A stretch of 64,000 nucleotides of DNA, taken from positions 29,562 to 93,561 of IMG/VR virus record IMGVR_UViG_3300019776_000165. One strand, written 5' to 3'. Below the pieces are notes generated by a model that was not told the origin of the DNA, did not search any database, and worked only from the letters and a program-made list of their open reading frames with translations. Positions within the stretch are counted from its first letter, which is position 1. The number at the start of each line of letters is the position of its first letter. Shown here in pieces: positions 1-64,000 of the stretch. The translations under genes and the position numbers were made by a program. Origin of the DNA: a virus.

Positions 1-475
1 TAAACTCGCTTGGTGGCACATAGTAACGGTTCTCGAAGTACTCGCCAACCTCTGGGACCTCTAACATTGGCAGGTAACCAAAGATGCGGACCTCTGAGAA
101 GGTGGTGTCGTCGACAACTTCTGTGCCTACAAGGATTTTGCGGGCTTGGATGTCTTTTTCCCACACTGGGACACCGTCACGGGTGCGGCGTGAGCGCACT
201 TCAATGTCTGTGCCAACATCTGGCAGGTTTTTGCGGTGGTTGTGTTCACTATTGGGGTAGGTGATTTGACCTCCCCATACTTGGTGTAAGTATTTTGCTA
301 CAGCCCATTCTGTGACGGCGGCTCGGAGCGACGCTAGAAGGTCATGCTCTAAATACTTTTTGTTGTTACCAGCGTAGGATGGCTTGTCTATGGAGCCCCA
401 CTTGCCCATCCACCTGTGTTTGGCGGCGTCTACGCACTGATGTACTTCTTCTTTTGTTAAATGAACAGTTATCAT
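1..475 (-). CDS. Putative PD-(D/E)XK nuclease-like protein (3' partial)
   Basis: This gene reads leftward and runs off the window, so about 158 codons are visible and the C-terminus is missing. The start ATG (complement of 473-475) has a strong ribosome binding site, GAGGAGG, six bases upstream. A helix with a conserved-looking Glu (residues about 50-60, '..TEWAVAKYL') is followed by 'LPDVGTDIEVRSRR' near residue 85. That resembles the acidic/Glu-x-basic core of restriction-endonuclease folds, with Arg where Lys is usual. It is divergent from the downstream + strand genes. The nuclease reading is inference from that motif alone; a structural or DNA-binding protein is possible. Confidence 0.6.
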   Translation of the reverse strand, partial: MITVHLTKEEVHQCVDAAKHRWMGKWGSIDKPSYAGNNKKYLEHDLLASLRAAVTEWAVAKYLHQVWGGQITYPNSEHNHRKNLPDVGTDIEVRSRRTRDGVPVWEKDIQARKILVGTEVVDDTTFSEVRIFGYLPMLEVPEVGEYFENRYYVPPSEF

Positions 476-638
476 TTAATCCTCCTCACTGTCCAGTCTA
501 GTGGTGTGGGGGAGATTTTCCAAGACGGTGGGGGGATGTTTTCCAACAGCGAAACAAGCAATAATGGTGGGGCGTTTTACGATTAAATTTAGGTTTCTAT
601 CTGTCACACTAATAGAAAGACTTTAAGGAGTTAATGTC
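476..638. promoter_or_regulatory. Divergent intergenic region, probable promoters
   Basis: The region separates the only leftward protein gene at this end from the rightward genes, so it should hold start sites in both directions. It is AT-rich towards the right (about 575-625). I see no consensus -35/-10 pair I would trust. Two copies of 'TTGGAAAA' occur on the minus strand near 520-545. The strong Shine-Dalgarno sites of both flanking genes lie at its edges. Confidence 0.35.
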
Positions 639-896
639 ATGGAGTTCAGCAACCAGCCAATCCACAAGTTGCGTAGAGGCGCAGTCTACTCGATTGCATC
701 CGCAACAGGTGCAGCCATGGGACTTGCAGCAGGCCACCAAATGGGGCTACCAGCAGACGCAGACTTTTGGCACCACGCCGTAGGAGACGCAGTACTAGCA
801 GCCAGCGTAGCAGCCCCCGCACTAACAGCGGGCATCCTACACGGCACCGCTAAACTACACGACGCCGTCAGCAAGCGCCAATTCAAGCGCCGCTAA
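639..896 (+). CDS. Small hypothetical membrane-associated protein
   Basis: An 85-residue protein with an AAGGAG ribosome binding site 8 bases before its ATG. It has two Ala/Gly-rich, weakly hydrophobic stretches (about residues 15-35 and 48-70), separated by a short polar segment, and a basic C-terminus ending KRQFKRR. This suggests a small membrane-associated helical hairpin with a cytoplasmic tail. I do not recognise the family. It is the first rightward gene after the divergent region. Confidence 0.7.
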   Translation: MEFSNQPIHKLRRGAVYSIASATGAAMGLAAGHQMGLPADADFWHHAVGDAVLAASVAAPALTAGILHGTAKLHDAVSKRQFKRR

Positions 897-944
897 AAAA
901 AAGTTCAAGGGGCGTAAAAAAATTTCCCACGGTTGGAGCCTTCA

Positions 945-1238
945 ATGGATAGAAACGAAGAGTTTGTTCGTGGCCGTGGCTACAAACTGTCTGACATAAG
1001 TAAAGGCCAGAACAAGTTCACTCAGCCTTGTTTTGAGTGTGATAGACGTGTATACCGCAGCGAAGGGCACATTGTGAAGCCTGAGGGAACAGACAAGATT
1101 CAAACAGTCTGTGTGGGGTGCTCCAGCAAATGGTTGTCTAAGTTGTCTTTGAAAGATGACTTAGTTATGAAGAACCTCAAAGACCAGGCCTGGGCTGAGG
1201 ATTACGCAAAGAAGCAGGGCGACGATGGGCAGAAGTAA
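945..1238 (+). CDS. Hypothetical zinc-ribbon protein
   Basis: A 97-residue protein. Two Cys pairs, 'CFECDRR' and 'CVGCSSK', about 30 residues apart form a plausible treble-clef or zinc-ribbon site; the rest is charged. The ATG at 945 is preferred over an in-frame TTG at 933 because GGAG lies six bases ahead of the ATG and nothing precedes the TTG. The stop overlaps the following acetyltransferase start by 14 bases. Nucleic-acid or protein binding is likely, but the role is unknown. Confidence 0.75.
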   Translation: MDRNEEFVRGRGYKLSDISKGQNKFTQPCFECDRRVYRSEGHIVKPEGTDKIQTVCVGCSSKWLSKLSLKDDLVMKNLKDQAWAEDYAKKQGDDGQK

Positions 1239-1554
1239 CGCAGACTTCCACGGTGTGGAGATTAGTATTAAAGGCCATGACGACCTGGAGTCTGCTCAAG
1301 AGCACGGTGGCCCTTGGACTATCGAAGCCCATAAGGGCAATAAGCGGGTAGGTTACCTAGAGGGCAAAGGCGAAGTAAAAGATGTGTGGGTACATCCAGA
1401 CCATAGACGTCAAGGTATTGCCTCTGCTATGTACCGTAAAGCCCGACAATTGGGCATGACTCACTCTACAATTAGAACTGACGAGGGTGAGGCTTGGGCA
1501 AAGAGCACAAATGATTATGAACCACGTTGGCTAAGGAGCACACGCAATGACTAG
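1225..1554 (+). CDS. GNAT-family N-acetyltransferase
   Basis: A 109-residue protein with the core GNAT signature: a beta strand 'VKDVWVHPDHRRQGIASAMY' holding the acetyl-CoA pyrophosphate-binding R/Q-x-x-G-x-A loop (RRQGIA), followed by the alpha-3 helix. GNAT enzymes move an acetyl group from acetyl-CoA to an amine; the substrate here cannot be told. The protein is short for the family (usually 140-180 residues), keeping the central fold only. Its N-terminal 'NADFHG' resembles 'NIDFHE' in the next gene, hinting at a shared short tag. It overlaps both neighbours, so it is cotranscribed with them. Confidence 0.85.
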   Translation: MGRSNADFHGVEISIKGHDDLESAQEHGGPWTIEAHKGNKRVGYLEGKGEVKDVWVHPDHRRQGIASAMYRKARQLGMTHSTIRTDEGEAWAKSTNDYEPRWLRSTRND

Positions 1555-2014
1555 AAATAACATAGATTTTCACGAAGCCAGCGGTAACCGTGTTCTTCAG
1601 ACATTTCGCACCGTTCATCCTGAAGGTAAGAACTCTGTGTACACCCGTCTCCCAGACAACCGTTGGGAGCGAGAGAAGACCGCAACTGGCGAGACTCACG
1701 CTCAAGACCACACAGTGTTTGTGCACCCAGACTATAAAGCAGGAATTAGTTGGGCAAACATGGAGGGCGGCGCAACTTTACTTAAAGGCGGAAAGATTCA
1801 CCACGTTGCTGGGGTAAATGAGTCAGTTCCTAAGAACCACCCAGACAGGTTGAGGATTGAGCCAGTTCCTGCTTCACACATCTCTTCTGAACCTAGAGAG
1901 GGTTGGACACCTGTAGAGTGGAGCACGGAAAACCGTCAAGGACGATTCCTAAGTTCTAGGCATGTGGGTCACCCAGTAGCGCCTATACAACATGGCGACT
2001 TCGTATCTCGTTAA
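1547..2014 (+). CDS. Hypothetical protein
   Basis: A 155-residue soluble protein, beginning 8 bases inside the acetyltransferase gene, with AAGGAG about 10 bases upstream of its ATG. It is rich in His, Pro and Trp, without signal peptide, membrane segment or a catalytic motif I recognise. The opening 'MTRNNIDFHEASG' echoes the start of the upstream GNAT protein. Close overlap suggests the pair act together. No function is proposed. Confidence 0.75.
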   Translation: MTRNNIDFHEASGNRVLQTFRTVHPEGKNSVYTRLPDNRWEREKTATGETHAQDHTVFVHPDYKAGISWANMEGGATLLKGGKIHHVAGVNESVPKNHPDRLRIEPVPASHISSEPREGWTPVEWSTENRQGRFLSSRHVGHPVAPIQHGDFVSR

Positions 2015-2145
2015 TCTGTTATACTGAAATTAGACATGCCAATCGGGTGTCTGTAAGAAATACTGTGCTACGGGCAGTGTAAAAACGGTAGTGTAACTAC
2101 TGTAAAAATGGTATCGTAGCACAGTTGTCGTCTAAGGAGACAACA
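2015..2145 (+). promoter_or_regulatory. Structured 5' leader of the hsp20 gene
   Basis: An 11-bp perfect inverted repeat (ACTGTGCTACG at 2062-2072 and CGTAGCACAGT at 2115-2125) encloses a 42-base loop. The loop holds a smaller hairpin (GTAGT/ACTAC) and two near-identical copies of TGTAAAAAYGGTA. Directly downstream, GTTGTC (2124-2129) can pair with GACAAC (2139-2144), or GTCT (2130-2133) with AGAC (2138-2141). Both alternatives involve or flank the AAGGAG ribosome binding site at 2134-2139. A TATACT element near 2022-2027 could be a -10 box. Heat-shock control of translation is an inference. Confidence 0.5.
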
Positions 2146-2664
2146 ATGGATACAAACTACCACCCCACTGACCCTCATGAGAAGTACAAGAAAAGGTACC
2201 CTAACTCTATTGAGGTTGACACGTGGAAGACCCCTCCGCAGGTTCAGAAGACCCTAACTATTGCGGACCTATTTCCTCGTCTAGACCGCCTATCTATCGG
2301 CTGGTCCCCACTCCTTGACCAACTCAAGGAAGTAACTAACAACAAGCCCTCTTATCCTCCATACGACATTGTGTCGTTGAAGGATGACGTCAACCTGCTC
2401 AATGTGGCTGTTGCTGGTTTCACTAAGAAGGAACTCAAAGTATCCATTCAGGATTCCGTCCTAACCATTGAAGGTAAGCGGGCAATCAAGCAAACTGGTG
2501 AACTTCTTTACCAAGGCATTGCTGCTCGTGATTTCAAGTTAGAGTTGGCTGTCGCTGAGTACTGGGAAATTACTAATGCTCAGTTGGAGAATGGTATGCT
2601 TACCATTCAGTTCAACAAAGAACTTCCTGAAGAAAAGAAGCCAAAGGTTATTGACATCAAGTAA
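2146..2664 (+). CDS. Hsp20 / alpha-crystallin small heat shock protein
   Basis: A 172-residue ATP-independent chaperone that would hold unfolded proteins in the cytoplasm. The alpha-crystallin domain spans about residues 70-165. It starts 'YPPYDIVSL', continues through 'VAVAGFTKKELKVSIQDSVL' and the 'GIAARDFKLELAVAEYW' strand, and ends with 'LENGMLTIQF'. This order is typical of the IbpA-like branch. The N-terminal 65 residues also resemble that branch ('DLFPRLDRLSIGW'). The ATG at 2146 follows AAGGAG. Phage-encoded Hsp20 is known, notably in cyanophages, and may help virion protein folding. The leader is unusually structured. Confidence 0.93.
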   Translation: MDTNYHPTDPHEKYKKRYPNSIEVDTWKTPPQVQKTLTIADLFPRLDRLSIGWSPLLDQLKEVTNNKPSYPPYDIVSLKDDVNLLNVAVAGFTKKELKVSIQDSVLTIEGKRAIKQTGELLYQGIAARDFKLELAVAEYWEITNAQLENGMLTIQFNKELPEEKKPKVIDIK

Positions 2665-2856
2665 AGATGTGATAATCTTTTTCTTACTAAGGGTTAATCG
2701 CCTTAGTCGGAAAGTTGGCAACCGTAATAAGCCAAACGCTGTCCAGGCAGAGTGAACAATCTGGCGTGAGGAGTTCTACGAGAAAACTCGGAGTTAGTCA
2801 CTCGGCTTAGGGAACGACTCACGGGGCACCAGCCTGATTAGTTGGGTGCCCCACTT
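2665..2856 (+). ncRNA. Structured non-coding segment upstream of tRNA-Asn
   Basis: No credible reading frame is present. Several short perfect hairpins follow each other: CGAG-AAAA-CTCG (2779-2790), GAGT-N5-ACTC (2791-2803), and an 8-bp stem GGGGCACC/GGTGCCCC (2823-2830 with 2845-2852) ending four bases before the tRNA. The last stem could be a transcription terminator without a U-tract, or a processing site for the tRNA. No TTCRANNC T-loop occurs, so it is not another standard tRNA. An unrecognised small RNA is possible. Confidence 0.35.
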
Positions 2857-2929
2857 TGACCTATGGCGCAATTGGCAGCGCAAGGAACTGTTAATTCCGA
2901 GGTTCTTGGTTCGAGTCCAAGTAGGTCAG
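2857..2929 (+). tRNA. tRNA-Asn (anticodon GTT)
   Basis: The acceptor stem TGACCTA/TAGGTCA pairs perfectly and the D stem is GCGC/GCGC. The anticodon loop CTGTTAA carries GTT for Asn; the anticodon stem is AGGAA/TTCCG with one A-G mismatch at its outer pair. The T arm CTTGG-TTCGAGT-CCAAG is perfect. The 3' CCA is not encoded (GCAA follows the acceptor), so it must be added after transcription. Confidence 0.92.
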
Positions 2930-3124
2930 CAAACAGAATCTCGACGGAGAGTCTGGAGCATGGCTGAACGAAGCCCCTTGTCTAGATGGGGTGAGAAAGG
3001 CACACGGTTGGGATTAGCGTCCCCGCTCTTAGCGGAGCACGGCTGTGGTAGGACTAAGGCGGTACTATAATGTGGTATCTAGACTTCTCCTTGGTGGTAA
3101 TAGACAACCCACCTGCTCACCTTT
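2930..3124 (+). ncRNA. Structured spacer between tRNA-Asn and tRNA-Thr
   Basis: A gap of about 195 bases without a believable gene. It holds a perfect CCGCT-CTT-AGCGG hairpin (3023-3035) and a CCCC/GGGG stem near 2982-2999. A perfect TATAAT (3066-3071) sits about 54 bases before the tRNA-Thr and could be its -10 box, although no good -35 is seen. It may be a small RNA or simply processed spacer. Confidence 0.3.
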
Positions 3125-3196
3125 GCCTCTATAGTTAAACGGCTATAACCACGCTCTTGTAAAGCGTAATTGAGGGTTCGATTCCTTCTAGGGGCT
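3125..3196 (+). tRNA. tRNA-Thr (anticodon TGT)
   Basis: The acceptor stem GCCTCTA/TAGGGGC has one T-G wobble and the D stem is GTTA/TAAC. The anticodon stem ACGCT/AGCGT is perfect with loop CTTGTAA, so the anticodon is TGT. The T arm is GAGGG-TTCGATT-CCTTC. CCA is not encoded. The next gene's ribosome binding site begins within seven bases of the tRNA end. Confidence 0.92.
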
Positions 3197-3212
3197 CGGA
3201 AAGGAGCACAAC

Positions 3213-3500
3213 ATGACTACCATGCAAAACTTAAAGCGTAAACTAGCCGCTTCAGAAAGTCGTTGGGAAGCAGTTCAACTTACTGCTGCTAATGCACAGC
3301 ATGAACTTGACTACGCTGTGGCAATCTTTGAGAAGCACAAAGAAGAGTTGTCTACTGAAGAGTTGCAATCGACTATGGCTCAGATTGACGAGCAGAAGAA
3401 TAAAATCAAAAACTATTTGTTGAATGGACGTCAGGTTTTCACTCAAGACAGCCTGCGTCTAAACGGCGCTATAAGCCGTTTGGAGGAGAAGAATGCCTAG
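3213..3500 (+). CDS. Hypothetical coiled-coil protein
   Basis: A 95-residue, almost wholly helical protein rich in Glu, Gln, Lys and Ala with heptad-like Leu spacing, so a coiled coil is likely. AAAGGAG precedes the ATG, just downstream of tRNA-Thr. It overlaps the FmdB-like gene by eight bases. No enzymatic motif is visible. Confidence 0.75.
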   Translation: MTTMQNLKRKLAASESRWEAVQLTAANAQHELDYAVAIFEKHKEELSTEELQSTMAQIDEQKNKIKNYLLNGRQVFTQDSLRLNGAISRLEEKNA

Positions 3501-3663
3501 TTACGCCTATCGATGCCCAAAGTGTCTTGACGTCCAGATTATAGCCCATTCCATGGCTGATACGCCCACTGTCCTGTGCGCTGCTTGCAGTGTAAGTCGT
3601 GTTAAAGTCCCTCAGACTGTTGGAGTTGCCTTCAAAGGTGGCGGCTGGGGCAAAGATAGTTAA
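3493..3663 (+). CDS. FmdB-like zinc-ribbon protein
   Basis: A 56-residue protein beginning MPSYAYRCPKC, with a second pair CAAC and a C-terminal 'GVAFKGGGWGKDS'. This arrangement, Tyr-rich start, CxxC, CxxC and a Gly-rich tail after a beta strand, is typical of the FmdB regulatory-protein/zinc-ribbon family. In phages it is a frequent small protein of unknown role. GGAGGAGAAG upstream is a good ribosome binding site. A strong terminator follows. Confidence 0.8.
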   Translation: MPSYAYRCPKCLDVQIIAHSMADTPTVLCAACSVSRVKVPQTVGVAFKGGGWGKDS

Positions 3664-3683
3664 TTTTTAGTTAGCAACTGGAG

Positions 3684-3714
3684 ACCCTAGTACTTATGTG
3701 CTAGGGTTTTTCTT
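3684..3714 (+). terminator. Rho-independent terminator
   Basis: A 10-bp stem ACCCTAGTAC/GTGCTAGGGT (one T-G wobble) with a TTAT loop, followed by TTTTCTT. It ends the tRNA, coiled-coil and FmdB transcription unit. Confidence 0.85.
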
Positions 3715-3785
3715 ACAACTGAATAGAGAGCAACACTTTAACAATAAACGACCAAGTACTCACGCAAGGAAAGGTAGGTCGCTAA

Positions 3786-4355
3786 ATGAAGAAGTTCATT
3801 GCAATTAGTGCCGTTGCACTAGTAATGACAGGCTGCGGTTCAACATCGGCTGCAGCACACGAAAGAACTAGTGCAGTAGTTCTCCAGCCACAGACCGTGG
3901 CTGTTTCTTTTCTGAACAACCTAGAGGCGAAGCAACAAAGTTTTCTTCGAACCATGGAACTTCAGCAGGGAAGCAACAAGATAGAGAAGGTAATCAATAA
4001 CCTAAAACCACACATCAACAAAACTTGGTATGTGTTTTCAGGGGCCAGCCCTAATGGTTGGGACTGTTCAGGTATGACAATGTGGGCTTACTCCCAAATT
4101 GGAATTAATCTTGAGCATCGAGCATCAAAACAGCAAAACGCTGGAATACAGGTGAAGTCTCCTAAGCGTGGAGACATCGTAGTATTCACCTATAAGGGAA
4201 GCAAGTCTGCTTATCACGTAGGCATTTACGTTTCCCCCGATAAAATGATTCATGCTGGTGGTGGAAGAGGCGAACACACAAGTGTCGTTTCCATCAGCAA
4301 GTTCGCTGGCAAATACAGCAAAGTCACTTATCGTAGACTTCTCGAATCTTTGTGA
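3786..4355 (+). CDS. NlpC/P60-family peptidoglycan hydrolase, lipoprotein
   Basis: A 189-residue protein with a lipoprotein signal peptide (basic start, hydrophobic core, lipobox ending V-M-T-G-C at about residue 17), so it should be exported and lipid-anchored. The C-terminal half is an NlpC/P60 cysteine peptidase that cleaves peptide stems of peptidoglycan. The catalytic Cys is in 'WDCSGMT' (about residue 94) and the catalytic His in 'AYHVGIYV' (about 144), with a polar third residue after 'MIHAGG'. Terminators on both sides make it a separate unit. Wall remodelling, release or superinfection exclusion are possible roles. Confidence 0.88.
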   Translation: MKKFIAISAVALVMTGCGSTSAAAHERTSAVVLQPQTVAVSFLNNLEAKQQSFLRTMELQQGSNKIEKVINNLKPHINKTWYVFSGASPNGWDCSGMTMWAYSQIGINLEHRASKQQNAGIQVKSPKRGDIVVFTYKGSKSAYHVGIYVSPDKMIHAGGGRGEHTSVVSISKFAGKYSKVTYRRLLESL

Positions 4356-4373
4356 TAAACTAATAAAGTAAAA

Positions 4374-4413
4374 ACTCCCCCGCTGGCATTCGCTGGTGGG
4401 GGAGTTGTCTTTT
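4374..4413 (+). terminator. Rho-independent terminator
   Basis: An AACTCCCC/GGGGAGTT stem with a 17-base loop is followed by TGTCTTTTTTG. It closes the NlpC/P60 gene and lies about 20 bases before the thyX start. Confidence 0.85.
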
Positions 4414-4432
4414 TTGTGTTAGGATTTCTGGC

Positions 4433-5125
4433 ATGGATATTCAATTTCGTTCAGATATGACCGTAGAACTAATCGACTCAATGGGAGGTGACTACAGTGT
4501 TGTTCGGAGTGCTCGTGTTAGTAGCGGTAGTGTTGCTAATGATTCATCTAGCGACGTGGGGCTAATCAACTACCTCATGCGTGACCGTCACGGCTCGCCA
4601 TTTGAGCACGCTGTGTTTACTTTCCGTATTGAAGCCCCACTATTTGTATTCAGGGAGTTTCAGCGTCATCGTATGGCTTCCTACAATGAGGAGTCTGGCC
4701 GTTACAAGGAACTAGAGCCTGTGTTCTATGTCCCAAATGGGGACCGTAACCTAATTCAGATTGGCAAACCTGGTGCTTACACATTTGAACCAGGAAGTGA
4801 ATACCAGCAAAAACTTACTATTGACTTACTTAAACAAACTGCTAGGGGAAGTTACAATGTGTACTTCAACTTGCTAGGTGCTGGGGTAGCCCGTGAAGTG
4901 TCCCGAATGGCATTGCCTCTAAACATCTACAGTTCAATGTATGTAACTATGAACGCTCGTTCTCTAATGAACTTCTTGTCGCTTCGCAGCGACGAGCAGG
5001 GAACTTATCCGTCGTTTCCACAGGCTGAGATTGCTTGGGTGGCTAGGGACATGGAACTTATATTCAGTGAGAAAATGCCTCACACTCACATGTCGTTTGT
5101 AAAGAATGGGCGAGTAGCCCCTTAG
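4433..5125 (+). CDS. thyX: FAD-dependent thymidylate synthase
   Basis: A 230-residue flavoprotein that makes dTMP from dUMP using methylene-tetrahydrofolate and NAD(P)H. The ThyX signature RHR-x(2)-S-x-N-E is present as 'RHRMASYNEESGRY' (about residue 78). Other family marks are 'SPFEHAVFTF', with the folate/FAD-contacting His, and 'ALPLNIYSSMYVTMNARSLMNFLSLR'. Length is normal. The enzyme supports viral DNA synthesis and is common in actinobacteriophages. A tRNA-Gln lies directly after the stop on the other strand. Confidence 0.97.
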   Translation: MDIQFRSDMTVELIDSMGGDYSVVRSARVSSGSVANDSSSDVGLINYLMRDRHGSPFEHAVFTFRIEAPLFVFREFQRHRMASYNEESGRYKELEPVFYVPNGDRNLIQIGKPGAYTFEPGSEYQQKLTIDLLKQTARGSYNVYFNLLGAGVAREVSRMALPLNIYSSMYVTMNARSLMNFLSLRSDEQGTYPSFPQAEIAWVARDMELIFSEKMPHTHMSFVKNGRVAP

Positions 5126-5199
5126 TGGCTCCCCGCCAAGGATTCGAACCTCGATAACCAGGACCAAAACCTGGGGTCTTGCCGTTAGACGAACGGGGA
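5126..5199 (-). tRNA. tRNA-Gln (anticodon TTG)
   Basis: On the minus strand, the acceptor stem TCCCCGT/GCGGGGA (one wobble) is followed by discriminator G and an encoded CCA. The D stem is GTCT/AGAC. The anticodon stem CCAGG/CCTGG is perfect, with loop TTTTGGT and anticodon TTG. The T arm is CGAGG-TTCGAAT-CCTTG. It is convergent with thyX, its encoded CCA directly abutting the thyX stop codon. The other two tRNAs here lack an encoded CCA. Confidence 0.93.
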
Positions 5200-5279
5200 A
5201 TGTTTGGCCAGCCTATCACAGTTTATTTTGCGATACTAGATGCGTACACATGAACTAACTTTAAGGCAGAGACTGACAT

Positions 5280-5495
5280 ATGCTATCTAACGTTGAATTT
5301 GGGCGGGGAATGAGCCAAGGCTCTTCTACCGATTCAAAGCAATGGACAGACAATAACGCTGCCTACAGTCGCTCAGGTTCTGTGGCAGAAGACCCCCGCT
5401 ACGATGGGGCAAGTTCAGACAACATGAAGTTTGACGGAGATAAGAGCGGTTCTGGCAATAACCCCAACATTGGGAAGATTGGATGGGGCTCGTGA
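5280..5495 (+). CDS. Hypothetical small polar protein
   Basis: A 71-residue protein rich in Ser, Gly, Asp and Asn, with no hydrophobic core, so probably disordered. 'AAGGCAGAG' upstream is a weak ribosome binding site. It overlaps the next gene. No family recognised. Confidence 0.65.
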   Translation: MLSNVEFGRGMSQGSSTDSKQWTDNNAAYSRSGSVAEDPRYDGASSDNMKFDGDKSGSGNNPNIGKIGWGS

Positions 5496-5803
5496 GTGCT
5501 CCTCTTTCAGGCCAGTTTAATCAGGACATCAATCAGGCTACGGGCTATTTTGGTGGCCCTCGTAGGCAGATAGCCCCTCGTGGAGTTATTGGCATTCCAC
5601 AAGACGGACCAGTCTACGCTGGGTCCGCAGGAATTTATTGGAACCAGATGCCCGCATTTATCGCAGGTATTTCTGACTACTCAGGACTAAGCACAGAGAC
5701 AGGCGTCCCTATGGGTACCCCCGATGTGCAGAACGAGGCAAAAGTTGGTGGAGGACCCGCACAAGCGGAAGTCCCTGACTACGGCGGTACAGCCGCTTAC
5801 TAA
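5483..5803 (+). CDS. Hypothetical protein
   Basis: A 106-residue Gly/Pro-rich protein without signal peptide or recognised motif. Two starts are plausible: ATG at 5483, or GTG at 5492, which makes a GTGA overlap with the upstream stop and follows GGATGGGG. I list the longer form. It might be a minor structural protein, but nothing proves that. Confidence 0.65.
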   Translation: MGLVSAPLSGQFNQDINQATGYFGGPRRQIAPRGVIGIPQDGPVYAGSAGIYWNQMPAFIAGISDYSGLSTETGVPMGTPDVQNEAKVGGGPAQAEVPDYGGTAAY

Positions 5804-5811
5804 GGAGAGAT

Positions 5812-6687
5812 TTGAAGACACTGCGGATAATCGCAGTACTAATCGTCGTAATATTCCTTGCATTTGCACCGCTACTAGCCGTAATACCAGCCCTTGCTAA
5901 TGAGACCGTAAACGGTTCTGCCTGGGAAAATGAAACCCTTTCATTGACAGCCCCCGAAGGCTATTACTTCAGCGGGGTTGAGTCGTCGTACTATGGCAAC
6001 CCTCATACTGACCAAGCCATTGGTTGCTCCGCAACTGACCCCGCTCCAGTCTTTGCTGCTTTTGTTGGAAAGACATCGGGAAGCATTGTGGCTAGTAATG
6101 GCGTATTTGGTGACCCATGCCCTGGAGTCTACAAGATTCTTACTGTGGCATTGTTTATTCAGCCTGTGGCAACTCCCACACCAACCCCTACTAGGCCAGT
6201 CAGGCCTCGACCTACTCACACCTCAACGTGGACTCCTAAGCCTACCGTGGAACCAAGTGCAACACCTACAGAAAGTGCAACACCTGAGCCTACGGTAACT
6301 CCTTCCCCAACCCCAAGTGCAACGGAGGAACCGACAGTTGAACCAACACCCACTCCCACTACACCTACGCAAGAGCCAACATCTACACTTACGCCGACCA
6401 AGAAACCTACTTCAATCCCAAGTCAGGCGTTCACCCCAACGCCAGTCACTCCAGAGCCGAGCAGTAGCCCCGAAGTTACTCCCGTAGAACCAACTCCGAC
6501 ACCAACTGTTGAGGCTCCAACAGAAGAAGTGCTGCCTATTTTGGCAGTGGCTGATGCTTTGAACAACATCGGTAAAGACATGTCCCCAGAAGTACGCAAA
6601 CGGGCTCAGAAAGAAGTAATCGCTGCCGTGATTGTCACACAGGTAGCCCAAACAGCAGTCGCAGCAGCGGCTAGAAGAAGGAAATAA
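5812..6687 (+). CDS. Secreted Pro/Thr-rich mucin-like protein
   Basis: A 291-residue protein with an N-terminal hydrophobic signal or anchor (residues 5-30, 'IIAVLIVVIFLAFAPLLAV'). A small globular domain (about 31-115) follows, with Cys at 'GCSA' and 'DPCPG' that could form a disulphide outside the cell. Next comes a long T-P/E-P repeat stalk (about 118-235) and a helical Ala-rich end, 'AVAAAARRRK'. The start is TTG with AAGGAG four bases upstream. It looks like a wall-spanning or envelope-decorating protein. Its position just before the lysis genes suggests a role in lysis or host-surface change. Confidence 0.8.
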   Translation: MKTLRIIAVLIVVIFLAFAPLLAVIPALANETVNGSAWENETLSLTAPEGYYFSGVESSYYGNPHTDQAIGCSATDPAPVFAAFVGKTSGSIVASNGVFGDPCPGVYKILTVALFIQPVATPTPTPTRPVRPRPTHTSTWTPKPTVEPSATPTESATPEPTVTPSPTPSATEEPTVEPTPTPTTPTQEPTSTLTPTKKPTSIPSQAFTPTPVTPEPSSSPEVTPVEPTPTPTVEAPTEEVLPILAVADALNNIGKDMSPEVRKRAQKEVIAAVIVTQVAQTAVAAAARRRK

Positions 6688-6848
6688 TGAAGATTCTAAA
6701 AGACCTGCTGGACCAGGCTTGGACACTACTAGGTATGTTCATTGCTTGGCTAGTCCTAGAAGGCTCTGCTCGCACAGTAGTTGGCTGGGGAATCCTGCTA
6801 ACTATTGGTGTATGGGTAGCAACGTTCCCACTAAGAAATAAGGAATAA
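6687..6848 (+). CDS. Small two-helix membrane protein (holin candidate)
   Basis: A 53-residue protein starting in a TAATG overlap with the upstream gene. It has two membrane helices (about residues 10-25 and 31-48) joined by a short 'EGSAR' loop, and charged ends. Size, topology and position directly before the M23 endolysin fit a small holin or a holin partner. Holin function is inferred from context only. Confidence 0.75.
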   Translation: MKILKDLLDQAWTLLGMFIAWLVLEGSARTVVGWGILLTIGVWVATFPLRNKE

Positions 6849-6850
6849 AT

Positions 6851-7399
6851 ATGGCAAAGGAAGTAGTAATCCGCAATTGGCGTATGCCTCTTGACGGCAA
6901 GTTCAAGTATGGCCCTCTGTTTGGCGTCAAGGACTCTTGGCACCCAAATGGTCACCGTGGCACCGACTACAACGGCTTTAAGGCTGGAGAGCCACTGCTT
7001 GCAGTTGCTGACGGCACTATTGCCCTAGTTAAGTTCAGCAAGGTTCTTGGCAACATTGTTGTACTTCAGGTTGGTGGCAAGTTCTTTGGTTACTGTCACA
7101 TGCAGAAGCCTTCGAAGTTGAAGGTAGGAGCCAAGGTCAAGTCTGGTGACGTAGTTGGTTACGCAGGAACAACTGGTTCTGCCTCAAGCGGTGTTCACCT
7201 TCATTTCACTCTTGGCGAGGATGTAAACGCAGTAATCGGCGGTAAGGTATACGACGCCGACGCCTTCCTCAAGAAGAAGATTGCCGAAGAAAAGGCACTC
7301 AAGAAGGAGACTGCTCTGCCAGTAGTTTCTGAGCCAGTAGCCCCGAAGGCAGTAGAACCAAAAAACACATGCCCACATTGCAACAAGGAGATTCAGTAA
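6851..7399 (+). CDS. M23-family metallopeptidase (endolysin)
   Basis: A 182-residue zinc endopeptidase that cleaves peptidoglycan cross-bridges. The M23/LytM motifs are present: the H-x3-D site in 'HRGTDYNG' (about residue 35), a 'GYCHM' strand and the 'HLHF' pair (about residue 116). There is no signal peptide, so release would need a holin. After the peptidase comes a Lys/Glu helix and a Pro/Val linker. It ends with the half zinc knuckle CPHCNKEIQ, unusual for an endolysin. Small membrane proteins flank it on both sides, forming a lysis cassette. Confidence 0.88.
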   Translation: MAKEVVIRNWRMPLDGKFKYGPLFGVKDSWHPNGHRGTDYNGFKAGEPLLAVADGTIALVKFSKVLGNIVVLQVGGKFFGYCHMQKPSKLKVGAKVKSGDVVGYAGTTGSASSGVHLHFTLGEDVNAVIGGKVYDADAFLKKKIAEEKALKKETALPVVSEPVAPKAVEPKNTCPHCNKEIQ

Positions 7400-7743
7400 T
7401 GAAGAAACTAAAGAACCTACTACTACGCTCACTGGGCGTAATCCTATTTTCGTTTATTCCAGGTATGGCTGTTGGTGCTCCAACAGTTGGTTGGCTACTA
7501 GGTGGAATCACTGGTGTGCTAACTGTTTTCTCGTCCATTGTTATCTACTTTGGCGTACAATTGGCCTGGGACGCCCACATTTCAGATGAAGACATCGAAA
7601 AGGGTTTTCGTGCAGCCGTTGCAAAGCAGGCAAGCGAAAGCAAGGAAGTAGCCGAAGCCGTAAAGACTTCTGCTACTGATTCTGCAGACCTAGATGAATT
7701 TGGCGACCTATCCGACTTAGCAGACGACGACGAAGAAGTATAA
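7399..7743 (+). CDS. Membrane protein with acidic tail (holin candidate)
   Basis: A 114-residue protein with a TAATG overlap with the endolysin stop and AAGGAG upstream; an earlier in-frame ATG at 7369 is less likely. A basic start is followed by two membrane helices (about 10-30 and 32-55). The cytoplasmic tail contains 'EEVAEAVK'-type helix and ends in a run of Asp/Glu. Such membrane proteins next to endolysins in actinobacteriophages are often holins; that is inference here. Confidence 0.75.
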   Translation: MKKLKNLLLRSLGVILFSFIPGMAVGAPTVGWLLGGITGVLTVFSSIVIYFGVQLAWDAHISDEDIEKGFRAAVAKQASESKEVAEAVKTSATDSADLDEFGDLSDLADDDEEV

Positions 7744-7932
7744 ATGATTGAAAGAAAGCCTCTGGCACCAAACAACCGTTCAGTATCTAAACTGAAGCAG
7801 GAGTTTGCTGTGTCAGAGGTTTTTCACATCAGGTACCCAAAGAATGGCGAGCGCCAGTCCGTGTTCAGTTACGCTAGGGCAGGTCGTCAAAATTCAGAGG
7901 GATTTGGTGGAGGACGCTTAATAGGTAAGTAG
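7744..7932 (+). CDS. Hypothetical small protein
   Basis: A 62-residue basic protein starting one base after the upstream stop, with no clear ribosome binding site of its own, so translation is probably coupled. Arg/Lys-rich, without a recognised motif. Its 3' end overlaps a possible convergent minus-strand gene. Confidence 0.6.
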   Translation: MIERKPLAPNNRSVSKLKQEFAVSEVFHIRYPKNGERQSVFSYARAGRQNSEGFGGGRLIGK

Positions 7933-8074
7933 CCCACCCTGCAATGGTGGCAGTCCACCCAAACACCCTGAGATTGCGGGCAAGTTTATCTTTCGAGCCT
8001 TGGGCCAGCCAAGATAAAAACAACATAAAAAGAGTGCTGAGCACTAAAAACGCTGCTATTAAAGTTTTGAACAT
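7874..8074 (-). CDS. Possible small membrane protein on the minus strand
   Basis: A 66-residue reading frame starting MFKTLIAAFLVLSTLF, with two hydrophobic helices (about 3-20 and 37-56) split by the basic loop 'GSKDKLARNLRV'. That is a coherent membrane-protein pattern. It fills a stretch of about 220 bases with no convincing + strand gene. The frame extends upstream to a TTG at 8176 inside the next + gene. No ribosome binding site is visible, so this may be spurious. Confidence 0.4.
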   Translation of the reverse strand: MFKTLIAAFLVLSTLFMLFLSWLAQGSKDKLARNLRVFGWTATIAGWATYLLSVLHQIPLNFDDLP

Positions 8075-8155
8075 GGCAAGAGCATACCATGCGAAACCTG
8101 CTATGTATACGAGACACTTGTATAAGTAAAGGCAAAGCACTATAAGGAGCCCTAC

Positions 8156-8539
8156 GTGGACTGGATGATTGTTCAAACGACTGCTGTGATTGTAAGCATA
8201 GTCGTTGGAGGTTTGACCATTCTAGGTTTCCTGTTGAGCGTTTGGCGCAAGATTAGTCTTTGGAGTCAAAACTGGGACCTCTTTATGGAGGATTGGCGTG
8301 GGGCAGAGGAGCGTGCTGGAAGAGACGCTGTGCCTGGTGTTATGGAGCGTCTAAACCGTATTGACGGAGAACTCAAGCACAATAGCGGTTCCAGTATGAA
8401 GGATGCGTTGAAGCGCATTGAAGCCAAAGTAGACCGCTTAGACGAGCGGATTGAAAAGGGCGATAAAAGGTTTAAAGACGGGGAACTGCGCTTTGAGGCT
8501 ATTGAACTTGAAGTGAAGAAGATAAAGGAAAAGAACTAA
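8156..8539 (+). CDS. Membrane-anchored coiled-coil protein (DUF2746-like)
   Basis: A 127-residue protein with GTG start, AAGGAG seven bases upstream. One N-terminal membrane helix (about 5-28) is followed by a cytoplasmic region with Trp-rich 'SLWSQNWDLFMEDWRG' and a long coiled coil (about 75-127). This layout matches small DUF2746-type proteins common near lysis genes of actinobacteriophages. Whether it acts in lysis is unknown. Confidence 0.75.
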   Translation: MDWMIVQTTAVIVSIVVGGLTILGFLLSVWRKISLWSQNWDLFMEDWRGAEERAGRDAVPGVMERLNRIDGELKHNSGSSMKDALKRIEAKVDRLDERIEKGDKRFKDGELRFEAIELEVKKIKEKN

Positions 8540-9162
8540 TGCCAGGACGCAGTTATCTGCCCACTCAGGGCGTAAGCATGATGCAGTTCCAGCCCTACAA
8601 CCTAGGTAAAAAGGTTGGTGAGGGCATTAAGAAGGGCGTTACCCTAGGTGCCGAGTATGGCAAGGCTGTGTCCACTGAAAAGGCTGCTGCAGCCCGTAAG
8701 TTGGCTAAGCAGAAGATTGCTGAAAAGAAAGCACTTCCTACTAAAACTCAAATCTCCTTTGGCCCTACTCTTCCTGTTAGTCCTGGAAAAATGCCTGCTC
8801 CAGTTAACCGTGGTAAAGATGCAGGTAAGTTTGAATCCAACCCAGCCTATGGTAAGTGGAAGGGCGATGCCCGCAAGTTTAACTCTGGCATGTCTATGCA
8901 GCGTGTAGTTCAGGGCCACTCCGCTGACTTGGGAGATTCTGCTACAAAGATTCCTGGAAAGACTCCTCCTCCAAAACTAAGCAGGAGCAAAGCAAGTCAG
9001 ACTAAGGCTATGAACGAGGCTCAGCGTATTGAGGGCGTAAGAAACACCAACATTCAGGCAAACCAGCAGCGTCAGGCATTTCAACAGAAGTGGCACCACC
9101 GTTCTGGTGGGGCTGCTCCATCAGGCCTTGCATCGGATTCGGCCAGAATCCATCACCTATAG
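8539..9162 (+). CDS. Hypothetical basic protein
   Basis: A 207-residue Lys/Ala/Gln-rich protein beginning in a TAATG overlap. A predicted helix near residues 40-65 carries many Lys and Ala; the remainder is low in hydrophobics and likely disordered. No recognised domain. Placement between lysis and head genes could suit an internal virion or DNA-binding protein, which is speculative. Confidence 0.7.
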   Translation: MPGRSYLPTQGVSMMQFQPYNLGKKVGEGIKKGVTLGAEYGKAVSTEKAAAARKLAKQKIAEKKALPTKTQISFGPTLPVSPGKMPAPVNRGKDAGKFESNPAYGKWKGDARKFNSGMSMQRVVQGHSADLGDSATKIPGKTPPPKLSRSKASQTKAMNEAQRIEGVRNTNIQANQQRQAFQQKWHHRSGGAAPSGLASDSARIHHL

Positions 9163-9178
9163 ATTTAGCATTACAAAT

Positions 9179-9195
9179 CTGCCTTTTTAAGGCAG
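9179..9195 (+). terminator. Short hairpin, possible terminator
   Basis: A perfect 7-bp stem CTGCCTT/AAGGCAG with TTT loop, then TCTGTTATT. It lies between the basic protein gene and the next unit. A weak terminator or attenuator. Confidence 0.45.
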
Positions 9196-9223
9196 TCTGT
9201 TATTAAGGTTTAAGGAGTTAACC

Positions 9224-9475
9224 ATGGCGAAATGCGCTAACTGTGTATCGGAATCACTATACGTGTACCAAATTACTGCTGGCTACTCGATTGAGTACTG
9301 TCAGCGACACTTGCCTAAATCGCTTTACTCGCTGCGTAACAGTGGCGGCTTGTCAAAGCCAAAGGTGGAAGTTGCTGCCCCTGTGGTCGAGGCTCCTGTA
9401 AAGAAGGCTAAGAAGACCGTAGTAGAAGAGCCTGTAGTAGAGACCCCAGTGGTAGAGGACGATGCCACTAGTTAG
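9224..9475 (+). CDS. Hypothetical protein with zinc-knuckle-like start
   Basis: An 83-residue protein, AAGGAG seven bases before ATG. The N-terminus has CANC and a later 'YCQRH', which could bind zinc as C-x2-C...C-x2-H. The C-terminal half is a Pro-Val-Glu repeat tract ('VVEAPV', 'VVEEPVVETPVV') that is likely extended. It overlaps the next gene by 14 bases. Function unknown. Confidence 0.7.
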   Translation: MAKCANCVSESLYVYQITAGYSIEYCQRHLPKSLYSLRNSGGLSKPKVEVAAPVVEAPVKKAKKTVVEEPVVETPVVEDDATS

Positions 9476-9698
9476 AAAGTTTGCGGTTCAAGGTCACGCT
9501 GTACCTCATGGGTACACTAGGCCCCTAGGACCGTTTCCACCAGAGGTGCTGGCTCAGCCTAGGGTGGTTTATGAACATGAGCACCAGGACTCCTTACACG
9601 AAGCACTAGACGATGTCCGTATGTTCCGATGCAGGGATTGCGGAAACATCTTGTACGAAGATGAACTTATTATGCACGTGTGTGAGGAAGAAGAATAA
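9462..9698 (+). CDS. Hypothetical zinc-finger protein
   Basis: A 78-residue protein whose C-terminal third reads 'FRCRDCGNILYEDELIMHVC', a C-x2-C...H-x-C zinc-finger pattern. It ends in a Glu run. Its stop overlaps the start of the first PASTA-containing gene (TAATG). It may be a head-assembly accessory, but no function can be assigned. Confidence 0.7.
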   Translation: MPLVRKFAVQGHAVPHGYTRPLGPFPPEVLAQPRVVYEHEHQDSLHEALDDVRMFRCRDCGNILYEDELIMHVCEEEE

Positions 9699-10099
9699 TG
9701 ACCAATCCAGTTGATGACCTAGGAAACGTACGTGTCGACTTTGCATGGGGTAACCTCCCTTTGCAGCCAGACGACCAGCGTGGCGAAGACATCCTAGACC
9801 CAGAACTAGACAACCACATCATTGCTACCTCTGGTTACCAGGGTTTCCCTGCGTTTATCACTGGTGGCGTATTTGATGACACTATCGCAAACGCCGTAGT
9901 TCCTAACCTAGTTGGGCTGAACCTTATTGGTGTAGGCAACGCCCTTACTGCTGCGGGCCTAGTTGGTAGCAACACCAACTCTAGTGTTGGCGCTACTGCT
10001 GAGAACAACGGCCTAGTGAAGAGCCAGGCGACTGCTGCTGGAACCACTGTAAACGTAGGCACCACTATTAACTACGTTACTTACCTGTACACAGCGTAA
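9698..10099 (+). CDS. PASTA-domain virion-associated protein
   Basis: A 133-residue protein. Residues 1-55 form a domain shared with the next gene (D-D-x-G-N-V-x-V-D-F-x-W-G-N pattern). Residues 67-133 match a PASTA domain: 'VVPNLVGLNL', helix 'GNALTAAGLV', strand and 'PAGTTV'-like turn. PASTA domains bind muropeptides in bacterial kinases; in phages they occur on proteins near the head genes. A surface-exposed capsid decoration that touches the cell wall is a fair inference. Confidence 0.75.
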   Translation: MTNPVDDLGNVRVDFAWGNLPLQPDDQRGEDILDPELDNHIIATSGYQGFPAFITGGVFDDTIANAVVPNLVGLNLIGVGNALTAAGLVGSNTNSSVGATAENNGLVKSQATAAGTTVNVGTTINYVTYLYTA

Positions 10100-10154
10100 G
10101 AATTTCCCCAGTGCACGGGGATTAGCAACAAAACACTCTAGAGAAAGAAAAACT

Positions 10155-10787
10155 ATGACATACCCAACAGATGACGCAGGCAACGTACAGGTTGACTTCG
10201 TTTGGGGAAACTTTCCCCTACAACCAAACCAGGACCGTGGCCTAAACACCCTAGACTACAGCCTAGACAACCACGTAATCGCTGACATTGGCTGGTCTAA
10301 CTATCCTTCATTTATTCCTAACTACGCAGGTGACGAAGACGCTGACCTTGAGGTTGTAGTTCCAACCCTTCGTGGCCTTGCCAGAGTAGCCGCTCAGACA
10401 GCCCTTACAGACCTAGGCCTAGTACCTGATGTACAGTATTACCCAAACTTCGGTGAAATCACCAATGTTGTAAGTTCTGGTAAGACTATTACTATTACTA
10501 CATCTACTGCTTGGGGCGATGACCTTCGTCCTGGTGATGTGGTCAGCGTTTACTACAACGACGGAGACGCAATCAGCGGTACTTGGTCAAACGTTAAGTT
10601 GCTGACAATTGATGGCTACACCATTACCTTCAAGGTGGCAACAGCCCCATCGCCTGCCCTTGACTTTGCAACTACTAACAGTTACATGTTCAACAATGAC
10701 AACAACGTAGTTTACGCAGACCCTGTTGCGGGAACCATTGTCAACGCTGGTAGCACAGTAGTTCTATGGTGCATGAGTGGTGACTAA
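10155..10787 (+). CDS. PASTA-domain paralogue with inserted domain
   Basis: A 210-residue paralogue of the preceding protein. Residues 1-70 match it closely, including '[NS]LDNH-[IV]IA', W-G-N and P-L-Q-P. The PASTA unit starts 'VVVPTLRGLARVAAQTALTDLGLV', but its second half is displaced by about 80 residues. The insert (about 100-180, 'TITITTSTAWGDDLRPGDVVSVYY...') reads like a small beta domain. The PASTA end resumes at 'DPVAGTIVNAGSTVVLW'. A weak CCCC/GGGG hairpin precedes the gene and a terminator follows. Confidence 0.75.
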   Translation: MTYPTDDAGNVQVDFVWGNFPLQPNQDRGLNTLDYSLDNHVIADIGWSNYPSFIPNYAGDEDADLEVVVPTLRGLARVAAQTALTDLGLVPDVQYYPNFGEITNVVSSGKTITITTSTAWGDDLRPGDVVSVYYNDGDAISGTWSNVKLLTIDGYTITFKVATAPSPALDFATTNSYMFNNDNNVVYADPVAGTIVNAGSTVVLWCMSGD

Positions 10788-10801
10788 TTAACCAAGTAAG
10801 T

Positions 10802-10835
10802 AAACCGTGCTGCCGATACACTGGTAGCACGGTTT
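10802..10835 (+). terminator. Terminator hairpin
   Basis: A stem of AAACCGTGCT with AGCACGGTTT, extended by CC/GG after one mismatch, followed by ATTTATTT. It closes the PASTA gene pair and lies just upstream of the next gene's AAGGAG. Confidence 0.75.
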
Positions 10836-10853
10836 ATTTATTTAAGGAGCAAA

Positions 10854-11690
10854 ATGGTAGACCCAATCATCCCTTCTGGAGGGAAGTACCCCTCGAAGGC
10901 TGAACTTCAACGTAAAAGTGACTTGGGCTTTATTTTTGAGGATGTCTACGGACTCTCCTACGACCGCCGTACTCGCACTGGTAAAACAGCGGGCGAAGTG
11001 TTTAACAGCGACGAAGCAGTCGCTACTGTGTGGGGCGACACTGAGTACCAAGGTGCAGGAGTATTTTACGCACCTGATAAGTATGGGTACGACACTAGAA
11101 CTGATGAAAACATCGGAGATAGGTCCACAGCGTTTGGTCCGCAATCTCTCGTAGATGTTCCGACATCTTCCACTAACTACTCTAGACCGAGAACGGTTGC
11201 TGCTGCTTGGAGTCCTAGTGAGAACGACCCTATGCTCGGCACCATGACCGTGGTGTTCCGTGATGGCACATTTTACAACTACTACAAGGTAACTCGTTCT
11301 GAGTGGATTGCGTTCCAGTCTTCGTACTCAAAGGGTCGACCATGGCTAAACCGACGCTCAACCAGCGGTAAGCCTGGAGCCCAGGCTGTAGATGGCTTGT
11401 TTATTGATAAAGAACGAGGGCCAGCAGACCCTGAGAGTGTCCCAGCCGCTATCCGTGAGCAGTTGTACCGTGTGGCTCGTACCCAGCAGATTGTGTCTAA
11501 TAGGTACATGCGCCCAGGTAAAAAGACTCACGACATGACTAGCGTATTTACAGGCGGCAAGTTGGGTGAAACTAAACGAGTTAAAGAGCCCCTTCAGCGG
11601 GCAGAGTACCGCAAACCTACCAGTACTCCTGGTAAAAACCCTCACAGACTTAATGGTACGAATCCTTATCACAAACGAAAAGCAAGTTAG
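10854..11690 (+). CDS. KTSC-domain-like structural protein
   Basis: A 278-residue protein, ribosome binding site AAGGAG. The centre (about residues 118-165) reads 'LGTMTVVFRDGTFYNYYKVTRSEW', then an aromatic helix and 'YSKGRPWLNRR'. This follows the KTSC pattern of a small beta-hairpin-helix domain often seen in phage proteins. The C-terminal 60 residues are basic and Pro/Thr-rich. It sits ahead of the terminase. A head-associated role is plausible but not shown. Confidence 0.7.
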   Translation: MVDPIIPSGGKYPSKAELQRKSDLGFIFEDVYGLSYDRRTRTGKTAGEVFNSDEAVATVWGDTEYQGAGVFYAPDKYGYDTRTDENIGDRSTAFGPQSLVDVPTSSTNYSRPRTVAAAWSPSENDPMLGTMTVVFRDGTFYNYYKVTRSEWIAFQSSYSKGRPWLNRRSTSGKPGAQAVDGLFIDKERGPADPESVPAAIREQLYRVARTQQIVSNRYMRPGKKTHDMTSVFTGGKLGETKRVKEPLQRAEYRKPTSTPGKNPHRLNGTNPYHKRKAS

Positions 11691-11693
11691 GCA

Positions 11694-12020
11694 ATGGCTA
11701 AGGTACACGACTACGGAAAACACAATCGGTTCTTTCAGTATTACAAGTTCTACCCAGCAAACTGGGGTTGGAAAATAGTAGTCAGGGGTTGGACTCAAGA
11801 GATTGAAGAGCCCTTTAGAACTGCTGAGCCACTTATAGTGAGACTTCCTTTTAAGAAGGCGTTAGTATTTGGGCAGTGGACTGGACAACTAGACGAGGAA
11901 CGAGCGCTCAGTAGAGCGGTTCAAGAACGGGTATTAAAAGATGAAGATTTTGACAAGGAAAAAGGGTGGACTCCAGCAGAGCAAGTTGGAGAAGAGGATT
12001 ACGAATATCTCTACACCTGA
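11694..12020 (+). CDS. Hypothetical protein
   Basis: A 108-residue protein starting four bases after the previous stop. The N-terminal half is rich in Trp, Tyr and Phe ('NRFFQYYKFYPANWGWKIVVRGW'). The C-terminal half is acidic, ending 'EEDYEYLYT'. No recognised family. It overlaps the small gene before the terminase. Confidence 0.65.
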   Translation: MAKVHDYGKHNRFFQYYKFYPANWGWKIVVRGWTQEIEEPFRTAEPLIVRLPFKKALVFGQWTGQLDEERALSRAVQERVLKDEDFDKEKGWTPAEQVGEEDYEYLYT

Positions 12021-12177
12021 TTTGATTACGTGGGCTGAAAACGCCCTGTATGTCATTGGTAAAGAAGTAACCCATTCTGTTCGAAGCAGGGACAAGGCTC
12101 TCCTTGAAGAGGCCCTAATGGGCGCTGAGGCACTTACTGCCATTATCAAAGAACTTATGAAGAGGTCTGAGGTATGA
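11941..12177 (+). CDS. Small helical protein upstream of terminase (small terminase candidate)
   Basis: A 78-residue helical protein in the position normally held by the small terminase subunit, overlapping the large subunit by ATGA. The ATG chosen lies deep inside the previous gene. Later starts (TTG at 11983 or 12022) would shorten the overlap, and none has a clear ribosome binding site. The core 'LITWAENALYVIGKEVTHSV' and an Ala-rich helix give no DNA-binding signature. It is short for TerS (usually above 120 residues), so the role is only positional inference. Confidence 0.6.
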   Translation: MKILTRKKGGLQQSKLEKRITNISTPDLITWAENALYVIGKEVTHSVRSRDKALLEEALMGAEALTAIIKELMKRSEV

Positions 12178-13760
12178 CAGACGATTTTGAAGACAAATTT
12201 GAAGAGATTACTCCTGAGTCTTATCAGGAAGACACCGAAGCCGACAGTGTCGATTTCGAAGAAGATGTTGTAGATGAACTAACCCAAGGGTTTGTTGACC
12301 GTCTTGTAGACAAAATCATGAAGTTCATGGTGGTGCTGGTTGGCCACGACTTGCACGTTTACCAGAAGCCTTTGGCTCGACGAATGATTGAGTCTGTCAT
12401 CCTTGGAGACGGTGAAACTCTTACTGCTTTGGCTGCACGTCAGTCAGGTAAGTCTGAGACAGTAGCCGACACAGTAGCCACGCTAATGGTCCTACTGCCT
12501 CGTCTAGCCACCATGTACCCTGACTTGCTGGGAAAGTTTAAGAATGGTTTGTGGGTGGGCTTGTTCGCCCCTACTGAGGGTCAGGCTGAAACTTTGTTTG
12601 GGCGTACGGTTACTCGCCTAACTTCTGAGCGGGCCCGTGAAGTTCTGGGCGACCCTGAGATTGACGACCAGGCTGCTCGTATCGGTGGTGTAACTCGTAT
12701 GATTCGCTTGAAAAACTCAGGCTCCACCATCACAATGATGACCGCTAACCCACGAGCCAAGATTGAATCTAAATCATTCCATCTTGTGGTTATTGACGAG
12801 TGTCAAGAAGCGGATGACTTCACCGTTAACAAGTCAATCTCCCCGATGATGGCGTACTATGCGGGAACTATGGTTAAGACTGGAACTCCTACAACCTCCA
12901 AGAACAACTTCTACAACTCTATCCAGTTGAATAAGCGTAGGCAGACTGGCTCTAAGTCCCGTCAAAACCATTTCCAGTGGGACTGGCGAGATGTCGCCAA
13001 GGTAAACATGGACTACAGCAAGTTCATTAAAAAAGAAATGATGCGTATTGGTGAGGACTCTGACGAGTTCCAGATGTCGTACAACTGTAAGTGGCTTCTT
13101 GAGCGAGGCATGTTTGTTTCCTCAAACCTTATGGATGAACTCGGAGACACTTCTCAAGAACTTGTGAAGATGTGGCACCAGACACCTGTGGTTGTGGGCA
13201 TTGACCCTGCCCGTAAGATGGACTCCACAGTTGTAACCGTTGTGTGGGTGGACTGGGATAGGCCAGACGAGTTTGGATACTTTGAGCACAGAGTACTTAA
13301 CTGGCTTGAACTACAAGGTGACGACTGGGAAGAACAGTACTACCAGATTGTGAACTTCCTTGCTAACTACGATGTCCTTGCTGTTGGAGTTGATGCTAAC
13401 GGTGTAGGAGATGCGGTTGCTCAGCGTCTTAAGATTCTCTTGCCACGCTCCGAGGTAGTTCCGCTAACCTCCAGTCAGACAGAGCAGTCAGGTCGTTTCC
13501 AGCACCTTCAGGGCTTGATTCAGCGACGAATGTTGGGCTACCCAGCACACGCTAAGACTCGTCGTCTACGTATCTGGAAGCGTTTCTACCAGCAAATGAC
13601 TGACGTCGAGATTAAGTACAAGGGTAAGAACTTCATTGTTGCTGCCCCAGACGAGGCTTACGCTCACGATGACTTTGTGGACTCTTTGGCTATTGCTTGC
13701 TCCATGACTAAAGACTTGGTAATGCCAACTGTAGAAGTTTCTTCTAACTCGTTTTTTTAG
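12174..13760 (+). CDS. terL: Terminase large subunit (ATPase/nuclease)
   Basis: A 528-residue packaging motor that translocates DNA into the prohead and cuts concatemers. The N-terminal ATPase has Walker A 'AARQSGKSE' (about residue 88), Walker B 'LVVIDECQEAD' (about 204) and a coupling 'TGTPTT'. The C-terminal RNase H-like nuclease has acidic sites in 'VVGIDPARKMD' (about 340), 'AVGVDANGVGD' (about 405) and 'HDDFVDSLA' (about 500). Length and order are normal. The acidic first 40 residues are an extension. No intron or frameshift is seen. Confidence 0.96.
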   Translation: MTDDFEDKFEEITPESYQEDTEADSVDFEEDVVDELTQGFVDRLVDKIMKFMVVLVGHDLHVYQKPLARRMIESVILGDGETLTALAARQSGKSETVADTVATLMVLLPRLATMYPDLLGKFKNGLWVGLFAPTEGQAETLFGRTVTRLTSERAREVLGDPEIDDQAARIGGVTRMIRLKNSGSTITMMTANPRAKIESKSFHLVVIDECQEADDFTVNKSISPMMAYYAGTMVKTGTPTTSKNNFYNSIQLNKRRQTGSKSRQNHFQWDWRDVAKVNMDYSKFIKKEMMRIGEDSDEFQMSYNCKWLLERGMFVSSNLMDELGDTSQELVKMWHQTPVVVGIDPARKMDSTVVTVVWVDWDRPDEFGYFEHRVLNWLELQGDDWEEQYYQIVNFLANYDVLAVGVDANGVGDAVAQRLKILLPRSEVVPLTSSQTEQSGRFQHLQGLIQRRMLGYPAHAKTRRLRIWKRFYQQMTDVEIKYKGKNFIVAAPDEAYAHDDFVDSLAIACSMTKDLVMPTVEVSSNSFF

Positions 13761-13795
13761 CAACATAAATTTGCTTTAAACAGTCAAACTATTTA

Positions 13796-13818
13796 ATGGA
13801 AATACTGCAGTTTTCCAT
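13796..13818 (+). repeat. Inverted repeat downstream of terminase
   Basis: ATGGAA...TTCCAT arms flank a central PstI-like CTGCAG, giving an imperfect 23-base palindrome. It lies 35 bases after the terminase stop in a short AT-rich gap. It could be a weak terminator or a protein-binding site. Confidence 0.35.
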
Positions 13819-13839
13819 TCCCACATTTAAGGAGTACCC

Positions 13840-14235
13840 ATGGGTATCGGACCTACCCCTCAGTTCCCTGAGCGTTCGCCTCAGGTTTACGAGCGCAAAC
13901 TGGCTGGCAACGTTGAGCGTCGTGGCCCTCTTCGCTTCGAAGAAGGCGTCGCAACTGACACTGACGTTCCTACCGACTTTGAGACTGGTATCATGAACGG
14001 CTTTGCAGCCGCTCCTGGCCGTCCAAACCGTAACGCACCAGTATGGCAGAAGTCTGCTGCTGAGACCCTAAGTGAGCGTGCTCACGTAGGTTCGGCAGCC
14101 TGGATTGAGGCACCAACCTTCCTCGGTGAGTTTGCTCACGGCTCGTTTACTCAGGCCGCTGAACAAATCGTAGAGGTCAAGGCTGTATCGGGTGCTCGCA
14201 CCCAGCGCCTCAACCCAACCGTAGTCAACGACTAA
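13840..14235 (+). CDS. Hypothetical structural-region protein
   Basis: A 131-residue protein with a strong AAGGAG and codon choice like the capsid gene, which suggests high expression. Pro/Gly/Ala-rich with no hydrophobic segment. It sits between the terminase and portal genes and is followed by a long RNA hairpin. An abundant minor virion protein is a reasonable guess; no family is recognised. Confidence 0.7.
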   Translation: MGIGPTPQFPERSPQVYERKLAGNVERRGPLRFEEGVATDTDVPTDFETGIMNGFAAAPGRPNRNAPVWQKSAAETLSERAHVGSAAWIEAPTFLGEFAHGSFTQAAEQIVEVKAVSGARTQRLNPTVVND

Positions 14236-14237
14236 TA

Positions 14238-14293
14238 ACGTTTAGCAACCTATCCCCATCCAGTTCTACTAGGGTGGGGATGGGTGCTAACGT
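14238..14293 (+). promoter_or_regulatory. Long stem-loop upstream of portal operon
   Basis: About 22 base pairs form between 14238-14261 and 14272-14293, with two single-base bulges and two wobbles, around a 10-base loop. There is no U-tract. The right arm ends just before the GAGGAG ribosome binding site of the next gene. It could be an RNase III processing site, an attenuator, or a boundary protecting the upstream mRNA. Confidence 0.6.
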
Positions 14294-14304
14294 GAGGAGT
14301 AGAC

Positions 14305-14571
14305 ATGGCACAGGTGCCACTAAACAAAAAACTTTATGACATGGTCGTCTTTCAGGCCAAGCGTAAGTATAAGACTTACCCAAACCCAGGTGCTAGTCAC
14401 TGGGTACACAAGCGTTATGTCGAACTAGGCGGACGCTTTGAGGATACTAGCGAAGACACAAAACGCAAGAAGGTTGCTCGCCAAGTCTTTCAGAACAAGT
14501 TGAAAGAAAAGATGGCGTCTAAAAACCACGACGCTCGTTTATCTAAGGACAAGAAGCACGGAGATAAGTAA
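14305..14571 (+). CDS. Small basic protein (DUF5872-like)
   Basis: An 88-residue Lys-rich protein, GAGGAG upstream. The segment 'LYDMVVFQAKRKYKTYPNPGASHWVHKRYVELGGRF' (given here as a position, residues 10-45) matches the pattern of small DUF5872-type proteins with aromatic spacing. A basic tail follows. It overlaps the portal start by TAATG. Role unknown; may bind DNA or the portal. Confidence 0.65.
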   Translation: MAQVPLNKKLYDMVVFQAKRKYKTYPNPGASHWVHKRYVELGGRFEDTSEDTKRKKVARQVFQNKLKEKMASKNHDARLSKDKKHGDK

Positions 14572-16298
14572 TGTCTTTCATGGACTTCTCCCCTCCTTCT
14601 TATAGGGCGGCATCAAGCGACTTAACAATCAGTATTTCCCCTTTGGGCCTGGTTGAACTTGCTGATGAAGAGTTTGAGGTTCACGGTCCTCGTCTAAACC
14701 GTTACTCGCTCAACTGGGCTATGTACCTTGGTCACCACTGGGGTTACCGCCGTGAGCAGGGCGAAATGCAAATCTCGATGAACTATTACCGTTCATTCAT
14801 TGACTACATTGCCCGTTTTACTTTTGGTAACGGAGTTCACTTCCGTTCCCCTAAAGCCACTGAGGCTATCATTCCTGACCGCCTTGAGCGAGTTTGGGAA
14901 GTAGACAACGACAAGCAACGCATCCTTTTGGAGATGGCACAACTTGGCGGCATCACTGGTGACTGCTTTGTTAAGGTTGCTTACGAAGAGGCTTGGGAAG
15001 ACACCATCGGCCGTTTCCACCCAGGACGTGTCCGTATTCTTCCTTTGAACTCTGCCTTTGCTTTCCCTGAGTTCCACCCTCACGACCGTACTCGTTTGCT
15101 TCGTTTCAAGCAAAAGTACCGCTTCTGGGGTACATCCCTAGAAGGAACTCGTCAGGTGTTCACTTACACCGAGATTCTTACTGACGACATTATCGAAGAG
15201 TACATCAACGATGAACTAATCGACAGCCGTCCAAACCCACTGGGTCAAATTCCAGTGGTACACATTCCTAACATCCCAGTATCGGGTTCTCCATGGGGAC
15301 TGTCGGACGCTCACGACATCATCAGCATTAACCGTTCTTACAACGAAATTGCTACTGACGTTGCTGACATCATTAACTACCACGCTGCCCCAGTAACAAT
15401 TATTACTGGTGCTAAGGCTTCTAACCTTGAAAAGGGTGCTAAGAAGGTTTGGGGTGGTCTACCAAAGGACGCTCAGGTATTCAACCTTGAGGGCGGTGCT
15501 GCTGGTCTAAATGGAGCAATGCAGTACATGGAGATGCTGAAGCGTTCCATGCACGAAATCATGAACGTACCAGAGACTGCTCTTGGTCAGGTTCAGCCAA
15601 TCTCTAACACCTCTGGTGTAGCCCTTTCAATTCAGTTCCAGCCTCTTATGAACCGTTGGAGCCAGAAGGTTTCCCAGTACGGTAAGGGTCTAGAGCGCAT
15701 CAACGAGTTGGTCATCCTTAACCTTGCGGTTAAAGAGCCAGAGACTCTGATTTACAACCCAGACACTGATGGTCCAATCAAGGAAGGTCAACTTACCCAA
15801 CTTGACCCTAATGACCCTCTTACCTACATTACGTTCACACACTTCCCTCCACCACTTCCTCTAGACAAGTTGGTGCTTCTCAACGAGTTGCAGCAGAAGA
15901 TGTCTATGGGACTTGAGTCCAAGGAAGGCGCTTTGCGTCAACTTGGCGAAGAGTTCCCAGAGGAGAAGTTGGAAGAGATTCGTTCAGAACTTATTAGCGA
16001 CGCTGAAGCCGAAGGTGCTCTCAACCTAGTTAAGGTCCAAATCCAAAAGCAGATTATGGACATGACTGGAATGATGGCTGGCCCTGACGGCAGTGCCACT
16101 CCTATGGACCCAATGATGATGGGTGACGGAGACATCCTTGGTGATGGCATTTTGGGTGACCCACAGCAGACCGCTAATGACCCAAACCTAAACACTAACC
16201 CAGTCGAACTGCAGGGTGAAGCCGAGATTAGGAACAACCTAGTCACAAAGGCTTATGGAACTAAACTCTCCCAGCGCAGTGCGATTGACAGGGATTAA
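14571..16298 (+). CDS. Portal protein
   Basis: A 575-residue protein that forms the dodecameric DNA channel at one head vertex. Typical SPP1 gp6-like features are seen: an early 'MNYYRSFIDYIARFTFGNGVHF' segment and 'GDCFVKVAYE'. The 'IPVVHIPN' strand comes before 'WGLSDAHDIISINRSYNEIATDVADII' (wing/stem), and the helical 'MKRSMHEIMNVPETALGQ' region before 'SGVALSIQFQPL'. The C-terminal 100 residues are Met/Asp-rich and flexible. It lies directly between the terminase and scaffold genes, as expected. Confidence 0.92.
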   Translation: MSFMDFSPPSYRAASSDLTISISPLGLVELADEEFEVHGPRLNRYSLNWAMYLGHHWGYRREQGEMQISMNYYRSFIDYIARFTFGNGVHFRSPKATEAIIPDRLERVWEVDNDKQRILLEMAQLGGITGDCFVKVAYEEAWEDTIGRFHPGRVRILPLNSAFAFPEFHPHDRTRLLRFKQKYRFWGTSLEGTRQVFTYTEILTDDIIEEYINDELIDSRPNPLGQIPVVHIPNIPVSGSPWGLSDAHDIISINRSYNEIATDVADIINYHAAPVTIITGAKASNLEKGAKKVWGGLPKDAQVFNLEGGAAGLNGAMQYMEMLKRSMHEIMNVPETALGQVQPISNTSGVALSIQFQPLMNRWSQKVSQYGKGLERINELVILNLAVKEPETLIYNPDTDGPIKEGQLTQLDPNDPLTYITFTHFPPPLPLDKLVLLNELQQKMSMGLESKEGALRQLGEEFPEEKLEEIRSELISDAEAEGALNLVKVQIQKQIMDMTGMMAGPDGSATPMDPMMMGDGDILGDGILGDPQQTANDPNLNTNPVELQGEAEIRNNLVTKAYGTKLSQRSAIDRD

Positions 16299-16430
16299 AA
16301 AATCTTTAGTTAGTAAAAGAGTTTAGGCACACAAGTACACCGTTTTAAGGTGAACTTATGTTGTAACAAGGTAAAGGTCATGTGGCATTAACTCGGAAAA
16401 CGACCAAGAGAACGAAAAGAGAAAACACTT

Positions 16431-17207
16431 ATGGGAAAAGATACCCCTGAAACTGCAGAAGATGCAGTAGTTACAGAAACCGCTCCAACTCCTTCTGAGG
16501 CTTTTGCTGACGAGGTTAACACTCAAGGTCAGTTTACTGCTGAGGACATTGCTAAGGCACGTGCTCAGGAGAAGGCCAAGGTGTACCCTCAGATTGAAAA
16601 GTTGCAAGAGGAACTTTCCGTCTTGAAGAAGGAACGTGAAGAGCAGGCCGCTCGTGAGGCAGAACTCAAGGAGCGTCGTGCAAAGCGTGAGGCTGAAAAG
16701 GCACTGGAGCAAAAGAAGCAAGAAGAAGCAGAACTTGAGGTTCGTGACCTACTTGCTAAAAAGGAACAAGAATGGGCTGCTCGACTTGAAAACGAGCGCC
16801 TTGAGCGGGAGAAGGCATTTGCCCTTCTTGAGCGTGAACGTGAGTTCCAGGAGTTGACCTCTTTTAGACAGCAACGCCTAGAGCAAGAGCGTGAAAACAT
16901 CATCCCTGAATTGATTGATTTGATTTCGGGAAACACCAAGGAAGAAATTGAGCAGAGCATCCTTGGGTTGAAAGAACGTTCTGCAAAAATCTTCGAGTCT
17001 GTTGCACAAGCAAGTCAGCAGACTCGCAAGGAGATGGTTGGTTCTCGTGTAACGATGCCAGCCTCTGGACCCCTCGACAACGATTCGGAACAAAGTTCGT
17101 ACTCTCCTAATGACATCTCCAAGATGTCGCTGGCGGATTATGCGAAGAACCGTGCCAAATTGCTTGGCACAGCAAGCAACAACAGAGGTCAGGGTCTCTT
17201 CGGATAA
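16431..17207 (+). CDS. Capsid scaffolding protein
   Basis: A 258-residue, highly charged protein. An acidic, Thr/Pro-rich N-terminus precedes a very long Glu/Lys/Arg/Gln coiled coil (about residues 40-150), then a helical C-terminal part with 'SLADYAKNRAKLLG'. Location between portal and major capsid, and the composition, are classic for a scaffold that guides prohead assembly and leaves or is cleaved. A gap of about 130 bases upstream has only a weak CACC/GGTG hairpin. No protease gene is seen. Confidence 0.88.
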   Translation: MGKDTPETAEDAVVTETAPTPSEAFADEVNTQGQFTAEDIAKARAQEKAKVYPQIEKLQEELSVLKKEREEQAAREAELKERRAKREAEKALEQKKQEEAELEVRDLLAKKEQEWAARLENERLEREKAFALLEREREFQELTSFRQQRLEQERENIIPELIDLISGNTKEEIEQSILGLKERSAKIFESVAQASQQTRKEMVGSRVTMPASGPLDNDSEQSSYSPNDISKMSLADYAKNRAKLLGTASNNRGQGLFG

Positions 17208-17243
17208 CCCCAACAATAAACAATCCTGAAAGGAAAAACCTAA

Positions 17244-18356
17244 ATGGCATCTGCTATTACAGGTTCGGGCCAACTCGCTTCGGCCCCAACAGCGTACAGT
17301 GGCTCAAACAGCCAACTGTCGCAGGCAATTCAAACAATCTGGTCGAAGGAAATCCTATTCCAGGCCATGCCAATTCTACGCTTCGAGCAGTTCGCTGTTA
17401 AGAAGACTGAACTTGGTGTTGCACCTGGTCTCCGTGTTAACTTCCTACGTTACAAGAACTTCGCAGTGGACCCAACTCCACTTACCGAAGGTGTACGTAT
17501 GACCACCAACGCACTGACCGCAGAGCAGATTGCTATTACCGTTGCTGAGCACGGCTACGCAGTTGCAGTTTCCGAACTGCTTCTGAACGCTTCGTTCGAC
17601 GACATCATGGCTTCGGCTTCCCGCCTTCTAGGTCGCCACATGGCACAGTACCTAGACGTTCAGGCTCGTGACACCCTTTCGGCTGCTACTTCGGCTGTAT
17701 TCGGTTACGACCGTTCGGGCATCACTGGCGGTGCTTTCACCAACTACGACGAGGGTACTGCTGCAACTTCGCTGGCTGGCGTTACTGCTGACCACAAGTT
17801 GACCACTGGTGCTATCAAGGATGCCGCTCTTACCCTTGCTGGTAAGAACATCCCTCGTATCGGTGAGACCTACGTTCAGTTCATCCACCCTAAGCAGTCT
17901 CGTGACCTTCGCTCGAACCCAGAGTTCATCGAAGTTACCAAGTACGCTGCTCCAGGTAACTTCATGCTAGGTGAGATTGGTCGTCTATACGACGTCGTCT
18001 TCATCGAGACCACTCAGGTCAAGAAGTTGGCTCAGGGTACCGTAGTTGACTACAGCGGTGCTATCGGCGCTCTCACTGACCAGACCAGCGTTCCTGTAAA
18101 GGCTAACACTGGCCCAGGTCTTGGTGGTAACCCAGAGAACCCAGGCGCAACTGCTCCTACTGGTACTCTAACCGCTGATGTCTACGAGTCGATTATGATT
18201 GGTGACAACGCATTCGGTCACGCTATCTCGCTTCCAGTTGAACTCCGTGACGGTGGTGTTCTTGACTTCGGTCGTGAGCACGCTCTTGCATGGTACGCCA
18301 TCTGGGGTCTTGGTATCATTACCGACCAGGCTATTACTAAGGTTTACACCGCTTAA
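17244..18356 (+). CDS. Major capsid protein (N4-gp56-like HK97 fold)
   Basis: A 370-residue protein building the icosahedral shell. The sequence follows the N4 gp56-type capsid family: early 'IWSKEILFQAMPILRFEQFA', then 'VNFLRYKNF...LTEGV'. The spine helix is 'LLGRHMAQYLDVQARDTL', followed by 'YVQFIHPKQSRDLRSNPEFIEVTKYA' (residue region about 210-235) and 'GEIGRLYDVVFIETTQ'. Strong codon bias and AAAGG ribosome binding site fit very high expression. A terminator follows directly. Confidence 0.93.
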   Translation: MASAITGSGQLASAPTAYSGSNSQLSQAIQTIWSKEILFQAMPILRFEQFAVKKTELGVAPGLRVNFLRYKNFAVDPTPLTEGVRMTTNALTAEQIAITVAEHGYAVAVSELLLNASFDDIMASASRLLGRHMAQYLDVQARDTLSAATSAVFGYDRSGITGGAFTNYDEGTAATSLAGVTADHKLTTGAIKDAALTLAGKNIPRIGETYVQFIHPKQSRDLRSNPEFIEVTKYAAPGNFMLGEIGRLYDVVFIETTQVKKLAQGTVVDYSGAIGALTDQTSVPVKANTGPGLGGNPENPGATAPTGTLTADVYESIMIGDNAFGHAISLPVELRDGGVLDFGREHALAWYAIWGLGIITDQAITKVYTA

Positions 18357-18375
18357 TAGCAAACAACTCGCTGAA

Positions 18376-18404
18376 GGTGGGGGCTCCGTAAGGGGCCCCC
18401 ATCC
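18376..18404 (+). terminator. GC-rich terminator-like hairpin after capsid gene
   Basis: A stem of GGTGGGGGCTCC with GGGGCCCCCATCC (one bulge, one wobble) around a GTAA loop. No U-tract follows, so it may act as partial terminator or protect the abundant capsid mRNA from 3' decay. Confidence 0.65.
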
Positions 18405-18440
18405 AAGGCAAACAAATAAACAAACAGGAAGACAATTATC

Positions 18441-18809
18441 GTGGCAAATAAACCAACTAGTCCTCAGGACGCAACAGGCCGTGCAGCAGAAGAGGCTGCC
18501 AAGCGCAACGCCGCTGAACTTGACAAGCGACGTGAAGAAATCTCTATCAGCCGTCAGGCTGAGGCTATCAGCCTAGAGAACGACGTATTCGACCCTAAGA
18601 AGCCTGACGAGCCTCTACTTATTGACGAGGTTGAAGAGGTCGGAGTTTCCGTAAACAATGACAAGGTAGTTATTCGTACTATCTCTGACATTGAGGATAT
18701 GACTTTCGGCGTGGGCAATAACTACACCTTTAAGGCTGGAGTTAAGTACTCAGTCCCACGTGAACTGGCTAACTATCTTGCTCAACTAGGGTACACCTGG
18801 AAGCAGTAA
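18441..18809 (+). CDS. Hypothetical head-region protein
   Basis: A 122-residue protein with GTG start and AGGAAG upstream. The N-terminal 50 residues are an Ala/Glu/Arg helix; the C-terminal part reads like a small beta domain ('DKVVIRTISDIEDMTFGVGNNYTFKAGVKYSVP'; about 70-105) and ends 'LAQLGYTWKQ'. Such proteins after the capsid gene often are head-tail adaptors or decoration proteins. Terminators lie on both sides. Confidence 0.7.
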   Translation: MANKPTSPQDATGRAAEEAAKRNAAELDKRREEISISRQAEAISLENDVFDPKKPDEPLLIDEVEEVGVSVNNDKVVIRTISDIEDMTFGVGNNYTFKAGVKYSVPRELANYLAQLGYTWKQ

Positions 18810-18823
18810 TAGCCCTTTAGACT

Positions 18824-18872
18824 GTCCCCCTTGCTGGTACTCCCGCCCTCCTCCCAGCAGGGGGGACTTTTC
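18824..18872 (+). terminator. Rho-independent terminator
   Basis: A 14-bp stem GTCCCCCTTGCTGG/CCAGCAGGGGGAC (one wobble) with a 16-base loop, followed by TTTT. It ends the head gene unit. A second small CCCC/GGGG hairpin (about 18893-18907) comes before the next gene. Confidence 0.8.
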
Positions 18873-18936
18873 ACGTTTGGGCTGTATTTATCCCCTAAAT
18901 CGGGGAACATAGAACCATAAAGATTTTGGAGGATTC

Positions 18937-19995
18937 GTGGCAACGATTTCAAGCCTCATTAGTAGGGTACGCCTAGAACTTGGCGACCTCGGTAAGACTT
19001 TCGTCGAACAGTTCGTTGCAGACGGGTCTACCAACCGTTTTAAACTCCAACACGCTCCTCTAGAGGGAACTAGCCTCATTGTGTACCTAAACGGAGTTGA
19101 CGTCTCCGACACCTGCTCCGTAGAAGAATCTACAGGAATTCTAGTTCTAACAGACGTACCTGCAGATGGTGACGAACTTACTATTAGCGGAACTTACTAC
19201 CGCTACTTTACTAACGCTGAACTTACTACACTGGTTACGGATGCTGTAGGACAGCACTCGGCAGGTCACTTAGATGAAATTGGCCGCAAGATAACTCCAG
19301 AGAACCTCCCAGTCATTGAAGAGTATCCTGTTGCAATTTACGCCGTAACTTTGGCTCTGTACACTCTTGCTACAGACTCCGCTTTTGACATTGACATTCA
19401 AGCCCCAGACGGTGTGAGCATCCCACGTTCGGAGCGTTACCGCCAACTTATGGACATGGTAACTGCTCGTCAAACACAGTACCGTGACCTTTGTGTGCAA
19501 CTCGGTCTTGGTATGTACAAGATTGATGTGTTTACGCTCCGTAGAATCTCCAAGGCTACTGGACGTTACGTCCCTGTTTACAAGCCACAAGAAGTAGATG
19601 ACCGCTCTTACCCACAGCGAGTACACGACCAGTTGCCTTCGTATGGAAGCAAGGAATCTCCTTGGCCTACAGATGGTGGAGAACTTACCGCTTACCAAGG
19701 CCGTGCTTACGAGGGCACAGTCACTTTCACTGGTGACTTTACTGGCAAGTCGTTTGTGGCTTACCTGCTCAACCAGCGTGGCAGCGTACTAGTAGTTCAA
19801 AACTTTGAGTTGTCAGTAACTACTGAGGATGACCTAAACTACATCGCTACTATCTCTTTGGTTGCAGACAAGACTATACGCTTGGCTGAACGCACCTACT
19901 GGTCCATTCAGTCTGTAGACGATGTTACTTCTGAGAAGATTGAAATTAAGGGCGGCAACTTCTTTACCCAACGAGTTAGTACGGTGGTTCTATAA
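18937..19995 (+). CDS. Putative head-tail connector / neck protein
   Basis: A 352-residue protein with GTG start and GGAGG upstream. The first 35 residues ('[19 protein letters not shown]') look like the start of phage head-completion adaptors. A beta-rich insert follows (about 25-90, '[10 protein letters not shown]...'), then a helical part and a C-terminal immunoglobulin-like beta domain (about 255-350, with '[20 protein letters not shown]'). It begins the post-capsid operon and overlaps a collagen-like gene by one base. Connector assignment is from position and N-terminus. Confidence 0.6.
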
Positions 19996-20546
19996 TGCCT
20001 TTGTATCCAGAAATTGACACAGAACTTCTTCCAGGAGTCCCAGGACAGAGAGGACCAACAGGTGCCCAAGGTATCCAAGGTGTACAAGGTAGTACAGGGC
20101 CAACTGGTCCGACTGGACCTCAGGGAAGTATTGGCTTGTCAGGGCCAACTGGACCTACTGGAGCAACTGGACCAACAGGCCCTACGGGACCTACAGGACC
20201 AGTCGGACCAGTAACTCCTGCTTCTCAAATAACTGGTTCGTATGGTGACTGGGGAACGTTTATTGCTGCTCACCCTACAGGTAACCCTGGAGACATTTAC
20301 ATTGTTGGCGGGATTATGTACTCGTGGACAGTAATAAGCCCAGACGTAACTGACTGGGTTCAAATTGGTCCTGCTCAACTTTGGACTACTTATTCGGGGG
20401 ACCCTTCAAACACGTTTGTACTACAATCAGTAACTGATGCCCCCACAATAAGCACCCCAAATGTAGGGTGGCTATCTGTAACAAACGGGTCATTAATTTA
20501 CAGTTTTGGCAGTTGGTCTACCGTTTTAGCAACACCGCCAGCGTAA
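19995..20546 (+). CDS. Collagen-like tail fibre protein
   Basis: A 183-residue protein with about 18 G-x-y triplets (residues 14-72, mostly G-P-T, G-A-T and G-P-Q). These should form a collagen triple helix, so the protein is probably a trimer. A C-terminal globular domain (about 77-183) begins '[29 protein letters not shown]', as in fibre 'carbohydrate-handling' modules. It starts the fibre cluster. Collagen-like stalks are known in many phage fibres. Confidence 0.8.
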
Positions 20547-20562
20547 TACTAACAGGAGCATA

Positions 20563-20868
20563 ATGTCATTAAACTTTCCCTCTTCACCTACGGTGGGGCA
20601 GGTTTACTCTTACGGGGATAAATCATGGGTATGGAACGGTAAAGGCTGGGAAGCGTCAGCAAGTTCTAGCCCAGCGTTTGCTTACACCGCAACAATCTCC
20701 ACGCCTTCAGATACATGGAACATTACACATAACCTTAACTTCTACCCCAACATAATGATACAAGACAACTTTGACACTATTTTGGAGTGTGAAGTTACCT
20801 ACAATAGTCTTAACGACGTTACCTTAACTTTCTCAGCGCCTTCTCAAGGTAAAGCGCACTTCTCCTAA
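20563..20868 (+). CDS. Small tail fibre-associated protein
   Basis: A 101-residue protein with CAGGAG upstream. It begins with the module 'NFPSSPTVGQVYSYGDKSWVWNGKGW', which recurs in the 49-residue gene at 24556. The remaining 70 residues form a beta-sandwich-like domain ('DTWNITHNLNFYPNIMIQD...VTLTFSAPSQGKAHFS') found at the ends of tail fibres ('TH-N-L/G-x-x-P' motif). Likely a receptor-binding or cap module. Confidence 0.7.
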   Translation: MSLNFPSSPTVGQVYSYGDKSWVWNGKGWEASASSSPAFAYTATISTPSDTWNITHNLNFYPNIMIQDNFDTILECEVTYNSLNDVTLTFSAPSQGKAHFS

Positions 20869-20878
20869 GGAATTCTAA

Positions 20879-22867
20879 ATGGCACGTTCATTTTTGACAA
20901 ACATCTCAATGAATCAGAACCAGATTACTGGTCTGAGACTTGAGAACGCATCGAGCGTACCTGGTACCGCTGGTGCCACTGGTCAAATTATCTTTGTCAA
21001 CAATGGTTCGACCATTACTGACACTTACGTGTACACTGGTGCTGCCTGGACTAAGTTAACTCGTTCAGGAACTATTACTAACTCTGACCTTTCTGGCACC
21101 GCAGGCATCACCAATGCTAACCTAGCAAACTCTGCTGTAACCATTGGTACTACCTCAATTTCTCTTGGTGCATCGTCTACCACTTTAGCGGGTATGACCA
21201 CCATTAACGCCCACACAGTGCCGACTGGTACTGCCAGCACCTACCTGCTTGCAAGCAACATCGGTGGTTCGGTTCAGGCTTGGGATGCTGACCTTGACGC
21301 CATCGCTGCACTGGCTGGAACTTCTGGCTTCCTGAAAAAGACTGCGGCAAATACTTGGTCGCTAGACACTAACACTTACCTGACATCGTCTACTGGTGTT
21401 ACTACTTTCTCTGGTGGTACTACTGGACTTACTCCTTCGTCTGCTACTTCTGGTGCCATTACCCTTGCGGGAACACTAGCCGTTGCTAACGGTGGTACAG
21501 GTGTTACTACATCAACAGGTACTGGTAGCGTTGTTCTTTCGGCAAGCCCAACGTTCACTGGTAACGTAACCGTTCCTACTCCTACAAATGGAACTGACGC
21601 CGCTAACAAGGCCTATGTTGATGCTGCTGTTGTGGGTATCGACTGGAAGCCATCAGTACGTGTAGCCACCACTACTGCTGGAACTCTGGCTTCATCGTTT
21701 GCTAACGGCTCAAGCGTTGATGGTGTAACTCTTGCTACTGGTGACCGAATCCTTATTAAGGACCAGGCCACTGGTTCTGAAAACGGTATCTATACTGTTA
21801 ACGCTTCGGGTGCCCCTACTCGTGCCACTGATGCAGATACATCAGCCGAAGTTACCTCAGGCCTCGCAGTATTTGTTGAAGAAGGTACCACAAACGCCGA
21901 CAGCGGTTGGGTGCTCACAACAAACTCCCCTATTACTTTGGGAACCACTGCGCTGGTCTTTACTCAGTTTACTGGTCTTGGACAAATAACTGCAGGTGCT
22001 GGTCTTACTAAGACTGGTAACACTATCGATGTTGTTACCGCCGATGCCGCTCGCATTACCGTTAACGCAAACTCTATTGACATTTCTGCCACATACGTTG
22101 GTCAAACATCTATTACAACTCTGGGCACTATTGCCTCTGGTACTTGGAACGCCTCAACTATTACCGTTCCATACGGAGGAACTGGAGCAACAACTCTAAC
22201 CTCTAACGGTGTTCTTCTTGGTAACGGTACTTCTGCAATCAGTGCTACAACTGCTGGAACTGCTGACCAGGTTCTACGCATTCCTGGTGCAGGTGGTGCT
22301 CCAGCCTTTGGTGCAATTGACCTCACAAAGTCTGCAGCAGTAACTGGTGCCCTAACCGTAACTAACGGTGGTACTGGCGCAGCATCATTCTCTAACAACA
22401 ACAGCCTGTTGCTTACTGGCGCTTCTGGTACAGCCGCCCTGACCAGCATTGCTAATGGTACTTCGGGTTATGTTCTAACCTCAAATGGCGCTGGTGTTGC
22501 ACCTACTTGGCAGGCTTCTCAGTCGTCTAAGTACACTGCTACTAACCCTACTGCCACTGGTACCTACTACTACCTATCCAGCGGTGTAGTTTACTGGATT
22601 ATCCAGCAGTCTACTCACGGCCTATCAGCAACTAACCAAGCCCTCAATGTCTCTCTTTACGCAATCAACTCAGACGGCTCTGGAAACACTAAGACGGGTG
22701 CCAACACTTTGGTAGACGTAGACTCCATTGTGGTTAACCAAACTTTGAGCACTACTAACGCCGTTGCTAATGGTGTAGCATTGGCTAGTGGTGACATCGT
22801 CCTTAACTGGAACGCTGCTGCCCTACCAACAACTGCAAGCACCTATCGAGTCGTAATTACAGGATAA
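20879..22867 (+). CDS. Large repetitive tail fibre protein
   Basis: A 662-residue Thr/Ser/Gly/Ala-rich protein starting MARSFLTNISMNQNQITG, a virion-anchoring type of start. Inside are repeats such as 'NGGTGVTTSTGTG', 'YGGTGATTLTSNG', 'NGGTGAASFSNN' and 'AWDADLDAIAALAGTSGFL', typical of long beta-helical or triple-beta-spiral fibres. A distinctive block near 245-360 ('VDWKPSVRVATT'-type, with 'GSSVDGVTLATGDRILIKDQATGSENGIYTV') is also common in fibres of marine and freshwater phages. The C-terminal 110 residues are the tip. Confidence 0.88.
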   Translation: MARSFLTNISMNQNQITGLRLENASSVPGTAGATGQIIFVNNGSTITDTYVYTGAAWTKLTRSGTITNSDLSGTAGITNANLANSAVTIGTTSISLGASSTTLAGMTTINAHTVPTGTASTYLLASNIGGSVQAWDADLDAIAALAGTSGFLKKTAANTWSLDTNTYLTSSTGVTTFSGGTTGLTPSSATSGAITLAGTLAVANGGTGVTTSTGTGSVVLSASPTFTGNVTVPTPTNGTDAANKAYVDAAVVGIDWKPSVRVATTTAGTLASSFANGSSVDGVTLATGDRILIKDQATGSENGIYTVNASGAPTRATDADTSAEVTSGLAVFVEEGTTNADSGWVLTTNSPITLGTTALVFTQFTGLGQITAGAGLTKTGNTIDVVTADAARITVNANSIDISATYVGQTSITTLGTIASGTWNASTITVPYGGTGATTLTSNGVLLGNGTSAISATTAGTADQVLRIPGAGGAPAFGAIDLTKSAAVTGALTVTNGGTGAASFSNNNSLLLTGASGTAALTSIANGTSGYVLTSNGAGVAPTWQASQSSKYTATNPTATGTYYYLSSGVVYWIIQQSTHGLSATNQALNVSLYAINSDGSGNTKTGANTLVDVDSIVVNQTLSTTNAVANGVALASGDIVLNWNAAALPTTASTYRVVITG

Positions 22868-22870
22868 TAA

Positions 22871-24541
22871 ATGGCTAGAGCATTCTTAGGGGATGTTAAC
22901 CTAACTAACCAGTTGCTCTTAAATGGTTCTGCAGGAACTTCTGGTCAAGTATTAACAAGCGGTGGCCCAAGTGGTGACCCTATTTGGTCTACCATTTCTA
23001 GTGGCAGTGGTTCGTTCTACGTGACTGGTCCTACAGCCCCTTCAGGTGCTGCCAGTGGCGACCATTGGTTGGACACCGAAACTGGCGTTCTGTTCATCTA
23101 TTTTAATGATGGAAACTCAAATCAGTGGGTAGACACGTCCCAGTCTGGATACATTGGTCCAACAGGACCCACAGGACCTACAGGTTCGGTGGCGTTAAAC
23201 GCTCTAACAATAAAATCAGATTCAGGAACTACCGAAGGCACTGACCTTTACACCTTTACTGGAGCAAGCGCTAAAAGCATAAACTTAGTTTCTGGCACAG
23301 CAATAAGCATTGCAGAAACTTCAGGTACTCTAACTTTTAATAACTCTGGTGTTACAGCGCTTTCGGGAACTACTGACCAGATTACTGTTTCGGGCTCAAC
23401 TGGTTCAGTTACCTTATCCTTGCCTTCAGCAGTTACTATCTCTGGTGCAATGACTGCTGGGTCATTTGTTACGTCTGGCGGAACTTCTACCCAATTCCTC
23501 AAAGCAGATGGTTCTGTGGACTCTTCCACTTATTTGACTTCATCGACTGGTGTTACAACAGTTAATGGCTCTTCTGGCGCTATTACTAACGTCTTAACCT
23601 CTTCTGCTACAGGTGTACAGACATTCCTTACTACCCCTTCTAGTGCCAACTTAGTGGCTATGGTTACAGACGAAACTGGTACTGGTAACCTAATGTTTAG
23701 TATCAACCCGACGCTAAGCCAAGTATCTACATCGGTTGAAGGCGGGCAGTTAAACTGGGCTCCTTCTAATGAGGTGGGTTCTACCACTTGGTTTATTGAT
23801 AGTTGGTGGAACGGAACTTCGACGCAGTTGCGTGTAGGAAATGGCTCTACAGTCATCGCCTCATTTGACCCTGCTGGTACTTTATCTGTCCCTACTGGCT
23901 CCATCTTGCCAATGGCAGGCACCACAACAGAGGCTCCAATTGACTTTGCTCCTGGAACAAACCTAACTACACCCACCCAAGGGGCCATGGAGTTTGACGG
24001 TAACACGTTATTTATTACTGGGGACACCACTAACGGCTCAAAAAGGCAGATTGTTCCTGCAGTACAGTACTACTACTTGGCTACTGGTGCGTCTGCTATT
24101 GCCGCTAACACCAGTTTTTTTCCGACTGCTCGACCTGCAATGCTTTCGGGACACATGTACCATTTTAAGTACTTCTTGCACTTTACTAAGAACACTGCAG
24201 GTACAGTAACTTTCCAGTTAAAGAACTCAGCAGCAGCAAACTTCACGTACATAAACGCCAGGGCAACAATCATTCCATCTGTAGGTGTTCTTGCTGCAGT
24301 AGGTAACATGATTAACGTCTATGCTGCTGGAGCAGCGACTGCAACATTTACAGCGTCTCAGTCACTTACTGCTGCTAACCATTTAGCGATTGTGGAAGGG
24401 TATTGTGTGCCAGCGGCTAACACACGTTTGGACATTGCACCTTCAGCATATGGTGCGGGTACAATCACTACTCTGGTAAGTTCTAACTACATAATTACTG
24501 ACCTTGGAACGTCAACAGCGACCCAAGGTAACTTCGGTTAA
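22871..24541 (+). CDS. Tail fibre protein with shared WxD module and collagen patch
   Basis: A 556-residue fibre with an anchoring start (MARAFLGDVNLTNQLLLNG) like the preceding gene. Residues 50-95 hold 'GPTAPSGAASGDHWLDTETG' and 'FNDGNSNQWVDTSQ', then three G-P-T triplets. The same combination is found in the baseplate spike gene at 44214. A repetitive Thr/Ser/Gly shaft follows and ends in a C-terminal beta domain with Ala-rich strands (about 400-556). Its closeness to the upstream fibre suggests duplication and domain shuffling. Confidence 0.85.
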   Translation: MARAFLGDVNLTNQLLLNGSAGTSGQVLTSGGPSGDPIWSTISSGSGSFYVTGPTAPSGAASGDHWLDTETGVLFIYFNDGNSNQWVDTSQSGYIGPTGPTGPTGSVALNALTIKSDSGTTEGTDLYTFTGASAKSINLVSGTAISIAETSGTLTFNNSGVTALSGTTDQITVSGSTGSVTLSLPSAVTISGAMTAGSFVTSGGTSTQFLKADGSVDSSTYLTSSTGVTTVNGSSGAITNVLTSSATGVQTFLTTPSSANLVAMVTDETGTGNLMFSINPTLSQVSTSVEGGQLNWAPSNEVGSTTWFIDSWWNGTSTQLRVGNGSTVIASFDPAGTLSVPTGSILPMAGTTTEAPIDFAPGTNLTTPTQGAMEFDGNTLFITGDTTNGSKRQIVPAVQYYYLATGASAIAANTSFFPTARPAMLSGHMYHFKYFLHFTKNTAGTVTFQLKNSAAANFTYINARATIIPSVGVLAAVGNMINVYAAGAATATFTASQSLTAANHLAIVEGYCVPAANTRLDIAPSAYGAGTITTLVSSNYIITDLGTSTATQGNFG

Positions 24542-24555
24542 AGGTATAATGAACT

Positions 24556-24705
24556 ATGGCTATTGACTTTCCTGGCTCTCCTACAGTCGGAACTACTTAC
24601 ACGTATGGTGGTAGGTCCTGGACTTGGAACGGCCAGGCTTGGGTTGCTACTCCTAGCACTGCTGGTGGAGCAGATTTAAATTCATTTCTATTGATGGGAG
24701 CCTAA
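24556..24705 (+). CDS. Mini tail fibre-associated protein
   Basis: A 49-residue protein consisting mainly of the module 'FPGSPTVGTTYTYGGRSWTWNGQAW', matching residues 4-29 of the 101-residue protein at 20563. It ends 'DLNSFLLMGA', close to the '[11 protein letters not shown]' end of the spike protein at 44214. Ribosome binding site is weak (AAAGG, about 11 bases away). It could be a capping or trimerisation unit for a fibre. Confidence 0.65.
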   Translation: MAIDFPGSPTVGTTYTYGGRSWTWNGQAWVATPSTAGGADLNSFLLMGA

Positions 24706-24706
24706 C

Positions 24707-25039
24707 TTGGCTACAACATATAAGGTATTGGGGCAGTCAGCCCCTTCGAGCACATCTAACGCCACACTATACACGGTGCCTGCGTCTACTTCGGCTGTGC
24801 TCAGCACTATCAGTGTTACTAACACCACTACTTCAGCGGCTACTTACCGCATTTTTATTCGTGTAGCGGGAGCAACTGCGGCTGCCTCGAACGCCTTTGC
24901 GTACGATGTTACCGCAGACCCTAACTCAACTACGGCATTTACTGTGGGCGTTACTTTGGCTACCACAGACGTCATCAGTGTTCAAACTGGAACAGCAAAC
25001 GCTTTGACGTTCCAAGCATTTGGAAGCGAGATTGTTTAA
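24707..25039 (+). CDS. Tail/virion beta-sandwich protein
   Basis: A 110-residue protein with TTG start, GGGAG upstream, beginning one base after the previous stop. Thr/Ser/Ala-rich strands such as 'YTVPASTSAVLSTISVTNT' and 'DVISVQTGTANALTFQAFG' match small jelly-roll-like virion proteins found with adhesins in other phages. It overlaps the Gly-rich adhesin start by one base, so the two are probably partners. Confidence 0.7.
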   Translation: MATTYKVLGQSAPSSTSNATLYTVPASTSAVLSTISVTNTTTSAATYRIFIRVAGATAAASNAFAYDVTADPNSTTAFTVGVTLATTDVISVQTGTANALTFQAFGSEIV

Positions 25040-25965
25040 TGGCTATTACTCAACTACCAGCGGGCGTAAAACTTCGTAGAACAATTACCTCAACTGGTGC
25101 TGTAGATACTGCTGGAATGCCAGGAGTGGTATTTGCTGTGGTTGTTGGTGGTGGGGGCGCTGGTGGCAGCACGTCTACCTCCAACGGTGGCGGTGGAGGT
25201 GGCGGCGCAGGCGCTGTAGTTAGCGCTTGGGTGCCTGCCACCAACTATGCCACTATTGGTGCTGGAGGGACTGGTGTAGCATACTCCTCAGGTGGTGCTG
25301 GTACTGGTGTTGGTAACACAGGTGGAACAACTATTTATTCGAATCTTTACGCTTACGGAGGCACAGGCGGGGGAAGAAGTGCCACTACACCTAGCAGTGG
25401 TAACTACGGTAGTGGTGGCGGTGGCGAGGCTGGACAATCAGCCTCGGCGTCAACAAACGCCGCAACCATTTCAAACTTTATGTACTCTTTTGGCGGAGCA
25501 GGTGGCCTTGGTGGAGGCTATTCGGGCACAGTGACTTACGCTGGAACTGTTGGTGGTGCTGGACAGTCTGGTGGTGGCGGAGGAGGAAGTTGGTATAACA
25601 ACGTAAACGGAACCGCTTCTGCCACTGCTGGTGGTGCTGGAACGTTCGCTGGCGGCGGGGGTGGTGGTGTATCTTCAAACGTGGCTACTGCAACAATCCT
25701 CACTTCTGGTGCTGGTGGAGCAGGAGTTTTTGCGGGAGGAACTGCAGCAACCTCTACCTCCACTTCTACTGTTAAGTTTCTTTCAGGAGGTGGCGGAGGC
25801 GGGCTACTAGCCGCAGGAAGTAACGGAAGCATCTCCACCACAAGCGCTGACGTTGTTGGTGGTGCGGGTGGTTCTGGAGGAGGAGGCGGTGGCGGTGGCT
25901 ACACCCCCACTACTGGTGTTGTTGGTGGTGCTGGAGGGTCTGGCGCTGTTCTATTGTATTGGTGA
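25039..25965 (+). CDS. Glycine-rich tail adhesin
   Basis: A 308-residue protein with about ten Gly-rich runs (GGGGAGG, GGGGGGAG and similar) alternating with short Ser/Thr/Ala segments from residue 35 to the end. The N-terminal 35 residues ('LPAGVKLRRTITSTGAVDTAGMPGVVFAVVVGGG') are the conserved beginning of this adhesin type. Polyglycine-II helix bundles form the receptor-binding tip in T4-like gp38 adhesins, and a similar role is likely here. Such genes vary fast between relatives. Confidence 0.8.
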   Translation: MAITQLPAGVKLRRTITSTGAVDTAGMPGVVFAVVVGGGGAGGSTSTSNGGGGGGGAGAVVSAWVPATNYATIGAGGTGVAYSSGGAGTGVGNTGGTTIYSNLYAYGGTGGGRSATTPSSGNYGSGGGGEAGQSASASTNAATISNFMYSFGGAGGLGGGYSGTVTYAGTVGGAGQSGGGGGGSWYNNVNGTASATAGGAGTFAGGGGGGVSSNVATATILTSGAGGAGVFAGGTAATSTSTSTVKFLSGGGGGGLLAAGSNGSISTTSADVVGGAGGSGGGGGGGGYTPTTGVVGGAGGSGAVLLYW

Positions 25966-25967
25966 TA

Positions 25968-26156
25968 ATGATGAAAAGGTTTGCAGTTATTGGTGGCTCA
26001 ATAGTCACTAACGTAGTCATGGGCGAAAGCCTAGAAGAAGTCTCTGCTGTTGTTGGCCCATGTATAGAACTAACAGAGGAGACACTTTTCGTAGGAATAA
26101 ACTGGGCTTGGGATGGAACAACGTTCACTCCCCCACAAGACTTACCTGCCGTGTAG
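25968..26156 (+). CDS. Small fibre-associated protein
   Basis: A 62-residue protein starting in a TGATAATG junction after the Gly-rich adhesin. It reads 'RFAVIGGSIVTNVVMGES', then 'LFVGINWAWDGTTFTPP'. The W-x-W-D-G-x-x-F ending is common in small proteins that sit beside phage adhesins. It could be an assembly factor or a cap. No own ribosome binding site is seen, so translation is probably coupled. Confidence 0.65.
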   Translation: MMKRFAVIGGSIVTNVVMGESLEEVSAVVGPCIELTEETLFVGINWAWDGTTFTPPQDLPAV

Positions 26157-26190
26157 GTAAGAACTAAAAATACCCGACAAGGTAATAAGG

Positions 26191-26218
26191 TTAAAGGGTC
26201 AGGAAACTGGCCCTTTAA
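26191..26218 (+). terminator. Terminator-like hairpin with GAAA tetraloop
   Basis: TTAAAGGGTCAG pairs with CTGGCCCTTTAA (one wobble) around a stable GNRA loop, GAAA. The symmetrical A-run and T-run arms give termination potential in both directions, although the U-run is short. It separates the adhesin unit from the glycosyltransferase. Confidence 0.65.
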
Positions 26219-26234
26219 CTATTTGGAGAAGAAG

Positions 26235-27281
26235 TTGAAAATAGCAGTAGTAACAATCGCTAAAAATGAAGAACAGTTTGTAGACCGCTGGTACGACTCC
26301 TGTAAAGAAGCAGATTACATTTTTGTGTTAGACACTGGTTCTACAGACGGTACTGTGGAAAAACTGTTCAAAGCAAACATTCACTACGCTATAGCCTCAG
26401 TTAATCCGTGGAGGTTTGATGATGCTAGGAACGCTGCTTTAGCGGTACTCCCAGACGACATTGACTATGTAATCAACTTGGACATGGATGAAATCCTTAT
26501 GCCTGGTTGGCGTCAAGCCTTGGAGGCTGTTCCTGAAGAAGTTACACGACCACGCTACAAGTACACGTGGTCTTGGACTAAAGACGGTAAGCCTGGCCTC
26601 CAATACAACGGAGATAAAATCCATAAGCGCCACGGGTACCGTTGGAAACACCCAGTACACGAAGTGATAGTTCCTGACCGCATTGAAGAAGTACAGGGCT
26701 GGGTGAACTTGGAGATTCACCACCATCCTGATAATTCCAAGAGTAGGTCACAGTACCTACCCCTGCTTGAACTTGCAGTACAGGAAGACCCTACGGATGA
26801 CCGCAATACTTATTACCTTGCTAGGGAGTACTTCTTTAACTCAATGCGAGATAAAGCAGCAGAGACATTTAAAACACATCTAAGCCTTCCCAAGGCTGTG
26901 TGGACTCCTGAGAGAGCGGCTTCTATGCGGTATCTAGCAAAGTGTGAACTAAACCTTTCAGAAGAATGGCTACAGAAAGCCATAAAAGAAGCGCCAGGTA
27001 GGCGTGAACCTTTAGTCGAACTGGGCTTGTATTACTACGAGAAACAAGATTGGCCTCGTTGTATGGAGTACGCTTTTGCGGCTGTGAGCATCAGCGAGAA
27101 GCCTTTGGACTATCTTTGCGAAGAGTTTGCTTGGGGAAGTATCCCTTGGGACTTGTGTGCTTTGGCCGCTTACCACCTTGGCTCTAAAGAAGAAGCAGTT
27201 TTGTACGGAACTAAAGCCCTAGAACTAGACCCAGATAATGAGAGGTTAGCCAGAAATCTGGAGTTCTATAAGGGAAAATAA
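26235..27281 (+). CDS. Family 2-like glycosyltransferase with C-terminal repeats
   Basis: A 348-residue protein. The TTG at 26235 is preferred because GGAGAAG lies upstream; an earlier in-frame TTG lacks one. A GT-A fold is seen: 'AVVTIAKNEEQFVDRW' at the start, 'ADYIFVLDTGSTDGT' and the metal-binding D-x-D region 'VINLDMDEILMPGW'. 'HHHPD' comes before TPR-like helical repeats (about 190-345, 'YYEKQDWPRCMEYAFAAVSI', 'ALELDPDNERLARN'). It would move a sugar from a nucleotide donor to an acceptor. Its place among fibre genes suggests virion glycosylation or host-surface change. Confidence 0.9.
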   Translation: MKIAVVTIAKNEEQFVDRWYDSCKEADYIFVLDTGSTDGTVEKLFKANIHYAIASVNPWRFDDARNAALAVLPDDIDYVINLDMDEILMPGWRQALEAVPEEVTRPRYKYTWSWTKDGKPGLQYNGDKIHKRHGYRWKHPVHEVIVPDRIEEVQGWVNLEIHHHPDNSKSRSQYLPLLELAVQEDPTDDRNTYYLAREYFFNSMRDKAAETFKTHLSLPKAVWTPERAASMRYLAKCELNLSEEWLQKAIKEAPGRREPLVELGLYYYEKQDWPRCMEYAFAAVSISEKPLDYLCEEFAWGSIPWDLCALAAYHLGSKEEAVLYGTKALELDPDNERLARNLEFYKGK

Positions 27282-27303
27282 TATGTAAGCACGGAGGTTT
27301 GTT

Positions 27304-28461
27304 TTGCCAGGTTATCTAAAAGTCAGCGGTTCTCAGAAGACCGTTGCTTCGCCATACATTAAGGTGGGCGGCACCTGGAAGAAAGCAGCGGCTGGTTACG
27401 TCAAGGTTTCTGGTGCTTGGAAACAATGGTACGCCTCTAGCGTAGTAGACGACTTTAACAGGGCTAACGCTTCTACTCTTGGCACTGCTAGTGACGGGTT
27501 CACCACGTGGACTACTACTAGAGGAGCATGGGGAATTGCCAGTAACGTGGCGTCTTCGTCTACTACTGCTTCCTCTTACGCCTTAGCCACAGTGCCCTCT
27601 CCTACACTCTCCGCTAACTACACTGTAAGTGTGGACGTTCCCGCTAATGCTGGTCCTGGCGTTGCTTTCTGGGTAACTGACGCTAACAACTGGTGGGGCG
27701 CTACCACAAACATTACTAGCACTACTTCTTATTCTTGCCCCAGCGGAGGAACCTACAACTCTTCTACGGGAAACTGTGACGTTTCTTCGTCTTATACAGC
27801 CACAATGAGTTACACCAAAATGAGTAGCGCATACGACTGTGGCTACACCACTGTAGGTGCTACCTCGACTAACCCTGTGGTGTCTGCGTTTACCCCTTGC
27901 CCCAATGCAGGGTGTAACTCTGGTAACGGATATTACTGCTCTGGAACTACCTGCTACGACAGCACTCCAGTCTACTCTTGCCCTAGTGGGTACACTCTAA
28001 GCGGAACCACTTGTTACAAGTACACAAGTTGTTGTGCGGGCGCTTACTACTCCTCAGACCCTGGCGGTCTTGGTAGAGGCGCTGGTTGTTACGCACAAAC
28101 TTACACTTGCCCTAGCGGAGGTACACTTAACGTCGGTGACCTACGCTGCTACAGCACTACTTCTTACACTGCCACTTCAACTACCACCACAACTTACTCA
28201 GTTAAGGTCATTCAGGCTGTGGCTAACGTCATTAGCACTAAAGCCACATACTCAAGCACTGGCCGTATCGCCAGCCTTAAAGTAAACACCAGCGGAAACA
28301 ACGTTACTGTCAGTACTTACCTGAGCGCAGGTCTAGGTGGAACCGCTACCACTAACATGTACACCGCAACAAGTCCCACAACTACCTCAGTAGCAGGAAT
28401 AGTAAAGGGAGTGTCTACTAGTAGCCAGGGCAGTACTTTGGATAACTTTTCGGTAAAATAA
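27304..28461 (+). CDS. Tail protein with Cys-rich insertion in a beta-sandwich domain
   Basis: A 385-residue protein with TTG start and GGAGG upstream. Residues 3-45 are three copies of a G-Y-[LIV]-K-V-x-G-x-W-K unit. From about 50 a concanavalin/laminin-G-like domain runs ('DDFNRANASTLGTA...GAWGI...NWWGATTN'). It breaks at about residue 145 and resumes near 298 ('YSVKVIQAVANVIS...RIASLKVNTSGNNVTVSTYL'). The insert of about 150 residues holds some 16 Cys in repeats such as 'YSCPSGGTYNSSTGNC' and 'YSCPSGYTLSGTTCY'. A host-recognition part of the tail is likely. Confidence 0.75.
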   Translation: MPGYLKVSGSQKTVASPYIKVGGTWKKAAAGYVKVSGAWKQWYASSVVDDFNRANASTLGTASDGFTTWTTTRGAWGIASNVASSSTTASSYALATVPSPTLSANYTVSVDVPANAGPGVAFWVTDANNWWGATTNITSTTSYSCPSGGTYNSSTGNCDVSSSYTATMSYTKMSSAYDCGYTTVGATSTNPVVSAFTPCPNAGCNSGNGYYCSGTTCYDSTPVYSCPSGYTLSGTTCYKYTSCCAGAYYSSDPGGLGRGAGCYAQTYTCPSGGTLNVGDLRCYSTTSYTATSTTTTTYSVKVIQAVANVISTKATYSSTGRIASLKVNTSGNNVTVSTYLSAGLGGTATTNMYTATSPTTTSVAGIVKGVSTSSQGSTLDNFSVK

Positions 28462-28469
28462 GGAGCATT

Positions 28470-28628
28470 ATGGAGCAAGAAAAAGAAACAGACCCAAAGA
28501 AACGATACGACATCTGCAAAAACTGTGAAAAGTTCTTTAACCCTACACGTCAGTGCCGTGAGTGCATGTGCTTCATGAACGTCAAAGTTAAACTACACGA
28601 GGCTACTTGCCCACTAGGAAAATGGTAA
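28470..28628 (+). CDS. DUF6171-like zinc-binding protein
   Basis: A 52-residue protein, AAGGAG upstream. 'ICKNCEKFF', 'TRQCRECMCFM' and a final 'HEATCPLGKW' give a Cys pattern well known in a small family encoded beside tail genes of T4-like cyanophages. Zinc binding is likely. The function of the family is not established. Confidence 0.8.
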   Translation: MEQEKETDPKKRYDICKNCEKFFNPTRQCRECMCFMNVKVKLHEATCPLGKW

Positions 28629-28631
28629 TAA

Positions 28632-28940
28632 ATGGAGTATAAGTTCATCGCAACAGTACACGGCCCCGCAGTTCTTGGAGAAAATGAGGTGTTGTTCTTC
28701 AACCAGTTTCAACCTTTGTTGGACTATTACGAAGAAGACCCTGAGTTTTTAATTAAAGCCAAGTTGTTTATTGCAGATAGTCTTCGAACTAATGCAACTA
28801 TATTGGCTGATAGTTTGACTGTGCCTCAGGTAGGGTCAGATTTGGTTGGACCTATACACGGAGCAATGAGTGCCCTAAATGCTATTTCTCAATTTGAGCA
28901 CCATTTTTTACCGTCAATTTTTCCGCATCTAAGGAAGTAA
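28632..28940 (+). CDS. Hypothetical protein
   Basis: A 102-residue soluble helical protein, starting four bases after the previous stop. It has 'GENEVLFFNQFQPLLDYYEEDPEFLIKAK' early (residues 16-44) and a His/Phe-rich end. No domain recognised. Placement among neck and fibre genes suggests a virion or assembly part. Confidence 0.65.
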   Translation: MEYKFIATVHGPAVLGENEVLFFNQFQPLLDYYEEDPEFLIKAKLFIADSLRTNATILADSLTVPQVGSDLVGPIHGAMSALNAISQFEHHFLPSIFPHLRK

Positions 28941-28943
28941 ACT

Positions 28944-29555
28944 ATGCGAGGCACCAACGCCGACCTGGGTCGTTTTGACCTAGACTACGAATCCAAGTCC
29001 ATTTATGAGGGCATTGGTGAGGAACTTGGCGCAACCGTTGGTGTCAAAGTTAACTGGTTTCGTTGGCAAGACTATTACCTAGAAGATAACTACCGTGACA
29101 TCGTGGACGATGTGTACGACGTTTCTAGTTCTACTCCAGGTAAAGGTCGACGTTGGATGCTTCCATTTGACATGCCTGTAATCATGGCTCAATGGATTCG
29201 TGGTACCAACGTAATGAACGAACGTGGTTTCTACGTTTCCGATACTCTCCGTCTAGTAATGAATGTCGGAGATGTACAGCGTATGCTTCCAGACCTTCTG
29301 CTTAACAGCAACGCACATATTAAAGACCGAGTCATTTATCGTGGACAGGTCTTTGTTCCTACCCGTGTGCTTCCTCGTGGCTCCTTTGGTTACCGCTGGG
29401 CGGTAGTAACTATTGACTGCAACCAGGTCAACTCTGAAGAACTTGTGAATGACCCGCAGTTCCAGAAGTATGCTTTGCCTTCAAAGCGTGACCCTAGAAA
29501 CGACACTAACGGCTATGGCCTAAATGGTTATGGCGAAACCCCTTATGGAGATTAA
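28944..29555 (+). CDS. Putative neck / head-completion protein
   Basis: A 203-residue protein. It contains 'YEGIGEELGATVGVKVNWFRWQ', a beta-rich core with 'WIRGTNVMNERGFYVSDTLRLVMNV' and 'DRVIYRGQVFVPTRVLPRGSFGYRWAVVTID', and a flexible Asn/Gly/Tyr tail. The 'D-R-V-x-Y-x-G-x-x-F' strand pattern resembles head-closure or tail-terminator proteins of myophages. This is a weak fold-level impression; a virion protein is likely. Confidence 0.6.
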   Translation: MRGTNADLGRFDLDYESKSIYEGIGEELGATVGVKVNWFRWQDYYLEDNYRDIVDDVYDVSSSTPGKGRRWMLPFDMPVIMAQWIRGTNVMNERGFYVSDTLRLVMNVGDVQRMLPDLLLNSNAHIKDRVIYRGQVFVPTRVLPRGSFGYRWAVVTIDCNQVNSEELVNDPQFQKYALPSKRDPRNDTNGYGLNGYGETPYGD

Positions 29556-30182
29556 ATGACAATGCCAACTCTGCCTGCTAAGGGCGATAACAACTGGGAC
29601 GTTCCTCTAAACAACGTTCTTACATATTTGGACGAACGAATTAGTTCTGAACTAGTTGGCCCAACTGGCCCTGCAGGGGCTACTGGCCCTACTGGTGCTG
29701 ACAGCACAGTGCCTGGTCCAACAGGCTCCACTGGTCCTGCGGGAGCAACTGGGCCCACTGGTCCAGCGTGGTCTATTCCAGCCCCTGTGTCATTCAACCC
29801 TAACCTTACTGCTACTGGGCTGGTTATTAGCGCTGGTGGTCAAACTGGCCAGTATATTCAACTGGGTAAATTGGTTTCTTTCTGGATTACCATTGACTGC
29901 TCTTACATCACCAACTTTGGTACTGGACAGTGGATGTTTGACTTCCCAGTTACCCCTCTGCCAAGTACTATTCCGCACTTTGAGGGTGGGGCATACGATA
30001 CCTCTACTCATGCCGTTCTTCGTGGGGACACTACTTTGGGCGGAACTAAAATTGACGTTCACTACGTCAAAGCCGCTGGTCCTAACAGCGCTATTCAAGA
30101 AGCAACGTTCACTTCATTGGCACCATTAACGCTAGACACTAACGCTAAGGTGTACATGAACGGCACATACTTGGCGGCATAA
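29556..30182 (+). CDS. Collagen-like fibre protein
   Basis: A 208-residue protein. Residues 1-33 ('TLPAKGDNNWDVPLNNVLTYLDERI') are a conserved fibre-anchoring segment ('KGDNNWD-x-LN'). About 11 G-x-y triplets follow (residues 35-70), then a C-terminal beta domain (about 73-208) with 'GQYIQLGKLVSFWITIDCSYI'. A trimeric spike or short fibre is expected. GGAG lies six bases before the ATG. Confidence 0.78.
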   Translation: MTMPTLPAKGDNNWDVPLNNVLTYLDERISSELVGPTGPAGATGPTGADSTVPGPTGSTGPAGATGPTGPAWSIPAPVSFNPNLTATGLVISAGGQTGQYIQLGKLVSFWITIDCSYITNFGTGQWMFDFPVTPLPSTIPHFEGGAYDTSTHAVLRGDTTLGGTKIDVHYVKAAGPNSAIQEATFTSLAPLTLDTNAKVYMNGTYLAA

Positions 30183-30310
30183 TGCCTTTTAAGTCACTAG
30201 CCCAAATGCGACTCATGTACGCTAAGTACCCTGAGATGGCTAAAGAATGGGCATCTAAAACAACTAACATTAAGTCACTGCCACAAAAGGTGAAGAAAAA
30301 TGACAAGTAA
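30182..30310 (+). CDS. Conserved phage microprotein (MPFKSxxQMRxMYA family)
   Basis: A 42-residue protein in a TAATG overlap, reading MPFKSLAQMRLMYAKYPEMA, then 'KEWASKT', and ending 'LPQKVKK'. This matches a short conserved protein found in many phages and in some bacteria near phage genes, whose role is unknown. A helical, basic, possibly virion-associated peptide. Confidence 0.78.
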   Translation: MPFKSLAQMRLMYAKYPEMAKEWASKTTNIKSLPQKVKKNDK

Positions 30311-30473
30311 ACCTGTCTGGGACAAAAAGAATCCTAAGAAGAAACACAAGGACCTTACTGGTAAGCAAGAGTCTGCGGCCAAAGCACGTGCTAAAGCAGC
30401 GGGTCGCCCTTACCCAAACCTAGTTGACAACATGGCTGTGGCAAAGAAAGCGAAGAAAAATGGCAGCAAGTAA
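30300..30473 (+). CDS. Lys/Ala-rich conserved phage microprotein
   Basis: A 57-residue very basic protein starting 11 bases inside the previous gene. The segment 'AAKARAKAAGRPYPNLVDNMAV' (residues 26-47) is a conserved pattern in small phage proteins that accompany the MPFKS-type protein. Likely DNA- or RNA-binding by charge; function unknown. Confidence 0.72.
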   Translation: MTSKPVWDKKNPKKKHKDLTGKQESAAKARAKAAGRPYPNLVDNMAVAKKAKKNGSK

Positions 30474-30747
30474 AGACCCACGCCTTGCTCGTGCAGGCGT
30501 ATCAGGGTACAACCAACCAAAGCGAACACCAGACCACCCAACCAAGTCCCACATTGTTGTGGCTAAAGAGGGTGACCAGGTTAAGACCATTCGTTTTGGT
30601 CAGCAGGGTGTTTCAGGTTCTCCTAAGAAAAAGGGTGAGTCGGAGGCATACCGTGAGCGCCGTGAGTCGTTCCAGGCTCGTCACGCTAAGAACATTGCCA
30701 AGGGCAAGATGTCTGCCGCCTATTGGGCCAATAAGGTGAAGTGGTAA
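30460..30747 (+). CDS. Conserved phage protein (GYNxPKRTPxHPxKSH family)
   Basis: A 95-residue basic protein with very conserved-looking motifs: 'GYNQPKRTPDHPTKSHIVVAKEGD', 'KTIRFGQQGVSGSPKK' and 'ARHAKNIAKGKMSAAYWANKVKW' (segments at about 14-37, 40-55, 72-94). The same family is widespread in unrelated phages infecting marine and freshwater bacteria. It has no proven function; the beta strand and basic helix suggest nucleic-acid binding. Start ATG lies 14 bases inside the previous gene. Confidence 0.82.
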   Translation: MAASKDPRLARAGVSGYNQPKRTPDHPTKSHIVVAKEGDQVKTIRFGQQGVSGSPKKKGESEAYRERRESFQARHAKNIAKGKMSAAYWANKVKW

Positions 30748-31058
30748 TGAGTAAGAAAGTACCTGTAGGGACTAAGAAGAAGTTTGGTCCGTACAAAGGC
30801 TCTGAGGATAAGGGTGGCCGTCCCCTGTATGTCTATAAGACTAAGCAGGCTGACGGAACTTGGAAGACTACCTCTAAGAATAAGGCTCGTGCAGATTACG
30901 AGGCTAAGAACGGTAAACTTCCTAAGAACGTTGACGTTGACCACAAGGATAACAACCACAACAACGACAACGCTAAGAATTTGCGCCCACTAGCGCACGG
31001 CAAGAACACAGCAAAAGAAAACAAGCGACGTGCAGGTAAAAAGGAGAACGAGAAGTGA
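30747..31058 (+). CDS. HNH-like nuclease or HNH-derived DNA-binding protein
   Basis: A 103-residue Lys-rich protein in a TAATG overlap. The C-terminal half (about 58-95) carries an HNH core: 'VDVDHKDNNHNNDNAKNLRPL' (given as motif positions: D-H-K-D, N-x-x-N-D, N-L-R-P-L) followed by 'KNTAKENKRR'. That matches short HNH endonucleases in phages, which can be homing or packaging nucleases. The His and Asn residues are present. An ATGA/GTGA-type overlap joins it to the next gene. Confidence 0.78.
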   Translation: MSKKVPVGTKKKFGPYKGSEDKGGRPLYVYKTKQADGTWKTTSKNKARADYEAKNGKLPKNVDVDHKDNNHNNDNAKNLRPLAHGKNTAKENKRRAGKKENEK

Positions 31059-31249
31059 AGTGGCCAACTCGTTTAAAACCAGCACCAGTACCATTTCCTA
31101 ACGGAGGAGGCATACAAGCCATGGCAACAAAGACTACTAAGATTAAAAATCTTGAGCACCAGAAAATTGACCTTGAGGCTCAGATTGCTCATGCTAAAGT
31201 AGACCAGAAACACAAACCAAAACCAGCCACCAAGAAAGCAGGCAAATAA
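31055..31249 (+). CDS. Small basic hypothetical protein
   Basis: A 64-residue protein from a GTG start with AAGGAG eight bases upstream. An internal ATG at 31121 after GGAGGAGG would give a 42-residue Lys-rich helix; both products are possible. The first 22 residues hold 'VPFPNGGG', unlike the charged remainder. Function unknown. Confidence 0.6.
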   Translation: MKWPTRLKPAPVPFPNGGGIQAMATKTTKIKNLEHQKIDLEAQIAHAKVDQKHKPKPATKKAGK

Positions 31250-31302
31250 TGTGCAACGGAAACTGCACCTGCGGTAAGGACAAGGAGCCAACTAATGGCT
31301 AA
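31249..31302 (+). CDS. 17-residue Cys-rich microprotein
   Basis: Reading MCNGNCTCGKDKEPTNG, this frame begins in a TAATG overlap with the previous gene and overlaps the next frame by eight bases. Three Cys in C-x3-C-x-C could bind a metal together with the next peptide. Only a weak upstream AGCAGG is seen. It is supported by its tight fit in a chain of overlapping frames, not by size. Confidence 0.4.
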   Translation: MCNGNCTCGKDKEPTNG

Positions 31303-31360
31303 GTGTTCATGCGGCAAATGCGCTCAGTGTAAAGCAAAAATGAAGAAGGGCAAGAAGTAA
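31295..31360 (+). CDS. 21-residue Cys/Lys-rich microprotein
   Basis: Reads MAKCSCGKCAQCKAKMKKGK and one more Lys; four Cys in C-x-C-x2-C-x2-C, like a metallothionein fragment, then a Lys tail. AAGGAG lies eight bases before the ATG, a good ribosome binding site. Its stop overlaps the next ATG (TAATG). Metal binding is inferred from Cys spacing. Confidence 0.55.
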   Translation: MAKCSCGKCAQCKAKMKKGKK

Positions 31361-31644
31361 TGGCGGGAAAACCAGCATTCCTAAAGGGTAAGTACACCGA
31401 GGAAAAAGACAAGAAGAAGGACGCCAAGATGACTAAGGGCTTGAGCCCTAAGGAGAAGGCGGAGTTCGAGAAGAAGGACAAGGCTCACGGCGAGAAGAAG
31501 AAGCCGAAGACCATGGCCGAGGACAAGAAGATTGATGCCAAGATTATCAAGGGCATTAAGAAGCATTCTGCTCATGAGAAGCGTGAGGGTAAAGCAGGCG
31601 AGAAGCGTGAAGACGCTCATGAGAAAAAGACAGGAAAGAAGTAA
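31360..31644 (+). CDS. Lys/Glu-rich hypothetical protein
   Basis: A 94-residue protein with roughly one third Lys and much Glu/Asp/His, so either a single long charged helix or disordered. Motif 'GLSPKEKAEFEKKDKAH' (residues 26-42) recurs weakly near the end. It lies in the TAATG-linked microprotein chain. Function unknown. Confidence 0.65.
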   Translation: MAGKPAFLKGKYTEEKDKKKDAKMTKGLSPKEKAEFEKKDKAHGEKKKPKTMAEDKKIDAKIIKGIKKHSAHEKREGKAGEKREDAHEKKTGKK

Positions 31645-32000
31645 TGGCTGCACAACCAAAGAAGGTAACTAGTACACCTACTAGCCGAAGAATCGGCAAG
31701 GTTCTGGCCAGCGGAACTTACCCTGCTGGTAGCCCTCAGGCAGGGAAAAAGATTGGTCCAGTAGGAAAAGTAATGGGAAAGTTGGCTGCTAAAGCCTCTG
31801 TTTCTATTGCTAACGAGACTGCTAAGACCACCCGAAAGTCCCAAGCCGACCAGGCTGCTAAGAAGCAGGCTCGCAGTGCTGCGTACCCTAAGGGCACTGG
31901 AACTTCTCGCCTTAGCGAGCCTCCTCTAACTAAGGCTAAGGACTACACCAAAGCCCTAAAGAAGAATGGCGGCAACCCGCTTCCTCCTAAGGGAAGATAA
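31644..32000 (+). CDS. Basic hypothetical protein
   Basis: A 118-residue protein rich in Lys, Ala, Thr, Pro, without hydrophobic core. Last member of the basic microprotein chain, and followed by a strong terminator. DNA condensation or virion-internal roles are possible; no motif supports a precise function. Confidence 0.68.
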   Translation: MAAQPKKVTSTPTSRRIGKVLASGTYPAGSPQAGKKIGPVGKVMGKLAAKASVSIANETAKTTRKSQADQAAKKQARSAAYPKGTGTSRLSEPPLTKAKDYTKALKKNGGNPLPPKGR

Positions 32001-32020
32001 GTCCAAGGCAAACAAAGTTT

Positions 32021-32047
32021 AACCCCCAGCAATGGGGGTTTTTCTTT
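32021..32047 (+). terminator. Rho-independent terminator
   Basis: AACCCCC/GGGGGTT stem around AGCAAT, followed by TTTCTTT. It ends the basic microprotein operon before the tail genes. Confidence 0.9.
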
Positions 32048-32120
32048 ATCCTTAAAGCGTAGATATTCGTGCGAATACTACCTACTTTTGTAGCCTTGCG
32101 CCTTTTAAAGGATTCTGCTG

Positions 32121-32327
32121 ATGTCGAATGCAAACTGGAAGCCCTGGTGGGAACAAGTTGCATCCTATCGAAATGGTAACGACCAAAGAGAGTTTCTCCG
32201 TGGTGTGTTCCAAGGGATGACAACCAACCGACCAGCCCAAGCAACCTATGTTAAGGGCTTGATTGAAGGCTACAAAAACAGGAAGTTCGTACAGCCAGAA
32301 TCGTTTAAAGGCAAGCAAGGCAAGTGA
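32121..32327 (+). CDS. Hypothetical small protein of the tail operon
   Basis: A 68-residue basic protein with Trp-rich start ('SNANWKPWWEQVASYR') and Lys/Gln-rich end. AAAGGA precedes the ATG. First gene after the terminator, so probably first in the tail operon. It overlaps the next frame by GTGA. Function unknown. Confidence 0.65.
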   Translation: MSNANWKPWWEQVASYRNGNDQREFLRGVFQGMTTNRPAQATYVKGLIEGYKNRKFVQPESFKGKQGK

Positions 32328-32635
32328 AACACTCCATCAACGCAGCACATAAGGCAGCGCACTCTACCGCCGAGTTTATGACTGGCGAGTTGCGTAGGTC
32401 TGCGCTTGAGCACGGCTGGCACCCTGACGTGGTAGCCAACATGCACGTCAACTATGATGGGGAAGAGTTCAAGGTACACGTCCACCCTGAGTACCGTGAC
32501 CGTGCTTTTGTGCACGAGTTTGGCGACGAAAACAACCGCCCTACCGCTGTAATCCGCAAGTATGACAATGACGGGTTCAACTACAGCCAAGTTTTCCACA
32601 TGCACCTCTCTAAGCACCTAGGAGGCATCCTGTGA
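32324..32635 (+). CDS. Hypothetical neck/tail protein
   Basis: A 103-residue protein from a GTG start in a GTGA overlap. Helical start ('AAHKAAHSTAEFMTGELRRSALEHGW'; residues 7-32), then a beta part 'FKVHVHPEYRDRAFVHEFGD'. Many small myophages have a protein of this size between neck and tail terminator. Linked by a GTGA overlap to the next gene. Confidence 0.62.
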   Translation: MKHSINAAHKAAHSTAEFMTGELRRSALEHGWHPDVVANMHVNYDGEEFKVHVHPEYRDRAFVHEFGDENNRPTAVIRKYDNDGFNYSQVFHMHLSKHLGGIL

Positions 32636-33321
32636 CGTTCCTAATCTCTGAAGACAAGGCTTTGCGTGAGAAGTTGCAAGGCATGGTTGTTTACGACCAG
32701 AGGTCAATCAACGATGACGCTCCCCGTCAGGTAGCGGTATTCTTTGGTCAACCAGACCAGGAAATCCGTAATCAGTCATACCCCTATGTCACTATCGACA
32801 TGATTGGTGTACAGCGTGACCCTAGCCGTGAAATGCGTTTTGATGCTTCAATTCCTGACTATCTGCAACCACTAAACCCATCCTCTGAGGTTGAGAAGTT
32901 TGTGGCGTTTGAACTAGTCCCTGTAAACATTGACTACCAAATCACAACTTATGCACGTCAGCCACGGCACGACCGTGAAATCATCGCCCAACTATTGGGT
33001 AGCAAACTTCCTCTACGTTTTGGAGCCCTTGACGTAGTGGACGACACTAGTACGGTAGGAACCACTACTACCAACATAGTGACCACACGTCGCCTCGACG
33101 TAATGGACGTATCAAAGAGAGACACGACTGAGCAAGCAAAACGTTTGTTCATGAACGTCATCACTGTTCGTGTTTCTAGCGAACTCTCATTTGGTGCACT
33201 ACAAAACCTCTACCAAGTACTCGAAGTACACATCGATAACCCGACAGCGCAAAATGCAGGTGGCCGTAATGGCGAACCATATTTCATTGGTGTTGGTCCG
33301 AGCATTATTACTGGCAACTAA
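32632..33321 (+). CDS. Putative tail terminator/completion protein
   Basis: A 229-residue protein, GTG start in a GTGA overlap. Beta-strand patterns 'YPYVTIDMIGVQRDPSREMRFD' and 'FELVPVNIDYQITTYARQPRHDREIIAQLLG' are what is expected of tail-completion proteins ('I-x-Y-x-I-x-T-Y-x-R' then helix). Its position just before the sheath gene fits a tail terminator that caps the tube and contacts the neck. Fold-level inference. Confidence 0.65.
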   Translation: MTFLISEDKALREKLQGMVVYDQRSINDDAPRQVAVFFGQPDQEIRNQSYPYVTIDMIGVQRDPSREMRFDASIPDYLQPLNPSSEVEKFVAFELVPVNIDYQITTYARQPRHDREIIAQLLGSKLPLRFGALDVVDDTSTVGTTTTNIVTTRRLDVMDVSKRDTTEQAKRLFMNVITVRVSSELSFGALQNLYQVLEVHIDNPTAQNAGGRNGEPYFIGVGPSIITGN

Positions 33322-33360
33322 ACGTACCCCACTGAAAAATAACCTAGTTAGGAGAAACCC

Positions 33361-34881
33361 ATGACCTATGGTCGTCCTGGCGTTTATATCAATGAGCGCC
33401 TTCTACCCGCTCCTATCGCTGCAACTGGTACGGCTAACGCTGCTGGTGCTGCGGTTGGAGAATTCTCGCAGGGACCAACTGACGTTACTCTCGTCACTTC
33501 TTGGTATGACTTTGTCAAGAAGTTTGGCGGCTACAACGCCCAGTACCCTGCAACCTTTGGTGTAAGCCTGTTCTTCCAGAACGGCGGAAGCGAACTGTAT
33601 GTACAGCGCATCCTTCACACCACCGATGAAACCAGCGCCAACAACGCCGACTGGGCCAAGATTGACATTGTCGATGCAGCCGCTGCTGTTGTAGGCGTTG
33701 CAAAGGCTAAGGACCTTGGAGAAGACGGAAACAACCTTCGAGTTAAGGTGACCGCCTCTACCCGTGCAGACGAAGGAAGCCTTTCGTTCCGAAACCTGAC
33801 CGTGTACAAGGAAGTTGCAAATGGAGACCTCAGCATTGTTGAGCAGTTTAACAACGTTGTTTTCTCGGACTCGACCTCTAACGACTTTGCAGCCACTGTA
33901 GTCAACCTAAACTCGGAGTACATTACCCTGACTATCAGCGACACTACAAAGACTCCTGTTCTTGACACCTTCTTCTACTTGGCTGGTGGCTCTAACGGTA
34001 TCGCTGCAACTTCAGCAGACTACACCGCTAACATCGACGCATTCACCGCTTTGGACCGTCCACTAGTCATTTTTGCCCCTGAGGTAATCACCCGACTAGA
34101 TGACGAAGCGGCTGGACAAGACGTACAAAACGCTCTGATTGACTGGGCAACTCTGAACAACAGTTTTGCTGTTGTGGACACCCCAGCAAACCAGGTTGTT
34201 GTTGCAGCCCTAGCCACCAGTGCAGGCTTCTCAAAGTCTAGCCACGGTGCTGCTTACTACCCAAACATCTACATTAGCGACCCAGTAGGACGAAGCAGTT
34301 CTTCGCTCCGCAAGGTTGGTCCTGCAGGTGCAATTGCTGGCCTGTACATTCAGACCGACAAGACCGTTGGCCCATTCAAGGCTCCTGCTGGTCTATACGC
34401 ATCGGTACGTGGCGCAGTTGCTCTAGAGCGTTCGCTAACCGCCGCTGAGTTGGACGCTGTAAACACTGATGCCGCACCTCTAAACGCACTCCGTAACCTT
34501 CCAGGTGCTGGAGTAGTTTCAATGGGTGCTCGCACTCTGCTACAGGACGGTACTGCAAACAAGTACGTTAACATGCGCCGTTCTCTTATCTACATCAAGA
34601 AGAACCTTGAGACTCTGTCGCAGTTCGCACTATTCGAGAACAACGACGAGCGCCTATGGGCACGTCTTCGCACTGTTCTTGGTGGCTTCTTGAACGACTA
34701 CCGTAACCAGGGTGGCCTGCGTGGAGACACTCCAGCCGCAGCCTTCTACGTAAAGGTAGATGAAGAGAACAACACCGTGAACACCATTGCTCTCGGTGAG
34801 TGCCACATCGAAATCGGTGTTGCTCTGCAATACCCAACCGAGTTCGTTGTAATCAACCTCAGCCAAAAGACTGCAGTCTAA
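33361..34881 (+). CDS. Tail sheath protein
   Basis: A 506-residue protein that polymerises around the tail tube and contracts at infection. Family hallmarks: 'MTYGRPGVYINERLLPAP' at the start and 'GEFSQGPTDVTLVTSWYDFVKKFGG'. Further on are 'LYVQRI', 'DPVGRSSSSLRKVGPAGAIAGLYIQTDKTVGPFKAPAG' and 'YVNMRRSLIYIKKNLETLSQFALFENNDERLWARLRTVLGGFL' (positions about 395-440). AGGAG precedes the ATG and codon bias is strong. It proves a contractile tail. Confidence 0.97.
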   Translation: MTYGRPGVYINERLLPAPIAATGTANAAGAAVGEFSQGPTDVTLVTSWYDFVKKFGGYNAQYPATFGVSLFFQNGGSELYVQRILHTTDETSANNADWAKIDIVDAAAAVVGVAKAKDLGEDGNNLRVKVTASTRADEGSLSFRNLTVYKEVANGDLSIVEQFNNVVFSDSTSNDFAATVVNLNSEYITLTISDTTKTPVLDTFFYLAGGSNGIAATSADYTANIDAFTALDRPLVIFAPEVITRLDDEAAGQDVQNALIDWATLNNSFAVVDTPANQVVVAALATSAGFSKSSHGAAYYPNIYISDPVGRSSSSLRKVGPAGAIAGLYIQTDKTVGPFKAPAGLYASVRGAVALERSLTAAELDAVNTDAAPLNALRNLPGAGVVSMGARTLLQDGTANKYVNMRRSLIYIKKNLETLSQFALFENNDERLWARLRTVLGGFLNDYRNQGGLRGDTPAAAFYVKVDEENNTVNTIALGECHIEIGVALQYPTEFVVINLSQKTAV

Positions 34882-34893
34882 GGAGAATAGCAC

Positions 34894-35508
34894 ATGGCTA
34901 CAATCATCAATAACCGCTCTACTCTAGAGACCGACCCAATCCGTAACTTCCGATTCCTAGTGACTTTCAAGCCACTAGGTAACGGCGGTTCATGGCTAAA
35001 GGGTGCTCCTAGCAAGGTAGTTGTTGGCTTCACATCGGTTTCGGGCCTGTCGGTAACCACTGACAGCATCCCTTACCGTGAAGGTGGCTACAACACCACT
35101 GTTCACCAGATTCCTGGCCAGACAACCTTCGCCCCAATCACTCTTCAGCGTGGTGTTGTACTTGGTACCTCACAGCACTGGGACTGGATGCGTAAGTTGT
35201 TTGCAACCGTTCAGGGTGGAGGAACTGCTGGTCAGGCTGAGAACTTCCGTGCCGACATCGAGATTGAGGTGCTATCACACCCAATCCCAGGTTCAGGTGG
35301 CTCAAATAACCAGTTGACTTCAGCCAACTACAAGGACCACGTAGCAATGCGTTTCCAGGTTTACAACGCCTGGCCAACTAGCGTTGCCTACTCGGACCTA
35401 AACGCAGGTGACAACGCTATCTTCGTTGAGCAAATTACTCTGGTTCACGAGGGCTTTGACACCAACTGGGCTCCAGACCTGAAGACCAGCGCACCTAAAT
35501 TCGACTAA
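34894..35508 (+). CDS. Tail tube protein (T4 gp19-like)
   Basis: A 204-residue protein forming the rigid inner tube. It follows the T4 gp19 family: 'DPIRNFRFLVTFKPLG', 'GFTSVSGLSVTTDSIPYREGG', 'QTTFAPITLQRGVV' and 'WDWMRKLF'. 'YKDHVAMRFQVYNAWPTSVAYSDLNAGDNAIFVEQITLVHEGF' is at about 147-190. AAGGAG upstream. Directly after the sheath, as usual. Confidence 0.96.
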   Translation: MATIINNRSTLETDPIRNFRFLVTFKPLGNGGSWLKGAPSKVVVGFTSVSGLSVTTDSIPYREGGYNTTVHQIPGQTTFAPITLQRGVVLGTSQHWDWMRKLFATVQGGGTAGQAENFRADIEIEVLSHPIPGSGGSNNQLTSANYKDHVAMRFQVYNAWPTSVAYSDLNAGDNAIFVEQITLVHEGFDTNWAPDLKTSAPKFD

Positions 35509-35534
35509 TTTCAACTAACTAAAAGGAAAACAAT

Positions 35535-36350
35535 ATGGAAACTCAGACAGTCTCAGCAGCAGCCAATCCCGCACTTACTAACCGACTTGTGGAGCAGGCC
35601 ACTGCAGAACCAGTACAACAAGTACAACCAGCCGAAATCACAGACCCTAGCGACACCTTGGTGACTCTCCCTGGAGGCTACATTACCGATGATGGGGAAG
35701 TCATCAAGGTTGTCGAGGTCCGTGAACTAACTGGTGCAGACGAAGAAGTAATCGCTAAGTCTTCTACCCTTGGTAGGGCATTTAATGTGATTATCAATCG
35801 TGCTACCGAAAAAGTAGGAAGCCTAAAGGCTACGGAAGCAATGCTAGACAAAATGTTTGCGGGTGACCGTGACGCTGTGATGGTAGGAATCTATCGTGCA
35901 ACTTTTGGGCCTACTGCTGAAATCCCTACACTTTGTTTGCCTTGTGGCAAGTACCACCCCGTACAAGTAGACCTCACAAAAGATTTAAAGACTACTACTC
36001 TTGCAAACCCGCTTGAGAACCGCCAGTTTACCGTTAAAGGTAAGGGACACGAGTACACTGTGACTCTTCCAACTGGAGTAGTCCAAAAAGAAATCTACAA
36101 CAATCCTGACAAATCTGATGCAGAACTTACGACTCTTCTGTTGGAGAATGTCGTAACGGAGATTGATGGAACACCAGTTTTTAGCAAGACTCAAGTCAAA
36201 AACATCGGAATTTCAGACCGACGCTTGCTTGGGAAAGAACTTGCAGAACGTACCTTTGGCCCACAATTTGACGGAATCACTGTAGCCTGCCCAGACTGCG
36301 GTGAGGATATGGAGGTTCCGATTAGCCTCGGAGCCTTGTTTCGGTTCTAA
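35535..36350 (+). CDS. Tail assembly chaperone (gp51-like)
   Basis: A 271-residue protein between the tube and tape measure genes. N-terminal 50 residues are Gln/Pro/Ala-rich; the core has 'VRELTGADEEVIAKSS' and 'DAVMVGIYRATFGP', both common in myophage tail-assembly chaperones of the T4-gp51/gp26 type. Two Cys pairs, 'LCLPCGK' and 'CPDCGEDMEVPI', probably hold a zinc. A short out-of-frame ORF continues after the stop and may be made by ribosomal frameshifting. It should help load the tape measure protein. Confidence 0.75.
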   Translation: METQTVSAAANPALTNRLVEQATAEPVQQVQPAEITDPSDTLVTLPGGYITDDGEVIKVVEVRELTGADEEVIAKSSTLGRAFNVIINRATEKVGSLKATEAMLDKMFAGDRDAVMVGIYRATFGPTAEIPTLCLPCGKYHPVQVDLTKDLKTTTLANPLENRQFTVKGKGHEYTVTLPTGVVQKEIYNNPDKSDAELTTLLLENVVTEIDGTPVFSKTQVKNIGISDRRLLGKELAERTFGPQFDGITVACPDCGEDMEVPISLGALFRF

Positions 36351-36372
36351 TCTCGCTAGTTACAAAAACTTA

Positions 36373-36513
36373 ATGTCCCAATGGGCAGCCTTAATTAAAA
36401 GTTATCCAGGCTGGTCGTTACAGGAGGTTAAGGATTTAAGCCCAAGAGAACGCCTCAACTGGTTAGAAATAATCAGGGAATCTAAAGGAATAGCAAGGAA
36501 ACAGAATGGCTGA
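36373..36513 (+). CDS. Possible frameshifted C-terminal part of tail chaperone
   Basis: A 46-residue frame (MSQWAALIKSYPGWSLQEVK then 'DLSPRERLNWLEIIRE') 22 bases after the chaperone stop. It is in the +1 (equals -2) frame relative to it and is open back to at least 36301. No ribosome binding site precedes the ATG. Tail chaperones of many phages are extended by programmed frameshift in just this place, and the W-x(8)-W...LS-x-x-E-R pattern suits the extension. It overlaps the tape measure start by eight bases. Confidence 0.65.
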   Translation: MSQWAALIKSYPGWSLQEVKDLSPRERLNWLEIIRESKGIARKQNG

Positions 36514-39034
36514 TACCTTTGACCCATCTTTAAAGTCCGCTATTAAAGACCTACGCACAGTTGTAGGTCTTCTAAAAGACACGACTAAAGCCATTAAAGA
36601 CATGTCTAGTGCCACTAATGGCATGGTTAAAGCGGCTAGAGGAAATAAGGGAAGTCTAGGCAAGGGCTCTCAGGGCATGATGGATAATGCCCTTGCTTCT
36701 TTTTCTGGGTTTAATAACGCAAAAGAGTTCAACACTGTAAGAAATTTTCTTACTCCTGCTTTAGGAAAGTTTAGTGGGGTAGGAGCCGCCGCTATTGGTA
36801 ACGCCCCTAAAATTCTTGGTGGCTTGAACCAAATGATGCCAGACTTCAACGCTACTGTTGACCGTGCTACTGGCTACTACAACGCTGTAATGGCTCAGGG
36901 CAACCGTTATGGAAGAGCCTCGTTTGAGAGTTCTGTGCTAAAAGGACTTGGGGGACAACTCACCAGCACTGGTTCGGACGCAAGAGTTGCTGAAATTATG
37001 TCGGGGTCTGGAGTTGCCTTCAGTAACTCTAAGAGTAGTTTCTTCCAGACTACTCTTCGTGGTGTTGGAAACATGGCTAAGTATTTCAACATGTCAAACG
37101 AGTCAGCCGCCTCTGCAATGACCTCCCTTAGCGGCGGTGCAAGTTCCGCAATGCTTATGCGTAATTTTGGAGTTATGACCAGTGACACAAGCGGTAAGCA
37201 GTTAAGTACTGGTCAAATTATTAATCAAATTTCTAGCCGACTTACTGCTGGTCGTGGAAAGTTTACTGAGAAAGATGTCATGGACTCTTTCTACAAAGGT
37301 AACTTGGGTGCAAGTTTGCAGGCTTCTGGCCTGTCACAAGACCAGCAACAAATGGTAGTGCAATCTCTTTTGGCTCAAGCAAAGGGAAAGACTTTTGACC
37401 CAAGTAGCGACAAGGCTATGGAGGGGGCCTTCAGTAGTGGTAAGAATAAGAACCCCACAGACTTCCAAAGGGGTATCTACGGGGCTCAAAGCGAAGCAAT
37501 GGGTAAGGGCGAGAGTTCATACCTTGCGGGCGCTGAGGCGGCTGGTAAGGCCGTTGAGGTACTAACTAAAGCAGGTGGAGAACTAGCCAAAGCATTTGGT
37601 GGGTTGACTGCTGCCACAACTGTTTTGACTGGCTCTATGGCTGGTGCTGGAGCGCTATCAGTGCTTAGCGGTCTTGGTGGAATTGCGGCCACTGGGCTTA
37701 TGACTGCAGGAAAGATTCCAGGACTTGGAGGACTTGGCACATTACTAAGCGGGGGAGGAGCAGCAACTGCTGGAGGGCTAGGCGCAACTGCAGCCACAGC
37801 CGCAGTAGTGGCCGCTCCTGTGGCGGGCACAGTTATGAGCGCACAATATGTAGGTGACAGACAAACACAGTACAACTATGCGACTGGTAGTTCCTCGGAC
37901 GTGTCTAACATCTATAATCCTTTTCTTTCAGGAAAACAAAGACAAGACACAAATAACTTCATAACTGAAAATTTGGGGTCCACGGACTTTGATAAAGGGT
38001 TATTTGGTGCCCAAGGCCCTTTGTTTGGTAAGAATGGACTTTTTCACATTGGTGGGGGAAAAACTACCACTGTAGGAGTTGGTGGCGGAGACACAAGCGC
38101 TGCAGCGGTATCTTCTGGAACAGGAGCCAATGGGGCAGGAACAGGAAAGCCATTCCGACTAAGCAAGCCCATTAGAAGTGGCGAAAAACCTACTGCTGTT
38201 TTTAACCAGAAAAAGTACCAAGGAAAAGTAATTTGGCCAGATGGTCACAATGGAATTGACTACCCTGTGGGTGTTGGTTCCGCAGTCTTGGCTTCCGCAG
38301 ACGGCACTGTTGCAGCCGTAAGCAAAAACGAAAACCAAGAGTTGGGTGTCCACATTATTATTAAACACCCAAGTAGCCCTGGTGGAAAAATGCACACTCT
38401 TTATGCCCACCTTAGCGGAACAAACGTAAGTGCTGGTGACTCCGTAACTGCAGGTGCAATGATTGGTCTGTCTGGAAAAACTGGTACCAAAATTACAGGT
38501 GCCCACCTCCACTTTGCGTTAATGACTAGCGCAAGTTCTGCTGATTCAATTAACCCTGCACCTTACATGGATGGCATTCCTGCAGCAGACCCTGGAGACA
38601 GTGGTATTACCCCTGCTGGAGGAACTGCTTCGGCAGACGCATCTGCTTCAACTACCACTAGTGGTGGAACAACAACCACTACTCCAAGTGCGGCAGCCAC
38701 TAGCGACGCCGTAATGGTTGACTCGTCTGGAGTTAAGGCTCAATCAAACACCATTTCAAGCCAGATTAATAACGGGGCTAACATGAGCGGAGGCCAGACC
38801 TCTTCAGGAACAGGTGTGGGTGGCGGTGACACCGCAGGAATTGTTTCTGCTACGGGCAGTGGAGCAGCGATGGCCAGCATGTCAGGAACTGCCGCTAAAC
38901 GAGGGAATGGGAACAACGTAACAATTAACTTGACTATTGCTCAGGCCAATGATGACGAGGCTAGACGATTTGCAAAGAAAGTGAAGCAACTTCTTGAAGA
39001 AGATGGTCGACGTGAACTTATGGGAAGAAGGTAA
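36506..39034 (+). CDS. Tape measure protein with M23 peptidase domain
   Basis: An 842-residue protein that sets tail length and passes into the host at infection. The first 370 residues are helical and Ala/Gly/Ser-rich ('KDLRTVVGLLKDTTKAIKDM'). A hydrophobic Gly/Ala/Leu segment (about 350-450) may insert into the membrane. An M23 metallopeptidase domain (about 560-690) has the site in 'HNGIDYPVG' (about 580), 'HTLYAHLSG' and 'HLHFAL' (about 668), and can open peptidoglycan. A Thr/Ser-rich linker and a charged helical end ('DDEARRFAKKVKQLL') follow. Confidence 0.92.
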   Translation: MADTFDPSLKSAIKDLRTVVGLLKDTTKAIKDMSSATNGMVKAARGNKGSLGKGSQGMMDNALASFSGFNNAKEFNTVRNFLTPALGKFSGVGAAAIGNAPKILGGLNQMMPDFNATVDRATGYYNAVMAQGNRYGRASFESSVLKGLGGQLTSTGSDARVAEIMSGSGVAFSNSKSSFFQTTLRGVGNMAKYFNMSNESAASAMTSLSGGASSAMLMRNFGVMTSDTSGKQLSTGQIINQISSRLTAGRGKFTEKDVMDSFYKGNLGASLQASGLSQDQQQMVVQSLLAQAKGKTFDPSSDKAMEGAFSSGKNKNPTDFQRGIYGAQSEAMGKGESSYLAGAEAAGKAVEVLTKAGGELAKAFGGLTAATTVLTGSMAGAGALSVLSGLGGIAATGLMTAGKIPGLGGLGTLLSGGGAATAGGLGATAATAAVVAAPVAGTVMSAQYVGDRQTQYNYATGSSSDVSNIYNPFLSGKQRQDTNNFITENLGSTDFDKGLFGAQGPLFGKNGLFHIGGGKTTTVGVGGGDTSAAAVSSGTGANGAGTGKPFRLSKPIRSGEKPTAVFNQKKYQGKVIWPDGHNGIDYPVGVGSAVLASADGTVAAVSKNENQELGVHIIIKHPSSPGGKMHTLYAHLSGTNVSAGDSVTAGAMIGLSGKTGTKITGAHLHFALMTSASSADSINPAPYMDGIPAADPGDSGITPAGGTASADASASTTTSGGTTTTTPSAAATSDAVMVDSSGVKAQSNTISSQINNGANMSGGQTSSGTGVGGGDTAGIVSATGSGAAMASMSGTAAKRGNGNNVTINLTIAQANDDEARRFAKKVKQLLEEDGRRELMGRR

Positions 39035-39038
39035 GTAA

Positions 39039-40361
39039 ATGACTGACCCAGTATTGCCTTACAGTGGCGGAAATAGTTACCTAGCAAACTCTACTTGGAT
39101 TCCATACTCCCGTACTTACGAGGATGTTATGGCTGACCGTAAAAAGGCAGAAGCGCAAGCCGCTGAAATTCAAAAAAGAATTAACAATGCTTTAGCCACA
39201 AAAGCGGGTGTGGAGCAGTTTATTTCTGATTTAAACAAACAATTAAGTGAAACCGACCCTGGTGATACGGTGCTTATTGCTCAACTGAAGCAAGACATAA
39301 AAGACCAAAAAGTAAAAAGAGATGCGTTATCTAAAGAGATTAAAGTTCTACAAGAAGATGTTGCTTACATACGCAAAACTGGCGTAGTTCAACTTGGATG
39401 GAGAGCAAGCGCTCAAAAACGCATAGGCTCTCCTCTTGCTGAAGTGCTAAATAAAACCGATAAGACTGCGGTGAAAGTAAACGTAGGTAGCGTAAAAGAC
39501 GCTTACTTTAACGATAAAGCAGCGTTTATTAAAGAAGTTTCTCCCTCTATTCAGAACACTCCTAAATACGTCTCTGACGCAGCAAACCTTTGGGCTGGCG
39601 GAGTGGCCAACAAAGGAATGATTCAAAACTGGTCTCCACCAACTTTTGTTGGAAATGATACCTCAGTTAAAAACGCTGCTCCTGCAGGAACTCTAGCCTT
39701 ACTTAAAAACAGGCACGCTTTTCAATTCCAGTACAACCCAACATACATAGACATGTCTTATCAAGGAATGTTGATGACTGACCCAATGTATGAGGCCTCT
39801 GGAGCAGACAAGTTCAACTTGGCTGGAGCAGGTGTGAGCCAAAGCACAATTGCATTTCAAGTAATGATTAATCGTGTCTATGACATGAAGTATTACCGCA
39901 GCACTGCTTACGGAGGAAGGCTAAAAGAGGGTGTGGGAGACATCTACCCAATTATGCCGAGCATTGAAGACCAGGCAGCAATCTACAAAAAGGGAACAAT
40001 GTACGACCTTGAGTACTTGTTCAGAACTTTGCTTGGCTACACCATGCCTAGCCAGTTGAGAAACGAGTACACCGCTGACATGGGTTTTATTGGCGCTATG
40101 CCCGTCGAACTACATCTCGGTCAGGGAATGAGGTACCTCATAACGGTGAACAGCATCAACGTTAACCACGTTTTGTTTAACGAGCGAATGGTGCCTTTGT
40201 TTACCACCGTAGACATTCAGTGCAACCGACTTCCTGACTACGCTGCTCTTAGAAAAGAACTAGTACCTAAAGCGCCTAAGGCCGCCACCACGGACGGAAC
40301 TGCTGCGGCACCTACCCCGACCCCAAGCCCAGGCCCAAGCCCGACTCCCACAACTCCGTAA
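39039..40361 (+). CDS. Baseplate/tube-initiator protein (CIS-tube-like)
   Basis: A 440-residue protein. A long coiled coil (about 30-110) precedes a beta-rich domain (about 220-400). That domain has 'AFQFQYNPTYIDMSYQG' and, near the end, 'LHLGQGMRYLITVNSINVNHVLFNERMVPLFTTVDIQCNRLPDY' (positions about 366-412). This follows the contractile-injection-system tube/LysM-adaptor pattern ('F-x-F-N-P...V...D-V-x-x'). A Pro/Thr tail ends it. It should lie between tube and hub. The coiled-coil N-terminus is unusual. Confidence 0.75.
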   Translation: MTDPVLPYSGGNSYLANSTWIPYSRTYEDVMADRKKAEAQAAEIQKRINNALATKAGVEQFISDLNKQLSETDPGDTVLIAQLKQDIKDQKVKRDALSKEIKVLQEDVAYIRKTGVVQLGWRASAQKRIGSPLAEVLNKTDKTAVKVNVGSVKDAYFNDKAAFIKEVSPSIQNTPKYVSDAANLWAGGVANKGMIQNWSPPTFVGNDTSVKNAAPAGTLALLKNRHAFQFQYNPTYIDMSYQGMLMTDPMYEASGADKFNLAGAGVSQSTIAFQVMINRVYDMKYYRSTAYGGRLKEGVGDIYPIMPSIEDQAAIYKKGTMYDLEYLFRTLLGYTMPSQLRNEYTADMGFIGAMPVELHLGQGMRYLITVNSINVNHVLFNERMVPLFTTVDIQCNRLPDYAALRKELVPKAPKAATTDGTAAAPTPTPSPGPSPTPTTP

Positions 40362-40372
40362 AGGATATATCA

Positions 40373-40648
40373 ATGATTTTTACTGACAGTAGGTATGCAA
40401 ACGGAACACTTTTTAAAGCCCACGACTCTAGAAAAAACAGTTACTCTTTAACAGTTTTTCGCCAGTACCCTTACGCATTGTCTGAGTTCTCGCATTACAC
40501 ATGGGTAGAACGAGACCGATTGGACATTATTGCGGAAGAATTTTTGGGGAGTGCAGACCTTTGGTGGAGCATTATGGACTTTAACCCAGAAATCATTGAC
40601 CCATTTAGTATTCCAGTGGGAACTGTAATCAGGATTCCTAATGGCTAA
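40373..40648 (+). CDS. LysM/gp53-like baseplate wedge protein
   Basis: A 91-residue protein with AAAGGA upstream. The sequence 'YTWVERDRLDIIAEEFLGSADLWWSIMDFN' (residues 42-71), then 'PFSIPVGTVIRIP', is a LysM-like unit as in T4 gp53, which helps join baseplate wedges around the hub. It overlaps the hub gene by eight bases. Confidence 0.85.
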   Translation: MIFTDSRYANGTLFKAHDSRKNSYSLTVFRQYPYALSEFSHYTWVERDRLDIIAEEFLGSADLWWSIMDFNPEIIDPFSIPVGTVIRIPNG

Positions 40649-41936
40649 TCAAACGTTAAAGTTTCGCAGAGGTACTAGTTACAGGCTATCTTTTCCTACA
40701 CTCCCATCGTTTAAAGCAGTGCCAAAGTACGTGGATGTTTACCAAAATATGTACGAACACGACATTGTTGTGGCGCAGTTTCCTAAGCCAAGTGACTCGT
40801 GGTTTAAAACATTAAAGACTGGAGTTCCAGTAAGTTTTGTTTGGAAACAAGGCAGGTTTTCAAGGACATTTTTAGGCTACGTTTACGCTATCTCTAAAAA
40901 AGATATTGCTGGTCAAAAACTTAAAGTTATGGAAGTCACTTTTATTGGCTCTTCTTTTAGACTTAAGGCTAAAAGTGCACAAGTTTTTAAAAATAAAACC
41001 ATACCTGAAGTTGCTCAGTGGATTGCTAAAAAACACAAACTAAAGTTTGTTGGTGACAATGACTCTAGGCGTTTTCCACATCTGTCTATTTCTGGTCAGT
41101 CTTATTGGGAATGGCTACATGTAAACGCACAAAGAATCGGTTTTGCTATGTATGTAGACGGAACCACTTTAGTGTTTAAAGCCATAGACAAACTTATTGA
41201 CCAAACAGCAAACAATGCCGCCACGTTCTCTATGTTTGGTAGCGTAATTGGTATGGGAGGGCAACTACTTGACCGTACGTTAGACAGCCTCAATGTAACT
41301 AACGGCGATTACGTGGAGACTTCAGAAGCAACACGTACCACCAAAGTAGTTGGAGGAGTGGACCCAATAACTAGCGCAGTGGTTTCTTCTTCAGTAGCAC
41401 CAAACACTGTTGGAACTAACCTGAGGATGGATTCATCTTCAGTTTTGTTTACCGAGCCACAAGTAGACCGTGTAGTAAACAGCGCCTCTTCCGCATTTGA
41501 TTCAGCAAAAGGCGCTGCTCAACTTGCTCGTTTTAGCCTGCCCGCCACTGCAGTTGGCCAAGGTGACCCTAGAGTACGACCATTTTTGCCTGTGCTAATT
41601 AACGGCACTGGAGAAGTTACCGATGGGTATTGGGTGGTAAAAAAAGTCCACCACATCCTGCACCGTGGTGGAGAATATCAAGTTGAAATGGAACTAGCAA
41701 CGGATGGTGTTGGAGAAAACGCCTACAGCCCATTTAGAGCGGGTGAACGGGCAATGCCTGGAGTTGTCAACACAACCGACTCTCTACTTGATAAAATTGA
41801 CCCAACGGTCAACTCTTCTTCGGGCTCGGCATTGTCGGGGCAACTAGTCCCGTATGTAGAAACTGACCAAGGATTCGGTAGAAACCCCATTTATTGGGAA
41901 GTTTCTTACGGCGGTAAGAACGGATGTTGCCCATAA
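40641..41936 (+). CDS. Baseplate hub protein (gpD/gp27-like)
   Basis: A 431-residue protein. The middle part follows the phage late control D / gp27 pattern: beta strands 'VSFVWKQGRFSRTFLGYVYAISKKD', 'LKVMEVTFIGSSFRLKAKSAQVFKNKTIPEVAQWIAKKHKL' (positions about 93-135) and 'QSYWEWLHVNAQRIGFAMYVDGTTL'. A later 'VNGTGEVTDGYWVVKKVHH' part resembles hub LysM-like strands. It would form the central trimer that bears the spike. TAATG overlap with the gp25-like gene. Confidence 0.87.
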   Translation: MANQTLKFRRGTSYRLSFPTLPSFKAVPKYVDVYQNMYEHDIVVAQFPKPSDSWFKTLKTGVPVSFVWKQGRFSRTFLGYVYAISKKDIAGQKLKVMEVTFIGSSFRLKAKSAQVFKNKTIPEVAQWIAKKHKLKFVGDNDSRRFPHLSISGQSYWEWLHVNAQRIGFAMYVDGTTLVFKAIDKLIDQTANNAATFSMFGSVIGMGGQLLDRTLDSLNVTNGDYVETSEATRTTKVVGGVDPITSAVVSSSVAPNTVGTNLRMDSSSVLFTEPQVDRVVNSASSAFDSAKGAAQLARFSLPATAVGQGDPRVRPFLPVLINGTGEVTDGYWVVKKVHHILHRGGEYQVEMELATDGVGENAYSPFRAGERAMPGVVNTTDSLLDKIDPTVNSSSGSALSGQLVPYVETDQGFGRNPIYWEVSYGGKNGCCP

Positions 41937-42343
41937 TGCCAGGCATTGAAACAGCAATTACGTTGCCCTTCTCTATTGACAGCACGGGTAATGTAGCAAA
42001 CACTTACGACCAAACTAAAATTTGGGCCGATAGGGTCCGTTCAGTAGTGGGCACTTTAAAAACTGAAAGAATCATGGACGCCACATTTGGTACCAGAATC
42101 CCAACTACTGTTTTTGAAGACTTTAGTTCGGTGCAAGAGTCTGTTTCTCGTGAGATAGCCGACTCATTTGCAACTTTTTTGCCTCAGTTGACTTTAGATG
42201 GGGTTGTAGTCGTTACCGATGAAGAGACCAACTCCATAGTTGCAGACATAACTTACTCTTTGCCTAACAAAAAAACATCTATTATTTCTGTGGGAATTGC
42301 ATCGCTCTCTGGAAACAACATCATAAATGAGGTATCGCTATGA
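41936..42343 (+). CDS. Baseplate wedge protein (gp25/GPW-like)
   Basis: A 135-residue protein. ATG at 41936 overlaps the hub stop; an earlier TTG is unlikely. Features of the gp25-like family: 'IWADRVRSVVGTLKTERIMDATFGTRIPTTVFEDF' (about 29-63), with the conserved R-x-x-x-x-FG-T-R-I-P core, and the final strand 'NSIVADITYSLPNKK'. It nucleates sheath assembly on the baseplate. ATGA overlap with the next gene. Confidence 0.92.
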   Translation: MPGIETAITLPFSIDSTGNVANTYDQTKIWADRVRSVVGTLKTERIMDATFGTRIPTTVFEDFSSVQESVSREIADSFATFLPQLTLDGVVVVTDEETNSIVADITYSLPNKKTSIISVGIASLSGNNIINEVSL

Positions 42344-44214
42344 CCGCTCCTGTAAACAAGACGCCAATCTCAGTTGACTACACCAGTCGTGATTTTTACT
42401 CTTTGCGTAATGACCTGATTGCTAGAGTGCAAGACAGGTTAAGAGACGACAAAGGAAACCCGATTTGGACGGGGGAAGACCCAGCAGACTTTGGTGTTGC
42501 TCTTATTGAGGCATTTGCGTATATGGGGGACGTGGTCAACTACTACATTGACCGAATTGCTAACGAAGCAAACATCTCTACCGCTACCCAACGTCAAAGT
42601 ATCTTAAACATTGCTAAAACTTACGGCTACTTCCCTACTGGATACCGAGCAGCAACAGTAGATGTGCAGTTTACTAACTTAGGGCTTGACACAATTACCA
42701 TCCCTGCTGGAACTCAAATCTATGCAGATGTCTCAGTAGCAGACACTATGCAGCAAGTCATTTACACCACACAAAGTGACTTGACTTTGCTAACAACTGA
42801 GTCGGGGACTATCACCTGCCTGCAGTACGAGGACATCTCGCAACGAACAGAAAACCAGTACCTAGATAAGGCTGGGGAGCGTGTTGGACCGTCAAACGGG
42901 CAACCTGAACAACAGTACACCTTGTCTGAGAATCAAGTTGTAGATAACTCCGTTAAAGTGTTTGTTAAAAATGGCGATGTCTACGAGGAGTGGAAGCATG
43001 TCACCCACTTAGTAGATTATGGGCCAAGTGACCTTGTGTTCACAACTACGACAGACGCTAATAACTTTGTGTGCGTAACTTTTGGTGACGGAGTGTCTGG
43101 TTACATTCCTCCTAAAGATTCTGAAATTCGTATTGTCTACTTTGTTGGCGGAGGAACTATCGGAAACGTAGCCATGGAAACTCCGTTTCAAATACTTAAG
43201 TTCCCTGTAGGAGTTTCTGAAGCGGAAAGTAATGCGCTGCTGGCGGCTATCGACACGGCTAACATTAAGAATCCTTATGCGTCAGCAATGGGTGGCGCTG
43301 AGCCTGAAGATAACGCTACTATCCGTCAAAACGCTCCAAAATTGCTTACCTCATTTAACCGAGCCATTACGCTTAAAGATTACGCTAATCTTGCTTTGGC
43401 AGTGGCATCTGTGGGAAAAGCAAACTCTCAATCAGACCTTTGGAGTTCTGTAAACCTATACATTGCTCCTCAAACCTCTAATGACCCATACCCTGGGTAC
43501 TCTACTACGGATTTAGATACAGACCCGTTATCGGAGGCTTTGCTTACACCTGGCTGGTTAACCTCTAAACAAGATGTGATTGATTACTTTGCTGATAAAA
43601 CTCAAATAGGTGTTTCTGTAACAGTTTTGCCGCCTAATTACACTCGCATTACTTTGAGCCTGCAATACACCGCAATTCCTGGTTATTCTGAAGAAAAAGT
43701 AACTGCCAACATTAAGGCCGCTTTATTCTCTACTTATTCGTACGCTAACTTGTCATTTGCAAACGTAATAACCCCAGAAGAAATTGAGGCTAACCTTAGG
43801 TTTGTAGACGGAGTTCTGAGCGTTCGAGTCATTTCGTTTAACCGCTTGGGCTCTACTGGACGAGTAACTTTAGTTGGAGAAGCAGACGAGATTTTTACGT
43901 TTGAAAATGCCAATGTTTCAGTCACAATGCTTTCTTCAGTTGCTTCTTTGAGCAATATTGCAAGCGGTGCTGGAACGATTACCCCTGCGTTCTCTAGTAC
44001 GTTCTATAACTACAACTTCACCACTTCTACTAGCACAACCACCTTGACGATTACTTCAGCCTCTGGAGGAACTATCTACGCAGATGGCGCTGAGCAAACT
44101 TCAGGAAGCCCATTTACGGTCAGCACTCCTACTGGAACAACTACTGTTCCAGTCATTGTGACTGCCGCTGATGGAATTGCTAAGAAGACGTACACGGTGA
44201 CCTTCACCCACTAA
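42340..44214 (+). CDS. Baseplate J-like protein with C-terminal cadherin-like domain
   Basis: A 624-residue wedge protein. The N-terminus '[19 protein letters not shown]', '[41 protein letters not shown]' (about 48-88) and '[13 protein letters not shown]...[10 protein letters not shown]' are typical of the gpJ/gp6 family. '[14 protein letters not shown]' and '[16 protein letters not shown]' follow. The last 95 residues ('[22 protein letters not shown]...[19 protein letters not shown]') are a cadherin-like beta-sandwich, as on many bacterial surface proteins. That extra domain may touch the cell surface. Confidence 0.92.
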
Positions 44215-45074
44215 TGAACAACAACTACTCTAGCCCTAATCGATACTACGGAGTTTATCGTGGTGTCGTGGTTGATAGCGCAGACCCTACTGGCGCTGGG
44301 CGGCTTAGAGTTAAAGTTCCTCAAATTCTAGGTAGTCAAACTACTGAGTGGATTTGGCCAAAAGAAACTAGCGCTCTACGCACTTCTTCCCCAGTTAATG
44401 GACAAGGTGTGTGGGTTCAGTTTGAAGGAGGCGACCCTGCGTACCCTGTTTGGATTGGTACTTTTGGTAAGCATAAAACAGCAGATAAGTACATCTACGT
44501 TTCACCGCTACCTAGCAGTACCTCTTTAAGTGGTATCTCTGACTACATTAAGACTAAAACGTTTAAAGACGGCTCAACCGATGTAGACCTAACCTCCTCC
44601 CTAGTGGCAATGGCTCAAGGAATTGCTACAGGAAGCGGCGTTGCAGGACCAACAGGGCCTATTGGCCCTACAGGGTCAACTGGACCTACTGGAGCCACAG
44701 GTGCTACAGGGGCCACTGGTGCAACTGGTGCTGTCGGCCCTACTGGAGCAACGGGTGCAGTGGGGCCTACGGGCCCAACTGGTACTAGTGGACTTGATGG
44801 GGCGACTGGAGCAACTGGACCTACTGGAGCCTTGGGCCCTACAGGTCCAACTGGTGCTGATGGAGTTTACGCCTATACGTTCAGCCCTACTGCTCCTACA
44901 TCCCCTGTTCAAGGAGAGAGATGGAGAGACTCCGACACTGGAATCGAGTACACATGGTTCAGTGATGGGGACTCAGGGCAGTGGGTGGAAACCGCTCAAA
45001 ATGGTATTTATGGACCTACTGGGCCAGCAGGAACAGTTGGCCTAGAGGCCTTGTTCCTAATGATGGGCGCTTAA
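44214..45074 (+). CDS. Baseplate spike: gp5-like OB domain fused to collagen-like stalk
   Basis: A 286-residue protein. Residues 8-88 are the gp5/VgrG-type OB fold: '[30 protein letters not shown]', '[20 protein letters not shown]'. Instead of a beta-helical needle, residues 142-220 hold about 25 G-x-y triplets, mainly G-P-T and G-A-T. The end ('[34 protein letters not shown]') matches the module in the fibre at 22871. The final '[10 protein letters not shown]' matches the short protein at 24556. No lysozyme domain is present. Confidence 0.85.
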
Positions 45075-45134
45075 GTTCAGGCAGTTTTACGCTTCTAAAC
45101 AAGCGAAAATAGAAGTTGACATTTAGGAGATGTT

Positions 45135-45938
45135 ATGACCTACTACCCTGGTGCGGCAATCCAGTTTGACTATAAAGTAAACTTTACTGACACAGTAGTT
45201 GCTGAAGACGTCAACCTTGCTTACGACGAGATTATTGCTATTGGAAACACTATCGGCACATCTCCTTTGGTTAGTGACGCTTGGGGAGGTGGAAGTTTTT
45301 CATCTGCGATTACTTCTTGGCCAAGCCTCAAAGCAAGAATTCAAAACATTGAGAACGGCGTTTACTCTGCATTAAGTACTGGGGTTAGCGCTTCTGGCGG
45401 AACAGTAATTACTACTACAAACAACAGCGTTATTAGCCTTAGCATTAAAGGTAAAAACGGCCAGACTGCAGATTTGTTCAATGTCCAACCTTACTCGTCT
45501 ACTGATGGGTTTAAGGTAGATAAGGATGGAATTCCTTATTACAACAGTAAGATTCTGGCCACTATTAACGGCACGGAAAATCTTTCAAATAAAACACTTT
45601 TGTCGTCCATTATTGACGGTGCCAACAACACAATCAGCAACATTGCCGCCACTTCGGTGGTCGTTACTACTGGTACTAACATTAAACAGTACGTTGATGT
45701 TAAGCCTAACGTAACTTATTCAGTTAGTTCGTCAGCCCCTTCCAGCCCTAAAACTGGTGACCTTTGGGTAAAGAGTGACACAGACATCACCTCATTTGAC
45801 CCAACAGCGTTCATCAGCGCAAGCAGCCCGTCGGTCGCATACAACAGTTACGGTTACCGTCGAGTTATTGGCTCTACTTCTGCCCCCACATCTGGAGATG
45901 GAGCAGATGGCGACATTTGGCTTCAGTACATCGCTTAG
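45135..45938 (+). CDS. Baseplate-associated tail fibre protein
   Basis: A 267-residue protein with TAGGAG upstream. N-terminal 'AAIQFDYKVNFTDTVVAEDVNLAYDEIIAIGNTIG' (about 7-41) resembles baseplate-attached fibre starts. The centre has 'DLFNVQPYSSTDGFKVDKDGIPYYNSK', common in fibres where it bears trimer contacts. A C-terminal 'APSSPKTGDLWVKSDTD' module is related to the other fibre 'SP-x-x-G-D-x-W' modules. Confidence 0.75.
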   Translation: MTYYPGAAIQFDYKVNFTDTVVAEDVNLAYDEIIAIGNTIGTSPLVSDAWGGGSFSSAITSWPSLKARIQNIENGVYSALSTGVSASGGTVITTTNNSVISLSIKGKNGQTADLFNVQPYSSTDGFKVDKDGIPYYNSKILATINGTENLSNKTLLSSIIDGANNTISNIAATSVVVTTGTNIKQYVDVKPNVTYSVSSSAPSSPKTGDLWVKSDTDITSFDPTAFISASSPSVAYNSYGYRRVIGSTSAPTSGDGADGDIWLQYIA

Positions 45939-45946
45939 GAGATTAA

Positions 45947-46258
45947 ATGGCTAAACAAGCATACGTATATGATGGAACTGACTGGCAGGCACTTGGTCTG
46001 CAGGTTCCTTCAGCACCTTACTCACAAAAGTATGGTAGCGAGTCTGTAACGGCCAGTGCAAGCCCTACTAGCAAGTCCGTGACATTTGCTGTGGGCTCGT
46101 TTACCGCAACTCCTAAAGTATTCCTACAAGTAACCTCTGACGTGGACGCACGTATTGTTGTCAGTACAGTTACCTCCAGTGGTTTTACCGCAAAAATCTA
46201 TGGGCCCACTTCAGGGACAGTCACGTTTGATTGGTACGCAGTTCAGCCTACTGCTTAA
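45947..46258 (+). CDS. Small tail fibre tip/beta-sandwich protein
   Basis: A 103-residue protein, GGAG upstream. 'QAYVYDGTDWQALG' at the start is a fibre module ('V-Y-D-G-T-x-W'). The rest ('SKSVTFAVGSFTATPKVFLQVTS...VVSTVTSSGFTAKIYGPTSGTVTFDWYAVQ') is a beta-sandwich of the type at fibre tips that binds sugar or receptor. It follows the previous fibre gene by nine bases. Confidence 0.75.
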   Translation: MAKQAYVYDGTDWQALGLQVPSAPYSQKYGSESVTASASPTSKSVTFAVGSFTATPKVFLQVTSDVDARIVVSTVTSSGFTAKIYGPTSGTVTFDWYAVQPTA

Positions 46259-46268
46259 GGAATAGTTA

Positions 46269-48311
46269 ATGTCTAAGTACGCTAACTTCCCCTATAGCGG
46301 GGCTAAGTATGGTGATGTACCAAAGATTCCACAATCTGCCGAGCCTATGTACTCGGTGGCAACTGCCTACAGTATTTCTCCTGAAACTGAAACTGTCGTA
46401 AGAGTTACTTGGCAGGAGCCTTCAAACAAAGGCGTGGAATGGGTGGGGCTTCGCCTAGTGCGTAACCAAAACTCTTACCCAGAAACCCCAGAAGACGGGG
46501 TTACTATTTGGAGTTGGAACTACATAGTGGGAGGCACGGCAGAACAAAACCGTGTAATTACGGCCCTTGATGATGGCCGTGAGTTTACTGACATACCTAT
46601 TTCTCACAATAGGTACGCATACTACACAATGTGGTTACAAAAGACTGATGGGTCTTGGGTTGAAGCAGGAAACACTTTTACTGTCGTACCTAGTCCTCAC
46701 GGAGTGGTAACTGCTCAAGACGGCACACTTTTAACTACTCACGATAAAGTTATGGACTACCTTCCTCGTGTGTACACTTCCGCATCTCAAAGCCCTATTG
46801 ATGAAGTAGACAAGACCTCTGTTCTGTACAACTTCTTGAGTGGATTTTCGTTTACCTTTGACGAGATTCTTACTCTTGCCGATTTGCTTATCCCAGATGC
46901 TTCTGGAAAAAATATTAACCCCAACATCACTCCTGCAGTTGCTCAAAATTTAGGCATTGAAAATGTTGGACAAATGGCCACTAGAAGCCAGAAACGTTTG
47001 ATTCGTGAAGCCATATACACGTACTCTCGTAAAGGAACCCCTTTAAGCCTAGGGACATTATCGGAAAGTGTAACTAACTTTTCTCCGACACTTTCTTACA
47101 GCCCTAACTTAATGTTGTCTGTTCAAGACAGCACTTTCTACAAAGGTGCAGGAAACTGGTCAGCAATTGGTGGGTGCACCATTTCAGCGGTTGAGACTGA
47201 AATGCCAAAGTCTACTTCCACTGCTATTGACACTAACTGGACTGGAAAAGCAGTAGTTTCTTCGGCAGGAGCCACTATTCAAAATGGAACTATTTCTCCT
47301 AAAACTCGTGCAGTACCTGTTACTGCTGAATCTGACTATGTGATTAGTTTTGAAATTAAATCGGAGAATGCTTCGACTGATGTGGATGTGTCCATACTTT
47401 GGTACGACTTTCAAGGGAACTACGTATCTGAAAGTACTCCTACTAACATTTTAGTGTCTGATGTTTGGGATAAAAAAGAAGCAACAGTTACAGCACCAGT
47501 AACTGCTAAATGGGCGGGAATTAAAGTCAAGTTTAACTCCGCTGATGTTTTCTTTGTGGACCGATTCCAGTTTGAACTGGGCACAACTGCAGGAGCATTT
47601 AAAGAGGCTCGTGGAGTAGGTGTGTCTCTTCGACCTACTAAAATTAACTACATTAATAACCCGTCATTTGAGAATGGAGTTACTGGCTGGACTATCACTG
47701 ATATGACTCCTACAGCAACTCTTCCAGACACTACTCTTCCAAATGTTCCTAGTGGAACTAAAATGTTTGAGGCAGTTGGAGACACTACTACTTGTTCCAT
47801 AGCAGTGGCTACTTTTGATAGTGTACTTAGTTTGAACGACGGATTTTACACGTTTTCTTTTTACGCTAAATCGTCTGCCTCAGTAGCAGCCTCAATAAAC
47901 TTTTCAGTATCTGATGGTGCTGAAGTTACTTCAGTAAGTTCTGCAATAACTTTAACTGCAGACTGGGCAAGGTATAGCGTTACCTTAAACTTGCAAAACC
48001 CTCTTATTGACCCGACTGCTATGAGTTTTGATGCCAGCCTTGATGGGAACTTTAATGGGCTAACTATCCACATGGATGCCGCTCAGATTGAAGAGGGTTA
48101 CCTCCCTAGTGACTATTTTGATGGTGATTTGCCCACCACTTCTGGTTGCACATGGTACAACTTGGCCAATGACTCTGAGTCGGTCTATTATCCTAACTGG
48201 ACTACAAAAGCGCCATTGTTAGCCCTTGAGTTGCAAAACAACATCCCTTCAAACACTCCTTGGGAAATTAATCTTTATGGTTTGCCCTCTGAGAAGGGCA
48301 TTACCCCATAA
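46269..48311 (+). CDS. Baseplate tail protein (gpI-like) with beta-sandwich domains
   Basis: A 680-residue protein. A fibronectin-like N-terminal part (about 28-150) precedes a P2 gpI-type core: 'VMDYLPRVYTSASQSPIDEVDKTSVLYNFLSGFSFTFDEIL' (about 160-200) and 'VGQMATRSQKRLIREAIYTYSRKGTPLSL'. Two carbohydrate-binding-like sandwiches (about 285-450 and 455-640) follow, with 'NPSFENGVTGWTITD' and 'GLTIHMDAAQIEEGYLPSDYF'. It likely ends the baseplate wedge and offers sugar-binding sites. Confidence 0.85.
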   Translation: MSKYANFPYSGAKYGDVPKIPQSAEPMYSVATAYSISPETETVVRVTWQEPSNKGVEWVGLRLVRNQNSYPETPEDGVTIWSWNYIVGGTAEQNRVITALDDGREFTDIPISHNRYAYYTMWLQKTDGSWVEAGNTFTVVPSPHGVVTAQDGTLLTTHDKVMDYLPRVYTSASQSPIDEVDKTSVLYNFLSGFSFTFDEILTLADLLIPDASGKNINPNITPAVAQNLGIENVGQMATRSQKRLIREAIYTYSRKGTPLSLGTLSESVTNFSPTLSYSPNLMLSVQDSTFYKGAGNWSAIGGCTISAVETEMPKSTSTAIDTNWTGKAVVSSAGATIQNGTISPKTRAVPVTAESDYVISFEIKSENASTDVDVSILWYDFQGNYVSESTPTNILVSDVWDKKEATVTAPVTAKWAGIKVKFNSADVFFVDRFQFELGTTAGAFKEARGVGVSLRPTKINYINNPSFENGVTGWTITDMTPTATLPDTTLPNVPSGTKMFEAVGDTTTCSIAVATFDSVLSLNDGFYTFSFYAKSSASVAASINFSVSDGAEVTSVSSAITLTADWARYSVTLNLQNPLIDPTAMSFDASLDGNFNGLTIHMDAAQIEEGYLPSDYFDGDLPTTSGCTWYNLANDSESVYYPNWTTKAPLLALELQNNIPSNTPWEINLYGLPSEKGITP

Positions 48312-48320
48312 GATATCCTT

Positions 48321-48590
48321 ATGGATACTTTTGGACTAATACTTGTTGCTGGTTTTTCTCTCGCTTACGTTGTCGAGTTGTCAGGTGCCCTCTTGCGCCC
48401 TTTCAGAAGCGACAAAATTTTTAAGCACATCATCACTCCCCCGTTGGCTTTTGTGGCCTGTTTGTACCTTGATTTTACGGGGTTCACTTTAATTGTTGCG
48501 GCGTTGGCTGCTTCTTTTGTCTCTACCTCTTTACGAGTGCTTTTGGATGCTGTAACATCTAAGCCTGTCGTGATTCCACGACGTATGTAA
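48321..48590 (+). CDS. Small membrane protein
   Basis: An 89-residue protein with three hydrophobic segments (about 4-24, 36-52, 55-72) and a basic C-terminus. It lies between the baseplate operon and the replication operon. 'AGATATCCTT' precedes the ATG, so the ribosome binding site is poor. An inner-membrane protein of unknown function; it might act in lysis or host takeover. Confidence 0.72.
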   Translation: MDTFGLILVAGFSLAYVVELSGALLRPFRSDKIFKHIITPPLAFVACLYLDFTGFTLIVAALAASFVSTSLRVLLDAVTSKPVVIPRRM

Positions 48591-48599
48591 GGAGGGAAT

Positions 48600-49580
48600 G
48601 TGGGGCATTCTGAAGAGTTGCGACTGTTGTCGTTGACTCCTGCTGAGTTACGCCTGCTTTTGGCGCTTCGTCATCTTCAAAACCGTTGGCATGAGGTCAA
48701 TGCGTCTATGGATGAATTAACTACTTTGACTGGGTATAGTCGCACTACTTTGTGGCGTGCTCATGCTGGGTTGGAGGCTGCTGGCTTCATTGAGGCTACC
48801 CGCACTAAACGAAATTTTGGCTTCTACGCTAAGAACCGTTATGTGCTTAAATCTGGTTCCGTGGATGAAACATCCCTTGTTTCTGCATGTTCCACGGATG
48901 AAACATCAACAGACAATATAGATATACAGATAATTACTACTACTTCTACTTTTAGTAATAAATCAATAGAAGCAATAAACACTTCGTGTTTATTGGGTGC
49001 CGCAGGCACCGAGGAGGGAAAGAAGGAAAACATGGTTAATCGTTGGTCGGAAGATGACGACAACGTTGGTGGGTTTGGTTTGCTGGAGGGCGAGGTTCCC
49101 TCGACTCAGAAGCAGAAGCCTATGAGCAAGCGTGACCCAAAGACTAGGCACATGCGTCCTCAGGATGAATGGACTGCTGCGGATGTGGCTTCAGAGTTTT
49201 CGTTCAGGGTGTACTCAAAGATTCGTGGTATCCCTGGGTTGGTGAACACGGCTTCTCTTCGTGGGGCTTTGGCTGGTAACCGTTCTAAGTTTGGGATTAC
49301 TGCGGTTATCGAGATGGAGGTCATGGAGCGGTTCTTTGCGGACGAACGTAACTTGAACACAATCCGCAAGTTTCCTACCAGTGCCGTGGGTATGTTCTTG
49401 CGGGCTATCACCACGAACGTTCAGCAGGTTGTGGAAGATTTGGGCATGGAAGACGCACCTGTTGTTGACGAAACTCCTGTGGCAAGTTATGTTTATGCTT
49501 CAGACGGTAAAGCGTTTGACAACTCCATGCCAGGACGTAAGTCTTTGGAGCGTTATGAAGAGAAACTAGGAAGGGCATAA
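48600..49580 (+). CDS. Helix-turn-helix replication initiator-like protein
   Basis: A 326-residue protein with GTG start and GGAGGG just upstream. Residues 10-80 form a winged HTH: 'LTPAELRLLLALRHLQNRW', 'ASMDELTTLTGYSRTTLWRAHAGLEAAGFIEATR' (about 37-70). After a Ser/Thr-rich low-complexity linker (85-140), the C-terminal part reads 'TAADVASEFSFRVYSKIRGIPG', like the loader-interacting part of replication proteins. It is followed with a one-base overlap by a DnaC-like ATPase, a standard initiator-loader pair. The linker DNA holds repeats and hairpins (see the origin entry); an internal start at 49032 is possible. Confidence 0.75.
   Translation: MGHSEELRLLSLTPAELRLLLALRHLQNRWHEVNASMDELTTLTGYSRTTLWRAHAGLEAAGFIEATRTKRNFGFYAKNRYVLKSGSVDETSLVSACSTDETSTDNIDIQIITTTSTFSNKSIEAINTSCLLGAAGTEEGKKENMVNRWSEDDDNVGGFGLLEGEVPSTQKQKPMSKRDPKTRHMRPQDEWTAADVASEFSFRVYSKIRGIPGLVNTASLRGALAGNRSKFGITAVIEMEVMERFFADERNLNTIRKFPTSAVGMFLRAITTNVQQVVEDLGMEDAPVVDETPVASYVYASDGKAFDNSMPGRKSLERYEEKLGRA
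48856..49010 (+). other. Candidate replication origin inside the initiator gene
   Basis: Two 19-base direct repeats, GTTCCGTGGATGAAACATC (48856-48874) and GTTCCACGGATGAAACATC (48889-48907), differ at two positions and lie 33 bases, three helical turns, apart. Each contains an inverted GATG-AAA-CATC. An AT-rich stretch of about 70 bases follows (48908-48980). Then come a perfect 9-bp hairpin AATAAACAC-TTC-GTGTTTATT (48974-48994) and a 6-bp GGTGCC-GCA-GGCACC hairpin (48996-49010). Iterons plus an AT-rich unwinding zone in the initiator gene mirror the lambda O arrangement. Origin function is inference. Confidence 0.45.
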
Positions 49581-50308
49581 TGTACGACATCGCAAGGCTA
49601 CCCTCGCTCAAGAGGTATTGGCTGTTCCGCAACAGCAACATTCCACGCAGGTTCTTGGGGCTAGAGCCAGCCGACATTGAGAAGAAGATGGGCTCGTTCC
49701 CATCTCAAATCAACGACTGGCTGGAAGAGGTCATGGACGGTCAGGTCATCAAGAAGATTGGCGGTCTAGGAACCACTGGTGTTGGCCTGTTGTTTGACGG
49801 TGCACCTGGGCTAGGTAAGACCACCCACGCCGTAACCTCAGCCATGGAACTGGTCAAGCGACTACCCGACGGTGACGCTGAGATGGCTAAGATTCTTGGC
49901 TACAGCACCGATGACTTTGGTCGCTACGCCCACAACTTGCGCCCAATCTACTACATGACTTTCCCAGAGTTCTTGTCTCGCAAGAAGGCTTTGATTGACG
50001 CAGACCCTGAGACTAAGCGTGACCTGTACCTTGAGATGGAAGGCTTCCACGGCCGTGCCAAGGACGACTCGTTGAACGTTCGCATCCTTGTGCTAGACGA
50101 CTTGGGCAAGGAGTACGGCTCAAAGTATGACGACACTTCGTTTGACGAGGTTCTTCGCTCACGCTACGACAAGGCTCTACCCACTATCATCACTACCAAC
50201 GTACGCCGTGAGAACTGGGCTAAGCAGTATGGGGAGGCTATGGGAAGTTTTGCTTTCGAAGCGTTCCACCGAGTTGCTATCCTAGGTAAGGACCTACGCA
50301 AAGAATGA
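49580..50308 (+). CDS. DnaC/IstB-like helicase loader ATPase
   Basis: A 242-residue AAA+ ATPase that would load the replicative helicase. Walker A is 'DGAPGLGKTTH' (about residue 75), Walker B 'ILVLDDLGKEYG' (about 170). Sensor-1-like 'TIITTNVRRENW' (about 205) precedes 'FHRVAIL'. The N-terminal 65 residues should bind the helicase or initiator. It starts in a TAATG overlap with the initiator gene and ends in an ATGA overlap with the SWIM gene. Confidence 0.9.
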   Translation: MYDIARLPSLKRYWLFRNSNIPRRFLGLEPADIEKKMGSFPSQINDWLEEVMDGQVIKKIGGLGTTGVGLLFDGAPGLGKTTHAVTSAMELVKRLPDGDAEMAKILGYSTDDFGRYAHNLRPIYYMTFPEFLSRKKALIDADPETKRDLYLEMEGFHGRAKDDSLNVRILVLDDLGKEYGSKYDDTSFDEVLRSRYDKALPTIITTNVRRENWAKQYGEAMGSFAFEAFHRVAILGKDLRKE

Positions 50309-50616
50309 AAGGCAAGTCAATGGAAATCGAGTGGCGCACAATCCAACTTTTTATTAACGAAGAAGGAGTAGTCGATGAAGTGTCTCTAGACACTGACAAC
50401 ACCGACAAAATGCGTTGCACTTGCCAGCAGTTTAAGCGGGCAGCACGTTGCAAGCACACCAAGTTTATGCGTGAAAAGATTGAGCAGACTGACGGAGTAA
50501 TCTCCTTGTTCATTCCAAACCACATGAGCGATGCAGAAGCCAACGAGGCTCTTGGAGACGTGCACGCTTTCCGTGACTTGATTCTTAAGTACGGGAAAAT
50601 TGAGTACTTGCAATGA
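50305..50616 (+). CDS. SWIM zinc-finger protein
   Basis: A 103-residue protein in an ATGA overlap; a second ATG at 50320 has a better AAAGG ribosome binding site. 'MRCTCQQFKRAARCKHTKF' holds the C-x-C-x(n)-C-x-H pattern of SWIM domains, which bind DNA or proteins and often accompany SNF2-type helicases, one of which is encoded 3 kb downstream. The start forms a beta hairpin 'TIQLFINEEGVVDEVSL'. Confidence 0.82.
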   Translation: MKGKSMEIEWRTIQLFINEEGVVDEVSLDTDNTDKMRCTCQQFKRAARCKHTKFMREKIEQTDGVISLFIPNHMSDAEANEALGDVHAFRDLILKYGKIEYLQ

Positions 50617-51029
50617 TTAACGGAGACATCTCCAACGCAACTTCTCCACGAATAATCGTGGTGATAGATGCAGTGGTTGAGTCCGCAGTTGAAGAGACTA
50701 GGCGGTTGCTAAAGACAACTGTCGGCAGAACAAAGATAAAACTAAAAAACAGAGAACTATCGCAACTTTGGAACGTTTCGTTTAAGTACGGTCTTTCAGT
50801 AGAACTGGCTGCTTTTGAAAACGAAGTTTGGTCTCAAGAGGACTTAGACAAAATGATGGAGCGGCTTGACTCTCGTGGAGGCAATCCGTTTAACTACACG
50901 GAACTCTACGCAGACATAGACGATTTCATTTCAGAGTTGCCCTATCGCACCAACTTGAAAGGTGTGGTAGATTTACGAGAACGAGTTATGCGTTATGGTT
51001 CATGGGGTATTGAACTAGACAACCTGTAA
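50613..51029 (+). CDS. Hypothetical replication-region protein
   Basis: A 138-residue protein in an ATGA overlap with the SWIM gene. The start 'SPRIIVVIDAVVESAVEETRRLL' looks like a beta strand and amphipathic helix. The rest is charged and helical ('WSQEDLDKMMERLDSRGG...FNYTELYADIDDFISELPYRTN'). No motif recognised. Cotranscribed with helicase and primase, so likely tied to replication. Confidence 0.68.
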   Translation: MINGDISNATSPRIIVVIDAVVESAVEETRRLLKTTVGRTKIKLKNRELSQLWNVSFKYGLSVELAAFENEVWSQEDLDKMMERLDSRGGNPFNYTELYADIDDFISELPYRTNLKGVVDLRERVMRYGSWGIELDNL

Positions 51030-51048
51030 CTTTATTAGGAGAAGGAAA

Positions 51049-52293
51049 ATGGCATTAGATAACGAGCATCGGTTACTCAGCAAAGTTGTACGTGACCGTG
51101 TAATCATTCCTGTTATTGAGCAGGGAATCAAAGACGACTGGTTTGTAGATGACGACCTTCGTGCAGTGTGGAAGTTTGTGCGTGAGCACTACTCCAACTA
51201 CCGTGTAGTCCCTACCGTTGAAACCGTTATGGACAACTTCCCTAACTTGAAGTTGTACAACGTTGAAGAATCTATCGACTACTTGATTGACACCATGGTC
51301 AAGTTCCGTAGGAACATGCTGACCAGAAACGGTCTTCAAGATGTAATGCTCCGTATGAGCGCCAACGACCACGAGGCTGCTCTCAACGAAATGAGCAAGG
51401 TCGTATCGATAGTCAACGCTCAAGGCGTGGTCGGCACTACCCACTTGGACTTGACCACAGACCCAGACGCTCGTTATGACGAGTACGAAAACATCCAGAA
51501 CCACAAACTCTTAGGAATCCCTACAGGGTTTGAGCAGATTGATGAAGCGACCGCTGGTCTGCAGGGCGGACAGTTGATTACTGTTATTGCCCCACCAAAA
51601 ACTGGTAAGTCGCAGATTGCTTTGCGTATCGCCAACAACGTGCACAAGGCTGGTTACGTCCCTCTGTTCCAGTCGTTCGAGATGAACAACCACGAGCAGG
51701 CCCAGCGTTCAGACGCTATGCGTGCCCACATCTCCTCCACTCGACTTCGCCGTGGCGCTCTTAGCACTGCCGAAGAAGTTCGCTACACCAAGATGCTGGG
51801 AGAGATGAAAACCGAGAAGCCATTCCACCTTGTGGACGCAGTTAACGGTCTAACCATTGACTCGCTGGTTGCTAAGTGTGAGCAGTTGACCCCAGACATT
51901 CTGTTTGTTGACGGTGTGTACCTAATGCTTGACCAGGTCACTGGTGAGGCTAACACCCCACAGGCTTTGACCAACATCACTCGTGGGTTGAAGCGTGTTG
52001 CCCAGAAGTTGAACATCCCCGTAATCATCACCACTCAGACCCTGCTGTGGAAGATGAAAGGCGGTAAGGTTTCGGCTGACTCTATCGGTTACTCCTCCTC
52101 GTTCTTCCAAGACTCAGACGTAATCCTTGGTCTAGAGCCAGTAGAAGACAACGACTTAGTTCGTCTGCTAAAGATTGTTCAGTCACGAAACTGCCCACCG
52201 TCTACTACCTCCATTACTTGGAACTGGGACACTGGTTGTTTCCACGACGAGAACAGCCCCTGCAAGTACTGTGGAACTGGTGCGTACCTATGA
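51049..52293 (+). CDS. DnaB-like replicative helicase
   Basis: A 414-residue protein, AGGAGAAGG upstream. The N-terminal 140 residues are helical, as in DnaB. The RecA-like domain begins 'LLGIPTGFEQIDEATAGLQGG' (about 152); Walker A is 'APPKTGKSQIAL' (about 182), then 'FQSFEMNN'. Walker B is 'ILFVDGVYLML' (about 284), with 'VIITTQ' and a final 'LLKIVQSRN'. Walker A has APPKTGKS rather than the usual A/G-rich loop. An unusual Cys-rich end, 'CFHDENSPCKYCGTGAYL', could bind zinc. It would unwind the fork with the primase encoded next. Confidence 0.9.
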   Translation: MALDNEHRLLSKVVRDRVIIPVIEQGIKDDWFVDDDLRAVWKFVREHYSNYRVVPTVETVMDNFPNLKLYNVEESIDYLIDTMVKFRRNMLTRNGLQDVMLRMSANDHEAALNEMSKVVSIVNAQGVVGTTHLDLTTDPDARYDEYENIQNHKLLGIPTGFEQIDEATAGLQGGQLITVIAPPKTGKSQIALRIANNVHKAGYVPLFQSFEMNNHEQAQRSDAMRAHISSTRLRRGALSTAEEVRYTKMLGEMKTEKPFHLVDAVNGLTIDSLVAKCEQLTPDILFVDGVYLMLDQVTGEANTPQALTNITRGLKRVAQKLNIPVIITTQTLLWKMKGGKVSADSIGYSSSFFQDSDVILGLEPVEDNDLVRLLKIVQSRNCPPSTTSITWNWDTGCFHDENSPCKYCGTGAYL

Positions 52294-53297
52294 GAAAGTT
52301 TGACATCAGCGCAGTCCTAGACGCACTAGGCCTGCAATACGATGTCAGGAACTTCGAGGCTAACGCCTTGTGCCCTGGACACATCAAGACGGTAGGTCAC
52401 CCAGACCACTCCCCGTCATGGTGGATTAACATGGAGACTGGTGTACACATCTGCTTCTCCTGCGGTTACAAAGGCAACCTGCTTCAGTTAGTCTGTGACA
52501 TCAAAGACTTCCACACCACTGCGTGGGGCAAAGACCTAGGTTACGACTACGACGCTGCAAAGAACTGGGTCGACAGCATCTCTGAGTTTGATGCTGACCA
52601 AATGTTTGACTATCTAAAGAACTTGCCCTCGTACTTGTACAGCGCCCACCAAGTGCTGGAGATGTCTGAGGCCAGACTTGCCGTGTTCGACCCACCACCA
52701 GCAGAGGCTCTAGCAAAACGAAACATAACACCAGAGGCTGCGGAGACTTACGGAGTTTTGTGGGACACTAAAAAGCAAACTTGGATTCTTCCCCTCCGTG
52801 AGCCTCACTTTAATAAACTTATGGGGTGGCAAGAAAAAGGGACTGTAGACCGCACGTTCTTTAACCGACCAGCAGGACTGCAAAAGTCCAAGACATTGTT
52901 TGGAGTAGAAAATCAAACTGAAGGCACTGTTATCGTTGTTGAGTCTCCTCTTGATTGTTTACGCATTGCGTCTGCTGGCATTAGCGGTGCAGTTGCAGTC
53001 TGCGGTTCGTCAATCTCGGAAGACCAAATAAAACTACTCAGGTACTCCAACACAGTAGTGGCTGCGTTTGACAACCCAAATCTAGACCAGTCTGGTAAAA
53101 AGGCTAGTAAGGAAATGTTGAAGTTAGCCCGTAAGTACGGGATTAACTTGTTTTTCTTTAACTACGGAAGTAGCGGGAAGAAAGACCCTGGCGACATGAC
53201 CGACGACGAAATTCGTTGGGGTGTGGAAAACGCACGCTCTGCACTATATGGAGAACTAGCCTATGTTCAAGGGGACGCTGAAACCGTACCAGGTTGA
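52290..53297 (+). CDS. DNA primase (CHC2 zinc finger + TOPRIM)
   Basis: A 335-residue primase. ATG at 52290 overlaps the helicase stop. The zinc-binding part has 'CPGHIKTVGHPDHSPSWWIN' and 'ICFSCGYKGNLLQLV' (residues about 27-70). The TOPRIM domain begins 'GTVIVVESPLDCLRIASAGI' (about 215), with the catalytic Glu. The usual D-x-D site reads 'AAFDNPNLDQSGKKAS', so the second acidic position is shifted or replaced. It makes RNA primers for the helicase-led fork. It is shorter than bacterial DnaG, and no helicase-binding domain is seen. Confidence 0.87.
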   Translation: MRKFDISAVLDALGLQYDVRNFEANALCPGHIKTVGHPDHSPSWWINMETGVHICFSCGYKGNLLQLVCDIKDFHTTAWGKDLGYDYDAAKNWVDSISEFDADQMFDYLKNLPSYLYSAHQVLEMSEARLAVFDPPPAEALAKRNITPEAAETYGVLWDTKKQTWILPLREPHFNKLMGWQEKGTVDRTFFNRPAGLQKSKTLFGVENQTEGTVIVVESPLDCLRIASAGISGAVAVCGSSISEDQIKLLRYSNTVVAAFDNPNLDQSGKKASKEMLKLARKYGINLFFFNYGSSGKKDPGDMTDDEIRWGVENARSALYGELAYVQGDAETVPG

Positions 53298-54831
53298 GGC
53301 CGTCGAAAAGATGGTTGAGCAAAAGCACATTCTCGTAGCCTACGAGATGGGCTTGGGTAAGACCCCAATGACCATCGCTGCCATTGAAGAACTAAGGTCA
53401 CAAGGAAAAATGACTAGAACTGTTTTGGTTCTGTGTCTCGCATCCCTTAAGTATCAGTGGAAAAAAGAAATAGAGAAGTTCAGCGACTCCTCCGTCATAG
53501 TTGTTGACGGTACTCCAAAACAACGTGCAGAACAATACGGAAAACTAGAGAGCAACGATTACGTTGTGATGAACTACGAACAGGTAGTAAATGACTGGGA
53601 AACTCTTAAGGCTTTTAGTTTTGACGCTATCGTTTGCGACGAAGCAACCGCCATTAAAGGCTTTCGAGCCAAGCGAGCCAAAAAGGTTAAAGAGTTAGCC
53701 AAGAAGATACCTGTCAGGTTTGCTCTCACTGGTACGCCAATTGAGAATGGGCGACCAGAAGAAATCTACTCCATCATGCAATTCGTCGACCCAAAAGTCT
53801 TGGGCAGATTTGATTTGTTCGACAAAACATTCATTGTTCGAAATCACTTTGGCGGAGTCCAGCACTACCGCAATCTGCCCACCCTTTACGGTGTTCTTAA
53901 AGAACACTCTGTTCGCAAGTCACAAAAAGATGAAGATGTTAAGCCGTACCTACCAGACGCAATCTATCGTGAACCTTTGATTGTCAAGTTAGATAGCGCC
54001 AGCCAGAAACTGTACGACCACATTGCCAAAGACTTGCACTCTTTGCTAATCGAGGCCAGAGAATCATTCGGTAACGGATTCAACGTGGCTGCTCACTACG
54101 GGCAAACGTTTGACCCCAATGACCCTGCCAATCAAATGCGGGGAGAAATCATGTCCCGCATCTCTGCCCTGAGAATGCTGTGCTCTTCTTCCAACGTGCT
54201 GGTGTCTAGTTACACGCACTTCGATAACCACGACGGCAAAGGCAGTGCTTACGTTCACTCCCTAGGAAATCTAATCCATGGGATTACAAAAACACCAAAA
54301 CTAGATGCCGCTATCCGCTACCTAGAGGACCACTTGGAGATTGATGACACATACAAGGCTGTTGTATTCACGTCATATCTGGATTCTGTTGCAGAGATTG
54401 TCGACCGACTCAACGCTAAAGGTTACGGAGCAGTCGCCTACACAGGCGAAATGAACGCACTCAAAAAAGAAGATGTGAAAGTTAAGTTTCAATCTCGACC
54501 ACACATTCGTGTGCTGGTAAGTTCCGACGCTGGCGGCTACGGCGTTGACCTGCCTCAAGCAAACCTTCTTCTTAACTATGACCAGCCTTGGTCAGCGGGC
54601 CTTGCCGTTCAACGCAACGGCCGAATCATCCGCACATCTAGCGAATGGCACGCTGTAACCATTCAAGATATTTTGGTCAAAGGCTCTATTGAACAACGAC
54701 AGCACGATATGCTTAAGCAAAAGATTGCAGTAGCAGACGCCGTGCTAGATGGTCAAGGAATTAATTCTGCTGGCGGTGTTGACTTAACTGTAGGAAGTCT
54801 CATAAACTTTATTGCAGACACACTTATCTAA
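53263..54831 (+). CDS. SNF2-family DNA helicase/translocase
   Basis: A 522-residue superfamily 2 ATPase overlapping the primase by 35 bases. Motifs: Q-like 'LKPYQVEAVEKM', Walker A 'YEMGLGKTPMT' (about residue 28), Ia 'VLVLCLASLKYQW', and II 'VCDEATAIKG' (DEAT rather than DEAH/DEGH, about 126). Also III 'ALTGTPIENG', V 'VLVSSDAGGYGVDLPQAN' and VI 'QRNGRIIRT'. Such phage translocases move or remodel DNA for replication or recombination. It is about the minimal size of the family, with no accessory domain. Confidence 0.93.
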   Translation: MFKGTLKPYQVEAVEKMVEQKHILVAYEMGLGKTPMTIAAIEELRSQGKMTRTVLVLCLASLKYQWKKEIEKFSDSSVIVVDGTPKQRAEQYGKLESNDYVVMNYEQVVNDWETLKAFSFDAIVCDEATAIKGFRAKRAKKVKELAKKIPVRFALTGTPIENGRPEEIYSIMQFVDPKVLGRFDLFDKTFIVRNHFGGVQHYRNLPTLYGVLKEHSVRKSQKDEDVKPYLPDAIYREPLIVKLDSASQKLYDHIAKDLHSLLIEARESFGNGFNVAAHYGQTFDPNDPANQMRGEIMSRISALRMLCSSSNVLVSSYTHFDNHDGKGSAYVHSLGNLIHGITKTPKLDAAIRYLEDHLEIDDTYKAVVFTSYLDSVAEIVDRLNAKGYGAVAYTGEMNALKKEDVKVKFQSRPHIRVLVSSDAGGYGVDLPQANLLLNYDQPWSAGLAVQRNGRIIRTSSEWHAVTIQDILVKGSIEQRQHDMLKQKIAVADAVLDGQGINSAGGVDLTVGSLINFIADTLI

Positions 54832-54839
54832 GGGGCAAC

Positions 54840-55283
54840 ATGGTAAACATCATTCCAGAGGACGGAAAGCGTTTTTCCGACCCAAATGACATTCAGTCTC
54901 AAATCCGTGAATACATTAAGGCTAAGTCCAGCGCAGACTTCTTTGAGGAGAAGTGCGCTTCGCTTCGCAATAACATTTTCCAGTACATTGAGGAAAACGG
55001 AGAAGAAGACTCCAACGGAAGCATCTCACTCCGACTAGACTCACCAATCGATGGTGTGTCTGGCCTTCAGAAGAACCGCCGAGCCAGTCGCAAGATTGAC
55101 GAACTAAAAGCGGAGCAAATCATTGAGGCAGCAGGTATCGCTGACGAAGTGTACGAACTAAAGCGTGTAGTTAACGAGGCTGCTCTACTTGCCGCTCACT
55201 ATGAGGGCAAGATTACTGAGGAAGAACTTGACGAGATGTTTCCTGTAAAGGTAGTCTGGGCACTACGCACGGTTAAGAAGTAA
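54840..55283 (+). CDS. Hypothetical replication-region protein
   Basis: A 147-residue acidic helical protein, AGGGG upstream. 'AKSSADFFEEKCASLRNNIFQYIEENGEEDSNGSISLRL' (about 28-66) is followed by a long helix. Similar-looking proteins occur beside replication genes of other myophages. No motif recognised. Confidence 0.68.
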   Translation: MVNIIPEDGKRFSDPNDIQSQIREYIKAKSSADFFEEKCASLRNNIFQYIEENGEEDSNGSISLRLDSPIDGVSGLQKNRRASRKIDELKAEQIIEAAGIADEVYELKRVVNEAALLAAHYEGKITEEELDEMFPVKVVWALRTVKK

Positions 55284-55285
55284 CT

Positions 55286-55771
55286 ATGGCTGGCCTGCGT
55301 AGCGATGACGAGATTTTCAAAGCCTTTGAAGGTCTTGACAAAGTTCCAGGGTCTATACGGCCACGACGTGAAGTTAGCGAACTTGCTAAGAAGCGTCAAG
55401 CAAAGTCTCTCGGAGAGTCTAATGGGTGGGATTCAAACCCCATCATAAAGACTCTTCGAGGTAAAGAGGTGGAGATGTTCACTATCAGTTCTCTGGCGCA
55501 AGCCTTGGAGAAGGAAGTAGTGACTATCCGCCTCTGGGAGAAGAAGGGGTACATCCCTAACGCTCCTTTCCGTCTACGGTCTAAGAACCTCAACGGTAAG
55601 AAAGTCAATGGCAACCGTGCTTACACACGGGAACTTATTGAAATAACTATCGAAGAGTTCTCCAGTCGTGGACTTCTAGGCTCCGCTCGTGTAGAGTGGA
55701 GTAAGTACGGAGACTTAACTGAGGCACTAGTTGTCCGATGGAAAGAATCCGTACAATCTAACACCCAATAA
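55286..55771 (+). CDS. MerR-like helix-turn-helix protein
   Basis: A 161-residue protein starting three bases after the previous gene. The central 'MFTISSLAQALEKEVVTIRLWEKKGYIPNAPFR' (about 64-97) is a MerR-type winged HTH with the family's R-x-W-E-x-x-G-Y/L-I-P core. It has no effector-binding domain, only a short C-terminal helix. It may be a transcription regulator, or a DNA-binding part of replication, as with some phage excisionase-like proteins. Confidence 0.82.
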   Translation: MAGLRSDDEIFKAFEGLDKVPGSIRPRREVSELAKKRQAKSLGESNGWDSNPIIKTLRGKEVEMFTISSLAQALEKEVVTIRLWEKKGYIPNAPFRLRSKNLNGKKVNGNRAYTRELIEITIEEFSSRGLLGSARVEWSKYGDLTEALVVRWKESVQSNTQ

Positions 55772-55811
55772 ACCTAGTAAGCCTAATAAGCCGAATCAAC
55801 AAAGAGAGAAT

Positions 55812-56477
55812 ATGGTTAATTCACCATCGGTCAACGCCTCGAACTACTTCGAGGACGAAGACGAGACAGTTCCAGCCAAGCACGGCACCACTGTGCAGTC
55901 AGGCTGGGAAGCAGCACAGGCCCTTCTTAAGCCTAAGAAGAGCGGCACTAACTATGCCCCCGACTTCAAGATTACTGAGCAGCCACAGTTGCTTCGTTTC
56001 CTTGAGGATGCACCGTTTAAGTCCTACGAGCAGCACTGGATTAACCGTAGCGAAGGCAAGCGTTCGTTTGTTTGCCTTGGTTCGGAATGCCCGCTATGCA
56101 CCATCGCTGGTGACCGTCCAGCCGCTCGATTCGCTTTCAATGTGATTGTTCTTACTGACGAAGAGCCAGTGACCAAGGTCCTGACCGCTTCGACCCCAGT
56201 AATGCGCCTTCTCATTGCCGCTCACGAAGACCCACGCCGTGGTCCACTGAGCAAGTACTTCTGGGCAATTGCTCGCCAGGGTCAGGGTCTGAACACTACG
56301 TACAGCCTCGACCGTGTCAAGGCAGTTGACCTAGCAGAAGAGTGGAACCTAGACGTTGAGGTTGTTGAGGACGCTATTTCCTCCGCAACTTTGTACGACG
56401 ACAGCGCAGTTTACACAAGCCCCCGTGAGGAACTGCTTACGCTTGCTCGTCAACTAGTTACAGCACCGTCTATCTAG
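55812..56477 (+). CDS. Putative ssDNA-binding protein
   Basis: A 222-residue protein. An in-frame TTG at 55731 would add 27 Asn/Pro/Lys residues; the ATG with AAAGAGAG upstream is preferred. After a disordered acidic start come 'YAPDFKITEQPQLLRFLEDAPFKSYEQHWI' (about 48-77) and 'KRSFVCLGSECPLCTIAGDRPAARFAFNVIVL'. The second is a pattern (C-x(n)-CPLC-x-x-GD-x-P) seen in gp32-like phage ssDNA-binding proteins. Position before the polymerase and strong codon bias fit. Confidence 0.68.
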   Translation: MVNSPSVNASNYFEDEDETVPAKHGTTVQSGWEAAQALLKPKKSGTNYAPDFKITEQPQLLRFLEDAPFKSYEQHWINRSEGKRSFVCLGSECPLCTIAGDRPAARFAFNVIVLTDEEPVTKVLTASTPVMRLLIAAHEDPRRGPLSKYFWAIARQGQGLNTTYSLDRVKAVDLAEEWNLDVEVVEDAISSATLYDDSAVYTSPREELLTLARQLVTAPSI

Positions 56478-56491
56478 TACCACTAACTAGC

Positions 56492-56528
56492 AAGGGGTGG
56501 GACGACTCCCTTCTCCGTCCCACCCCTT
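56492..56528 (+). terminator. Strong GC-rich hairpin before polymerase gene
   Basis: A perfect 13-bp stem AAGGGGTGGGACG/CGTCCCACCCCTT with an 11-base loop. Only CC-TT-AA follows, so there is no U-tract. It may be a terminator, an mRNA-stabilising end for the abundant upstream gene, or a protein site. It lies 20 bases before the polymerase ATG. Confidence 0.65.
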
Positions 56529-56548
56529 CCTTAACTTACGGGGCACGT

Positions 56549-58564
56549 ATGAACATCATTCTTTCCAAAGAACAACTCGACGAGTTTGTGTCTTTTTATT
56601 CCAACGTAAAGGCCTTTGCCTTTGACGTTGAGACCATTGGCGAAAACCGCCTATACCCAGTAATCAACGATGTTTGCTGGATTTCTTTTGCTACCGAGGG
56701 CCGTGTGGATGTAATCCCAATGGGCCACCCTAACGGTAGTTTTGAAGGCTACAACAAGCCTCTACTTCTTCCTGGCCAACGTCGCTTGGCTGAGGGCAAA
56801 GAAATCACTGAAGCCCACTACTCAAAAGACCAACGTAAATGGACACCACTATTTGGTGAACCACCTGTGCAGTTGACTCGTGCCGAAGTCTTTCGTGCCC
56901 TCAAGCCGATTATGTTTGGCCCAGCACTAAAGGTCGCACACAACGCTAAGTTCGACCTCAAGTCAGTTGCTAAGTACTACGGCGGTAACGGTGTAAAGTA
57001 CCGTGTACCTACTGGCCCTTACTTCGACACTCTTACGGCTGCTTTTATCATCAACAACTTGAACAAGTTTGACTTGGGACTAAAAGCCTGTGTCGCACGA
57101 GAACTACGCATTGAAATTGAGAAAGGCGTTGGAGACAACATTGCCGAGCACTCTTTTGAGGATGTGGCAAAGTACTCTGGCATTGACTCAGAGGTAACGT
57201 GGAAACTTTACAAGGCTTTGGCCCCTCGAATCGAGGGTAATCTCAAGAAGGTTTGGCGTCTAGAGATGGATGTGCTTGCTGCCCTTTGCGACATGGAACT
57301 AACTGGTGCGTACATTGACACCGACATGCTTGAGTCTTTGGCAGAGCAAATCAGCAACGATAAGGAACTTGCTAAGGCAAAGGCTTTCCGTGCTGCTGGC
57401 AAAGCATTCAACATTAACTCTGTGCAAGAGAAGCAAAGGCTTCTATTTACCCCAGACGAGGGCAACAAGCCTAGGGTAAAGCCAGACCCTAAATACAAAC
57501 TTGCTTTGACTCCTAACGGTCAGAAGGCTGTTAAGAACAAGGAGAAGTTGAACGAGACTCACTTCTCAGTAAGTGCTGACGCCCTTGAGCCTCACCGTGG
57601 TAAAGACCCACTAGTTGACGCAATCTTGGAGTACCAAGACCTGAACAAACTTATGACCACGTATGTAACTCCTTACACAGGCGGCATGGTGGAGCGTGAG
57701 ACCAACGGCAAGAAGAAGTTGGTTGAAAAGAAGAGCCTGCTTATCAACGGTCGTGCTCACACCAACTTCAAGGCTCACGGTGCGGAAACTGGTCGGTTCA
57801 GTTCGTCAGAACCAAACCTCCAAAACATTCCATCATCAGGAGACTACGGAAAACTTATTCGTAACCTATTCGTTGCTCCTCCAGGTTACAAACTTGTGGT
57901 GGCTGACTACTCCCAGATTGAGCCTCGTGTAATCGCTTCGCTATCCAACGAGCCAGTGCTAATCGACAACTACCTTTCTGGTGGAGACATCTACACCACT
58001 ATCGGTGACACCATGGGCGTAGACCGTAAGGCAGGTAAAGTTTTGGTGTTGGCCATCTCGTATGGTGTTGGCCCAGACAAGATTGCGTCATCTATCGGCT
58101 GTACTGTAGAAGAAGCAAAGACTCTACTAAACAACTTTGAGAAGAAGTTTCAGGCTATCCCCAAATACAAGGGCAAGGTAATCCGCCTCGCTAAGCAAGT
58201 TGGGAAGATTCCGTACGTAGAGACTTTGTTTGGACGTCGCCGTTACATTCCAGAACTAAACGCTACTGGCTACGCCGAACTAGGTAGAGCAGAGCGTCAG
58301 GCGTTCAACACTATGATTCAGGGCTCTGCCGCTGACATTATGAAACTTGCTTTGGTTCGTGCTCACTCGTGCTTTAAAGACGAGCCAGACATCAACGTAA
58401 TCCTTACAGTTCACGACGAACTTGTGACTATTACCCCAGAAGACCGTGCAGAAGAAACTGCCGAAGCAATTCGTGCCTCTATGGAAGGCGTGAAGATAAA
58501 GGAGATTATTGTGCCCTTGATTGCGGACGTAAAGATTGTGGACAAGTGGGGCGAGGCCAAGTGA
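56549..58564 (+). CDS. Family A DNA polymerase with 3'-5' exonuclease
   Basis: A 671-residue replicative polymerase. The proofreading domain has Exo I 'FAFDVETIG' (about 25), Exo II 'VAHNAKFDLKSVAKYY' (about 131) and Exo III 'KYSGIDSEVTWKLYK' (about 209). The polymerase has motif A 'VVADYSQIEPRVIASL' (about 451), motif B 'RKAGKVLVLAISYGVG' (about 492) and motif C 'VHDELV' (about 622). 'TGRFSSSEPNLQNIP' lies before motif A. No 5' nuclease domain is present, as is usual in phages. All catalytic residues are there. Confidence 0.97.
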   Translation: MNIILSKEQLDEFVSFYSNVKAFAFDVETIGENRLYPVINDVCWISFATEGRVDVIPMGHPNGSFEGYNKPLLLPGQRRLAEGKEITEAHYSKDQRKWTPLFGEPPVQLTRAEVFRALKPIMFGPALKVAHNAKFDLKSVAKYYGGNGVKYRVPTGPYFDTLTAAFIINNLNKFDLGLKACVARELRIEIEKGVGDNIAEHSFEDVAKYSGIDSEVTWKLYKALAPRIEGNLKKVWRLEMDVLAALCDMELTGAYIDTDMLESLAEQISNDKELAKAKAFRAAGKAFNINSVQEKQRLLFTPDEGNKPRVKPDPKYKLALTPNGQKAVKNKEKLNETHFSVSADALEPHRGKDPLVDAILEYQDLNKLMTTYVTPYTGGMVERETNGKKKLVEKKSLLINGRAHTNFKAHGAETGRFSSSEPNLQNIPSSGDYGKLIRNLFVAPPGYKLVVADYSQIEPRVIASLSNEPVLIDNYLSGGDIYTTIGDTMGVDRKAGKVLVLAISYGVGPDKIASSIGCTVEEAKTLLNNFEKKFQAIPKYKGKVIRLAKQVGKIPYVETLFGRRRYIPELNATGYAELGRAERQAFNTMIQGSAADIMKLALVRAHSCFKDEPDINVILTVHDELVTITPEDRAEETAEAIRASMEGVKIKEIIVPLIADVKIVDKWGEAK

Positions 58565-58995
58565 TGTTTAAGAAGAAGACTCCTAAGATTGCTCAAATCA
58601 ACTCTTTGGCTGACGTTAAGAGCCGTATCCGAGAGTTCTTTATGGACACCCAAAGTTCTGACGCCGACGAGATGGCGTTGCAGATGGGCTGTGTTCCACT
58701 CAGTGATGAACTGATGGAGAAAGAAGAGGAAGAGAGCGACAAGCGCATTGAGCGTGTTGCGTATCTCTTGCCGTTGTTGTTCAGTTTTGCTCACTTGTAT
58801 TCTCAGGGAATGGTCATGGAGACCACTAGCAATGTTAAAGACCCTGAGATGACTCCTGAGGTAAAGGCTGCGCTTATCGAACTAGAAAAGCAAGTACGGC
58901 AGGTGTTGGAGGATAACATCTCCAACGTTCTTGTCGGAGCAGTATCTCAACTAGTAGACTTAGAACTACTCAACGTACCGAAAGGAAGACGATGA
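58564..58995 (+). CDS. Hypothetical protein
   Basis: A 143-residue acidic helical protein, ATG in a TGATG junction with the polymerase, GAGG seven bases upstream. 'KSRIREFFMDTQSSDADEMALQMGCVPLSDELMEKEEEESDK' (about 18-59) then a hydrophobic helix 'VAYLLPLLFSFAHLYSQGM'. It may be a polymerase or fork accessory by position. No family recognised. ATGA overlap with the next gene. Confidence 0.7.
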   Translation: MFKKKTPKIAQINSLADVKSRIREFFMDTQSSDADEMALQMGCVPLSDELMEKEEEESDKRIERVAYLLPLLFSFAHLYSQGMVMETTSNVKDPEMTPEVKAALIELEKQVRQVLEDNISNVLVGAVSQLVDLELLNVPKGRR

Positions 58996-59369
58996 ATAAC
59001 GCTGACTGGTGGGCAAAAAAGTTAAACACCCCACAGCAAGTTCAACAAGGCAGACCTGACCCAACACCCCCTATGCCTCCATCACAGCGCCCTATGGCTC
59101 CGATGCCTTCCTTTCAGAACCCCAATCAGGCGGAACGTGCTCAGAGTGCTAAGCAGACTGCTACGTGTCCTGACTGCGGGTCGACTAACTACATGGCAAT
59201 TCAGAATGCGGCTCCACGCTGTTTCGACTGCGGGTATCCCGTGGAGCAGTCGGGGTCACGTTTCGGTAACCTCGCTGGTGCACACGTTGAGGGCTCCGCA
59301 AAGGCTGCCACAGGCAACGCCACTCAGAACAACTGGAACCCTCAAGGCATCATCGGAAGAATCGAATAA
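58992..59369 (+). CDS. Zinc-ribbon protein with Pro-rich linker
   Basis: A 125-residue protein in an ATGA overlap. 'MNNADWWAKKLN' is followed by a Pro/Met/Gln-rich linker. A zinc ribbon is formed by 'TCPDCGSTNYM' and 'PRCFDCGYPVEQSG' (about 55-85), with a Gly/Asn tail ending 'IIGRIE'. Similar short zinc-ribbon proteins are found in actinobacteriophage replication regions; function not established. Confidence 0.75.
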   Translation: MNNADWWAKKLNTPQQVQQGRPDPTPPMPPSQRPMAPMPSFQNPNQAERAQSAKQTATCPDCGSTNYMAIQNAAPRCFDCGYPVEQSGSRFGNLAGAHVEGSAKAATGNATQNNWNPQGIIGRIE

Positions 59370-59812
59370 TGAACAAGAAGCCATTTAGCAAATCCCATTA
59401 CGACGAAGATGATTCGGCTAAGTATCAAGTCATTCAGTACTTTCGTAATGACGGATACGATGCTCAAGTAAACCCTGAGAAGTTCGGCATTGATGTCTTG
59501 GCCCACAAAGACGGAACCCACCTAAAGATTGAAGTGGAGGTAAAGCACAACTGGAAGGGCGACACGTTCCAGTACGATACTCTCCATTACTCAGACCGCA
59601 AACGCAAGTTCCTAGACACTCCAGAAAACACTTTCTTCATAACTCTGAACCATGACAGGACTCGTGCCCTAATGGTCCCAGGCCATGTGCTTGCCACCGC
59701 TCCAACAATCACCAAAGACACAATCTACACTCGTGGCGAGCAGTTCATTGAAGTAAAGACTGCGGACTGTAGCCTAATAGAAATGCCTCCGCTAGAGCCA
59801 ACCGATGTCTAG
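59369..59812 (+). CDS. PD-(D/E)XK nuclease-like protein
   Basis: A 147-residue protein in a TAATG overlap. Core: helix 'SAKYQVIQYFRNDGY', then 'FGIDVLAHKD' (acidic site, about residue 42) and 'LKIEVEVKHNW' (E-x-E-x-K, about 53-58). This is the pattern of restriction-endonuclease-fold proteins, including Vsr/VRR-type and resolvase families. It overlaps a second nuclease-like gene by eight bases, next to RecA. Probably processes recombination or packaging intermediates; the substrate is unknown. Confidence 0.75.
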   Translation: MNKKPFSKSHYDEDDSAKYQVIQYFRNDGYDAQVNPEKFGIDVLAHKDGTHLKIEVEVKHNWKGDTFQYDTLHYSDRKRKFLDTPENTFFITLNHDRTRALMVPGHVLATAPTITKDTIYTRGEQFIEVKTADCSLIEMPPLEPTDV

Positions 59813-60188
59813 ATTATCCGACTTTGACTTAGACCTTTCTTTCGGTCAAGAAGGAGAGAACTTTGTCAAAGAACTTCTTACTGGTGGGTACACGGTCGAA
59901 GTAAAGCGAGACCGAAAGTGGAAAGACACAGGCAATGTGTACGTAGAGACTGAGTGTTTCTACAACAAAACCAACACCTGGGGACCCTCAGGAATAAACG
60001 TTACAAAAGCAGACTACTGGGCATTCGTTCTAGAAGACGGCACTTTCTTTATTCCTACAGCCGCTATAAAATATGCTGTAGAAGAGTTAGGGCGTTACAC
60101 CGAGTGCAACATCCCGCCAAACCCTAGCAAAGGTATTTTGCTGACACTAAACGATTTCGCAAAAGCGTTAAAGGAGTACAAAAACTAA
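59805..60188 (+). CDS. Second PD-(D/E)XK nuclease-like protein
   Basis: A 127-residue protein. 'FGQEGENFVKELLTGGYTVEVKRDRKWKDTGNVYVETEC' (positions 12-51) holds E, D-x-x-x-x-TGN and V-E-T-E. 'INVTKADYWAFVLEDGTFFIPTAAIK' follows, a pattern of restriction-type and Holliday-junction nucleases. The motif order (E-V-K then N-x-Y-V-E) differs from its upstream neighbour, so the two are distinct enzymes or a heterodimer. One base separates it from recA. Confidence 0.75.
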   Translation: MSRLSDFDLDLSFGQEGENFVKELLTGGYTVEVKRDRKWKDTGNVYVETECFYNKTNTWGPSGINVTKADYWAFVLEDGTFFIPTAAIKYAVEELGRYTECNIPPNPSKGILLTLNDFAKALKEYKN

Positions 60189-61241
60189 ATGGCTATCAAT
60201 GCTGACGCACGAAAGATTATGGCGGCTATCAACAAGAAACTTGGTGATGGAGTTGTAGTTGTAGGAGAGGATATTCGCAGTGACCTTATCAAGCGTTTTA
60301 CTACTGGTTCAACTACTTTTGATTACGTTCTGGGTGGCGGTTTTCCTGCTAACCAGTGGAACGAACTTATCGGGGAGCCGTCGCACGGTAAGACAGCGAT
60401 TGCTCTCAAGACCATTGCCGCCAACCAAGCCGTAAACCCAGAGTTCACTGCGGTGTGGGTTGCTGCTGAGCAGTGGGTCCCAGAGTATGCCGAGATGTGT
60501 GGCGTAGATACGAGTAGGGTTATTGTTATCGAGACCAACATTATGGAGGAAGCGTATGACGCAGTTCTGGCTTTTGCTGATTCGAAATCAGTCGACGCTA
60601 TTGTTATTGACTCTCTTCCTGCCCTAGTTCCAGGACCTGAGAACGAGAAGAACATGGACGAAATGACCGTTGGTCGTGGAGCCCTAATCACAAACAAGTT
60701 CTTCCGCAAAGCAGGGGCTGCCATGAAGCGTAGCCTAACCGAGTCTGAGCGCCCTATCTTGGGCATCGTCATCAACCAATACCGCATGAAGATTGGAGTG
60801 ATGCACGGAGACCCCCGCACCACTCCTGGTGGCGAGGGCAAGAACTACGCTTTCTTTACACGCTCTGAGGTTAAGCGTGATGAATGGATTGAGGCTGGCA
60901 CTGGAGTCAACAAGACTCGTGTAGGTCAGCGCATCAAGATTCGTGTGCTAAAGAATAAGACTGCACCCCCACAGCGTATTGCGTACATTGACTACTACTT
61001 CTCAGAGCACAGCATCTACGAAGCAGGTGACTACGACTTCGCTAAGGAAGTTGCCGCCATGGTAATTGTCAAGGAAATCGTAGAGCGCAAGGGTGGCTGG
61101 ATTTACTACGGCGAGCGCAAGTGGCAAGGTCAAGAGGCTCTTGTGAATTCTATCCGTGAAGAGGTAGACTTCTATGAAGAACTTCGACAGAAGGTTCTTT
61201 CAACACCTGATAATTTTGGAGGGCAATCAGAAAATGAGTAA
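60189..61241 (+). CDS. recA: RecA-family recombinase
   Basis: A 350-residue strand-exchange ATPase, the length of bacterial RecA. 'TGSTTFDYVLGGGFPANQWNELIGEPSHGKTAIAL' (about 36-70) gives Walker A 'GEPSHGKTA' (about 62). 'AIVIDSLPALVPG' is Walker B (about 140). The L1/L2 regions follow, with 'MDEMTVGRGALITNKFFRKAGAAMK', 'GIVINQYRMKIGVMHGDPRTTPGGEGKNYAF' and 'KTRVGQRIKIRVLKNK'. It would drive recombination-dependent replication and repair. Walker A is GEPSHGKT rather than the usual GPESSGKT. Confidence 0.93.
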   Translation: MAINADARKIMAAINKKLGDGVVVVGEDIRSDLIKRFTTGSTTFDYVLGGGFPANQWNELIGEPSHGKTAIALKTIAANQAVNPEFTAVWVAAEQWVPEYAEMCGVDTSRVIVIETNIMEEAYDAVLAFADSKSVDAIVIDSLPALVPGPENEKNMDEMTVGRGALITNKFFRKAGAAMKRSLTESERPILGIVINQYRMKIGVMHGDPRTTPGGEGKNYAFFTRSEVKRDEWIEAGTGVNKTRVGQRIKIRVLKNKTAPPQRIAYIDYYFSEHSIYEAGDYDFAKEVAAMVIVKEIVERKGGWIYYGERKWQGQEALVNSIREEVDFYEELRQKVLSTPDNFGGQSENE

Positions 61242-61482
61242 ACAAGAATTCTTCATTGAAGATGAAGAGTGGGCAAAAGACCTAGAGTTCGAGTACGAGC
61301 AGTACATGGGTAGGCTTGCCTACTCTATTGACGCTGATGACACTGAGGAAATCATTGAGTCATTGTCAGGCGAACCTTACTGCGGATGCAGTACTTGCGA
61401 CGTTCGTGAGCAGTTGTTCTTCTTAGTACCACGCATCATCAAAGCATACAAAGAAGGGCAGGTAGTTCTAAATGAAGACTAA
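61234..61482 (+). CDS. Hypothetical acidic protein with CxC motif
   Basis: An 82-residue acidic protein. ATG at 61234 overlaps recA by eight bases with GGAGGG about ten bases upstream. 'EPYCGCSTCDVRE' gives a C-x-C-x2-C site, possibly metal-binding, between two helices. It overlaps the next gene by 11 bases. Function unknown. Confidence 0.68.
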   Translation: MSKQEFFIEDEEWAKDLEFEYEQYMGRLAYSIDADDTEEIIESLSGEPYCGCSTCDVREQLFFLVPRIIKAYKEGQVVLNED

Positions 61483-61663
61483 CGAAGAACTCCTAGAAGA
61501 GTTTGTTGAGCACCAGCGTCAAGAACTCCGTAAGGAAGGCGCAGATGAACTTCGTGCCAGCATTGTTGCTGAGTTAGAGCACCGCATTCGTGGGTCTTGG
61601 ACACAGCAGGAAAAAGTTACACTAATGACTGCAAAGTTAATTGTAGAGGCAGCAAACATCTAG
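61472..61663 (+). CDS. Hypothetical small helical protein
   Basis: A 63-residue charged helical protein ('LLEEFVEHQRQELRKEGADEL...'). It sits between the CxC protein and a resolvase-like gene with overlaps on both sides. No recognised motif. Confidence 0.65.
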   Translation: MKTNEELLEEFVEHQRQELRKEGADELRASIVAELEHRIRGSWTQQEKVTLMTAKLIVEAANI

Positions 61664-61983
61664 TGAAGTCAGAAGGTCAGAAGGAATCCCAGAAGCATGA
61701 AAAGCGAATCGCAAAAGCCATTGGAGGGCAAACCACGGCCGCTTCTGGGGCCTTCTGGAGTCGAAAAGGCGATGTCAGGAACGAATCCCTTCTCGTGGAG
61801 CATAAGTGGACGGGGAAAAAGTCCAAGACCATTCAGTCTGCTGAACTTAAAAAAATAGTTAATGAAGCCATCATGGACGGCAGACTGCCTGTTTTTGGAA
61901 TCCATCTAGACGGAGAAGACTACGTCATCCTTATGGAGACAGACTTCTTAGAAATGTGGAACAAATTAAATGAATCTCGCTGA
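61663..61983 (+). CDS. Holliday junction resolvase-like nuclease
   Basis: A 106-residue protein from a GTG start that overlaps the previous TAG by one base. 'KHEKRIAKAIGGQTTAASGAFWSRKGDVRNESLLVEHKWTGKKS' (positions 12-55) gives helix, S-G-A, G-D-V-R and E-H-K. That is the E...G-D-V...E-x-K layout of small archaeal/phage Holliday junction resolvases and VRR-NUC nucleases. 'LPVFGIHLDGEDYVIL' follows as the closing strands. With RecA and two other nucleases it likely resolves branched DNA before packaging. Confidence 0.82.
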   Translation: MKSEGQKESQKHEKRIAKAIGGQTTAASGAFWSRKGDVRNESLLVEHKWTGKKSKTIQSAELKKIVNEAIMDGRLPVFGIHLDGEDYVILMETDFLEMWNKLNESR

Positions 61984-62338
61984 CCTAATCTGGGGGAATA
62001 ACCATGAAGACCTTTCGTGGTTAGACGAAGGCGCATGTATTCGTGTAAAAGACCCAGACATATTCTTTCCACCTAGAGACAAGAAACTTTACCGTGTAAT
62101 CTCTGCTGAGGCTAAAAAGTATTGTTTCGGAGATGACGAAAGGCCAGCCTGCCCAGTACGGACACAGTGCTTGTTGTACGCCATCAATTTCGATGAAGGC
62201 AAGGGCGAACAGCACGGTATTTGGGGCGGAATGTCACACCGTGAGCGTAACGCTCTTGTGCGAAAGTGGCAAAAGCAGTATAAAAGTAGTATGACTCTCC
62301 CTGAATACATTGAGAGTTTAGAGAAGAGGGACAAATGA
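61970..62338 (+). CDS. WhiB-family transcription factor
   Basis: A 122-residue iron-sulfur regulator; the family occurs only in Actinobacteria and their phages and binds sigma factor region 4. Cys at residues 23, 52, 61 and 67, 'PDIFFPPR', 'CPVRTQCLLYAI' and the 'GIWGGMSHRER' turn (83-93) are all present. Cys52 and Cys61 are separated by eight residues, where the family normally has two, an insertion of six (FGDDERPA). It may redirect host transcription or block superinfection. ATGA overlap with the next gene. Confidence 0.93.
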   Translation: MNLADLIWGNNHEDLSWLDEGACIRVKDPDIFFPPRDKKLYRVISAEAKKYCFGDDERPACPVRTQCLLYAINFDEGKGEQHGIWGGMSHRERNALVRKWQKQYKSSMTLPEYIESLEKRDK

Positions 62339-63183
62339 CAGCACAAACATCCGACTTGAAGCGGTTCTTAGACGCTAAAAAGTACAACACTCGCCTACTA
62401 GGCGATGTAGAGCGTTACCTGATTGGCAGGCCACCAGGAGACCGTAGCACCACTGTTCTGCACCCGTCAGAGATTATCAAGCGTGACTGGTGTAAGCGTG
62501 CCTCATACTTCCTGCTGAAGGGCCACCCGAAGAAGCAGCCAAACCCTACTCTAAAGATGCAGGTCATCTTTGACGAAGGTCACGCCATTCACGCTAAGTG
62601 GCAGGCATGGTTCCAAGGCATGGGCATCCTTCACGGTAAGTTCAAGTGCGATGTCTGCGACAAGATTACTTGGGGAACTTCCCCTGAACTTTGCGAGCAC
62701 TGTGGCTCAAAGAAGTTAGTTTACGATGAAGTCACTCTCGTGGACAAAGCCCTTCGCATTGCTGGCCACACTGACGGCTGGATTAAGAAGAAGGACGGGG
62801 AAGAGATGTTGATTGAGATTAAGTCAATCGGCCCAGGAACTCTTCGTGGAGAAGTGCCAGAACTAATGACTCAGGCTGGCGGAGACTTTATGAAAGCATG
62901 GGGCATGGTCAAGCGACCTTTCGCCCCACACATCCTTCAGGGACAGATTTACCTAGAACTCATGAAGCGCATGGGCAACCCAGTAGACGAGATTGTTTTC
63001 ATCTACGAACTAAAGGCTGACCAGTCGTACAAAGAGTTCAGCGTTAAGGCTGACCCAGAACTAATCCAGCACGTATTCGAAGGCGCTCAGTTCGTTGTTG
63101 ACGCCGTTGAGGCTGGAGTAGCACCAAAGTGTAACAACGTTCCAGACGGCACCTGCTCGCAGTGTGCCCCATACCAGGAGTAG
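62335..63183 (+). CDS. Cas4/RecB-like Fe-S exonuclease
   Basis: A 282-residue PD-(D/E)XK exonuclease. Cys53 ('DWCKR') and three C-terminal Cys (266, 274, 277, 'CSQC') are placed as the four ligands of the Cas4/AddB iron-sulfur cluster. Catalytic residues are in 'IAGHTDGWI' (Asp about 147) and 'LIEIKSIG' (Glu161, Lys163), then the Q-x-x-x-Y-type 'ILQGQIYLELM'. An inserted zinc ribbon 'CDVC...CEHC' (105-123) is an addition. No Cas genes are nearby, so a role in DNA processing for recombination or packaging is more likely than in CRISPR. Confidence 0.85.
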   Translation: MTAQTSDLKRFLDAKKYNTRLLGDVERYLIGRPPGDRSTTVLHPSEIIKRDWCKRASYFLLKGHPKKQPNPTLKMQVIFDEGHAIHAKWQAWFQGMGILHGKFKCDVCDKITWGTSPELCEHCGSKKLVYDEVTLVDKALRIAGHTDGWIKKKDGEEMLIEIKSIGPGTLRGEVPELMTQAGGDFMKAWGMVKRPFAPHILQGQIYLELMKRMGNPVDEIVFIYELKADQSYKEFSVKADPELIQHVFEGAQFVVDAVEAGVAPKCNNVPDGTCSQCAPYQE

Positions 63184-63184
63184 C

Positions 63185-63643
63185 ATGGACGCCATTGACC
63201 GTTTTAAAGGCTGGGGACTTACCTTCACAAAGCCTTCATCAGAACAAGTAACCCTGCCTCAGGACATTACTGACATTAACTCCGAGGCTCTAGGTGAGTT
63301 GTTCACCAAACTTACTGCTTGGACAGACTACATTGCTTCTCAGTTGGCCATGGCACAACTAGAAGAGCGTGCTGCTTTGAAGCGTAAAGAGTTTAAGGAG
63401 AACACCATGCTGGTGTCTCGTATGGGCGCTCAAGTAAAAGGCGAACGAATCACCGCTATCAAAGCAGAAGTCTCTATCAACCCAGAAGTAGTTTCTTTGG
63501 AGAATGACTATGAGGAGAAGTACGCTTATCGTAAGTTGGTGGAGATGCTCCTTAACAACCATGAACGTGACCTGCAATTGGTTAGCCGTGAGATTACTCG
63601 TCGTTCTAATGACCAGAGGTCTGTAAGAAAAGAGTATTTCTAA
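63185..63643 (+). CDS. Hypothetical coiled-coil protein
   Basis: A 152-residue helical protein; ATG at 63185 follows AGGAG. 'LGELFTKLTAWTDYIASQLAMAQLEERAALKRKEF' (about 38-72) and a second helical part ending 'VRKEYF'. Proteins of this look lie beside the Cas4-like nuclease in other phages. Function not known. Confidence 0.72.
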   Translation: MDAIDRFKGWGLTFTKPSSEQVTLPQDITDINSEALGELFTKLTAWTDYIASQLAMAQLEERAALKRKEFKENTMLVSRMGAQVKGERITAIKAEVSINPEVVSLENDYEEKYAYRKLVEMLLNNHERDLQLVSREITRRSNDQRSVRKEYF

Positions 63644-63644
63644 A

Positions 63645-63716
63645 ATGTTTGAAACATTAGTTTTGATTGCACTTGGAGTGCTGGGTGCGCTAATCGTTAT
63701 GACGGTGCTACGCTAA
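63645..63716 (+). CDS. 23-residue transmembrane microprotein
   Basis: A frame encoding one membrane helix: MFETLVLIALGVLGALIVMT, then VLR. It starts two bases after the previous stop and its TAA overlaps the next ATG. No real ribosome binding site, so coupling would be needed. Supported by complete tiling with its neighbours and by its single clean hydrophobic helix. Confidence 0.5.
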   Translation: MFETLVLIALGVLGALIVMTVLR

Positions 63717-63925
63717 TGGCTATCCAAGTAGACATTGAAGACCTAGACAACGACGCTTACTTTCGTGGGCTTGACGCTGGTAAGCAACTTGCTACTGAAC
63801 GCATTATCAAACTGCTAGAACAGCAATACGATAATTGCGATGAAAATGGTAAGTGCATTTACCTAAAGCACATGCCTGAATGTTGCAACTGTGACCTTAT
63901 TGCTCTTATCAAAGGAGAGGAGTAA
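63716..63925 (+). CDS. Hypothetical Cys-rich small protein
   Basis: A 69-residue acidic protein in a TAATG overlap. Cys in 'NCDENGKC' and 'PECCNCD' could bind metal. Such short proteins ending 'LIKGEE' lie at the ends of replication operons in other actinobacteriophages. Function unknown. Confidence 0.68.
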   Translation: MAIQVDIEDLDNDAYFRGLDAGKQLATERIIKLLEQQYDNCDENGKCIYLKHMPECCNCDLIALIKGEE

Positions 63926-64000
63926 ATGAACAATATACCTGTAACTACTATTCACATAACAAATACTGAATCCAAAATCGAACTACTCAAAGAGTGGGAA
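63926..64000 (+). CDS. Start of a hypothetical protein (3' partial)
   Basis: Only 25 codons are visible (MNNIPVTTIHITNTESKIEL then 'LKEWE'). AAAGGAGAGGAG upstream is a strong ribosome binding site, so this is a true start. No function can be read. Confidence 0.6.
   Translation, partial: MNNIPVTTIHITNTESKIELLKEWE

Follow-up and report, generated by a model that had tools for sequence, protein, structure and literature searches.

Where a phage begins to copy its genome, and whether that site can lie inside the gene for its own initiator, is the question raised by one gene in a 64,000-nucleotide stretch of viral DNA (the window), which forms the final 64 kb of a virus record 93,561 bases long. 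A preliminary description of the window had pointed to repeats, AT-rich DNA, and hairpins within this initiator-like gene and proposed a replication origin of the lambda type. According to the comparison presented here, the segment is very probably a theta-type phage origin that, like the one in lambda O, is embedded in the initiator gene, here in the part encoding the linker, since dozens of distant relatives keep its layout despite a differing linker protein or a split gene.

Gene neighborhood and initiator protein

The locus is a phage replication module, with the gene order initiator, DnaC-like loader, DnaB, and primase; an SNF2-type helicase is also encoded downstream. The genes relevant here are:

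48600-49580, + strand: initiator gene, 326 aa, GTG start (HTH_36, PHROG matches, AlphaFold2)
49580-50308, + strand: DnaC-like helicase loader (phrog_50, E=5e-20)
51049-52293, + strand: DnaB-like replicative helicase (PF03796, E=7e-30)

A probable membrane protein of 89 aa is encoded directly 5' of the initiator (48321-48590, + strand).

The initiator consists of a winged HTH (wHTH, approximately aa 1-85), a disordered linker (approximately aa 87-161), and a helical C-terminal domain (CTD). It matches HTH_36 in Pfam (E=1.2e-5) as well as phrog_270, phrog_186, and phrog_678, which are replication initiation or O-like families; the alignment with the O-like phrog_678 (E=8e-5) is confined to the HTH. 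The lambda-O family was not among the Pfam hits at E<=1, and the CTD remained unmatched. AlphaFold2 predicted the wHTH and the helical CTD with confidence, while the linker stayed below a pLDDT of 50. For the CTD, we found no Pfam relative and no PDB relative by sequence or by fold, and a fold search of BFVD returned one clear match, A0A6J5KQG4, an uncultured-phage protein of the same type.

Elements within the linker DNA

48856-48874, + strand: iteron 1, GTTCCGTGGATGAAACATC, left half-site degenerate
48889-48907, + strand: iteron 2, (T)GTTCCACGGATGAAACATC, interpreted as the TGTTTCA-N4-TGAAACA dyad of the relatives
48905-48912, + strand: near-invariant box ATCAACAG, overlapping the end of the last iteron (conservation, codons)
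48913-48972, no strand: candidate DNA unwinding element, an AT-rich tract with many ACT/AGT triplets
48973-48995, - strand: hairpin 1, CAATAAACAC-TTC-GTGTTTATTG, with a C(GAA)G triloop on the bottom strand
48996-49010, no strand: hairpin 2, GGTGCC-GCA-GGCACC, GC-rich stem and unconstrained loop
49023-49034, + strand: Shine-Dalgarno AAGGA and ATG start of a probable product without the HTH
49032-49580, + strand: CTD reading frame, which some relatives carry as a free-standing gene

The iterons thus lie inside the initiator coding sequence with the AT-rich tract adjoining, as in a lambda-type origin. The two repeats reported earlier were confirmed as GTTCCGTGGATGAAACATC (48856-48874) and GTTCCACGGATGAAACATC (48889-48907), identical at 17 of 19 positions and spaced 33 nt start to start; these two iterons are the only TGAAACATC sites across the whole 93.6-kb record, and an 18-mer pair of such similarity arises in approximately 1% of synonymous recodings of the linker. 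The AT-rich stretch of about 70 bases holds up as well, the 70-mer at 48915-48984 (78.6% AT) being the maximum of both window and record. Likewise, the two consecutive perfect hairpins are present at 48973-48995 and 48996-49010, and hairpin 1, with perfect 10-bp arms, is the longest perfect short-loop hairpin of the whole record. Three record-wide extremes (iteron sites, AT 70-mer, and hairpin 1) are clustered within about 140 bases. The DNA fold of 48856-49032 gave z = -4.9 against shuffles. The cumulative GC skew, expected to reach a minimum at the segment, was computed and has no minimum there; it is uninformative and lends the origin no support.

Relatives among uncultured phages

Searching viral contigs and named phages directly with the initiator gave no match. 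The protein being too divergent for this approach, relatives were reached through DnaB instead, which yielded 80 syntenic viral contigs, approximately 65 of them with an initiator just 5' of the loader. From these, 38 non-redundant initiator genes (<80% identity) were taken as the comparison set; with 37-53% identity, they represent a large family of uncultured phages. When the CTD was later used as the query, 80 more loci were obtained, overlapping the DnaB-found set, and in addition one contig within a Microbacteriaceae MAG, which weakly points to an actinobacterial host. The Streptomyces phages BRock and GiJojo have the loader and DnaB in common with the locus and carry several small genes 5' of the loader; in the stretch annotated, none is an obvious homologue of the initiator.

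Within the relatives, the common order inside the gene is wHTH, phage-specific iterons, an (A/G)TCAACAG box, AT-rich tract, hairpin 1, GC-rich hairpin 2, Shine-Dalgarno with in-frame start, and CTD. The linker peptide varies while this DNA layout is constant, with single elements missing in some relatives, e.g., hairpin 1 in 8/38. When the pattern TCAACAGCTG-N(38-68)-AATACTWCGTATT was sought in 2.9 million viral contigs, ignoring gene annotation, it was found in 37 contigs, in all cases inside an initiator gene. In the L144, L179, L189, and L005/L003/L006/L002 groups, hairpin 1 is missing and the iterons are present, in most cases together with the box and AT tract. In place of hairpin 1, members of the L005-type group show a dyad around the Shine-Dalgarno.

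Selection at the nucleic-acid level

The preliminary description had suggested that the linker peptide is unconstrained and that DNA conservation in relatives should exceed codon constraint, and both expectations were borne out: the peptide is predicted to be disordered and differs among relatives while the DNA plan persists, and synonymous conservation peaks exactly across the segment. As a measure, we used the share of pairs of relatives with a common amino acid that also use the same codon. This same-codon fraction was 0.34 against an expected 0.32 in the HTH and 0.44 against 0.36 in the CTD. It rose to 0.64 over the iterons, where 0.41 was expected, to 0.77 over the box and AT tract (expected 0.32), and to 0.65 over the hairpins (expected 0.31). 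Furthermore, every linker was compared with 300 synonymous recodings, or with 100 where repeats were measured. In 87% of the genes, the longest hairpin exceeded 95% of the recodings; the two best hairpins jointly did so in 89% and the repeated 18-mer in 55%. For 68% of the relatives, the tract was richer in AT than expected from synonymous recoding (p<0.05). Within the tract, serine is encoded by AGT in 40/50 cases compared with 144/890 gene-wide and threonine mostly by ACT, a combined bias exceeding simple AT preference.

The internal start at 49032, with AAGGA 4 nt 5' of the ATG, was also found to be conserved. Requiring five or more Shine-Dalgarno nucleotides and an in-frame start at suitable spacing, it is kept in 34/38 relatives, compared with 13.8 expected from recoding.

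Hairpin 1 occurs in 30/38 genes and in 10/10 further hand-picked loci, including six split ones. Its stem varies with compensatory changes and its loop is fixed: all 40 hairpin-1 sequences, out of 48 loci examined, read C(TNC)G on the top strand, equivalent to C(GNA)G on the bottom strand, with the loops GAA, GTA, and GGA (N being A, T, or G). Hairpin 2 is represented by 36 distinct versions with compensatory changes, GC-rich stems, and a free loop, and may act in DNA or RNA. It does not resemble an intrinsic terminator, as no T-run follows it on the + strand.

Iterons, box, and their match to the HTH

The inner GATG-AAA-CATC dyad described for the repeats is present in the window, but the dyad conserved in relatives is TGTTTCA-N4-TGAAACA instead; read against the half-sites of the relatives, the window iterons appear to be degenerate copies of the latter. 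In 28/38 relatives, at least 5 of 6 symmetric dyad positions are retained in the last iteron, compared with 12% of random windows. Repetition itself is less general than the window with its two copies suggested, with many relatives showing just one recognizable full copy: by simple mismatch count, a second full iteron is found in 21/38 and none is recognizable in 17/38.

Directly after the last iteron follows the (A/G)TCAACAG box, often succeeded by CTGA. Among the 38 non-redundant relatives, its columns mostly carry 1.2-2.0 bits (0.9 for the last G), with same-codon fractions of 0.81-0.95. A sigma-70 promoter on TCAACA was considered and rejected, with no consistent -10 across relatives and one 9/12 match in the window.

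The iteron sequence differs from phage to phage, and so does the recognition helix. With half-sites defined as the bases before the box, helices of the type SRTTLWRD pair with TGAAAC, SEESxRRxLR and S(S/T)ESLRRAFR with GTGGG, SRE(T/S)xRxAxR with TTGGC or CTGGC, SRMQISRA with GTTAC, SRSSVHRA with GACAC, GRTSLSKA with GAAC (L021), and KREALRRA with GAGGC. A Mantel test of helix versus half-site on 32 genes gave r=0.67 (p=0.0005), and partial tests still gave 0.63 when CTD similarity was controlled for and 0.57 when the N-terminal HTH part was (p=0.0005 in both), with p being approximate, as the permutation treats related genes as exchangeable, against which the partial tests and module swaps partly guard. 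Such swaps are evident where HTH and half-site stay paired while CTDs recombine, as in L063/L074 (HTH 0.89, half-site 0.86, CTD 0.41). The wing RTKRN of the HTH is near-invariant, like the box. The matched pairs of recognition helix and half-site are usable for reading winged-helix specificity.

Split genes and CTD-only relatives

Six contigs (L073/L170, L157, L161, L172, L182, and L186) have an HTH frame that stops before the linker. Read in all frames, the linker of L073 contains several stops, and it keeps ACATCAACAGC, the AT tract, both hairpins, the Shine-Dalgarno, and the ATG; the other split contigs keep the same elements, with a tract of 77-84% AT and hairpin 1 arms of 11-14 bp. Being kept in non-coding linkers, these elements act as DNA or RNA and not as peptide.

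A different arrangement is seen in L019, L030, L168, L176, L177, and L188 (some of which are the same contig), where the CTD is free-standing with its own Shine-Dalgarno. In these CTD-only relatives, HTH, iterons, box, and hairpins are absent together, and neither HTH nor origin elements were found elsewhere in the 90.7-kb record behind L168. HTH and cis elements are gained or lost as one module. Coding versus split linkers, and modules kept versus lost, together amount to a natural experiment separating DNA from protein function. Considering the conserved internal start together with the free-standing CTD genes, a second, HTH-less product from 49032 is likely.

As further observations on this group, L168, L176, L177, and L188 retain the CTD, and the loader and DnaB where checked, without the HTH/origin module; a gene similar to that of the 89-aa probable membrane protein precedes the free-standing CTD gene, and the CTD-only genome checked has a lower GC content of about 39-43%.

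Alternative explanations

An effect of the hairpins on the message has to be considered, in which hairpins 1 and 2 shape the mRNA at the internal Shine-Dalgarno and thereby determine how much full-length relative to CTD-only product is made. In most relatives the Shine-Dalgarno follows soon after hairpin 2, whose free loop and GC-rich stem would suit such a role, and the internal start is conserved. CTD-only phages, however, keep the Shine-Dalgarno of the CTD while losing the hairpins along with the HTH, the invariant closing pair and GNA loop of hairpin 1 fit DNA rules, and Rfam contained no RNA family match for the segment. We consider this explanation unlikely, but it could be partly true for hairpin 2. 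Regulation could also act on the DNA. wHTH proteins often autoregulate, and the site lies 5' of the CTD, loader, and helicase genes, as would be suitable for an operator at which the HTH protein binds repeats in its own gene and controls the downstream replication operon, the hairpins acting in the mRNA. This leaves the constrained AT tract and the bottom-strand-specific C(GNA)G loop unexplained, and the relatives share no conspicuous -10 hexamer at a distance of 16-18 nt from TCAACA, making an operator improbable as the explanation of the segment; operator and origin functions can coexist, and the same sites may serve to regulate the operon as well.

It is similarly improbable that the origin is driven by the host, with the ACT/AGT-rich tract serving as a DnaA-trio run melted by host DnaA. 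The DnaA-trio reads 3'-(G/A)AT-5' (PMC10797057), and CTA and TAG triplets are indeed in excess in the tract (118 observed versus 80 expected with AT-ending codons). This excess is confined to coding members and absent from the AT tract of the split non-coding clade, and there is no DnaA box near the site. Given the tract of the split clade, the triplets may be merely AT-rich codons that avoid stops. A mere coincidence of a low-complexity Ser/Thr linker with AT-rich codons would fit the predicted disorder of the peptide, but its probability is close to nil, as it is contradicted by codon constraint, recoding tests, and the covariation of both HTH and hairpins, and refuted by the conserved non-coding linkers.

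Proposed mechanism and comparison with known systems

The in-gene origin of the lambda type is thus supported by shared layout, codon constraint, covariation of helix and half-site, and survival in non-coding linkers. From these comparative sequence data we infer origin function, together with HTH binding, melting, helicase loading, and priming. In the proposed sequence of events, the initiator would bind the iterons via its N-terminal wHTH, with the recognition helix on the variable half-sites and, as our own suggestion, the near-invariant wing RTKRN perhaps contacting ATCAACAG. Assembly of the initiator on negatively supercoiled DNA would open the adjoining AT-rich tract. Hairpin 1 might extrude under supercoiling, or form after opening of the tract, as a stable C(GNA)G mini-hairpin, and could mark or hold open the far end of the bubble, where CTD and DnaC-like loader would place DnaB. 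A contact of CTD and loader is a guess, as the CTD is without known relative. The second product from 49032 would supply the CTD without DNA binding.

In lambda, the helicase-loader gene P lies directly downstream of O. The lambda origin is located in the middle of gene O and consists of 19-bp imperfect inverted-repeat iterons beside an AT-rich tract (PMC7466680). The origin of lambda and those of lambdoid Stx phages thus share with the present locus the position in mid-initiator, iterons of about 19 bp by an AT tract, an N-terminal HTH, and a loader gene next to the initiator. In contrast to lambda, the CTD is not recognizably related to any known domain (Pfam matches are to HTH families only), a near-invariant box follows the last iteron, a C(GNA)G hairpin and a second hairpin lie past the AT tract, an internal Shine-Dalgarno and start are conserved, and the loader is DnaC-like instead of lambda P. 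Relative to the lambda origin, the C(GNA)G hairpin 1 is a new feature.

For such a hairpin, the virion RNA polymerase promoters of phage N4 offer a parallel. There, a C-G-closed loop of 3 nt with G first and A last is needed for extrusion at physiological supercoiling, and a sheared G:A pair accounts for the stability of the C(GNA)G loop (PMC4496689). The triloop is shared and extrusion of hairpin 1 is conceivable by analogy; hairpin 1 differs in lying inside an initiator gene, where it borders the AT tract, and N4 stems are shorter (7 bp in P2). A hairpin on single-stranded DNA also loads DnaB-DnaC at the A-site of the ABC primosome (PMC6127211), a likeness as helicase-loading landmark that would apply here if the presumed loading role is correct, with the difference that the present stem is without a DnaA box. 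Long and short initiator forms have a precedent in TrfA-44/TrfA-33 of RK2 (PMC4980987), although in the present case it is the origin-binding HTH that would be missing from the short form.

Taking these parallels further, we tentatively propose, with somewhat less than even confidence, that a supercoil-extruded C(GNA)G hairpin is a built-in origin part bordering the unwinding tract. Supercoiling driven by gyrase would flip out this hairpin as a site for landing or priming by the helicase loader, beside a swappable HTH-plus-iteron cassette setting specificity. The locus provides a base-by-base candidate replication origin for a large family of uncultured phages and raises the testable question of whether origins use N4-type GNA-loop hairpins to couple supercoiling to helicase loading.

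Further observations in the window

Outside the replication module, a run of small, strongly lysine-rich ORFs (42-118 aa) occupies 30182-32000 (+ strand) and shows the strongest AT skew of the window (0.32); a terminator-like CCCCCAGCAATGGGGGTTTTTC follows near 32023. An HNH-like ORF of 105 aa is located at 30741-31058, with tiny Cys-rich ORFs near 31248-31360. Collagen-like GPTGATG repeats occur in two proteins, encoded at 44214-45074 and 29556-30182 (+ strand), one of them in the tail/baseplate region.
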